DNA of 36,900 nucleotides, from the NCBI GenBank assembly GCA_026645745.1, contig JAPKMU010000004.1, positions 1 through 36,900 on the forward strand, read 5' to 3'. The position numbers and the translations under genes are program-made. The stretch is from Anaerolineae bacterium. GTDB lineage: Bacteria; Chloroflexota; Anaerolineae; Aggregatilineales; Phototrophicaceae. The notes under the pieces are model-generated. The model searched no databases and was not told the origin of the DNA. It saw only the letters and a program-made list of their open reading frames with translations. This document shows, one piece after another, positions 1 to 36,900 of this stretch; within the stretch, counting starts at the first letter, position 1; each line of letters opens with the position of its first letter.

Positions 1-2129
1 TCACCGACGCGGAAGTGTTCGGGTGGAGTCGTCCCGAACCGCGCCGCCGAAAAACCGTCAAGCGGGCGCGCACGCCGGAACAAAGCTACGCCGATCTTCG
101 GGATGGGGATGTCGTCGTCCATGTTGATTACGGCGTCGGCAAGTTCGCCGGACTGCGCCGCCGCACACTCGAAGGCGTTGAGCGTGAATATTTGGTGATC
201 GAATTTGCGGGAACCGACACGCTGTTCGTCCCGATCCATCAAGCGGATCGGCTCACACGCTATGTCGGACCTGATGACAAACCGCCTGCGCTGAGTAAGC
301 TCGGTCAGCAGGACTGGATCAAAGTCAAGACGAAAGCGCGGAAAGCCGTCGAAGAAGAAGCGCGCGAATTGCTTGCGCTCTACGCCCGACGCGCCGCCGC
401 CGTTGGTCACGCTTTCAACCTTGACACCCACTGGCAGCACGAAATGGAGGCGGCGTTTCCATACGTTGAAACCGAGGATCAGCTCAAAGCGGTGCGCTCG
501 GTCAAAGGCGATATGGAGCGTTCTATTCCAATGGATCGTTTGATCTGCGGCGATGTTGGCTACGGCAAAACCGAAGTTGCACTGCGCGCCGCGTTCAAAG
601 CGGTGATGGACAGCAAACAGGTTGCCGTCCTTGTGCCGACGACGATCTTGGCACAGCAGCACTACGAAACGTTTTCGCGGCGGCTTGCCCCGTTCCCGAT
701 CAAGGTTGAAATGCTCTCGCGCTTTCGCACGCAGCAGCAGCAGCGCATCGCGCTCGAACAGCTTGCGAAGGGCGAGATCGATATCATGATCGGTACGCAC
801 CGTTTGATTCAAGGCGATGTCAGGTTCAAAGATTTGGGCTTGGTCGTCGTAGACGAAGAACAGCGGTTCGGGGTCAAGCACAAGGAATATTTGAAGAATC
901 TGCGCGCTCAAGTGGATATCCTCACCTTAACCGCAACGCCGATCCCGCGCACGCTGTACATGAGCCTCGCGGGAGTGCGCGATATCAGCATGATCCAAAC
1001 ACCGCCGGAAGACCGACTTCCTGTGATTACGCACGTCGGTGAATTTGATGAACGGCTGGTGCGTCAAGCCGTCTTGCGCGAACTCGAACGCGGCGGTCAA
1101 GTATTCGTCGTTCACAACCGCATCGGAACGATTGATCTGCTCAAAGATCGGCTCGAAGAAATCCTGCCCGAAGCGCGAATCGTGATCGGGCACGGTCAAA
1201 TGGATGAGCGTCTGCTTGAGCATGTCATGACGGCGTTCGGCAACGGCGAATATGACATTCTGCTTTCGACCGCGATCATCGAAAGCGGGCTGGATATCCC
1301 CAACGCCAACACGCTGATCGTTGACCGTGCCGACTGGTTCGGTTTAGCGCAGTTGTATCAACTTCGGGGGCGTGTGGGACGAAGCGCGCAGCAGGCATAC
1401 GCATTCTTCTTTCATCCGCCGTCCAACCGTTTAACCGAAGATGCCCGCGCCCGTTTGGAGACGCTCACCGAATATACCGAACTCGGTTCGGGGTATCAGA
1501 TCGCCATGCGTGACTTGGAACTGCGCGGCGCAGGAGATATTTTATCGACGCATCAAACCGGGCATGTCGCGGCGATTGGCTTGCACCTCTATACGCAGAT
1601 GCTCGCCCGCACCGTTGCGGAACTTAAGGGAGTGCGCGATCAAGATAACGGGACGTTCCATCCCTCCGCGACCGCGCCGAACATCAGCGACAGCACGGTT
1701 CTACTCGATCTGCCGCTCCCCGCGTATCTGCCAACCGACTGGATACCCGAAATCTCGCTTCGGCTTCAGATTTACCGGCGCATCGGCACGCTGTCGAGCA
1801 TTGGCGAAGTAGACGCGATGCGCGATGAATTGATCGACCGCTTCGGCGTACTTCCGGCGGCGGTTGAAGGACTGCTGTATCAGATTCGTGTTAAACTGCT
1901 TGCACAGTCCGCCAACGCAAGCGCGATCCTCATGCGCGACAAACGACTCGAAATTCGGCTGCCTTATCTGGTCGAAGTTGACCGCGACCGTTTGGCGCGT
2001 CAGCTTGGGCGTGATGTGCGCGTCACCCGTACAGCGGTCGAATTGAGCATCAGCGATCAGTGGCATGAACGGTTGATCGAACTGCTCACCCACTTCGCTT
2101 ACAGCATCCGCGAGACATCAGGATTGTGA
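1..2129 (+). CDS. mfd: Transcription-repair coupling factor Mfd, C-terminal part (5' end outside window)
   Basis: Mfd is a cytoplasmic DNA translocase that removes stalled RNA polymerase and recruits UvrA. The open frame runs off the left edge; codons before the GTG at 15 read in frame (TDAE then VFGW), so that GTG is internal and the start lies upstream. Counting from it, a CarD-like polymerase-interaction domain lies near residues 28-85 (GDVVVHVDYGVGKF), Walker A GDVGYGKTE at 179-187, the DEEQ box at 280-283, TATPIPRTL at 306-314, RGRVGR (motif VI) at 451-456, and the C-terminal TRCF domain from about 560. The missing part would be the UvrB-like N-terminal domains. The next gene overlaps its stop by 4 bases. 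Confidence 0.97.
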   Translation, partial: TDAEVFGWSRPEPRRRKTVKRARTPEQSYADLRDGDVVVHVDYGVGKFAGLRRRTLEGVEREYLVIEFAGTDTLFVPIHQADRLTRYVGPDDKPPALSKLGQQDWIKVKTKARKAVEEEARELLALYARRAAAVGHAFNLDTHWQHEMEAAFPYVETEDQLKAVRSVKGDMERSIPMDRLICGDVGYGKTEVALRAAFKAVMDSKQVAVLVPTTILAQQHYETFSRRLAPFPIKVEMLSRFRTQQQQRIALEQLAKGEIDIMIGTHRLIQGDVRFKDLGLVVVDEEQRFGVKHKEYLKNLRAQVDILTLTATPIPRTLYMSLAGVRDISMIQTPPEDRLPVITHVGEFDERLVRQAVLRELERGGQVFVVHNRIGTIDLLKDRLEEILPEARIVIGHGQMDERLLEHVMTAFGNGEYDILLSTAIIESGLDIPNANTLIVDRADWFGLAQLYQLRGRVGRSAQQAYAFFFHPPSNRLTEDARARLETLTEYTELGSGYQIAMRDLELRGAGDILSTHQTGHVAAIGLHLYTQMLARTVAELKGVRDQDNGTFHPSATAPNISDSTVLLDLPLPAYLPTDWIPEISLRLQIYRRIGTLSSIGEVDAMRDELIDRFGVLPAAVEGLLYQIRVKLLAQSANASAILMRDKRLEIRLPYLVEVDRDRLARQLGRDVRVTRTAVELSISDQWHERLIELLTHFAYSIRETSGL

Positions 2130-3142
2130 TCATGAAACGACTGCTGAGCGCTGAACGAGGTTCTCTGCTGTTCCGCCTGCTCGTGATCGGCTGCCAAGCG
2201 GTAACGATCCTGCTTACGTGGGAATTATGGCAGAACCGAACCCTGCCTCCACTTTTGCCCGCGCTGCCGCTCCCGCCGTTCGATATGGCAGCGCTCTTGC
2301 TGATCTCGCTGGCGGTCATGGTTGTTCGCCCGCGCACGGGCTTGATCGCGCATACGCTCTTACTTGCCTATGCGATGTTGACCGATCAAACACGCTTGCA
2401 GCCGGAATTTATCTCGCTGGCAATCCTGCTGTGGGGGACGCTGAATAACCCAACCGCGAAAACAATCGCGCGCACGCATTTGATCGCCATGTGGACATGG
2501 GCAGGCGTGAATAAACTCCTCAGTCCCGCATTCATCGCGTCAACCGGACCCGCCATGATGCGCCCACTCTTCGGATTCATGCCGGAGTGGTTGATCGAGA
2601 ACGGCGGGATCATCATCGCCTTGACGGAAATCGTTCTCGGTCTAATGGTAATTCTCCCAATAACGCGCCGTCCCGCTGCGATGCTTGCGTTCGCGCTCCA
2701 CACCGGGATTTTTCTTACGCTGGCGTTCGGATTGAAGTACAACTCGGCGGTATGGGGTTGGAATGTCGCGCTGGCGTTTGCTGGATTCTATTTCGTGTGG
2801 AATTGGCGCGAGTCACCGTTTGCTGTCGTGCGCGGTGCACATCCGGTATTAGTCGGCGTGATTGTGTTGATGCTGATCTCGCCTATCGGGTTTTACGTGG
2901 GCGTTTTCGATGCTTACTTGTCGTACAACCTGTACTCGTCAAATACCGCAGACGCCTATGCGCGAATCAGTCCCGGTATTTCCATGCGTGAATTGAATGT
3001 TCCGTTTCCGCCGGAGCATCGTTTATACGAGCAGTTTTTTCGGATCACCTGCGAACCCGGCGACATCATGACGATTCGGGATTCTCGCGCCTATTTTGTT
3101 GACCAAGCGCTAAACGAGCGAACGCTCACGTGCGGGGCATAG
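2126..3142 (+). CDS. Multi-pass membrane protein, possibly HTTM/DoxX-like
   Basis: About 338 residues. A GTG at 2126 overlaps the mfd stop by 4 bases, and an ATG at 2132 is the alternative start; either way translation is probably coupled to mfd. Roughly eight hydrophobic segments lie in the first 265 residues, followed by a soluble tail of about 70 residues that is predicted outside the membrane. The stretch around WTWAGVNKLLSP resembles the helix pattern of HTTM/DoxX-type membrane proteins, but I cannot name a family with certainty. No catalytic motif is obvious. Function unknown; its position behind mfd does not by itself imply a repair role. Confidence 0.8.
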   Translation: MIMKRLLSAERGSLLFRLLVIGCQAVTILLTWELWQNRTLPPLLPALPLPPFDMAALLLISLAVMVVRPRTGLIAHTLLLAYAMLTDQTRLQPEFISLAILLWGTLNNPTAKTIARTHLIAMWTWAGVNKLLSPAFIASTGPAMMRPLFGFMPEWLIENGGIIIALTEIVLGLMVILPITRRPAAMLAFALHTGIFLTLAFGLKYNSAVWGWNVALAFAGFYFVWNWRESPFAVVRGAHPVLVGVIVLMLISPIGFYVGVFDAYLSYNLYSSNTADAYARISPGISMRELNVPFPPEHRLYEQFFRITCEPGDIMTIRDSRAYFVDQALNERTLTCGA

Positions 3143-3144
3143 AC

Positions 3145-3187
3145 AAAAAAAGAACGCGGCATCTGAGTACACCGCGCTCTCTTTTTT
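3145..3187. terminator. Bidirectional intrinsic terminator
   Basis: A 9-bp stem with one mismatch (3151-3159 AGAACGCGG against 3172-3180 CCGCGCTCT) is flanked by A6 on the left (3145-3150) and CTTTTTT on the right (3181-3187). It therefore works as a terminator in both directions. It sits between two convergent genes, the membrane-protein gene (stop at 3142) and the marR gene (stop at 3214). Confidence 0.85.
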
Positions 3188-3213
3188 ACTGAATGAACTT
3201 AAATTAGCGCTGC

Positions 3214-3690
3214 TTAACGCGCGCCGCGTGCGCCGTAATCTGCATAATCCGGCTCAACGCTTTGCAGCATCGCCAGCACATGCTGGAACGTTGCGAAATC
3301 TTCCGCCGAGAACATCCGGCGAATATGAGCGTCGATCTGTTCAGCGCTCTTGGTGACGGCTTCACGGTGCTGTTCAGCAGCTTTAGTGAGATAGATATGA
3401 ACAGCGCGGCGATCAGCCGGATCAGGTCGGCGCTCGATCAGACCCTTATCTTGAAGCTTATCAAGATTCGGAGTAAAGCTCGTGGCTGCACGTCCAACAG
3501 CACGGGCGAGTTCGCTCGCGTGCTGTCCATCACGCTCGTACAAAGCGCGAAGGATGTACCATTCAATGATCGTCAATCCGAGCGGCTGGACGGCGCGCCC
3601 GAAAAGTTGATCGAGGTTGCGGAGCGCAATATCGAGATTGCACCAGACCGAACCGTTGAAGCGCAGTTGCGTAGGCATGTAATCGTTCAT
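3214..3690 (-). CDS. MarR-family transcriptional regulator
   Basis: A 158-residue cytoplasmic DNA-binding protein with a winged helix-turn-helix. The MarR signature is visible: LTIIEWYILRAL for helix 2, then HASELARAVGRAATSFTPNLDKL as the recognition region, and the wing with DPADRRAVHIYLT (the DxRxxxxxLT pattern of the family). The start is ATG 3690; an in-frame ATG at 3678 is possible, and neither has a strong Shine-Dalgarno. Its target cannot be read from the sequence. The neighbouring genes (FHA protein, glycosyltransferase) run in the same direction but are more than 100 bases upstream, so it is probably transcribed alone. Confidence 0.93.
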   Translation of the reverse strand: MNDYMPTQLRFNGSVWCNLDIALRNLDQLFGRAVQPLGLTIIEWYILRALYERDGQHASELARAVGRAATSFTPNLDKLQDKGLIERRPDPADRRAVHIYLTKAAEQHREAVTKSAEQIDAHIRRMFSAEDFATFQHVLAMLQSVEPDYADYGARGAR

Positions 3691-3801
3691 ATGTGTTCAC
3701 TCTTGCTCAATACATGGCGAGATCGTAAATGAAAAATGTAAATAGTCGTATAGGCATATGGTACTATCATTCCTGCCATCAGAATGTTTATGAAAGGAAC
3801 T

Positions 3802-4143
3802 TTAGTCTTTCTGTTTGAGTAATATAAGTTCCAGCATACCTAATCGAAGTTCATCCCCGGGGTTAATACGGGATGGGTGATCTGGCACAAGCCGGATTCC
3901 ATTGACGTATGTTCCGTTGACTGAACCTAGATCGACCATATGCATTTCGCCAGAAAACTGAACCAGCGCTGCGTGACGGCGGGAAACACCGCGCTCGCGT
4001 GCCTCATAGACGGCAAGATCGACATCGGGTGAATACTGGATCGCCTCGTCAGACCGACCGAGAATGTATCCTTCCACGCCCGGACTGCCGAGCGTGATCC
4101 CGCTCGATTTGCCATGAAGCAGTTGCAGCAAATATTCCGCCAT
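3802..4143 (-). CDS. Small stand-alone FHA-domain protein
   Basis: 113 residues from ATG 4143. Almost the entire protein is one forkhead-associated domain, a phosphothreonine-peptide binder. The core motifs are present: YILGRSD (the GR pair), then RGVSRRHAAL (the SRRHA phospho-recognition loop), and DLGSVNGTYVNG (the NG..NG strand pair). It lacks a kinase, membrane or other effector domain. The start at 4143 has an AGGGG Shine-Dalgarno 8 bases upstream, and a good promoter lies just ahead of it. A longer in-frame reading from TTG 4203 is unlikely because that TTG lies within the -35 box. It presumably pairs with a Ser/Thr kinase encoded elsewhere. Confidence 0.92.
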   Translation of the reverse strand: MAEYLLQLLHGKSSGITLGSPGVEGYILGRSDEAIQYSPDVDLAVYEARERGVSRRHAALVQFSGEMHMVDLGSVNGTYVNGIRLVPDHPSRINPGDELRLGMLELILLKQKD

Positions 4144-4174
4144 TTGCACACACCCCTGTTCGGCACACTTGAAT

Positions 4175-4203
4175 ACTATACCGTATTCAATATCACGAAT
4201 CAA
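4175..4203 (-). promoter_or_regulatory. Sigma-70-type promoter of the FHA gene
   Basis: On the minus strand, TTGATT (4198-4203) is followed by a 17-base spacer and TATAGT (4175-4180). Transcription would begin near 4168, giving a leader of about 25 bases that contains the AGGGG ribosome-binding site before ATG 4143. Confidence 0.7.
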
Positions 4204-4253
4204 GTCCTAATTGTTACATGAGACACTGAGACATACGTAACATGTATTTCAGA

Positions 4254-6953
4254 TTATCGTGAAAACGGTTCTTGTATAATCACAAGATCACGAGGGGAAG
4301 TATCCGCTTGGTGAGCCAATACTAGCCGAACGCCTGTGCTTTGTAAATACCAACCGACATGAATTTGGTTGAATTCTGAGAGAGGGAATTCATACACATC
4401 CTGAACATACTCCCCTTCCGCCCACAGCCGCGTTGAATAGGTGTTCATCAACGGCTGTGCATCGATTTGCGCGGCGATTTCGCCCAACGCATCGACCAAG
4501 TGCACAAATACGGTGTAATCCGCGTCCATTTCGCGGAGCGCCTGCCATACGAACGCAATCCGAATTGTGTCAGCGGAGATTTCGAGCGTATAACCATGCA
4601 GCGCGATTACGTCCTCAAATTCGACGAAAAGCGGCGTTTCAAACGGCGGCGGCGTAAACAACCGGGGTGTACCGGCGATCTCCAGCATCCCCAATTCCCG
4701 CGTCGCATCCCCCGCGCTGATCACAAGCGGGTAATCCCCTAAAGCAGTATCACGCGGAATATCGACGATGAGCCGCTGCGCGTAGATACCCAGCGCTGAC
4801 CACAAATCGGGTGGATAACCAAACGGAGCGCGGGCGATTTCGGTATCACCGAGCAGAATACGCCACTGATTCGGCAGATCAACCGCGCCGTCTGCACGCC
4901 AATACAACGAGAGCCGGAGCGTTTCACCGGGGCGGAGCGTCTGCGGGATCGCCTCTGTGCCGAGCAGCGTCACCCCCGGGGCAACCGCTTGATCGATTCG
5001 CTGTGGCAGCGGCGGCGCAGTAGTCATCGGATTTTCAGGCAGGATAACCTCAACGCTCCCGACGGTCTCCCAAACACCGCCGGATTCATACGGTTGGTAC
5101 TGATCGGCGGAGCGTGCGACCCACGCGACACGCACCGGATAGCGACCGGGAGCCGTCCCTACAGGGACCGCGAGCGAAGCACGCAAAAACAGCGTTTCGC
5201 CTACGCGCCATTGATCGGTATGCGCCATGTAAGGTTCAGCGCGGGTGAGGACGAATCCATTGGAGTCCTCAAGCTGAATCAGCGGCGTGAAGTCACCGAC
5301 AGGCGGTGCAGCGAGGATGCCCCATGCGGTGATCAGATCGAAGACCTGCCCCGGCTCAACCGTTTCGGCATAAATCCCGCTCGAACGCACCACTGTATTT
5401 TGTGGGGGATCGGCTGACTGCTGAAGGACTTCCCGAAGGTTTTCGCCGCTGACGCGGAACACATCAAAGGCAGGGCGGAGATCGGGCGCAAGCGGCACAT
5501 CAACGGTAATCCGTGCCGTTTCCAGCCAACGGTCGAACGGCGGGAGCGGCGGCGCGCTGCGCGGAAAAATCACCAACCCCGTTTGACCCGACGGCGGATC
5601 GATCAGGCTGTCCGTGCCGATCCATCTCACATTCGGAAGTTCTGCGATCATGAACGTCGGATGACCGAGATCGCGCGCGGCGACATAAAGCGTTTCGCCG
5701 CCCTGTTGATGCGCCGCCGCCCACGCTGACGCAGCAGCAAGATCGGCATCTGTTTCATAATATAAGTCGGCGCGACGTGCCCATGTGAAATACTCCGCAC
5801 CGACAAACACACCCCCGAAGGTTAAACCGATCATCAGCAGCGCGAGCGCAATCGGACGCGCCAAACGCGCCGTTATCGCCTCAAAACCGACGCCAACGAG
5901 CACATAAATCAGCGGAATCATCCCCAGCGAGCGCATATGACTGGGCGGTAACCCACCTACGCTGATGACACTGGGGATCACCATCAACGGCGAGAGCACC
6001 GCCAACGTGATCGCGGCTTTTTCCAGCGGCTTACCGGGGCGCGTCAACCGCCACAGCGCAATTCCCAGCCCAATCATCAGCAGCACGCCTTCAAACAGCG
6101 TCATATAAGGGCGACCGGGGATGTTATAACGCAGATATGGATCACCCTTGAGGAAAAACATTTGCAGGTGAAGCAGGATGCTCTCCGCAAGCGTGATGCT
6201 TTCGCCGCCCGTGACTTCAGCAAGGCGGTTAAAAAACACGTCCGGGCGCTGTATGGCATAAACAATCATCGGCAGTGCAGTGAGCGTCATCGCGCCGAAG
6301 AACGCGATCCCCTGCGGCACGCGCATCCGCCAATTACGCCGATCCGCGATCAACAGCACAAGCCCGCCAACTGCCAGCCACACCGGGAACAACCGCGACG
6401 AGTTATAGGTGTACAGTGCCCCGCCCGCCAGCACCCCCGCCGCGATCAACCACCCGTAACGGCGAGTGCCGCGTAGCCCACGCCATAAGGCGATCAGTGC
6501 GAGCGCCTGCATCAACGGCAGAGTTACCGCGCGGAATGCCTGACGCGCTAGCCAGATTTGCGGAAAGGCGGCTGCCATGCCCACACCCATCGCCAGCCCG
6601 ATAACGACTCCGCGCTGACCGCTGAACATCAAACGACCGAGCGCCATTGATGCGGCAACGGTGATCAAATTAGCGAAGGCATTCACGAGATGAAACGAGA
6701 ACATGCCATCGTAGATCAGCGCGACAAACGGCGCGGCGAGATAGAAATACAAGACTTCCCGCCCTTGATACGCCTCCAAAATTGGAAAAGGGCGTGCCCC
6801 ACCTTCGAGAATCGTGCGCGTGACGATCAGATTGACGGCTTCATCGTAGTGCGGTCCCGGCGGCAGCGCATGAAGTTGAACAATCCGCAAGCCCGCCGCC
6901 GCCAGCAAGATCACCAGTGCGGCGAAGACAAAGAGGCGGTTGTGAGCGTGCAT
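4254..6953 (-). CDS. GT-C fold membrane glycosyltransferase-like protein (PMT/ArnT-type) with C-terminal beta domains
   Basis: 899 residues from ATG 6953, which has GAGGG just upstream; an earlier TTG at 6971 would overlap the neighbouring gene. The first 400 residues hold about ten membrane helices. The first extracytoplasmic loop carries the acidic pair of GT-C enzymes (HYDE near residues 35-38), followed by a GREVLYFY segment, as in PMT/ArnT/GT39-type enzymes that use polyprenyl-phosphate sugars. Residues from about 430 onward look like several extracytoplasmic beta-sandwich units without clear catalytic motifs. The substrate is not predictable. The EamA transporter gene lies 7 bases upstream, so the two are probably co-transcribed. 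Confidence 0.82.
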   Translation of the reverse strand: MHAHNRLFVFAALVILLAAAGLRIVQLHALPPGPHYDEAVNLIVTRTILEGGARPFPILEAYQGREVLYFYLAAPFVALIYDGMFSFHLVNAFANLITVAASMALGRLMFSGQRGVVIGLAMGVGMAAAFPQIWLARQAFRAVTLPLMQALALIALWRGLRGTRRYGWLIAAGVLAGGALYTYNSSRLFPVWLAVGGLVLLIADRRNWRMRVPQGIAFFGAMTLTALPMIVYAIQRPDVFFNRLAEVTGGESITLAESILLHLQMFFLKGDPYLRYNIPGRPYMTLFEGVLLMIGLGIALWRLTRPGKPLEKAAITLAVLSPLMVIPSVISVGGLPPSHMRSLGMIPLIYVLVGVGFEAITARLARPIALALLMIGLTFGGVFVGAEYFTWARRADLYYETDADLAAASAWAAAHQQGGETLYVAARDLGHPTFMIAELPNVRWIGTDSLIDPPSGQTGLVIFPRSAPPLPPFDRWLETARITVDVPLAPDLRPAFDVFRVSGENLREVLQQSADPPQNTVVRSSGIYAETVEPGQVFDLITAWGILAAPPVGDFTPLIQLEDSNGFVLTRAEPYMAHTDQWRVGETLFLRASLAVPVGTAPGRYPVRVAWVARSADQYQPYESGGVWETVGSVEVILPENPMTTAPPLPQRIDQAVAPGVTLLGTEAIPQTLRPGETLRLSLYWRADGAVDLPNQWRILLGDTEIARAPFGYPPDLWSALGIYAQRLIVDIPRDTALGDYPLVISAGDATRELGMLEIAGTPRLFTPPPFETPLFVEFEDVIALHGYTLEISADTIRIAFVWQALREMDADYTVFVHLVDALGEIAAQIDAQPLMNTYSTRLWAEGEYVQDVYEFPLSEFNQIHVGWYLQSTGVRLVLAHQADTSPRDLVIIQEPFSR

Positions 6954-6960
6954 GAAACCC

Positions 6961-7893
6961 TCAGGAAACAATCGGCGCGGGGGCAGGCTGCACGGACTCG
7001 GTGGGTGCGCTGCCGCGCAGTTGCAGCAGAATCACGCTGGCGATTACGATCACGCCGCCAATCCATTGAATCGGCTGCATCAGTTCGCCCAAAATGACCT
7101 GCGCGAGTACCGCCGTCAACAGCGGCTCGATGGTGCCGAAGATCGCCGCCCGCGTCGGTCCTGCCGCTTGAATCCCCTTGTTCAGCATGATGATCGGCAT
7201 GACCGTACTGATCAGCACCAGCGCGGCAAGGTTAAGCCATGCGTTTGTGCCCTGCGGGATCGCTACCCCAGTGCCATTGATCACGCCGCCGCTAAACGCG
7301 ACTGCCGCCAAGAACACCAGCGAACCGCTCACCGTATAAGCTCCAGCGCGCACGGTGGACGAATGCCCTTTGAGTAAACGCCCCATCGCAATGAAATAGA
7401 TCGCCGCAAGGAAAGCATTCACCAGCGCGCACGCCACCCCGATCCACAAATCCGGGTTCGATCCCAAATCGAAGTCGGCAACGGTGAGCATCACGCCGAT
7501 CAGCGTGAGCGCCAGCGCAAACCAACCAACCCCACTCAAGCGTTCACCCAGAAAAGATGAAAAGAGCGCGGTCATGGCGGGGTAGGTGTAGAACAACACG
7601 AGATAAATCCCGGCAGGGATGTACTGCAAGCCAATAAACGCCGCCAGCCCTTCGCCCGCCAGCCCAAACCCAACCAGAAATAAGCCGAGCCGGGGCAGTG
7701 GTTTGGCAAAAGACGGGAGCGGCTTTGAAAAAGCGATCAGAATGAAGAAGGGAAGCGCGAAAAGATACCGCCAGAACGTAGTTTCGATGGGCGGAAGTCC
7801 GGCATCGCGCAGCCCGGCGGCGAAGATCGGCAGAAATGAATATCCAGTTATCGAACAGAGAATAAACAGCAAGCCGAGACGCTCACGCCGCAT
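6961..7893 (-). CDS. EamA/DMT-superfamily transporter
   Basis: About 310 residues and ten hydrophobic segments arranged as two EamA repeats. The first repeat ends near the YTYPAMTALFSSFLGERL segment and the second near the APTRAAIFGTIEPLLTAVLAQ-like region, with the typical conserved E-P-L before the ninth helix. Members export amino acids, nucleosides or other metabolites across the cytoplasmic membrane; the substrate here is unknown. ATG 7893 is preferred because AAAGG lies 9 bases upstream; ATG 7899 has too short a spacing, and TTG 7920 is a weaker choice. It lies downstream of nuoN in the same direction and directly upstream of the glycosyltransferase-like gene. Confidence 0.88.
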   Translation of the reverse strand: MRRERLGLLFILCSITGYSFLPIFAAGLRDAGLPPIETTFWRYLFALPFFILIAFSKPLPSFAKPLPRLGLFLVGFGLAGEGLAAFIGLQYIPAGIYLVLFYTYPAMTALFSSFLGERLSGVGWFALALTLIGVMLTVADFDLGSNPDLWIGVACALVNAFLAAIYFIAMGRLLKGHSSTVRAGAYTVSGSLVFLAAVAFSGGVINGTGVAIPQGTNAWLNLAALVLISTVMPIIMLNKGIQAAGPTRAAIFGTIEPLLTAVLAQVILGELMQPIQWIGGVIVIASVILLQLRGSAPTESVQPAPAPIVS

Positions 7894-7978
7894 ACACATT
7901 AACCTTTTGTTGAAAGCCAAGCGGAATTGTAGCGGATTCCGTCAAACGGTATGAGTCCATGTGGGGAAGGGGACAAGC

Positions 7979-8022
7979 TGATCGACACCCTCGCCAGCTT
8001 TCTGCGGCAAGGGTGTCGATCA
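7979..8022. repeat. Perfect 13-bp inverted repeat behind nuoN
   Basis: The arms TGATCGACACCCT (7979-7991) and AGGGTGTCGATCA (8010-8022) are perfect complements around an 18-base loop, which itself can add three GCC/GGC pairs. It lies 30 bases after the nuoN stop. No T-run follows on either strand, so it is more likely an RNA 3'-end stabiliser or a factor-dependent terminator than a classic intrinsic terminator. Confidence 0.7.
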
Positions 8023-8051
8023 AGATTAAAGATTACGCGTGAGGAAATTGC

Positions 8052-9554
8052 TTACGGGATGACGGCGAACAAACCGCCTTCGGTCAATCCGGTGGCAATT
8101 GCGGGCAGAATGCCGAGGAGCAGGGTTGCCGCAAATGCCGCATAAATCGCCCAATTCAGGTACGGGGTCGCACCCTTCGCTTCATCACCCGGCGCTTCTT
8201 TGAAGTACATGTTGAGGACGATACGCACGTAATAGAACGCGCTCACGATGCTCGTCAGCACACCGATGACGGCGAGGGGAACAAGTCCGGCATCAAGCGT
8301 CGCTTGAAACACGAACAACTTCCCCATAAAACCGCTGGTGAGCGGAATACCCGTCAAACTGAGCATGAAACCCGTCATCATCACGGCGAGAATCGGGCGG
8401 CTTTTCGCCAGTCCGTCAAAGTCCTCGATATTCGTGCCTGTGCCGTCGTCTTTCTCGACCGCCATCGCCACCGCGAACGCACCCAAATTGGTGAAGGCAT
8501 ACGCAAGCAGATAAATCAGCGCCGCAGTCGCCGCCGCTTCACCCACGCCCGCCGTTCCCGCAGCCGCAACCGCCATCAGGATATATCCGGCATGCGCGAT
8601 GGACGAGTAAGCAAGCAGACGTTTGACATTCGTCTGCGCGATAGCGACGAAGTTCCCCAAGATCACAGTCGCTGCCGCGATAATCCACATGACCTGCTGC
8701 CATGCCGCATTCGCGCCTTCGATCAGCACGAACGAGGGCAGACCCACGATCATGATGCGGAGGAGTGCACCGAAACCACCCGCCTTCGCGCCAACGCTCA
8801 TGAACGCCGTCACCGATGTAGGCGCGCCTTCGTACACGTCCGGCGTCCACGCATGGAACGGAACAACCGCGACTTTGAAGCCCAAGCCGACGAGCACTAA
8901 CCCGCTGCCGAGCAGAAGCAGGAGCACATTTGAATTCTGGCTTAGGTCAAGCCCGCTGATGGTTTGGAAAATCTGCGGCAGATTCGTCGTCCCCGTCGCG
9001 CCATAGACGAGCGCCGCGCCGTACACGAAGAACGCGCTGGCGAACGCGCCGAGGATGAAATACTTCATACCGCTTTCTTCGCTCTTAACGTCAGGCGCGC
9101 GGAACGCCGACAGCACATAGAGCGGGATGCTCAACAATTCGAGCGCGACGAAAATCACGATCAAATCGTTGGCGCTCACCATAAACATCATGCCGCTGAT
9201 CGTGAACAGCATCAGCGTGTAATACTCACCTTTTTCAATGCCGATCCGCTTCAGGTAATCGATGCTCATCACGATGCTGATGAAACCCGTTACCAGAATG
9301 ATCAGGTTCATGAACCCGCCGAAGCGATCCGCGACGAACAAGCCGAGGAAAGCATCACCGGAGGTATTGAAGGTGAACAGGTTCGCAATAAACGCGAACA
9401 CCAGCCCGCCCGCTGCCAGCCAAGCTGTGCGCGACTTCTGTTCTTTAGGGATGAATAAATCGATCACCAGCAGCACGCACGCCCATACCGCGACGGACAG
9501 CGCCGGGATCGCAACCCCCATATTGAGTGATTCTAAGGTTGGAATTTGCAACAT
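8052..9554 (-). CDS. nuoN: NADH-quinone oxidoreductase subunit N (antiporter-like)
   Basis: 500 residues, the usual length for NuoN, one of the three antiporter-like proton-pumping subunits in the membrane arm of complex I. The key residues are present: the TM5 glutamate in ALELLSIPLYVL (E139), the lysine in FKVAVVPFHAWTPD, and the lysine before LLAYSSIAHAGY. ATG 9554 has AAAAGGA 8 bases upstream. It is the last gene of the nuo cluster and is separated from nuoM by a 74-base gap holding a palindrome. About fourteen membrane helices are evident. Confidence 0.97.
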   Translation of the reverse strand: MLQIPTLESLNMGVAIPALSVAVWACVLLVIDLFIPKEQKSRTAWLAAGGLVFAFIANLFTFNTSGDAFLGLFVADRFGGFMNLIILVTGFISIVMSIDYLKRIGIEKGEYYTLMLFTISGMMFMVSANDLIVIFVALELLSIPLYVLSAFRAPDVKSEESGMKYFILGAFASAFFVYGAALVYGATGTTNLPQIFQTISGLDLSQNSNVLLLLLGSGLVLVGLGFKVAVVPFHAWTPDVYEGAPTSVTAFMSVGAKAGGFGALLRIMIVGLPSFVLIEGANAAWQQVMWIIAAATVILGNFVAIAQTNVKRLLAYSSIAHAGYILMAVAAAGTAGVGEAAATAALIYLLAYAFTNLGAFAVAMAVEKDDGTGTNIEDFDGLAKSRPILAVMMTGFMLSLTGIPLTSGFMGKLFVFQATLDAGLVPLAVIGVLTSIVSAFYYVRIVLNMYFKEAPGDEAKGATPYLNWAIYAAFAATLLLGILPAIATGLTEGGLFAVIP

Positions 9555-9584
9555 GCGCCTTTGTCCTTTTAGCGCCCACCTAAA

Positions 9585-9610
9585 TTGGGACAGGGCGTAC
9601 CCTGTCCCAA
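9585..9610. repeat. Palindrome in the nuoM-nuoN gap, copy A of a dispersed repeat
   Basis: Perfect 11-bp arms TTGGGACAGGG (9585-9595) and CCCTGTCCCAA (9600-9610) enclose a CGTA loop. The 9-bp core GGGACAGGG/CCCTGTCCC recurs at 29396-29422. There is no T-run, so it is not an intrinsic terminator. It would form a stable hairpin in the nuo message 30 bases upstream of nuoN. Confidence 0.8.
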
Positions 9611-9628
9611 ACTGGCTGCGCCGATGCT

Positions 9629-11173
9629 CTACGGAAGCTGCGCGACCGACGTGATGAACGGCGCAATTTTGGCGACGACATCCGTCACCGTCGCGCCCAT
9701 CGTGGCGAAGAACGGCGCGGGCTGGATACCGATGATGATCGCTAAGGCGACCACCGGGATCAAGACGGCGTATTCCTGCCAGTGGAGCGGCTCCAGATGA
9801 TTGTTTTCGTCGTGGGTGACATCACCCATGAACACCTTCTGGAACATATACAGCATGTAAATGGCGGCGAGAATAATGCCGAGCGTCGCAAACAGGGCGA
9901 AGAAGAAGCCCAACACATCGCTGCCGAATGTGCCCATCAGGATAGTGAACTCACCGACGAAGCCGTTCAGACCCGGCAAGCCCATACTGCTGAGCGTGAT
10001 GATCAAACTCAAGCCGCCGAAGATCGGCATCACTTTCCAAATACCGCCGAAGGCATCCAGCGCTTTGGTGTGACGGCGTTCATACAGCATACCGACGAGC
10101 AAGAACAACCCGCCCGTGCTGATGCCGTGGTTGACCATCTGAAGGATCGCACCCTGATAGCCCGCCGTCGTCATCGAGAACAAGCCGAGGACGACGAAAC
10201 CGAGGTGACTGATCGACGAATAGGCAACAAGTTTCTTCACGTCCGTTTGCGCGTAGCTCACCCATGCACCATAGATGATGCCGATGATCGCCAGCACCGC
10301 GACAACAGGTGCCCATGCGACCGCTGCTTCGGGGAACAGCGGAATAGCGAAGCGGGCGAGACCATACGTACCCAGCTTCAGCAAAACACCCGCCAAAATG
10401 ACCGAGCCAGCCGTCGGCGCTTGAACGTGCGCATCGGGCAGCCACGAATGGAGGGGCCAAATCGGGACTTTTACCGCGAACCCGATGAAGAAGCCGAGGA
10501 ACAAGAACGACTGCGGGCTGAAGATGCCATCGAACGGGATGACAAGCTCGCCGCTCTGGATCATCACCATAATCGCCGGGGTCGAGAATGTTCCGGCGGC
10601 ATTCCCCACGTACAGGATCGCCAGCAGCATCAAGATCGAGCCTGCAAGCGTGTACAGGTAGAACTTGATCGCCGCGTACATGCGATTTTCCGCGCCCCAG
10701 ATGCCGATCAGGAAGAACATCGGCACGAGCGTGAATTCAAAGAAGATGAAGAAGACGATCAAGTCATGCGCCACAAACGCGCCGATCATCGCCCATTCAA
10801 GAAGCAGCATCAGCATGTAGTAAAGTTTCTCACGCCCGCGCTCGTGGAGGACGTGCGCGCGGAAGCTGGAGAGGATCGCCAGCGGCATGATAAACGTGGT
10901 CAAGATGACCAAGAGCAAGCTCAACCCGTCGATTGCAAGGTAAAAGCTCGCGCCCACCTGCGGGAGAAATTCCCACTGCTGAACCATCTGCAAACCGGGC
11001 TGATTTCCATCGAAACCCGCCCACAGCAGCAGTGACGCGACGAACGTCACGATGCTTGTGCCAAATGCCGTCCACTTGATTTGTTCACTGTTCCGCAAGA
11101 ACAGCAAAATCGTGAAGCCCACCATCGGCAGAAACAGAACGACGGTGACCAGCGAAAGCCCTGTGTTTTCCAT
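9629..11173 (-). CDS. nuoM: NADH-quinone oxidoreductase subunit M (antiporter-like)
   Basis: 514 residues, typical NuoM length, with about fourteen membrane helices. The TM5 glutamate lies in FFEFTLVPMFFLIG (E146). The channel lysine/histidine helix reads KVPIWPLHSWLPDAHVQAP, and the later lysine pair is in DVKKLVAYSSISHLGF. These are the conserved residues of the proton path in complex I. ATG 11173 has GAGGGG 10 bases upstream and sits 18 bases after nuoL. No unusual insertion is seen, in contrast to nuoL and nuoJ next to it. Confidence 0.97.
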   Translation of the reverse strand: MENTGLSLVTVVLFLPMVGFTILLFLRNSEQIKWTAFGTSIVTFVASLLLWAGFDGNQPGLQMVQQWEFLPQVGASFYLAIDGLSLLLVILTTFIMPLAILSSFRAHVLHERGREKLYYMLMLLLEWAMIGAFVAHDLIVFFIFFEFTLVPMFFLIGIWGAENRMYAAIKFYLYTLAGSILMLLAILYVGNAAGTFSTPAIMVMIQSGELVIPFDGIFSPQSFLFLGFFIGFAVKVPIWPLHSWLPDAHVQAPTAGSVILAGVLLKLGTYGLARFAIPLFPEAAVAWAPVVAVLAIIGIIYGAWVSYAQTDVKKLVAYSSISHLGFVVLGLFSMTTAGYQGAILQMVNHGISTGGLFLLVGMLYERRHTKALDAFGGIWKVMPIFGGLSLIITLSSMGLPGLNGFVGEFTILMGTFGSDVLGFFFALFATLGIILAAIYMLYMFQKVFMGDVTHDENNHLEPLHWQEYAVLIPVVALAIIIGIQPAPFFATMGATVTDVVAKIAPFITSVAQLP

Positions 11174-11191
11174 AACGAATCAACCCCTCAC

Positions 11192-13597
11192 TTAGCCGCG
11201 CTGGATGAGCGGCAGCAGCAGCAACACAATCACCACGACCACGCCGATTAAGAGCGTGACCGCATATGTCCGTACATAACCCGTTTCGATGGGACGGAGG
11301 AAACCGCCGATCCAGCGGGCAAGCCGTCCGACGCCGTTGACAATCCCATCAATGATCCCCAGATCAATCGGGTTGGCGAGGATTCTGCCCATTGTGCGGA
11401 AACCCTTCGCTAACACCGTATCATGGAAGTAATCATGCCAGAATGCCCAGTCGAGCGTGTCCGCGAGGAACTTGGATGCGCGGTTAAACGGCTGCTCGAC
11501 AAAGCGGCTGTAGGTCTGATCCCAGTACATGCGCGCATTGGCAACACGCCACAGCGTGCTGACGCCGTTGCGGATTTCGAGTGGGTCTTGTCCCGCTTCG
11601 ACGGTGCGACGTGCGCGGCTGTAAATGCCGTTCGCCAAGAAGATCGCGGCGATAGCAATCGTGAGCGCACCCCCGGCGATCAAGACATTGAATTCACCCG
11701 CGTGCGCGTGTAACACCGAATGACCGAGCCAATCTGTGAACGCATGCGCGCCAAAGATGCTGTCAAAGCCGATGCCAGCCGGGGTGTTCATGAAACCGAT
11801 GAACACGCTGAAGAAGCCGAGCACCATCAGCGGAATGATCATCGACGGTACGCTTTCGGGAGCGCGTTCGGCGGCGGCGGTGCGGGGTTCACCATGAAAC
11901 ACCAGCACGATTTGACGCCACATGTAGAACGCAGTGAAGCCTGCCGCGACAATCAGCAGAGCGAGGGCGATGAAACCGCTCAACTTGCCATCGTAGAAGC
12001 CCGCAACCCACGAGTCCGCGAGAATTTCGTCCTTCGACCAGAAACCCGCGAACGGGAAAATCCCCGCCAGCGCCAGCGTGCCGATCAAATACGTGATGTA
12101 CGTGACGGGCATCTTACGGCGTAAACCGCCCATGTTGCGCATATCTTGGGGATCAAAGTCTTCTTCAGCATGCGCGTGTTCGTCGTGAGCGCCAGCGTGA
12201 GCTTCTTCTTCGTGTGCGTGATCATCATGCCCGCCGTGTCCGTGACCGTGTGCGAGATGATGCCCATGCTCTACGCCGTGAATCACCGAGCCGCTACCGA
12301 GGAACAGCAGCGCCTTGAAGAACGCATGCGTCACCAGATGGAACATCGCCGCGCCATACGCGCCGATGCCAACCGCCGCCACCATGAATCCAAGCTGGCT
12401 AACGGTCGAATACGCGAGAACACGCTTGATATCCCACTGACCGAGCGCGATCATACCCGCGACAATCGCGGTTGATGCACCGATGATCGTGACGATCAGC
12501 GACGTGAATTCGGCTTCGTGGAAAAACACATTCGAGCGCACCATCAAATACACGCCGGATGTGACCATCGTCGCGGCGTGGATGAGCGCTGAAACAGGCG
12601 TCGGACCCGCCATCGCGTCCGGCAGCCATACGAACAGCGGAATCTGCGCCGATTTACCCGCTACACCGAGCAGCATAAACAGCGTAATCAGTGTGATTAC
12701 GGTGCTGATCGGCAGCGAGAACGGACCGAGATCGACATCGAGTTCTTCGGCAATGTACCGCTGCGCTTTGCCAAACACACCGAGTTGATCGGTGGGGATG
12801 TGCTCATTGTCTGTATAAACCGGCTCATCCGAGGCGGCATGTTCGTCAACGACTGCGGCTTCTTCAGTGACGGCGTGTTCGCCTTCCCCTTCAGCAACCG
12901 CCGCTTCTTCACTGTGCGCGGCTTCTTCGCCATGCGCACCAGCGGGAACGGCAAGTTCACCCGGCTTGTAAAAGTCGAGCGTACCGAATGTCCAGAAGGT
13001 GAGGAAAATCGCCATCATCAAGCCAAAATCGCCGATGCGGTTGACGATCATCGCTTTGCGCGCTGCGTTGCTGTTGCGCCAACCGACGCCCTTCACCTTA
13101 TCGAACCAGAAGCCGATCAACAGGAACGAGCAAAGTCCCACGCCTTCCCATCCGACGAACAACATCAAGAAGTTGTTGCCCGTGACGAGGATGATCATGA
13201 AGACGAGGAACATATTCAAATACGCAAAGAAGCGCGCAAACCGCGAATCCCCGTGCATGTAGCCTTTAGCGTATACATGGATCAGCGTGCCAACGCCCGT
13301 CACGAACAGGAGCATGGTTACGCTGAGGGTATCGACGCGCATCTGCCAAGGGATTTCAATCCCGACGAGGCGAATCCAGCCATCAAAGAAAGGTGGATTC
13401 ACGACCGCCGCCTCAAAGCCGCTCCCCTGAAGATACGCGTACAGCAGGAGCGCGATCACAAACGTGAGCGCCGATGCGATGATCCCGATGGTGGCGGCGG
13501 CTTCCTCACGGAGGCGCGACCCCCACATCAAGTTAAAAAACGCGCCGATCGCCGGGATCAGGATGAGCAGCGGAACAAGTTGTGGATAATTTTCCAT
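11192..13597 (-). CDS. nuoL: NADH-quinone oxidoreductase subunit L, enlarged by two inserts
   Basis: 801 residues against the usual 610-660. The core is orthodox: TM5 glutamate E151 in FVGWEGVGLCSF, lysine K315 in GKSAQIPLFVWLPDAMAGP, and K391 in KRVLAYSTVSQLGFM. A long C-terminal region, needed for the lateral helix, is present and ends with a membrane segment at about residues 775-798. Two extra segments interrupt the core: an acidic Glu/Ala-rich stretch at about residues 217-270 and a His-rich stretch at about 440-478. By the positive-inside rule the first faces outside and the second the cytoplasm. ATG 13597 lies 47 bases after nuoK. Confidence 0.96.
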   Translation of the reverse strand: MENYPQLVPLLILIPAIGAFFNLMWGSRLREEAAATIGIIASALTFVIALLLYAYLQGSGFEAAVVNPPFFDGWIRLVGIEIPWQMRVDTLSVTMLLFVTGVGTLIHVYAKGYMHGDSRFARFFAYLNMFLVFMIILVTGNNFLMLFVGWEGVGLCSFLLIGFWFDKVKGVGWRNSNAARKAMIVNRIGDFGLMMAIFLTFWTFGTLDFYKPGELAVPAGAHGEEAAHSEEAAVAEGEGEHAVTEEAAVVDEHAASDEPVYTDNEHIPTDQLGVFGKAQRYIAEELDVDLGPFSLPISTVITLITLFMLLGVAGKSAQIPLFVWLPDAMAGPTPVSALIHAATMVTSGVYLMVRSNVFFHEAEFTSLIVTIIGASTAIVAGMIALGQWDIKRVLAYSTVSQLGFMVAAVGIGAYGAAMFHLVTHAFFKALLFLGSGSVIHGVEHGHHLAHGHGHGGHDDHAHEEEAHAGAHDEHAHAEEDFDPQDMRNMGGLRRKMPVTYITYLIGTLALAGIFPFAGFWSKDEILADSWVAGFYDGKLSGFIALALLIVAAGFTAFYMWRQIVLVFHGEPRTAAAERAPESVPSMIIPLMVLGFFSVFIGFMNTPAGIGFDSIFGAHAFTDWLGHSVLHAHAGEFNVLIAGGALTIAIAAIFLANGIYSRARRTVEAGQDPLEIRNGVSTLWRVANARMYWDQTYSRFVEQPFNRASKFLADTLDWAFWHDYFHDTVLAKGFRTMGRILANPIDLGIIDGIVNGVGRLARWIGGFLRPIETGYVRTYAVTLLIGVVVVIVLLLLPLIQRG

Positions 13598-13644
13598 GTG
13601 CAGCCCTTCAGTAATGCGTTTGCTGGCGTATGACCCGCCGAGCG

Positions 13645-13947
13645 TCAGCCTTCCAGTTGATGCAGTTCATCAATGTTGATGCTCTTCTTGGTGCGGAAGA
13701 TGGCGACGATCAGCGCCAGCCCGACGGCAACTTCCGCCGCTGCCACCGTAATGATGAAGAACACGAATAGATGCCCGGTTTCTTCGCCCCACTGTTGAGC
13801 GAAAGCCACAAGCGCCAAGTTGGTCGCGTTCAACATCAGTTCTACCGACATAAAAACGAGAATGGCATTGCGCTTAAACAGCACGCCGAGCGTGCCGAGA
13901 ACGAACAAAACCACACTTAACAGGACTGCCATTTCGGTTGGGATCAT
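13645..13947 (-). CDS. nuoK: NADH-quinone oxidoreductase subunit K
   Basis: 100 residues with three membrane helices, exactly the expected size. The two membrane glutamates essential for proton transfer in the E. coli protein are at the same positions here: E36 (MSVELMLNATNL) and E72 (AAAEVAVGLAL). ATG 13947 has AGGAGA 7 bases upstream and lies 17 bases behind nuoJ. Confidence 0.97.
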   Translation of the reverse strand: MIPTEMAVLLSVVLFVLGTLGVLFKRNAILVFMSVELMLNATNLALVAFAQQWGEETGHLFVFFIITVAAAEVAVGLALIVAIFRTKKSINIDELHQLEG

Positions 13948-13964
13948 TGTGTCGTCTCCTGCGA

Positions 13965-15227
13965 TTAATCGCCCGCAGCGGTCGAACCTTCACCGCCGGG
14001 AAGCTGAGGCGCATCCACGCCATCATGATCACCCACTTGAGCGGCGATCACCTGTGGCAGCGGGCGGCTGACGCGGCGGCGCACACCCACTTTATCGCGC
14101 ACCTTATCCCATTCGCGCCGGGTCAAGACGATTGCGCCGACCATCGCGGCAAGCAGCAGGAGCGCCAAGAGCTGCATCGGCAGCATGTAGGTGATGAACA
14201 ATTCATAGCCAATCGCGCGCGGGCTGCCAAACGCTGGACGCGCTTCGACCGACGTGACGAAAGGCGCAACGCGCGTCGTTCCATCGCCAACAGGCGCGGG
14301 CGCAATCACGACCAACGTCGATTCGTCGCGGAGGACTTCGTAATCTTCCAGACGGGTGAGGATATCGTTCGTTTCGGCGGCATCAACAAAAAGCCAATTT
14401 ACGCGAGGTTCTTCTTCAAGCGTAAGCGGTTCGCTGAACGATCCCGCCGCCACCGAATCGATCAATACGAAATCGTCGTTTTCGTCGGCGGGCGTGCCGA
14501 TGTCGATCAACTGGATCGCATCCACACCGTCATAAGCATTAAAGACCACCGTGCGACCACTGCGATATTCGTTGACCGTTGAAAGGTCAGTCGGCACAAC
14601 CGAGAGCGTCGGTGCACCTGCCCCATGTGCGACAATCGTCGCGGCGGAATTGCCCTCCAGCGCGACAATCGCTGTGAACTGTTCGCCAGACTCGGTCGTA
14701 AACAGCAGGCTTGATTCACCCGCCGGGAGCGTAACAAAATCGCTTGCCTCACCGAACATCAGATCATCTGCGATTTGCGTCTCGCCTGCGAAGATATCCA
14801 CCGTGCCGACATCCTGAGCGACATGCATCACCCGCGCAAGCGGATCAGCCGCCGGAATATCACGCCCAGCGATACCACTGTTATAGACGCCGACTGCGAC
14901 CACGAAGAATAGGATACCCACCGCGACAGCCGCGACAGGGATGTACCAGCGGAATTTACGCTTATCACTGCCGATGAGCGCACTAATATCGGTGCGTTCT
15001 GCCCCAAGCAGCATGATGACAAACAGGAACAAAACCATGATCGCGCCCGCGTACACCGTGATCTGAATCAAGGCGAGGAAGGGCGCGTTCAACAGCAGGA
15101 ACATGAGGGCAATCGCCACCATCGTGCCTACCAAGAACAGGGCGCTGTGAACGGCATTATCACTTAAGAGCATGAACACAGCGGATATTACGGCAAGTGT
15201 GCCGACCAGCAGAAAAAGCTCTGTCAT
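13965..15227 (-). CDS. nuoJ: NADH-quinone oxidoreductase subunit J with an inserted DUF4397-like extracytoplasmic domain
   Basis: 420 residues from ATG 15227, about twice the usual 165-200. Membrane helices lie near residues 2-22, 29-47, 53-74 and 95-116; the third contains the conserved VYAGAIMVLFLFVIML that forms the NuoJ pi-bulge helix. The fifth helix (343-370, ELFITYMLPMQLLALLLLAAM) is the normal NuoJ ending but comes after an insert of about 220 residues (118-335). That insert contains ARVMHVAQDVGTVDIFAG and FGEASDFVTLPAG, the pattern of the secreted DUF4397 domain, with a weaker second unit. The KRKFR loop and Arg-rich tail place the insert outside. A 50-residue tail follows. An upstream in-frame start at 15281 would overlap the promoter. 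Confidence 0.93.
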   Translation of the reverse strand: MTELFLLVGTLAVISAVFMLLSDNAVHSALFLVGTMVAIALMFLLLNAPFLALIQITVYAGAIMVLFLFVIMLLGAERTDISALIGSDKRKFRWYIPVAAVAVGILFFVVAVGVYNSGIAGRDIPAADPLARVMHVAQDVGTVDIFAGETQIADDLMFGEASDFVTLPAGESSLLFTTESGEQFTAIVALEGNSAATIVAHGAGAPTLSVVPTDLSTVNEYRSGRTVVFNAYDGVDAIQLIDIGTPADENDDFVLIDSVAAGSFSEPLTLEEEPRVNWLFVDAAETNDILTRLEDYEVLRDESTLVVIAPAPVGDGTTRVAPFVTSVEARPAFGSPRAIGYELFITYMLPMQLLALLLLAAMVGAIVLTRREWDKVRDKVGVRRRVSRPLPQVIAAQVGDHDGVDAPQLPGGEGSTAAGD

Positions 15228-15271
15228 GGCTGCATCCGTTGAAGATTGGTAATACTTCCAAAGACTTGTGC

Positions 15272-15300
15272 AGTTTAACACAAGCGTACCGGGACTTCAA
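15272..15300 (-). promoter_or_regulatory. Candidate promoter for nuoJKLMN
   Basis: On the minus strand, TTGAAG (15295-15300), a 17-base spacer and TAAACT (15272-15277) stand between the nuoI terminator and the nuoJ start. Transcription would begin near 15265, about 38 bases upstream of ATG 15227. Each box matches consensus at four of six positions. The location directly behind a terminator is the stronger argument. Confidence 0.5.
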
Positions 15301-15315
15301 AAACAAACCGCACAG

Positions 15316-15348
15316 AAAAAAAGGCGAGATCGGTCAAATGATCTCGCC
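15316..15348 (-). terminator. Intrinsic terminator between nuoI and nuoJ
   Basis: Reading the minus strand, a perfect 9-bp stem (GGCGAGATC / GATCTCGCC; 15340-15348 with 15323-15331) and an 8-base loop are followed immediately by seven T residues (15322-15316). It begins 25 bases after the nuoI stop. This is the best-formed terminator in the window and divides the nuo cluster. Confidence 0.88.
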
Positions 15349-15372
15349 CTCCACGTTACCCGTTAACCCATG

Positions 15373-15867
15373 TTATTTCGGGTTCGGCATGTCCGGGATC
15401 GCACGCGGGAATGCCCCTTCCGGGACTTGCTGCGGCGTATCCTTGCCACCTTCCGGCACCGGATCGATCAGCATCGATTTGACGAAGATCGAATCGCGGC
15501 GGTCGGTGAAACTGAGTTCATGTTCGTGCCCAAGCTGAATCGCCTGTGTTGGGCACGCATCTTCGCAGTACCCACAGAAGATACAGCGCAGCATGTTGAT
15601 CTCGTAGGTCTTGGCGTAGCGCTCGCCGGGGCTAAAGCGCTGCTCATCGGTATTTTCCGCCGCTTCCACCCAAATCGCATCTGCCGGGCAAGCCGCCGCA
15701 CACAGCGCGCATCCGATACATTTCTCCAGCCCGTTTTCGTAACGGCGCAGGTGATGACGCCCCTTGTAACGTGCCCGGAACGGTTTCTGCTGTTCCGGGT
15801 ACTGAAGGGTGACGGGTTCTTCTAATAGGTGCTTAAAGGTTGTCGCAAAGCCGCGTAGAACGTTCAT
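15373..15867 (-). CDS. nuoI: NADH-quinone oxidoreductase subunit I (two 4Fe-4S clusters)
   Basis: 164 residues. It carries clusters N6a and N6b in the peripheral arm and passes electrons from NuoG towards NuoB. Two ferredoxin motifs are complete: C50-C53-C56 with C60 (CIGCALCAAACP) and C95-C98-C101 with C105 (CIFCGYCEDACP). ATG 15867 is only 3 bases after the nuoH stop, so translation is probably coupled. An intrinsic terminator follows. Confidence 0.98.
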   Translation of the reverse strand: MNVLRGFATTFKHLLEEPVTLQYPEQQKPFRARYKGRHHLRRYENGLEKCIGCALCAAACPADAIWVEAAENTDEQRFSPGERYAKTYEINMLRCIFCGYCEDACPTQAIQLGHEHELSFTDRRDSIFVKSMLIDPVPEGGKDTPQQVPEGAFPRAIPDMPNPK

Positions 15868-15870
15868 CCA

Positions 15871-17454
15871 CTAATCTCCACTCGACTCACTTACAGTAAC
15901 CGCCGTTTCGTCGCTCTGGGCAGCGGGGGCTGCGTCTGCTTGCGGCTTGCGTTCGGGGATCGCCCCCGCCAGCCGTTCGAGCAGAGCAATCGTCCCGGTG
16001 AACAAGCTAAACGGAATTGCCAAAATCGCGCCGAGGATTTGCAGACCGACCCACCCCGCGCCGCGACGTTCGCCCGTCACAACCGGGTCGTTTTCCAGCC
16101 GTTCCGGTTCAGGTTCGGCTTCGTCGCGTTTGTCACGCAAAAACAGCATCGCGCCGCCGACAACAACGCCGAAGAAAAGCACCGCCACGATACCGTAGGT
16201 GATCGGGTCAGCGCCAGTTGAATCCGCGATCAAGGTCGCAATTGCCGACCATGTGACGGCGATCAACGCCAGCGGAAGCAAAATCTTCCAGCCGAGCGAC
16301 ATCAAGCGGTCATAGCGGATGCGCGGAAGCGTGGCGCGAATCCACACCATCAAAATCAGAAGCAGGATGACTTTGCCGATGATCACCAGCGGCGCAAGGA
16401 TCGGCAGTTGATCGACCAAGCCGAAGCCGTCTTGATACCCACCGAGGAACAGTGTCGAAACCACGACACTTACGCCGATCATGCCGAGATATTCCGCCAT
16501 CATGAAGGCGGCGAATTTCATCCCGCTGTATTCGACCATGAAGCCTTGTGTAAGTTCCTGTTCGGCTTCGGGGAGGTCAAACGGTGAGCGGTTGATTTCG
16601 GCAAGCAGCGCGACGAACAAAATACCCGCTGCCAGCGGATTTTGGAACACAAACCACTGATGAATATAGGTTTGGGCACGGATGATATCGCCGAGGCTCA
16701 TGCTGCCGACGATCAAGATCGGGACAGCCATCGTCAAGCCGAGGCTGAGTTCATAGCTCAACATTTGAGCAGACGCGCGCAAACCACCGAGCATCGCGTA
16801 TTTGTTGTTGCTTGCCCACCCTGCTAACACAACGCCGTAGGTGCCGATGCTTGTGATTGCCAGAAGCCAGAGCACACCGACGTTGAGATCGACCAAGCCC
16901 ATTGGCACGCGGTAAACGTTGCCATCAAACCAAGGGACGAGCAGATCAGGACCCAACGGGATCACAGCGAGCAAGACCAGTGCGGGGATGGCTTTCATCA
17001 TCGGGGCGATGCGATACACCCACTTATCCGCGCCGCTCGGCTCGATGTCCTCTTTGAAGATCAGCTTGATTGCGTCAGCAAGCGGCTGAAGCAGTCCCCA
17101 AGGTCCCACGCGGTTGGGACCGGAACGCTGTTGAAACCACGCGATGAACTTGCGCTCAAGCAGGGTCGTATAGGCGAAGCCGGTCAGAATGGCGAGGATA
17201 AAGATCAGCGAAAAAATGATCGAATGGACGATCGTGCATCCGCTCGATGAGCGGCATTCGATCGCCGTATTCGGGTCAATACGGTTGGCGTTGAACAGCG
17301 TATCGTTTAAGAAGCCCTCGATGCCGTGCGCCACCGCGTCGATATTGGCGATCAACAAGACGAGCAAGGCGATCACCACCAGCGCCACAATTCCGGCGAT
17401 AACAAGCCCGCGCGGGATACGGCGTTCGGAGTTGGTTGTCGAAACAGTCGCCAT
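15871..17454 (-). CDS. nuoH: NADH-quinone oxidoreductase subunit H, extended at both ends
   Basis: 527 residues against the usual 320-430. NuoH forms the quinone-entry channel at the junction of the two arms. The core is recognised by LERKFIAWFQQRSGPNRVGPWGLLQPLADAIK (about residues 98-130), PFDLPEAEQELTQGF and EYSGMKFAAF. About 75 residues precede the normal first helix and include an extra predicted helix (15-37) and two cysteines (C67, C73). After the last core helix comes an acidic linker, another hydrophobic segment (about 468-490) and an Ala/Ser-rich tail. ATG 17454 has AGGGGAA 5 bases upstream. A composite palindrome lies between nuoG and this gene. Confidence 0.96.
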   Translation of the reverse strand: MATVSTTNSERRIPRGLVIAGIVALVVIALLVLLIANIDAVAHGIEGFLNDTLFNANRIDPNTAIECRSSSGCTIVHSIIFSLIFILAILTGFAYTTLLERKFIAWFQQRSGPNRVGPWGLLQPLADAIKLIFKEDIEPSGADKWVYRIAPMMKAIPALVLLAVIPLGPDLLVPWFDGNVYRVPMGLVDLNVGVLWLLAITSIGTYGVVLAGWASNNKYAMLGGLRASAQMLSYELSLGLTMAVPILIVGSMSLGDIIRAQTYIHQWFVFQNPLAAGILFVALLAEINRSPFDLPEAEQELTQGFMVEYSGMKFAAFMMAEYLGMIGVSVVVSTLFLGGYQDGFGLVDQLPILAPLVIIGKVILLLILMVWIRATLPRIRYDRLMSLGWKILLPLALIAVTWSAIATLIADSTGADPITYGIVAVLFFGVVVGGAMLFLRDKRDEAEPEPERLENDPVVTGERRGAGWVGLQILGAILAIPFSLFTGTIALLERLAGAIPERKPQADAAPAAQSDETAVTVSESSGD

Positions 17455-17471
17455 AACGTTCCCCTAAAAAT

Positions 17472-17506
17472 GCCCTTGCAAAAGGGCGGGTCGAACACGC
17501 CCGCCC
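17472..17506. repeat. Composite palindrome in the nuoG-nuoH gap
   Basis: Two overlapping hairpins: GCCCTT / AAGGGC with loop GCAA (17472-17487), and GGGCGGG / CCCGCCC with a 9-base loop (17484-17490, 17500-17506). They share the bases 17484-17487, so only one can form at a time. There is no T-run. It lies in the 63-base gap between nuoG and nuoH and could act as a messenger-processing or attenuation site. Confidence 0.6.
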
Positions 17507-17517
17507 CAAGTAATTCC

Positions 17518-20010
17518 TTAGACTGCGCTCACCGCTTCACGCGCACGCGCCACAACACCCGCTCCCATAATCAGCGGAGTTGCCGCTTGTGCGAGGTTGC
17601 GCGGCAGCAGGACAACACCCTGCGGGGCGCGCAGCCCAACGCGCGCGGTCACGCGCACGGTGACGCCGCCCGTTGTGACTTCGATTTCGTCACCTGCCGC
17701 GACGCCGAGCGCTTCCGCATCGGCTTCGTTGATTTCGGCATAAGGCGCGGGAACATGCCCACCCATCAATTCGGATTCGCTCTGGCGGAACGTCCACTCA
17801 CGATTGTACAAAACCGTGACCGGAACAACCAGAAGCTGACCGCTTTCGACCGTGATCGCGCTGGCGCTGGCATCAACGGGTGCGCCTGTCTCCAATGCCG
17901 CGCCGGACTCGACGGCGGACGCGATTTGTACACCCAAGCCGCCGGTATTCTTATATGCCGTTCCGCCGTAATACAGATCAGTGCCGCCAACGTCGGGCGA
18001 CTGCTTGACAACCTTCGCCAATTCTGGGTAGCGGCAGTCCGCAAACGCCGGAATGGTCGTGGTCATTTCGAGCATCACCGCCGCCGCCGAAAGTTTGGCG
18101 CGGGCTTCAGTGACGCGCTCCAACACGCGGCTGAGCGCCGTCCATGCCGGAAGCGATTCCCCGATTGGGCTGTGCGCGGTATAGAAGCGCTGCACGCGCC
18201 GTTCGCCGTTGGTGAACGAACCGTCGCGCTCCGCGAAGCTCTGGATCGGCATGGCAACCGCCGAACGGGTCGTGAGTTCATCCGGGAACAGGCTCAGGCT
18301 GATCACGGTTTCCACTTTATCGAGCCATTCCGCTGCCGTCGGGTCGTCGTACAGAATATCCGCACCGACGACGATCAAGACTTTCGGTGGGTTGGCGGCG
18401 ATTTCCATCGTCGCTTCTGCCGTAAAGCCGAGATAACCCAAGCCCATCGCGTTTGCGCCGGGGAAGGTTGCCATCAAGCCGTTATTCGGCTTGCCGACAT
18501 GTCCGGTTTCGCTCAAGAACTTGGCAGCACGCTGCATCAACGAGCGGCTGGCATCAAGCTGAAGTCCTTCCGCGCCCGCGATAATCACGACGTTCGCCGC
18601 ATCGGTGAGCATCTTGCGCACGTTTTCATCGGTGAATACGGCTTCGGTGCTGCCATACGGATAGCGCACGGTCGCCGTCGAGTGATGATCAAGGTTGGTG
18701 TGACGCCCATTCGCTACGATCAGCGTCGCGCCGCGATCATGCGCTTGTTTGACGCGCAGATACCACAGCGGCGCTTCTTCTTCGAGGTCAGACGCGATCA
18801 CGAGGATCGCATCGCCCTTGCCCATCGTGCCGAGGTTTGTTCCCGCACCTACGCCCACTTGCGCGACGATATCTTCGCCCGCGTGCGTCGGCTTCCAGCG
18901 TCCGAGCATCGAACCGCCCGCCGCCAGCACCAATTGGCGCAGCACGTAGCCATCTTCGTTGCTGATGCTCGAACCGGCAATCGCCGCGACACTGCCTTCT
19001 GCGCCCTTGATCGCCTGTGCTGCGGCGGTCAGAACTTCGCCCCAATTGCTCAGGCTTTGCGCGCCACCCGCGCGGCGGATCATTGGCTGCATCAAGCGCT
19101 GATCATCACGGGTGAAGTGATGCCCGAAGCGCCCTTTATCGCAAATCCAAATCTCGTTGACCTGCTCGTTTTGGCGCGGCATGATGCGCTTGATCACGGT
19201 CTTGCCGCCCGCTTCACGATCAAGGCGGGTCGAGGCACTGATATTGCACCCAACCGGGCAGTGCGGGCAGATCGACGGAACATTTGTCAATTCCCACGGA
19301 CGCGCACCAAAGCGGAAATCGGCAGTGGTGAGCGCACCGACGGGGCAAATGTCGGTCGTGTTGCCGCTGAAATACGTATCAAACGGCGGATCGCTGATCG
19401 TCGTGATCTGGAGGTGACGCCCGCGTTCGTGGAAGCCAAGCACCGGATCGCCGACGACTTCATCTTGGAAGCGCACACACCGCGCGCATTGAATACAGCG
19501 TTCTTCGTCAAGGAAGATCAGGTCGCCCAGCGGTACATGCTTGTCGAGGTGCAGCTTGTCCTCAAAAACCATGCGCGTCGTACCGGGACCGTGCGCCATC
19601 GTCAAATTTTGCAGCGGACATTCGCCGCCCTTGTCGCAGATTGGGCAGTCGAGCGGGTGACTGGTCAGCAGGAACTCAACGATGCTGCGCCGTCCATCTT
19701 CGACCACTGTCCCTTGAGCGCGGATACGCAGTCCATCGCTTACGGTCTGCGTGCAGGCGGTCTGCAATTTCGGATTCCAGCCGATCTTCGGCTGACCGTT
19801 CTCCATAATCGCTTCGCCGGTCGCACGGTCGCGCATGGGCGTGCCGAGTTCGACCAGACACATACGGCACATCCCGACGGGTTTCATTTTGGGATGATAA
19901 CAAAACACCGGGACATCGGTATCAGCGTATTCTTTCAACGCTTGTACGAGGTTCATCCCGGCGGGAACTGCGATCGGTTTGTCGTCAACGTAAATGGTGA
20001 CTGTCGCCAT
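17518..20010 (-). CDS. nuoG: NADH-quinone oxidoreductase subunit G
   Basis: 830 residues, cytoplasmic peripheral arm. The 2Fe-2S site is C37/C48/C51/C86. The N3 4Fe-4S site is H118/C122/C125/C131 (HPLDCPICDKGGEC). N4 uses C172/C175/C178 and C222. A fourth set, C248/C251/C255/C290 (CPHCPVGC), corresponds to the extra N7 cluster found in only part of the family, among them E. coli and Thermus. The rest is a molybdopterin-oxidoreductase-like fold that lacks the cofactor in this subunit. ATG 20010 directly abuts the stop of the upstream TPR gene. A gap with a composite palindrome separates it from nuoH. Confidence 0.97.
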   Translation of the reverse strand: MATVTIYVDDKPIAVPAGMNLVQALKEYADTDVPVFCYHPKMKPVGMCRMCLVELGTPMRDRATGEAIMENGQPKIGWNPKLQTACTQTVSDGLRIRAQGTVVEDGRRSIVEFLLTSHPLDCPICDKGGECPLQNLTMAHGPGTTRMVFEDKLHLDKHVPLGDLIFLDEERCIQCARCVRFQDEVVGDPVLGFHERGRHLQITTISDPPFDTYFSGNTTDICPVGALTTADFRFGARPWELTNVPSICPHCPVGCNISASTRLDREAGGKTVIKRIMPRQNEQVNEIWICDKGRFGHHFTRDDQRLMQPMIRRAGGAQSLSNWGEVLTAAAQAIKGAEGSVAAIAGSSISNEDGYVLRQLVLAAGGSMLGRWKPTHAGEDIVAQVGVGAGTNLGTMGKGDAILVIASDLEEEAPLWYLRVKQAHDRGATLIVANGRHTNLDHHSTATVRYPYGSTEAVFTDENVRKMLTDAANVVIIAGAEGLQLDASRSLMQRAAKFLSETGHVGKPNNGLMATFPGANAMGLGYLGFTAEATMEIAANPPKVLIVVGADILYDDPTAAEWLDKVETVISLSLFPDELTTRSAVAMPIQSFAERDGSFTNGERRVQRFYTAHSPIGESLPAWTALSRVLERVTEARAKLSAAAVMLEMTTTIPAFADCRYPELAKVVKQSPDVGGTDLYYGGTAYKNTGGLGVQIASAVESGAALETGAPVDASASAITVESGQLLVVPVTVLYNREWTFRQSESELMGGHVPAPYAEINEADAEALGVAAGDEIEVTTGGVTVRVTARVGLRAPQGVVLLPRNLAQAATPLIMGAGVVARAREAVSAV

Positions 20011-20391
20011 TTATTCCACCTTGCGCTTTTGCTGGCGGATCGCGGTCTCGTAACCCGTCAGCGCTCGATCCTGAATAGTCTGCGCCAGTACGCCGAGCGA
20101 CTGCGTATCCTGACGCATCTCTTTCTCTGCAATTTCCAACGCCGCCGCGAAATCTTCGGCGGCGCGCGTAAACTGACCTCGTTCGAGATATAGCTCACCG
20201 CGCAGTACGTAGTTCACAGCGGCGTCGGGCGCAACGGTGATCGCATGGGTGAGCGCATATAAACGACGACTGGTATCCGGCTTCATGCCCAGAAAATCCA
20301 AAACGCGATCCCGCAGCGTTGGCGCTTCGGGAATCGCGCTGTCGTTCTCCGGCTCGTTCATGGCGTCATCCGGCACGCGGCGATCATCCAT
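20011..20391 (-). CDS. TPR-like protein encoded between nuoF and nuoG
   Basis: 126 residues with no signal peptide or membrane segment, so it should be cytoplasmic. Residues 1-25 are acidic and look disordered. From about 40 the sequence is helical with a TPR pattern: AITVAPDAAVNYVLRGELYLERGQFTRAAEDFAAALEI contains the small/large residue spacing of one full repeat. A C-terminal helix ends with a basic QQKRKVE. Its ATG at 20391 is 3 bases after nuoF and its TAA abuts the nuoG ATG, so it is translated as part of the operon. It is not one of the 14 standard subunits. I infer an assembly factor or accessory subunit for the NADH-dehydrogenase module; nothing in the sequence proves it. Confidence 0.88.
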   Translation of the reverse strand: MDDRRVPDDAMNEPENDSAIPEAPTLRDRVLDFLGMKPDTSRRLYALTHAITVAPDAAVNYVLRGELYLERGQFTRAAEDFAAALEIAEKEMRQDTQSLGVLAQTIQDRALTGYETAIRQQKRKVE

Positions 20392-20394
20392 GAA

Positions 20395-21768
20395 TTAGTC
20401 CCCGGCAGCCGGCGCGGGTAATTTGCCCGCCGCCGTCGTGTGCTGCTTGAAATCTTCGGGATAATGCTTGATCGTGAATAGGATCGGGTTGGCAGCGAAC
20501 TCACCCAACGCGCACAGCGTGACGCCCTTCATGTTGTTCGCCACGTTGTGAATCAGGTCAATATCCGAATCCTTCGCTTCGCCCGCCAAAATACGATCCG
20601 TGACTTTCGTCAGCCAATATGTCCCTTCACGGCAGGGCGTACACTTGCCACAGCTTTCGTGATGGAAGAAGTGGATCACTTTCGAGGCGACCCATGCCAT
20701 ATCGACAGTTTCATCCATGATGATGATCGACGCCGAACCGAGGATCGATCCGGTTTTCGCCATATCTTCGTAGGTGAGCGGCGTATCAAGAATCGGATCA
20801 TCGTTGCCATTCACGCGGATGACAGGACCCGACCCCCCCGAAGGAAGAATGCCTTTGATCTGCCGACCTCCCCGGATGCCCCCACCGTAGGTATAGATCA
20901 AATCGCGCAGGGTGTACTTGCCGAACTCAAGTTCGTAGTTCCCCGGCTTGTTGACATGACCGCTCAGGCAGAAAACCTTCGTGCCTGTACTCTGCTCCGT
21001 CCCCATCTTCTTGTATTCCGCCGCGCCGTTGGCGATGATGAACGGCACATTCGCCAGCGTTTCGACGTTATTCACGACGGTGGGTTCAGAATACAAACCG
21101 CCGCCTTTGTTCGCGGGGAACGGCGGACGGACGCGGGGCTGCCCCATCTTGCCTTCAAGGCTTTCAAGGAGTGCGCTTTCTTCACCGCAGATATACGCCC
21201 CCGCGCCGAGATGGACGAACACACGACACGCGAAGTACTCACTTTCGATGATCGCGCTCATTCCGTCTTGGTTCAAACCAAGATACTTGGGCTTGTTCCC
21301 TTTCGGATCAGCCGGAACCGGGGTGGTATTCTTCCTACCGAAATACCCGGCGGCTTCAGCGTCAGCGATGGCTTTTTCCAACCCTGCCGCCACATCCCAG
21401 TATTCTCCGCGAATATAGATGTACACCGCCGCCGCCTTGATCGCATACGCGCAGATCAGCGCGCCTTCGATCAACTGGTGCGGGTTGTTCTCCATAATTT
21501 GGCGGTCTTTGAACGTCCCCGTTTCGCTTTCATCGGCGTTGACGGTCAAATAGTTGATCGGGTTATCTTGTGGGATGAAGCTCCACTTCACGCCAGCCGG
21601 AAAGCCCGCACCGCCGCGTCCGCGAAGGTTTGACGCCTTCACTTCGTTGATCACGTCTGCGCGCGGCATACTCAGCGCCTTCTTGAGCGCTTGGTATCCG
21701 CCGTTCTTCACGTAGACGTCCAACTCGCGGATATTCGGGATGTCAACTTCACGATAAATGATATTCAT
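20395..21768 (-). CDS. nuoF: NADH-quinone oxidoreductase subunit F (NADH/FMN and N3-type 4Fe-4S)
   Basis: 457 residues. This is the NADH-oxidising, FMN-containing subunit. The glycine-rich nucleotide/FMN loop GRGGAGFPAG is at 50-59, the NADESETGTFKDR segment at 77-89, GAGAYICGEESALLESLEG near 188-206, and the cluster ligands are C373/C376/C379 (ESCGKCTPCREGT) and C419. A segment of about 25 extra residues (145-170, around TTPVPADPKGNKP) forms a longer surface loop than in E. coli NuoF. ATG 21768 is 7 bases after the nuoE stop. Confidence 0.98.
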   Translation of the reverse strand: MNIIYREVDIPNIRELDVYVKNGGYQALKKALSMPRADVINEVKASNLRGRGGAGFPAGVKWSFIPQDNPINYLTVNADESETGTFKDRQIMENNPHQLIEGALICAYAIKAAAVYIYIRGEYWDVAAGLEKAIADAEAAGYFGRKNTTPVPADPKGNKPKYLGLNQDGMSAIIESEYFACRVFVHLGAGAYICGEESALLESLEGKMGQPRVRPPFPANKGGGLYSEPTVVNNVETLANVPFIIANGAAEYKKMGTEQSTGTKVFCLSGHVNKPGNYELEFGKYTLRDLIYTYGGGIRGGRQIKGILPSGGSGPVIRVNGNDDPILDTPLTYEDMAKTGSILGSASIIIMDETVDMAWVASKVIHFFHHESCGKCTPCREGTYWLTKVTDRILAGEAKDSDIDLIHNVANNMKGVTLCALGEFAANPILFTIKHYPEDFKQHTTAAGKLPAPAAGD

Positions 21769-21775
21769 GGTATCC

Positions 21776-22264
21776 CTACTTCTTCGCTTCGTTGGCGCGC
21801 CACTGCTCGATCAGAGCCTTCGCTTTTTCCAGATCGAGATTTTCGTGGAAGTGGAAGTTGCACTGCATCATTGGCGCGCGGTCACATGCTCCAAGGCACA
21901 TCGCATGTTCGATGGTGAACAGTCCATCCTTCGAATTCCCGTCCACATCGGCTTCGAGATACGCCTTCAGATTTTCGTAGAACTCGTCTGCGCCGCTCAA
22001 CGCACATGCTAAGTCAACACAAACATGCAGCCAATATTTGCCCTTCGGCTTCTCGCTGTACATCGTGTAGAACCCGGCAATCGAATTGACCTGCGTCGGA
22101 TCGAGATCGCAGATTTCCGCCACTTCGTCGATTCCCTGCTGATTCACCCACCCGTATTCCTCTTGGGCGATATACAGCAGCGACATCACCGCCGAGCGTT
22201 TACGATCGGGAGGGTACTTGGCAAGTATTGCTTGGATGCGATCCGCGTATTTTTCCTTGAGCAT
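21776..22264 (-). CDS. nuoE: NADH-quinone oxidoreductase subunit E (2Fe-2S)
   Basis: 162 residues, the thioredoxin-like subunit that holds cluster N1a beside NuoF. Ligands are C82/C87 (VCVDLAC) and C123/C127 (MCLGAC). I place the start at ATG 22264 because AAGGA lies 6 bases upstream; the in-frame TTG at 22270 directly abuts that site. It is separated from nuoD by a 44-base gap holding a short palindrome. Confidence 0.97.
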   Translation of the reverse strand: MLKEKYADRIQAILAKYPPDRKRSAVMSLLYIAQEEYGWVNQQGIDEVAEICDLDPTQVNSIAGFYTMYSEKPKGKYWLHVCVDLACALSGADEFYENLKAYLEADVDGNSKDGLFTIEHAMCLGACDRAPMMQCNFHFHENLDLEKAKALIEQWRANEAKK

Positions 22265-22278
22265 TCCCAATCCTTAAA

Positions 22279-22307
22279 AGTACTGAGTACTGGCGTTTGC
22301 TCAGTAC
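22279..22307. repeat. Short palindromes in the nuoD-nuoE gap
   Basis: AGTACTGAGTACT (22279-22291) is a perfect odd palindrome. GTACTGAG (22280-22287) also pairs with CTCAGTAC (22300-22307) across a 12-base loop. The two structures are mutually exclusive. They lie between the nuoD stop and the nuoE ribosome-binding site. No T-run follows. Confidence 0.5.
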
Positions 22308-22308
22308 C

Positions 22309-23574
22309 CTATCTGTCGCTGTCGCCCAACACGATATCCACACTGCCGATGATCCCCACAAGGTCAGCAATCATGTGTCCTTGAGACATCTTGCCGAGAG
22401 CACTGATGTGCATAAACGATGGCGTCTTTAGGTGAACGCGGCGCGGCTTGGTTCCGCCGGTACCATGCAGGTAACAACCGACTTCACCGCGAGGACCTTC
22501 AATCGCTACGTAAACTTCTTCATCCGGCGCGCTGAAGCCTTCCGTCCACAGTTTGAAGTGATGGATCACCGCTTCCATGCTGCGTCCGAGTTCGGCGCGT
22601 GGCGGCGGAACATACTTGCGGTTCTGCGAACGCACCGGACCGCCGGGAATGTTCTTCATCGCCTGCTTGATGATCTTGATGCTTTCGCGGAATTCCTGCA
22701 TACGCACCCAGAAGCGGTCGTACACGTCACCGTGTTCGCCAAGCGGCACGTTGAAGTCGTAGCGCGGATAGGTCAGGTACGGTTCAGCCTTGCGAATATC
22801 CCAGTTCACGCCGCTGGCACGCAGCGTCGGACCGGTCATGCCGAGCGCGAGCGCTTCTTCCGGTTCAACCACACCGATGCCTTCGGTGCGATCACGCCAG
22901 ATCGGGTTATTGACGAGCAGCGCTTCGTAGTCGTCCACGCGGCGCGGGAAGATATCGACAAAATGCTGAAGCGCGGGCAGGAATTCATCTGGCAAATCGC
23001 GCCACAGACCACCGGGACGAATGTAGCTGCCCATCATGCGCTGCCCACTGAGCATCTCGAACATATCGAGGATGAGTTCGCGCTCACGGAAGCAGTATAG
23101 GAACGCGCTCATCGCGCCCATGTCGAGTGCATGGGTGCCGAGCCATACCAAATGGCTCTGAATGCGCGTGAGTTCGAGGCAGATCACACGGATCACCTGT
23201 GCGCGCTCCGGCACGTCTAAGGCAAGCATCTTTTCGATTGCCATCACGAACACGGTGTTGTTGTTCATCGGCGCGAGATAATCCACGCGATCCGTTAAGG
23301 CGACGCCTTTTTCGTACTGCTTGGATTCAATCGTCTTTTCAATGCCGGTGTGCAAGAAGCCGACATCAGGCAAGCAGGTGATTATTTCTTCGCCATCCAG
23401 TTCAAGAAGCAAGCGCAGTACGCCGTGCGTACTGGGGTGATGCGGACCCATGTTGAGCAAAAGGGTTTCGCCCGTCATTGCCCGCTCGGAAACCAGCCCG
23501 CGCAGTTCTTCAACCTGCCCCTGCCAGCTTTCGATTGCCTTGCCCTGTTGGCTCTCTGGTACAGTCATAACCAT
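22309..23574 (-). CDS. nuoD: NADH-quinone oxidoreductase subunit D (49 kDa)
   Basis: 421 residues. With NuoB it forms the quinone-binding site at the base of the peripheral arm. GPHHPSTHGVLRLLLELDGE is the conserved N-terminal loop that carries the quinone-contacting histidine, and the normal C-terminus (a variant of the LGxxDR ending) is present. The start is ATG 23574 with GGAG about 9 bases upstream; the longer open frame to 23622 begins inside a hairpin and is unlikely. ATG 23568 is an alternative. Confidence 0.97.
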   Translation of the reverse strand: MVMTVPESQQGKAIESWQGQVEELRGLVSERAMTGETLLLNMGPHHPSTHGVLRLLLELDGEEIITCLPDVGFLHTGIEKTIESKQYEKGVALTDRVDYLAPMNNNTVFVMAIEKMLALDVPERAQVIRVICLELTRIQSHLVWLGTHALDMGAMSAFLYCFRERELILDMFEMLSGQRMMGSYIRPGGLWRDLPDEFLPALQHFVDIFPRRVDDYEALLVNNPIWRDRTEGIGVVEPEEALALGMTGPTLRASGVNWDIRKAEPYLTYPRYDFNVPLGEHGDVYDRFWVRMQEFRESIKIIKQAMKNIPGGPVRSQNRKYVPPPRAELGRSMEAVIHHFKLWTEGFSAPDEEVYVAIEGPRGEVGCYLHGTGGTKPRRVHLKTPSFMHISALGKMSQGHMIADLVGIIGSVDIVLGDSDR

Positions 23575-23594
23575 TGTAGGTTCTCTCCGCGCAA

Positions 23595-23622
23595 ATGGGG
23601 CGCGTTTTCGGGCGCGCCCCAT
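23595..23622. repeat. Perfect 10-bp palindrome in the nuoC-nuoD gap
   Basis: ATGGGGCGCG (23595-23604) and CGCGCCCCAT (23613-23622) pair around an 8-base loop. The hairpin is GC-rich and lies in the 63-base gap upstream of the nuoD ribosome-binding site. On the operon strand no T-run follows. Confidence 0.7.
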
Positions 23623-23637
23623 CTTTTTCCGGCGTGA

Positions 23638-24201
23638 TTATTCGCTTACCCGACCTTCTTTACCGGTCGGCTTGTGCTTCAGAATTTCTTCCACATTGAA
23701 CGAGAACATGATCGTCTCATAGCCGAGCGGGACATCCCGGCGCAGTGGATGACCATCCCAGTCAGCGGGCATCAAGACGCGGCGCGGATCGGGATGACCT
23801 TCAAAGAAGATGCCCATCATGTCCCAAATTTCACGCTCCAGCCAATTCGCGGCTTCCCATACGGTTGTCGCGGTCGGCACGGTCGCGTCATCTTCCGGCA
23901 CAAACGTCTTGACGCGAATCCGGCGGTTGTAGAGCAGTGAATAGAGATGATATGAAACAGCGAAGCGTTCCGGGCGCTGTTCGGTCGGTGGATCAGGGTA
24001 GTAATCGACCGAACTGATGTCAGAAAGGAAGTTGTAAAGCAGTCCCTTGGTATCACGAAGGAACTTCAGCACTTCAATCACCTGTTTGCGCTCCACAACA
24101 ATCGTGGTTTCATTCGCAAACTGCTTGACGTACTTCACTGCTTCGGGAAAACGTTCTTTGAGCAGTTCGACCGGGTTAGCGGGTTGTGTCTGCTGCGTCA
24201 T
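23638..24201 (-). CDS. nuoC: NADH-quinone oxidoreductase subunit C (30 kDa)
   Basis: 187 residues from ATG 24201, which has AGGAG 8 bases upstream and lies 2 bases after the nuoB stop. A longer frame to ATG 24228 would overlap nuoB. The 30-kDa signature is visible: ANWLEREIWDMMGIFFEGHPDPRRVLMPADWDGHPLRRD-type sequence in the C-terminal third. It is not fused to NuoD, unlike E. coli. The protein binds no cofactor and stabilises the NuoB-NuoD interface. Confidence 0.97.
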   Translation of the reverse strand: MTQQTQPANPVELLKERFPEAVKYVKQFANETTIVVERKQVIEVLKFLRDTKGLLYNFLSDISSVDYYPDPPTEQRPERFAVSYHLYSLLYNRRIRVKTFVPEDDATVPTATTVWEAANWLEREIWDMMGIFFEGHPDPRRVLMPADWDGHPLRRDVPLGYETIMFSFNVEEILKHKPTGKEGRVSE

Positions 24202-24203
24202 CG

Positions 24204-24704
24204 TTAGCGCTCCTGCCCCGTGATCCATTCGTTGAAATGCTCACCCTTGATCCGTTCGTGCAAGGTCAGGATGCCATGAATCAACTGTTCCGGGCGCGGA
24301 GGGCAGCCAGCCACATAGACGTCTACTGGAATGATCTCGTCAACGCCCTGCACAATCGCGTAGTTGTTATAAACACCACCGCTCGATGCGCAGTCACCCA
24401 TCGACAGCACATAGCGCGGTGACGCCATTTGATCGTACAGTTGGCGCACAACCGGAGCCATCTTGCGCGTCACACGCCCCGCGACGATCATCAGGTCGGA
24501 TTGACGCGGTGAAGCGCGGTTCAGCTCCATGCCAAAGCGCGACAAGTCATAATTGGATGCCTGTGTGGACATCATCTCAATCGCGCAGCACGCCAAACCG
24601 AACAGCAGGGGCCACATCGCCCCGGTACGTCCCCAGTTAACGGCAGTTTCCAGCGAGGTCGTGACCACGCCGAGATTGCCGAGTTTTGAACTGATTACTC
24701 CCAT
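24204..24704 (-). CDS. nuoB: NADH-quinone oxidoreductase subunit B (cluster N2)
   Basis: 166 residues. It holds the terminal 4Fe-4S cluster N2 that reduces quinone. The ligands are the adjacent pair C39-C40 ([11 protein letters not shown]), C105 ([10 protein letters not shown]) and C134 ([12 protein letters not shown]). GRVTRKMAP, the conserved arginine loop near N2, is also present. The ATG at 24704 overlaps the end of nuoA by 10 bases. Confidence 0.98.
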
Positions 24705-25054
24705 TCCAACGCACCCACTTTCAACTCATAGATTAAGCCGATGGTCAAAATGACAACAAACACCCCCATCGTGATCAATCCATAAATACCGAGGTCGCGG
24801 AAGACAACCGCCCAAGGCAGGAAAAACACGACTTCGATGTCGAATAGGATAAAGAGCACCGCCACAAGGTAGAAGCGCACGGAATAACGGCGATTGGCGG
24901 GACCGATCGGTTTCATTCCGCTTTCATAGGGCGCATTCTTGCGTTCGGTAGGTCTATAGGGACCGAACAGACGCGAGATGATAAGCACGATGATGGCTAC
25001 CACCGTCGCGAGAGTCAACAGCGTTGCGATGGGCGAAAACTGATCAACCGCCAT
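24695..25054 (-). CDS. nuoA: NADH-quinone oxidoreductase subunit A
   Basis: 119 residues with three membrane helices (about 10-30, 62-82 and 89-110). The loop between helices 1 and 2 carries the conserved [10 protein letters not shown] segment, and the second helix contains [16 protein letters not shown] with the family's Asp and Glu. It is the first gene of the nuo cluster. The Shine-Dalgarno is weak. An 18-bp imperfect inverted repeat lies 27-68 bases upstream of ATG 25054. Confidence 0.97.
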
Positions 25055-25080
25055 AGGAAGTCTCTATCCATGTGAACATA

Positions 25081-25122
25081 GGTGAAGTTCGATTGTTCAA
25101 AAAGGAACAAATAAACTTCACC
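25081..25122. promoter_or_regulatory. Long inverted repeat upstream of nuoA (operator or leader hairpin)
   Basis: The arms 25081-25098 and 25105-25122 match at 15 of 18 positions: GGTGAAGTT and TTGTTC on the left pair with GAACAA and AACTTCACC on the right, around a 6-base centre. There is no T-run after it on the operon strand, so it does not look like a terminator of the upstream hydrolase. It may be a repressor operator or a 5'-leader structure of the nuo message. Confidence 0.6.
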
Positions 25123-25123
25123 A

Positions 25124-25152
25124 AGATTAACATAACCGCCCCCCTTCGTCAA
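25124..25152 (-). promoter_or_regulatory. Weak candidate promoter for the nuo operon
   Basis: On the minus strand, TTGACG (25147-25152; 5 of 6 matches) is followed by a 17-base spacer and TAATCT (25124-25129; 3 of 6). The start of transcription would fall near 25117, inside the inverted repeat 25081-25122. The -10 match is poor. Confidence 0.35.
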
Positions 25153-25226
25153 GAAAAATCGGAGGGTGGGCAAGGCATCGATTGACCCAGAAAAGTGCGG
25201 TGTTTCGCCTATAGAAACGGCAGTCT

Positions 25227-26336
25227 TCAGCCCACCCGAACGCCGGTCTTTTGCACCTGATACGCCTGATTGTGCAGGTCAAGAATATCTGCGACGACCA
25301 ATTCTCGGTTCTGCGCGTGTTGGTAGACATTTTCCGGTCCCACGCTGAACAAATAATGCGACCCGGCAACCACGCGGATATTCGATGACGGGAACTCCAT
25401 ACCGCTCAACATATCGAGCATCGGCACTAACCCGACAAGCGAGTCGCGGTGTCCGAGCGTCACCCGGAACAAGTCATAGCGGCGGGCGATTTCGCGGTCT
25501 GCCAATAAGCCCATCGCCGTGAACGTGGCGGCGGTTGTCCCGCGAGGTGTATTCTGATACTGCTGGAGGTGCGCCCGCTTGACGAAGTAGCTCGCCCCGG
25601 CGCAAACAGTTTCCATAAATTGGGGTTTGATCACGCGCTCGACCAATTCAAACACGCGGATCGCGTTCACAAGGCTGAGACCGATTCCGACAGCGGTATA
25701 GAAGATGCGCTTCACATCATCATCAAGCAGGAGCGCAGGAGTCAGCGCCAGCCGTGTTTCTTCTCCAACCCGCCAACGAAGCGGATTCATGTAGAACAAC
25801 GCTGCGCCGCCCATGCTGTGACCGACGAAGTTCAGCACCTTCGGCTCACGCTGACCGGGCTGGCGGCGAATACGAAGGATATCGACCCATTCCTCGATGG
25901 TTTTCATGGCGGCGGGTGGGCAGCATTCTTCGAGCGTTGGGGTATCGCGCACGAAGCGGCTTTCACCAAATCCGTTGTGATCCACTGAAATCGAAATGAT
26001 GCGGCGGTTATTCGCGGCAACCAAGCCGGGAATACTCTCCCAGATCAGATGATTGCCCGTCCACCCATGCATAAAGATGGCGTAACCCTCGACTTCCCCG
26101 ATTTTGTATTCGAGTTCATCATCTTCGGTCGGATGATCGTCCGCCCATGTCACTTCCCAGACGAAATCGACCAAGTTGTTGTCCAGCAGCAGCCCCCGCC
26201 CTTCAGCGGGCGTGATATACCCCTGATTGACGAGATCACTCATGCGATAGATCGCGTAGTACGTTCCCGGCACATCGCCTTCGCCGCGTTCAGTGTAGCC
26301 GCGCAGCCATGCCAACGGCGTGGATTCCGTGCTCAT
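25227..26336 (-). CDS. Alpha/beta hydrolase
   Basis: 369 residues, no signal peptide, probably cytoplasmic. The oxyanion-loop motif HGW is at 90-92 and the nucleophile elbow GHSMGG at 172-177 (S174). A later aspartate in GHRDSLVG and the histidine in AGSHYLF complete a plausible catalytic triad. The region from about 190 to 290 would be the lid. An N-terminal extension of about 80 residues precedes the fold and is not typical of minimal hydrolases. The substrate is unknown. It lies 172 bases upstream of nuoA in the same direction; an inverted repeat and candidate promoter in that gap argue for separate transcription. Confidence 0.9.
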   Translation of the reverse strand: MSTESTPLAWLRGYTERGEGDVPGTYYAIYRMSDLVNQGYITPAEGRGLLLDNNLVDFVWEVTWADDHPTEDDELEYKIGEVEGYAIFMHGWTGNHLIWESIPGLVAANNRRIISISVDHNGFGESRFVRDTPTLEECCPPAAMKTIEEWVDILRIRRQPGQREPKVLNFVGHSMGGAALFYMNPLRWRVGEETRLALTPALLLDDDVKRIFYTAVGIGLSLVNAIRVFELVERVIKPQFMETVCAGASYFVKRAHLQQYQNTPRGTTAATFTAMGLLADREIARRYDLFRVTLGHRDSLVGLVPMLDMLSGMEFPSSNIRVVAGSHYLFSVGPENVYQHAQNRELVVADILDLHNQAYQVQKTGVRVG

Positions 26337-26371
26337 CTCATGGACTCCCCGGTGCGGATTACCCAGATTCG

Positions 26372-26377
26372 ATTATA
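26372..26377 (-). promoter_or_regulatory. Consensus -10 box upstream of the hydrolase gene
   Basis: TATAAT on the minus strand (26372-26377) lies 35 bases upstream of ATG 26336. No convincing -35 box is found 16-18 bases further upstream, so activity may need an activator or an extended contact. Confidence 0.4.
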
Positions 26378-26399
26378 GCGAAAGCCTCAGGATTCGGCG

Positions 26400-27776
26400 C
26401 TAAAAGCGTCCGGCGCGGGGATGCGCAACCCGCAGTACTTGATCCGGCGCAGGGTCACTGATGCGTACTGTTTCACCATCGAGCCAGCGTACTTCAACAT
26501 GATCGATAGTGGTCACGCTCCCCAAACCGAAATGCGCGACAGGTTCCATCATGCACAAATAGCCGCTCCCCGCGTCAATCGTCCTACTGTGGGAGACGCC
26601 GCCCGCACGGAGCGTCACCCGCGCCCCGCGTGCCGGTGCGCCATAACGGGTGGTTGGGATCACACGCAGCCAGTGATTGCCATTCGCAGGCGTATGATAG
26701 TAAGTAAGCGGCTGCATTCCCGTTTCGCCGTGCGAGATCAGGAGTTCAAGCCGCCCGTCCCCATCAAAATCGCCGCAAACAGCGCCTGTTCCCAAGCCGA
26801 ATGGTTCAGCAGCATCGGCAATCGAGATCGGCTGCCACCGCCCGTCACGCAACCCGAACAAACGATTCGGCTGCCCGATGTTGTTGAAGAAAATCTCCTC
26901 GTTGCCATCATTGTCAAAATCGGCGGCGATCACCGTGCGAACGCGCGACGGCTGCGCCATTTCCGGCGGCGCTTCGTCCGCGAATGTGCCATCAAACGAC
27001 TGAATAAACAGACGGTGTTCGCCTTCCCAATTGCCAACCACAATATCAAACAAGCCGTCGTGATTGGCGTCAAGCACAGCAGCACCGCGCGCATTGGCAG
27101 ATGGATCATCTAAATTCACAGTGTCAGCAACATTGAAGAATGTTCCGTCGCCGTTGTTGCGGAACAAATAATTCGCTCCGCCTTCGTTGCCAGAGAAAAT
27201 ATCCATACCATCGCTGATCAACGGGAGCGCAAGGACGCTCCGCCCTCCCGTGACATGATTCAGGTGTGCCAGCGGCGCAACGTCCGCCAAACGTCCATCA
27301 TCATCGAGTTCATACAGGCGCATTGGTCCGCCGTAATTGACGACGAAAAAGCCGTACCGCCCCATCCCCAAGCGGTCAACGGAGGCGACGGAACGACCGG
27401 CGGTCAAGTTCAGCATGCGGCTGTTGATCCCAAGCGCAAACAAATCTGTCCATTCGCCGTCAGCATAATCGAACAAGCGATCCGCAAAGCGCTTTTGTCC
27501 GGCGAACGTATCGGTATTGAGAATGTAAAGCTCTTCGAGTCCATCCCCGTCAATATCACAGGCGGCTACGCCAATCGCCTGCCGGGCAGCGTCCGCCAGC
27601 GTTTCATTCGCAATATTGACAAAACTGCTGCCGTTCCACTTGAGGACGAGATTGGGGAAGCCAAAACCGGCGACGACGATCTCAAAAGCGCCGTCACCAT
27701 CCACATCAGTGACGGCTGCCCCATAGTTATACTGAATTGGGTTGTGCTGAATCAGGCGCGTGCGGTTGGTGAACAT
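26400..27776 (-). CDS. FG-GAP/VCBS-repeat protein with C-terminal ASPIC/UnbV domain (CRTAC1-like)
   Basis: 458 residues from ATG 27776. At least five repeats carry calcium-binding D-x-D-x-D-G type loops (DVDGDGAFEI, DIDGDGLEEL, DANHDGLFDI, DFDNDGNEEI, DFDGDGRLEL), which predict a beta-propeller. The last 80 residues (LRVIPTTRYGAPARGARVTL through VEVRWLDGE) match the ASPIC/UnbV module. Such proteins are normally secreted or surface-bound, but this start gives no signal peptide. The longer frame from ATG 27839 adds only a short hydrophobic run without a basic N-terminus. A possible -10 box (TATACT, 27811-27816) lies between the two starts and favours the shorter one. Ligand unknown. Confidence 0.85.
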   Translation of the reverse strand: MFTNRTRLIQHNPIQYNYGAAVTDVDGDGAFEIVVAGFGFPNLVLKWNGSSFVNIANETLADAARQAIGVAACDIDGDGLEELYILNTDTFAGQKRFADRLFDYADGEWTDLFALGINSRMLNLTAGRSVASVDRLGMGRYGFFVVNYGGPMRLYELDDDGRLADVAPLAHLNHVTGGRSVLALPLISDGMDIFSGNEGGANYLFRNNGDGTFFNVADTVNLDDPSANARGAAVLDANHDGLFDIVVGNWEGEHRLFIQSFDGTFADEAPPEMAQPSRVRTVIAADFDNDGNEEIFFNNIGQPNRLFGLRDGRWQPISIADAAEPFGLGTGAVCGDFDGDGRLELLISHGETGMQPLTYYHTPANGNHWLRVIPTTRYGAPARGARVTLRAGGVSHSRTIDAGSGYLCMMEPVAHFGLGSVTTIDHVEVRWLDGETVRISDPAPDQVLRVAHPRAGRF

Positions 27777-27874
27777 CAGCGTCCATTCTTTGCGTTCCGC
27801 TACAACGATTAGTATAACGATCCCCTGCACAGGCGGCATGAAGAATTTAGTAGATATTCATGAGCATTTGTCCA

Positions 27875-28882
27875 TCACCTCAACTTAAGGCAAAGGATAT
27901 CGCCTTGTGTGAAGCCTGTCGCCGCATAAAAAGCACTGGCGCGATCATTCGCGCGTTCGGCGTTGACCATCAGCGAACGTAAGTTATGACTTTCGGCGCT
28001 GCGGACAACGGCTTCCATGAGGGCTGCCCCTACGCCGCGCCGCTGGTATGTCGGCAGCACCGCCATATCATTGATCAAACCGCGCCCTTCGGTCAGCGTG
28101 CGAATCACGCTCATCGCGATAAATCCGATAATGATCGATGGGTTTTGGCGGGCTTCGGCGACAAACACATGTATCCCGTCGCTTTCACGAAAGCGCTGGT
28201 AGGCATCACGCATCTCGTCGCGGCTCAGATTGCGGTTGGCGGGGATCAACGCCAAGAGCGCGATCAACTCGTTGGCGTCGCGGAGTTCCGCCGGACGAAT
28301 GATGTAATCCGGGCGTTCGACAGGTTCTTCATCGTGACGTACAGCGGCATGATCGCCGGATTCGCGGCGGCTGCGCTTTTCGAGCCAGCTTGAAATTACT
28401 TCACGGTGTGTGCGGAACGGCAGCACCGGCAGGTTTTCAACTTGAAACACCTGCGCTTCGACGGCATCATCGCCCGCCTTCAACTGCCCGCCGATGGGGC
28501 GCATCCGGTAGAAAATCATGATCCCGCTCACAGGTGGACCTTCGGGAAAAGAATTGATCCCCGCCAATTCGATAATTTCGGTTTTTAACCCGGTTTCTTC
28601 TTCGGCTTCGCGGATTGCCGCATCTTCGGCGCTCTCATCCGCTTCGATAAAACCACTCGGCAGTGTCCAGCGTCCTTGATGCGGTGGGTGTAAGCGGCGG
28701 ATCAAGACCACACCGCCGTCCATCTCGATCAACATTCCGACGGCAGGAACAGGATTCACATAATGGACATAACCGCAGTTCGCGCACGCTTGACGAACGC
28801 GCCCGCCTTCTTCACGTTCGCCCAATTCATGTCCGCAAACCGGGCAAAACGTCATGCGGCGTTTATTTGTTGTTGTGGTCAT
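27875..28882 (-). CDS. Zinc-ribbon Nudix hydrolase fused to a GNAT acetyltransferase
   Basis: 335 residues in three parts. A zinc ribbon (C13, C16, C33, C36) opens the protein. A Nudix domain follows; its box G-x5-E-x7-REUxEExGU is complete at 77-99 (REAEEETGL). The N-terminal half thus resembles NudC/ADP-ribose pyrophosphatase-like enzymes. After an acidic linker (about 165-190), residues 194-335 form a GNAT fold with the acetyl-CoA loop QRRGVGAALM and the C-terminal NDRASAFYAATGF motif. Substrates of both halves are unknown. The divergent lipoprotein gene starts 108 bases away. Confidence 0.92.
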   Translation of the reverse strand: MTTTTNKRRMTFCPVCGHELGEREEGGRVRQACANCGYVHYVNPVPAVGMLIEMDGGVVLIRRLHPPHQGRWTLPSGFIEADESAEDAAIREAEEETGLKTEIIELAGINSFPEGPPVSGIMIFYRMRPIGGQLKAGDDAVEAQVFQVENLPVLPFRTHREVISSWLEKRSRRESGDHAAVRHDEEPVERPDYIIRPAELRDANELIALLALIPANRNLSRDEMRDAYQRFRESDGIHVFVAEARQNPSIIIGFIAMSVIRTLTEGRGLINDMAVLPTYQRRGVGAALMEAVVRSAESHNLRSLMVNAERANDRASAFYAATGFTQGDILCLKLR

Positions 28883-28945
28883 AGGATTGTCCCACGCTTT
28901 TTTACAGAATGTTTAGAAGTTTGATCAGGCACAAACGCAAATTTT

Positions 28946-28975
28946 TTGTCAAAATCGTAACGAGCAGCATAACGT
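28946..28975 (+). promoter_or_regulatory. Candidate promoter of the small lipoprotein gene
   Basis: TTGTCA (28946-28951; 5 of 6 matches), an 18-base spacer and TAACGT (28970-28975; 3 of 6) precede ATG 28991. An AAAGGA ribosome-binding site lies 7 bases before the ATG. Confidence 0.35.
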
Positions 28976-28990
28976 ACAAAGGACACCAAC

Positions 28991-29377
28991 ATGAAGATGG
29001 GAATCATCCGTTTGGCGCTGGCAGTTGGCTTGATCAGCATCCTCGCTGCATGCGGCGGCTTGGATAATGTGAGCGGTACGACCGTTGGCACCGGGGAACA
29101 CTCCGTTGTGGTCACGAATGGCACGGGGACGCGCATCTGTTTCCTGTTCCTGCTTGAAGAAGGCGTGACACAGTTATCGCAAGAACTGGACTATCTGGGC
29201 GAAACTGGCGTTCTCGAAGCGAACGGTTCCATCACGATCAAGGTGGATGCGGGCACATATAACGGACTGGCGATCACGCAGGACACCGATGGCGGCTGCG
29301 ATGACGACACGGGGACTGAAATCGACAACTTCGGTTTCGTCGTCGATGGCGACGAAGTCTGGCGGCTGGAACTCTAA
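28991..29377 (+). CDS. Small secreted lipoprotein, function unknown
   Basis: 128 residues. A type II signal peptide is clear: basic start MKMGIIR, hydrophobic core, and lipobox LAAC with the lipidated cysteine at residue 21. The mature part of about 108 residues is predicted all-beta and acidic. It contains two cysteines (in TRICFLF and GGCDDD) that could form a disulfide outside the membrane. AAAGGA lies 7 bases before the ATG. It stands alone, divergent from the Nudix-GNAT gene and convergent with rpoD. I do not recognise a family with certainty. Confidence 0.88.
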   Translation: MKMGIIRLALAVGLISILAACGGLDNVSGTTVGTGEHSVVVTNGTGTRICFLFLLEEGVTQLSQELDYLGETGVLEANGSITIKVDAGTYNGLAITQDTDGGCDDDTGTEIDNFGFVVDGDEVWRLEL

Positions 29378-29395
29378 GCATCCCTCGCCATCTTT

Positions 29396-29422
29396 TCGGG
29401 ACAGGGTTGCGCCCTGTCCCGA
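29396..29422. repeat. Palindrome between convergent genes, copy B of a dispersed repeat
   Basis: Perfect 11-bp arms TCGGGACAGGG (29396-29406) and CCCTGTCCCGA (29412-29422) with a 5-base loop. The core is identical to the one at 9585-9610. It lies between the stop of the lipoprotein gene and the stop of rpoD and could end either transcript, but a T-run is missing on both sides. Confidence 0.8.
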
Positions 29423-29427
29423 TCCAG

Positions 29428-31098
29428 CTACATCTCTAAGTAGTCCCGCAGTTGACGACTGCGCGTCGGGTGGCGTAGTTTGCGCAGCGCCTTCGCTTCG
29501 ATCTGACGAATACGTTCGCGCGTCACCCCAAAATGCTTCCCGACTTCTTCCAGCGTATGATCCTGTCCATCGACCAGCCCAAAACGCTGCTCCAACACTT
29601 CGCGTTCGCGTTCGCTCAAAATACCAAGCGCTTGACGAATCTGTTCTTTCAAAAGCTGACGGCTTGCTGCATCAACCGGACCCAACACCTTATCATCTTC
29701 AATGAAGTCACCCAGCAGGCTGTTGTCTTCCTGACCGATCGGCATTTCCAAACTCATCGGCTCTTGTGACAGCCGCAGAATCTTCCGTACCTTTTGCGCC
29801 GCGCGGCGGAGTTTGCGCGTCAAACCGGGATCCATCTTGATCCCATCGCGGCGTATCTGCTTGATCGCTTCGGTTTCTTCCGGGGATAAGAAATCGAGTT
29901 CAAGCGCGATTTGCTCCGCGCTCGGTTCTGCCCCAAGCTCCTGCTGAAGCTGGCGCTGCACGCGCATCAAGCGATTGATCGTTTCAACCATATGCACTGG
30001 AATGCGAATTGTGCGCGCTTGATCCGCGATGGCACGGCTGATCGCCTGACGAATCCACCATGTGGCATACGTGCTGAACTTGAAGCCTTTGGTGTGATCA
30101 AACTTGGCGACGGCGCGCAGCAAGCCGATATTGCCTTCCTGAATCAAATCGAGAAAGTTGATTCCGCGTCCCATATAGCGCTTCGCTACGCTCACCACAA
30201 GGCGAAGATTCGCACGTGTGAGCGCTGTCGCCGCGAGTTCGTTCCGCTCGTCGATGATCTCGTAAAGATCAGGGAGATAGTCGAGCGAATGCGTATCAGC
30301 GCGCAGCCATTCGTTAAACTGATCGGTCGTGGGAAGCTCACCATGTTTCGCGATGTGGCGGCGAATCTGGCTTTGAGAGATTGGCGGAAGCAGCAGCAGC
30401 CCGTGTACCACGTTGAACAACCGCCGAGCGAGTTCGTTCCACGCTTCCTCGCGTCCCCACTCACGCTGACGCAGGTATTCGCGCGTGTACGAAACCCCGT
30501 TCGCATCAGGGTTATCCATCATAAACTGCACTTCGCCGATTAATTCAGCGAAATCAGGTGGCGCAACATTTTTGAAGCCCTTGAGCGCCGCCAACACATC
30601 AAGCCAATTCTTGCGTACATACGCGTATGCCGCTTCCGCGATTTCACGCGGTTCGGTCACCCGCTCACTATCGGCAGACTCGCTATCCCCTCTGACTTCC
30701 AGCAGCATTTGATAATAAAGCTGCTCGGCGGCGATCTGCGCGCTCAACCATGTTTCGCGGTTGGTATCCAACAGCGTGACCTGCCCGATTTCCTTGAGGT
30801 ACATGCGCACCGGGTCGTCTGCGAGCGAACTATCAATGCGCGCGCTCTCCAACAGGCGATCCTCATCCATGTCGTCGAACTCGTCATCGCCCAGTTCGAA
30901 TGAGTCGTCATTCCCTATGGCAACGTCATAGATCGAATCATCCGCAAGGTCATCCCCCAAATCATCCCCAAGTGCATCGTCCTCGAAATCAAAATCGTCG
31001 GCGCTGTCTTCCGCTTCATCAGCGCCCGCCTTCTTGAATTCGTCCTGATCTCCTGCTTCGGAGTGCCCGTTGACCGGTTTGTTACGCCTTTTTGCCAT
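29428..31098 (-). CDS. rpoD: Primary RNA polymerase sigma factor (sigma-70)
   Basis: 556 residues. Region 1.2 is near 90-120 ([17 protein letters not shown]). A non-conserved insert of about 170 residues follows. Region 2 lies at 294-365 with [20 protein letters not shown], then [15 protein letters not shown] for -10 recognition and melting. Region 3 follows, and region 4 is at about 490-550 with the helix-turn-helix [19 protein letters not shown]. The N-terminus (about 17-80) is extremely acidic. ATG 31098 has AGGA 6 bases upstream and overlaps the end of dnaG by 17 bases, so the two are co-transcribed. Confidence 0.97.
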
Positions 31099-33148
31099 GC
31101 TTATTCCTGCCCGACCCCTTGCTCAACGCTGCTTCGATTCGTCCCCGCGCATAAATCGTAATGGCGTTGACATCCTCCAGCGTTTCGAGCTGATCCCCAT
31201 CCCCGTTTTCCATCTGCATGAAGACGATCTCTTGACTCACACGCTTCAGGCGCTCAATTCGCAGCCGGAGCGCATGTTCGAGAATTTCCGCCTGATAGTT
31301 AACCGCACCGTTTGAGCGTTCATTTTGATGAATCACAATCGGTAGGTCTTCCGACAGTCCAAACTGCAAACGCGGGCGCAGTGCATCCCAAGGATCGCTC
31401 AACAACTGTTCGATCTGCGCCAGCAAGTCATCATCTGCGTGTTGTTGGATGTAATCGTAAACATCCAAGTCATCTTGCGCCAGCGCATTACCCAGCAAAA
31501 TGATCAACGCCTGATGATCCGTCCGGCTAAAATCATCCGCCCCAAGTTCTGCTAGAGGTCCCTGTGCTAGTGCTGCACTCTCCCCGGCGATCTCACGCAG
31601 TTTGCGGTTGACATGATAAATCAAATCTGGCTGTTGGAACAGGATGCGTAAGCAGTAGCGCTCCCATTCTTCGGCTTCACGGCGGATTGGTGCTTGAGTC
31701 AGCGGTGGTTTGGGCGGGATCGGGCTGTCGAAGTTCGGCACGTCCGCAAACGGATTGTCGTAGAAGATATCCGGCGGCGGTTCAGGTGCATCACTGAGAG
31801 GGCGCGGCGCAGCGGTGCGGGTGGCTCTGCCCTGCTCCGCCGCCCATGCCAGCAAATCACGCTCTGGAATATGCAGCTTGAGGGCGAGTTTTTGCAGACT
31901 GTCGCGCTTGTAAAGATCGTTTTCGGTCATGAGCAGGATCGGCAGCAGGCGGCGTGCTGCTGATTCGCGTTCGATTACGCTGGCGTTGGCAGGGAGAGTT
32001 CGCGCTTCCCATTCGATCACGAAGTCCGCGACCGGGAGCGCTTGATTCACGAGTTCGCCCCACGCGCCCGGTTGTTCACGGATGAGATCGTCCGGGTCTT
32101 TTGCACCGGGGAGCGTCAAAATACGGAACTCAACCGCCAGCCGTCCGGCGTAATCTTTCGCCAGCGCTTCACGCGCCACATCAAGACTGCGGCGCATGGC
32201 GTTTTGTCCCGCAGCATCCGAGTCAAGCGCCATAATGATGCGTTTCGCCCACTTGGGCGCGATCAAGTTCAACTGCGCTTCGGTGAGCGCCGTTCCCATC
32301 TGCGCGACCACATTGCTATATCCCGCTTGATGCAGCGAGATCGCGTCCATATAGCCTTCGACGATCACAGCGGTTTCGCCGTCGCGGATCGACTTGGATG
32401 CGATATCCAACCCGAACAGCAGGTGACTCTTGTCGAAAACCAGCGTTTGCGGACTGTTCAGATACTTGGGGTTATCGTTCGGATCGAGCGCACGCGCCCC
32501 AAACCCAACCACCCGACCGCGTTCGTCACGGATCGGGATCATCAAGCGGTTGCGGAACTTGTCATACACGCGACCGCGATCATTTTTGGAAAGCAAGCCT
32601 GCGTTGATCAGGTCATCTTCAGCGATGCCTAAATGAGTCAGCGCCTCATGGAGCGCACTCCATCCCGCCGGAGCGTAGCCGATCCCGAAGCGGCGGATCG
32701 TCTCGTCAGTCAAGCCGCGCTTCACCCGCGCATACTCAAGCGCCGCCGCTGCACCCGGATCACTTGAATCAAATAGGCGCTCATGGAAGTAATCCGCCGC
32801 CGCGCTCAAATGAGCACGCATTTGATCCCGCGCAGCGTCTTTTTCTTTTTGTTCGGGCGTTTGCGGCTTGAGTTCGACGCCGGCGATCACGGCGAGTTCT
32901 TTCAGCGCCTCCGCGAACGTCCAACCGTTCTGCTTCATGGCGAAGAAGAAAATATCGCCGCCTTCGTTGCATGCGCCAAAACACCGGCAGGTCTGCTTGA
33001 CGGGATCAACCACGAACGAGGGCGTTTTTTCGGCATGCCAAGGGCACGGGGCTTTATAGGTGCGCCCCGCTTTTTTGAGCGGCACAAAGCGGTTAATATA
33101 ATCGACAATATCCAGTCGTTGTTTAATTTCATCAACTGGAGATGACAT
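31082..33148 (-). CDS. dnaG: DNA primase
   Basis: 688 residues. The N-terminal zinc-binding domain has C35 and H38 ([11 protein letters not shown]) and a C-terminal pair in CRCFGAC (C54/C56 and C60), one residue more widely spaced than the usual CFGC. The catalytic core holds the RNAP-basic motif and the Toprim domain with VEGYMD (263-268) and [12 protein letters not shown] (309-320), the metal-binding acidic cluster. The C-terminal 150 residues would contact the DnaB helicase. It heads the dnaG-rpoD operon; a candidate promoter and a short inverted repeat lie upstream. Confidence 0.97.
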
Positions 33149-33162
33149 GACGGGCAGCCTGA

Positions 33163-33187
33163 TCCTGATGTTGTATTTGGATCAGGA
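33163..33187. repeat. Short inverted repeat in the dnaG leader
   Basis: TCCTGAT (33163-33169) and ATCAGGA (33181-33187) pair around an 11-base loop. The repeat lies just downstream of the predicted dnaG -10 box, where it could be an operator or a leader hairpin. Confidence 0.4.
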
Positions 33188-33217
33188 AGTATAGTCGATG
33201 GCATGTGATCGGCACAA
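33188..33217 (-). promoter_or_regulatory. Candidate promoter of dnaG-rpoD
   Basis: On the minus strand, TTGTGC (33212-33217), an 18-base spacer and TATACT (33188-33193; 5 of 6 matches) lie about 40 bases upstream of ATG 33148. Confidence 0.45.
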
Positions 33218-33315
33218 CCGCACTTTGGTGGAATCGATGTTAAATCTGTCCTCCGCTGTTGAACAGATGAGCGGTTGTTACGCTAAAAAAGCGTGGATCA
33301 TCACCATTATATACC

Positions 33316-33345
33316 TTGACAGTTATATAACCAGTATGGTATATT
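33316..33345 (+). promoter_or_regulatory. Strong promoter of the arsR-type gene, predicted leaderless
   Basis: TTGACA (33316-33321, perfect), an 18-base spacer and TATATT (33340-33345; 5 of 6). The ATG at 33352 begins only 6 bases after the -10 box, so the transcript would start at or beside the start codon. Arms ATATACC (33309-33315) and GGTATAT (33338-33344) flank the promoter as a possible autorepressor site. Confidence 0.65.
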
Positions 33346-33351
33346 CACTCT

Positions 33352-33684
33352 ATGACGACAATCTACGAGGCGTTGGCAGACCCGACGCGCAGACGCATAT
33401 TGGAACTGCTCCGCGAACGCCCCCGGATGGTAGGTGACCTTGCAGACCTCTTAAATATCAGCCAACCGGGAGTCTCAAAACAACTTCGTGTGCTCCGCGA
33501 GGTTGGTTTGGTGCAGGTGCGCCAAGATGCCCAGCGGCGTTGGTATGAACTCCGCTTGGAGCCGTTGATCGAACTTGATCAGTGGCTCGCTGCTTTCCGG
33601 GAATCATGGGAGCGCAGATTGGATCGTCTGGATGCCTATCTGAACGAACTGCAAGGAAAAGAGGAGACTGATGACCACGAATAG
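33352..33684 (+). CDS. ArsR-family transcriptional regulator
   Basis: 110 residues, winged helix-turn-helix. The ArsR signature ALADPTRRRILELL is at 7-20; the recognition region is LADLLNISQPGVSKQLRVLREVGLV (about 30-54) and the wing contains RQDAQRRWYEL. The metal-binding CxC of the arsenic/cadmium sensors is absent, so it probably does not sense metal. The AHSA1/SRPBCC gene overlaps its 3' end by 14 bases, a common pairing in which the regulator controls its partner. A strong promoter lies immediately in front of the start codon. Confidence 0.94.
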   Translation: MTTIYEALADPTRRRILELLRERPRMVGDLADLLNISQPGVSKQLRVLREVGLVQVRQDAQRRWYELRLEPLIELDQWLAAFRESWERRLDRLDAYLNELQGKEETDDHE

Positions 33685-34183
33685 CAATTCGACCCACATC
33701 GATTCGAACGGCAATATGGTGTTCACCCGTGTTTTCGACGCGCCGCGCGAACTGGTGTGGAAAGCGTGGACGGAACCGGAACATCTCATGCGCTGGTGGG
33801 GACCAGCTACGTTTACCTCCCCTGCTGCGAAGATTGATCTGCGTGTGGGTGGGAAGTATCACTGGTGCATGCGCTCACCAGAGGGGCAAGATTTCTGGAG
33901 CACCGGCACATTCCGCGAAATCTCCCCGATGGATCGGTTGGTGATGACGGATGCGTTCTCGAATGAGCAGGGCGACATCGTCTCCCCGACTGAATACGGA
34001 CTTCCCGCCGAAACCGCGATGGAATTTCTCTTTTCGCTGACGTTTGAAGACCTCGGTGGCAAAACCCGTATGACGCTGGTTCACTCCGGTATGCCCGCTG
34101 GCGAGATGCGCGAGATGAGCCTTCAGGGCATGAACGAATCGCTCGACAAACTGGCGGAAAGCCTCAAGCAGCCGCAGCGCTAA
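33671..34183 (+). CDS. SRPBCC-fold (AHSA1-type) protein
   Basis: 170 residues, cytoplasmic. The N-terminal strand-helix VFTRVFDAPRELVWKAWTEPEHLMRWWGP is diagnostic of the AHSA1/START-like superfamily, and the C-terminal long helix (GMNESLDKLAESL) closes the ligand pocket. Family members bind hydrophobic ligands or act as small enzymes; no ligand can be read here. It is translationally coupled to the ArsR gene (14-base overlap). A 13-bp hairpin follows its stop codon. Confidence 0.93.
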   Translation: MTTNSNSTHIDSNGNMVFTRVFDAPRELVWKAWTEPEHLMRWWGPATFTSPAAKIDLRVGGKYHWCMRSPEGQDFWSTGTFREISPMDRLVMTDAFSNEQGDIVSPTEYGLPAETAMEFLFSLTFEDLGGKTRMTLVHSGMPAGEMREMSLQGMNESLDKLAESLKQPQR

Positions 34184-34192
34184 TCCCCGACA

Positions 34193-34226
34193 GTGACGAG
34201 TGGTGAAAACGTCCATCACTCGTCAC
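34193..34226. terminator. Hairpin behind the SRPBCC gene
   Basis: GTGACGAGTGGTG (34193-34205) pairs with CATCACTCGTCAC (34214-34226) at 12 of 13 positions around an 8-base loop. It begins 9 bases after the SRPBCC stop. No T-run follows, so it may stabilise the message end or act in factor-dependent termination. Confidence 0.5.
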
Positions 34227-34234
34227 AATTCGCG

Positions 34235-34240
34235 TATAAT
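34235..34240 (+). promoter_or_regulatory. Consensus -10 box of the Uma2-type gene
   Basis: TATAAT at 34235-34240, 35 bases upstream of ATG 34276. No convincing -35 box is seen. Its position supports ATG 34276 rather than the TTG at 34240 as the translation start. Confidence 0.5.
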
Positions 34241-34275
34241 TGATTGCATCAGCAAACGCACATGAGGAACTCCCC

Positions 34276-34842
34276 ATGACCGATGTGGAGCGCGTCAAAA
34301 CGACCGCCGAGGAGTATTTGCGGCTAGTCTCTCAAGAGCATGACGGCATCATCGAGCTTATCAACGGCGAACTGATCATCTACGAGGGGGACGACGTACC
34401 GAAAGACGATCATCAACTGATATCAAGCAGTATCTTTCTTGTGCTGCGATTACTTCTTGGGCGCGAACGTGTCCGTTATGCCCCCGTCAATGTGTATTTG
34501 GATAGCGAAACCTACGTCGAACCGGATATTTTCTGGGCGGGTGCGGCGGACAGCGTGTGCCAGTTGAACACCGAAACGGGATTTTGGTACGGCGCTCCTG
34601 CGTTGGTTGTCGAGGTGCTTTCGCCTTGCAGCGTCAAGAGGGATCGGATTGAGAAATTCGCGCTGTACGAAAAACACGGTGTGCGTGAGTATTGGATCGT
34701 CGATCCTGAAGGCTTCGTCTTAGAGGTGTATACGCTTGAAAACGGGCGGTATCAGCGGCACGGCGCGTATGCCCCCGGTATGAGCTTCGCCAGTCCTCTA
34801 CTCGATCATACGTTTGATGTTCATGCGCTGTTCAACAGCTAA
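34276..34842 (+). CDS. Uma2-family (DUF820) putative endonuclease
   Basis: 188 residues. The restriction-endonuclease-like core is recognised by ELINGELIIYEG (the early glutamate), YVEPDIFWAG (the PD position), ALVVEVLSP (the E-x-x-S position) and KRDRIEKFALYEKHGVREYWIVDP, the family hallmark. Uma2 proteins are common in multiple copies in Chloroflexi and cyanobacteria; their biological role is unclear. ATG 34276 has GAGGA 7 bases upstream. Its TAA overlaps the stop of the convergent nucleotidyltransferase gene by 4 bases. Confidence 0.92.
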   Translation: MTDVERVKTTAEEYLRLVSQEHDGIIELINGELIIYEGDDVPKDDHQLISSSIFLVLRLLLGRERVRYAPVNVYLDSETYVEPDIFWAGAADSVCQLNTETGFWYGAPALVVEVLSPCSVKRDRIEKFALYEKHGVREYWIVDPEGFVLEVYTLENGRYQRHGAYAPGMSFASPLLDHTFDVHALFNS

Positions 34843-35495
34843 TCAAGAATTCTCCGCCGCGCATCTTCGACAAATCGAACGGTTTCTTCGTAGGTCAAAT
34901 CCGTATGGGCAGGATCATGGCGTGCAGCCCACGCCCGACGAATGAGCGGCAGCCATGTTTCCGGCAGATGCGTTTCCGCCTGATCTTCGGCATACGTGAT
35001 GTAGAATTTCCACTGTTCGGCGTGTTCGCGGATCGTGTCGATGAATTCCTGTTCGCTGATTGGCGCGATCAACGTTTGCGGTGGTTCTCCATACAACGTA
35101 ACGCCATACGTCCGCACGAAATACCAATTCATCAGCCAAGCCCGATCCGCGTCGATGATATGAAACGGCTCACCGGGGCTGATATTCCCCATGCGGTGGG
35201 TTTCGGTGCGGAACATCTGCAAGCCGCGCCGCGCCATATACTGAACTTCGAGCCGGTGATCCCATGCCGGGTGACGCTCCGCGAATGCCGCGTGCATACG
35301 GGCAACCGCCTCCCCTTCCGCATCCGTGAGATCACGGTCAAGCGCCGCTAACGTGTCGATATCGCTGATGCTGGGGTCAAAATCACCCCATACCAGCGAA
35401 CCGTACACGTAAAAGCCGATCAGGTTTTCACCCAAGACGCGCTGAATATCCGCGAGAAGCTCTTGCAGCAGTGATTGGATCGCGGGATCAATCAT
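34839..35495 (-). CDS. Nucleotidyltransferase, aminoglycoside adenylyltransferase-like
   Basis: 218 residues. The catalytic signature of the polymerase-beta-like fold is present: YGSLVWGDFDPSISDIDTL, with G32-S33 and the acidic pair D45/D47. A C-terminal helical region with the TYVEDQAETHLPETW-like stretch and RAWAARHDPAH resembles the AadA/DUF4111 arrangement. Resistance activity is not implied, because many such chromosomal proteins have other or unknown substrates. It lies 9 bases after corA in the same direction, so it may be co-transcribed with it. Confidence 0.88.
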   Translation of the reverse strand: MIDPAIQSLLQELLADIQRVLGENLIGFYVYGSLVWGDFDPSISDIDTLAALDRDLTDAEGEAVARMHAAFAERHPAWDHRLEVQYMARRGLQMFRTETHRMGNISPGEPFHIIDADRAWLMNWYFVRTYGVTLYGEPPQTLIAPISEQEFIDTIREHAEQWKFYITYAEDQAETHLPETWLPLIRRAWAARHDPAHTDLTYEETVRFVEDARRRILD

Positions 35496-35504
35496 GGATT
35501 GACC

Positions 35505-36461
35505 TCAGTTATCCCGCCCCAGCGTGAGCATGATTCCAATTCCCGTCAGCGACATCGCCACAATCACGAACGGCACGCCCCATTCTGCTTCGAATGGCGG
35601 AAAAGTCTTGAGGAAGTTCATCCCATAAAAGCCGGTGATCACTGCGAATGCGCCAAACAAAATCGTGAAAACCGTCAGCCGTTTGACGACGATATTCAAG
35701 CGGTTGCTCGTGGACGACAAATACAGGTCGATCAAATTGGAAAGGGTATCACGGAAGGTATTCACGCTGTCGCTCACGCGGAGTAAATGATCATACACAT
35801 CGCGCAAGTAGTAGCGCAGCGCTTCATGATTGATGAACGGATCGCCTTCGCGGGTCAGCACGGCGAACATGTCGCGTTGATGCCCGATCACACGCCACAT
35901 CTCGCTGAGTGCGCGCTTGAGCTTGAACATCGTCGTCAGGTAAAGTTGGCGCGGCGTCACAAGGATCGCCTCGCCCAATTCATCAATGTGATCGCCGATG
36001 GCATCCATAATCGGGAAGTAGCTGTCCACCATCAAATCGACCAACACGTAGAGCAAATACCCGGCGGAGAGCGGTAAACGACTGTTCCCGCGCTTTTCGA
36101 TCCGGTTGATCGCAGCGGTGATCATCGGCTCATCATCGTCATGCACGGTGACAAGGTAATTCGCGCCAATAAACGCATCGAGTTCGCGGAAGGTGAGTTC
36201 CCCGGCGCGGTATTCGACCGGGTTCAGAATCGTGAACAGATAGCCGTCGTATTCTTCAACCTTCGGGCGCTGCCGTTCGTTGAGCGTGTCTTCGACCGCC
36301 AACGGATGAAAGTGGAATTGATCCGTCAGAATGCGCACTGCGTGTTCGGGTTCCCTTTTGAGATCAACCCAAAAGAGGCGGGTTGGATCAGCGATGAGTG
36401 CTGCAATATCGGGAGAACTTTCCTCGTGACACCCATCCTTGTCAAACGTCCATACGCGCAT
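35505..36461 (-). CDS. CorA-family magnesium/divalent cation transporter
   Basis: 318 residues from ATG 36461, chosen because AAGGA lies 6 bases upstream (the ATG at 36464 is too close). A large cytoplasmic N-terminal domain is followed by a long stalk helix and two membrane helices at the C-terminus. The selectivity signature YGMN is at 279-282. The usual MPEL-like loop is replaced by FPPFEAEWG. Such pentameric channels import Mg2+, sometimes Co2+ or Ni2+. The nucleotidyltransferase gene follows closely. Confidence 0.95.
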   Translation of the reverse strand: MRVWTFDKDGCHEESSPDIAALIADPTRLFWVDLKREPEHAVRILTDQFHFHPLAVEDTLNERQRPKVEEYDGYLFTILNPVEYRAGELTFRELDAFIGANYLVTVHDDDEPMITAAINRIEKRGNSRLPLSAGYLLYVLVDLMVDSYFPIMDAIGDHIDELGEAILVTPRQLYLTTMFKLKRALSEMWRVIGHQRDMFAVLTREGDPFINHEALRYYLRDVYDHLLRVSDSVNTFRDTLSNLIDLYLSSTSNRLNIVVKRLTVFTILFGAFAVITGFYGMNFLKTFPPFEAEWGVPFVIVAMSLTGIGIMLTLGRDN

Positions 36462-36490
36462 CATTGTTCCTTCTGGAAAGAAAAAAGATC

Positions 36491-36664
36491 GAACCACAAA
36501 GAGACACTGGTTCTACCGGATTTGGTGGTTATTTAACCCCTCCCCGCTTTCGCAGGGAGGGACTTTTCCCCCTCTACACAGTGGAGGGGGCAGGGAGAGG
36601 TGAAAGAAGACCACCCAAAACGTTAGAACACAAAGGGACGGCTTGCGAGTCTACTTTGTGGTTC
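36491..36664. repeat. Nested-palindrome, MITE-like non-coding element
   Basis: Terminal arms GAACCACAAAG (36491-36501) and CTTTGTGGTTC (36654-36664) are perfect 11-bp complements and extend to 15 pairs if one bulge is allowed. Inside are two further palindromes, CCCTCCC/GGGAGGG around 36541-36565 and CCCCCTC/GAGGGGG around 36570-36594, plus a near direct copy of the terminal sequence at about 36626. No coding frame is evident. It fills the gap between the glycyl-tRNA synthetase stop and corA. Confidence 0.55.
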
Positions 36665-36673
36665 ACATGGTTT

Positions 36674-36900
36674 TTAGAACCCGCTTAGATGACTCAAATC
36701 AGCGCGACCGCGCTGCATGGCGGCGATTGCCTGAAGCAGTGCATGACGATTCGCGCGCAGTTCCGGTTCAGGCGCATTCACAAGCACGCCATCCCCCTTG
36801 CCCGTGCCGAAGAACGCGGTAATCGCAGGAAGCATCGGAACGAAGGCGTTGAGGAAATCATCCACGCCGCCCTCCGGCGAGCGTTTTTCCGCCGCCGCTT
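36674..36900 (-). CDS. glyS: Glycyl-tRNA synthetase beta-type, C-terminal end (5' part outside window)
   Basis: Only the last 74 or so residues are in the window; the frame is open to the right edge and the GTG at 36865 is internal. The ending matches the DALR-like anticodon-binding tail of GlyS: LPAITAFF, a short loop, VLVNAPEPELRANRHALLQAI and ADLSHLSGF, comparable with the family's pattern of VDAFFD, VMVMAED, LRxNRLALL and ADxSxL. The beta subunit contributes tRNA recognition. Whether the gene is glyS alone or a fused alpha-beta form cannot be seen. Its identity rests on a short stretch. Confidence 0.72.
   Translation of the reverse strand, partial: AAAEKRSPEGGVDDFLNAFVPMLPAITAFFGTGKGDGVLVNAPEPELRANRHALLQAIAAMQRGRADLSHLSGF

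Follow-up and report, generated by a model that had tools for sequence, protein, structure and literature searches.

The window analysed here, a stretch of 36,900 nucleotides (contig JAPKMU010000004.1 of the Anaerolineae bacterium assembly GCA_026645745.1), holds a minus-strand nuo operon with all 14 nuo genes, in the order nuoA-B-C-D-E-F, a small TPR gene, and nuoG-H-I-J-K-L-M-N. The gene nuoJ (13965..15227, minus strand) lies between nuoI and nuoK, as in its relatives, and forms an intact open reading frame with its ATG at 15227 and its end at 13965. Its translation, its Pfam matches and its position identify the product of 420 amino acids as the NADH-quinone oxidoreductase subunit J, carrying an inserted tandem of DUF4397. 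The small TPR gene (20011-20391), located between nuoF and nuoG, was present in nearly all the operons bearing this insert and in one genome of family f6, and was absent from family f2 and from the other Chloroflexota examined.

The core of the protein is that of an ordinary NuoJ. Residues 15-118 matched the Pfam family Oxidored_q3 in two stretches (6.5e-36), the score against PF00499 was 123.7 bits (cutoff 33.2), and each of the 41 sequences that we aligned (41/41) matched PF00499. Against the lineage-specific equivalog models for NuoJ in NCBIfam the protein remained below all the curated cutoffs (best 117.5 bits, cutoff 192), these models being 72-282 positions long and insert-free and the insert splitting the match. 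An AlphaFold2 model built from the alignment of 41 sequences predicted the five-helix fold, with the helices at lower model confidence than the insert. Helices 1-4 (residues 1-117; 14877..15227, minus strand) were modelled at residues 2-21, 25-45, 49-77 and 95-116, and helix 5 with its cytoplasmic extension (14082..14222, minus strand) was modelled as one helix at residues 336-382, where the conserved segment FGSPxxIG...LLLAAMVGAIVLT is found. Window NuoJ thus has in common with the NuoJ/ND6 (Oxidored_q3) family the five-helix core, the operon position and the conserved segment of helix 3; its residues 1-75 fitted E. coli NuoJ (7p7j_J) with a Z of 12.4 and 1.3 A over 75 residues, and its core matched further solved chains, such as 8e9g_J, 9g83_J and 3rko_J. 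None of the solved NuoJ/ND6 chains that were matched exceeds 252 residues, a length too small to hold the insert, and no complex I structure that we examined has such a domain. The genome also encodes a second complex I-like locus (L184, contig C77), with duplicated NuoM-type genes and an insert-free NuoJ of 181 residues.

Helices 4 and 5 of NuoJ are separated by an insert of about 215 residues, which is missing from the NuoJ proteins of families f2, f5 and f6 and of other Chloroflexota. The initial annotation had proposed that the protein is interrupted between these helices at 14223-14876 (minus strand), and this stretch corresponds exactly to residues 335 to 118. It had also recognised DUF4397 in the first half and a degenerate second unit in the remainder, and both halves of that reading stand. 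The first unit (residues 126-217; 14577..14852, minus strand) matched DUF4397 (PF14344) at residues 131-217 with 1.2e-11 and 45.6 bits (cutoff 30.6), its scores ranging from 45.6 to 48.4 bits in all, searching with the insert alone gave 1.7e-12, and DUF4397 was likewise detected in 41/41 of the aligned insert-bearing sequences. The second unit (residues 222-330; 14238..14564, minus strand) gave no Pfam DUF4397 match in window NuoJ, being too divergent. Comparison of profiles using hhalign did align the two units with each other (probability 95.6, P 1.3e-8), and the full insert, with both of its units, could be aligned to tandem DUF4397 proteins that these genomes encode in secreted form (E 1.8e-30, 177 columns). 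By these profile comparisons the second half of the insert is another DUF4397-type unit that has diverged. The AlphaFold2 model places two beta-sandwiches between helices 4 and 5, each unit with its own strands; averaged in blocks of ten over residues 121-330, pLDDT lies at 84-97.

The insert has in common with the secreted tandem proteins both units and the predicted fold, the same solved structures being matched, but it sits among the transmembrane helices of a respiratory enzyme, whereas DUF4397 is otherwise carried on exported proteins. Such secreted tandem proteins (L001, L002, L007 and relatives) are abundant in the order, and one of them is fused to apparent fasciclin-like repeats. With regard to conserved chemistry, we found no sign of disulfides or metal sites, the insert of the window being free of cysteine and cysteines occurring in few relatives, and the aligned relatives presented no conserved surface motif besides residues that look structural. 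The insert is acidic (net charge -6 to -39), which raised the idea of a proton or cation antenna; we dropped this idea because its secreted DUF4397 cousins are acidic to about the same degree.

That the insert is an artefact of assembly or gene prediction fusing two genes, through a chimera or a frameshift, was the possible refutation named in the initial annotation, and the fragmentary state of the window genome assembly (655 contigs, 87% complete) would leave room for it. However, the 41 aligned sequences, which come from separate assemblies, show the same architecture as one uninterrupted reading frame, the NuoJ core continuing in phase before and after the insert, and separate assemblies thus refute such a chimera or frameshift. 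We searched 154 genomes of the order, which we take to be Aggregatilineales (SBR1031), and found a NuoJ of this kind in 145 of them. Because about 135 of these 145 carry the insert (as judged by frame lengths and split matches, with the 41 sequences aligned and read), it is not an assembly error, and we give the artefact practically no credence. NuoJ frames of about 400 residues or more occur in families f1, f3, f4, f7 and f8; those of f2, f5 and f6 have the usual length. Among 298 genomes sampled from the class, matches at 1e-25 or better were confined to members of the order, all of them insert-bearing; named relatives include the Anaerolineae metagenome assemblies CFX9 and CFX5. In a sample of 301 genomes from the phylum no homologous insert appeared beyond the family of the window at 1e-8, although this search has little sensitivity, given the divergence of the order's more distant members. 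The conservation was earlier claimed to be lineage-specific, and the frequency of the insert within the order and the lack of a homologous one elsewhere in the class and phylum samples agree with that view.

To place the origin of the insert we used a tree of the concatenated Nuo subunits except J, rooted with Chloroflexales; the trees were quick ones, with SH-aLRT support only. The insert-bearing genomes formed one clade with a support of 100, after f2 and then f5/f6 had split off, requiring one change of the trait. One genome of family f3, G351, has a NuoJ frame of 214 residues that is insert-free in an operon otherwise typical and intact; as it nests with f3 (support 100), the history involves one gain and one loss. 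The insert was gained once and lost cleanly once. It follows from the loss in G351 that the insert is not essential everywhere, and that the rest of the operon stayed intact is as expected for a removable module. Among relatives the identity to window NuoJ was about 30% in the insert and 62-68% in the helices, and for pairs with at least 72% identity the dN/dS values ranged between 0.05 and 0.28 in the insert and between 0.03 and 0.14 in the core. The insert is hence under purifying selection, looser than that on the helices, and evolves faster than the core. Fast evolution, dispensability on at least one occasion and a plentiful supply of DUF4397 source modules in these genomes are what would be expected if a permissive loop had simply taken up a self-folding domain, kept because clean excision is rare and serving no specific function. 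Against such a neutral ornament, the insert is intact in about 135 genomes from several families, under purifying selection and with its two-unit fold conserved, and a neutral insert of 215 residues would be expected to have been trimmed more often in so many deep lineages; we regard this explanation as unlikely.

E. coli NuoJ has its N-terminus outside, five helices and its C-terminus inside (PMC4604451), and therefore the loop between helices 4 and 5, together with the insert, lies outside. In window NuoJ, the residues KRKFR ahead of helix 4 and a C-terminus rich in Arg also fit an insert on the outer face, a placement earlier proposed from charge distribution and in agreement with the E. 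coli topology. Taking this topology together with the known architecture of complex I, we infer that the insert sits above the proximal part of the membrane arm on its outer side, close to NuoH, NuoA and NuoK. Describing it as a "cap" on the arm is reasonable in terms of geometry.

Among solved structures, the PepT2 extracellular domain came closest to the modelled insert, with a Z of 17.2 and 2.6 A for 176 residues that covered both units, and Foldseek paired the insert with PepT1 at 1.4e-9. In the mammalian peptide transporters PepT1 and PepT2 (SLC15A1/2) this domain is also a tandem of beta-sandwiches of similar size and arrangement, located on the outer face between two membrane helices as is the NuoJ insert (PMC4597091), although the host proteins are unrelated. 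When sequences rather than folds were compared, the insert profile found AlgF as its best match among PDB sequences (2.9e-4), a weak match to a hydrazine dehydrogenase assembly factor (0.02) and only marginal similarity to PepT chains (E 0.013 to 1.4, with PepT1 at 0.013). Since sequence gives AlgF at 2.9e-4 and PepT1 at 0.013, the link between the insert and PepT rests on fold rather than on demonstrated ancestry. Nor did sequence comparison prove PepT domains to be DUF4397, the insert profile reaching just 0.013 and a profile of the secreted form of DUF4397 finding no PepT chain. As a control we modelled a secreted tandem DUF4397 protein of the window genome, which returned PepT1 (Z 16.1) and then HGSNAT and AlgF. 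Because the secreted control yields the same top matches, the likeness to PepT is a property of tandem DUF4397 proteins in general, and the predicted fold suggests that DUF4397 has its structural home among PepT, HGSNAT and AlgF.

What is known of these structural relatives bears on what the insert may do. In PepT the extracellular domain is a trypsin binder that can be taken away at no appreciable cost to transport (PMC4597091). AlgF, like the insert, consists of two beta-sandwich domains and is extracytoplasmic, but it is a separate periplasmic protein of alginate acetylation rather than part of a longer chain; it mediates protein-protein contacts by joining AlgJ and AlgX, does not bind alginate oligomers, and was likened to the PepT2 domain by its authors (PMC10641220). 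Since these two characterised relatives are protein binders, and AlgF leaves its own polymer unbound, we prefer to view the NuoJ insert as a protein-docking module, a reading by analogy to which we assign a probability of about 0.5 and which is favoured by the PepT-trypsin interaction, AlgF and the weak match to the hydrazine dehydrogenase assembly factor taken together. An ancestral member of one Anaerolineae order acquired, on a single occasion, a tandem DUF4397 module of the kind abundantly secreted by these bacteria, in the loop between helices 4 and 5 of its NuoJ. From its inferred outer-face position close to NuoH, NuoA and NuoK, the module would bind another extracytoplasmic protein or domain and keep this partner beside complex I, while taking no part itself in redox chemistry or proton pumping. 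The rapid divergence of the insert, which leaves no conserved surface motif, and its clean loss in G351 weigh against this reading.

The initial annotation had offered two roles, the binding of a wall polymer and the binding of another respiratory complex. In the first, the insert would hold on to a polymer of the cell wall or matrix and so tie complex I to the envelope, which would suit the other DUF4397 proteins of the window genome, as they look secreted, and the fact that beta-sandwiches of the class of AlgF and the insert include binders of carbohydrates or small ligands (PMC10641220), so that the fold by itself leaves the ligand unsettled. Nevertheless, it is proteins that the nearest characterised relatives bind, and AlgF, the best studied of the structural relatives, shows no binding of alginate oligomers (PMC10641220). 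Nor does a conserved sugar-binding patch of aromatic or acidic residues stand out in the insert, whose acidity equals that of its secreted cousins. An envelope anchor therefore seems to us quite improbable, and of the two suggested roles, judging by AlgF and by the trypsin binding of PepT, the polymer is the weaker, whereas binding to another protein complex is plausible.

For a docking module, the partner might be a second respiratory complex, a protein of the envelope, or an extension of complex I itself that is particular to the lineage. Published genomes of Aggregatilineales contain the genes of a bc complex and of alternative complex III (PMC8067394), either of which is a candidate partner of the insert. 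A more specific version, which we advance tentatively, sees the insert as a built-in receptor on the outer face that recruits a specific extracytoplasmic partner, such as alternative complex III or an oxidase, by the same tandem beta-sandwich means with which mammalian PepT transporters tether trypsin. The result would be a supercomplex particular to this lineage, or a gating of complex I.

Alternatively, the insert may fold back on outer-face parts of its own complex, such as the extended N-terminus of NuoH and its cysteine pair, and act as a structural clamp or assembly aid that stabilises or assembles the membrane arm in the manner of mitochondrial accessory subunits of the intermembrane space. 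The nuoH gene (15871..17454, minus strand) encodes a protein of 527 amino acids with an N-terminal extension, including an extra helix and the outer-face pair Cys67-x5-Cys73, and a lineage-specific C-terminal extension. Both extensions are longer in the insert-bearing clade, with the extra helix in f1; NuoH gained in the same lineage an extra helix and an outer-face cysteine pair. Sizeable lineage-specific additions were seen only in NuoH, NuoJ and a loop of NuoL (NuoA, B and C being compared in few genomes), and the weak match to a hydrazine dehydrogenase assembly factor also speaks for this possibility. Against it, the cysteine pair, which stands just before the first conserved helix, is already present in f5/f6 and predates the NuoJ insert; because f5/f6 have the pair without the insert and G351 keeps it after the loss, the two features are not strictly linked, and strict coupling of the insert to the NuoH extension is not supported. 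We consider the clamp unlikely. The N-terminal part of nuoH (17236-17454), with the extra helix and the Cys67/Cys73 pair, is specific to the order. In NuoL (11192-13597) we observed an acidic insert containing histidines at about residues 212-273, partly common to f5/f6, as well as another stretch that is rich in His.

The usual picture of bacterial complex I is that of a minimal enzyme of 14 subunits, elaboration being mostly mitochondrial. The NuoJ insert resembles accessory (supernumerary) subunits in adding mass to the conserved core of 14 subunits, but the addition lies within the chain of a core subunit, while accessory additions are separate subunits. Our search of the literature, in which three papers mention DUF4397, found none pairing it with complex I and, as far as that literature shows, the NuoJ-DUF4397 architecture, common across the order, is previously undescribed; its two parts are of known kinds, and their combination and place are new. 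Here a folded domain on the outer face has been accommodated by a core membrane subunit of complex I and maintained in most of an order. With its gain placed on the tree and one deletion supplied by nature, the function of mass added to complex I becomes open to testing in bacteria. PepT, AlgF and NuoJ all use this tandem sandwich, which suggests that a general docking module of the outer face lies behind the name DUF4397.

Upstream of nuoJ lies a promoter-like sequence, TTGAAG-N17-TAAACT (15266..15300, minus strand), overlapped by a box resembling a Rex operator, TTGTGTTAAACTGCACAA (15266-15283), and between nuoI and nuoJ there is a hairpin like those of intrinsic terminators (15319..15352, minus strand), with a stem of 13 pairs followed by a T run. 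Terminator-like sites as a class are not clearly above expectation in this region (9 against 6.0 in shuffles, sd 2.9). The Rex operator of Streptomyces is TTGTGAANNNNTTCACAA, and Rex represses nuo and hppA there (PMC5355995); the geometry of the box fits this operator, and Rex is encoded in the window genome. The exact box occurs a single time in the genome, at nuoJ, and one copy with 1 mismatch lies between hppA and an aldehyde dehydrogenase gene. Since a plain TTGTG-N8-CACAA match is not rare by itself in a window of such size, the weight of the box comes from its conservation. Within 4 mismatches it was found at a similar distance from nuoJ in 40 of 48 insert-bearing relatives and in 0 of 8 insert-less ones, counts that are not independent as the sequences are related, and G351, which lost the insert, is also without the box. 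Together, the Rex-like box, the promoter-like sequence and the terminator-like hairpin may divide the operon in two parts, nuoA-I and nuoJ-N.
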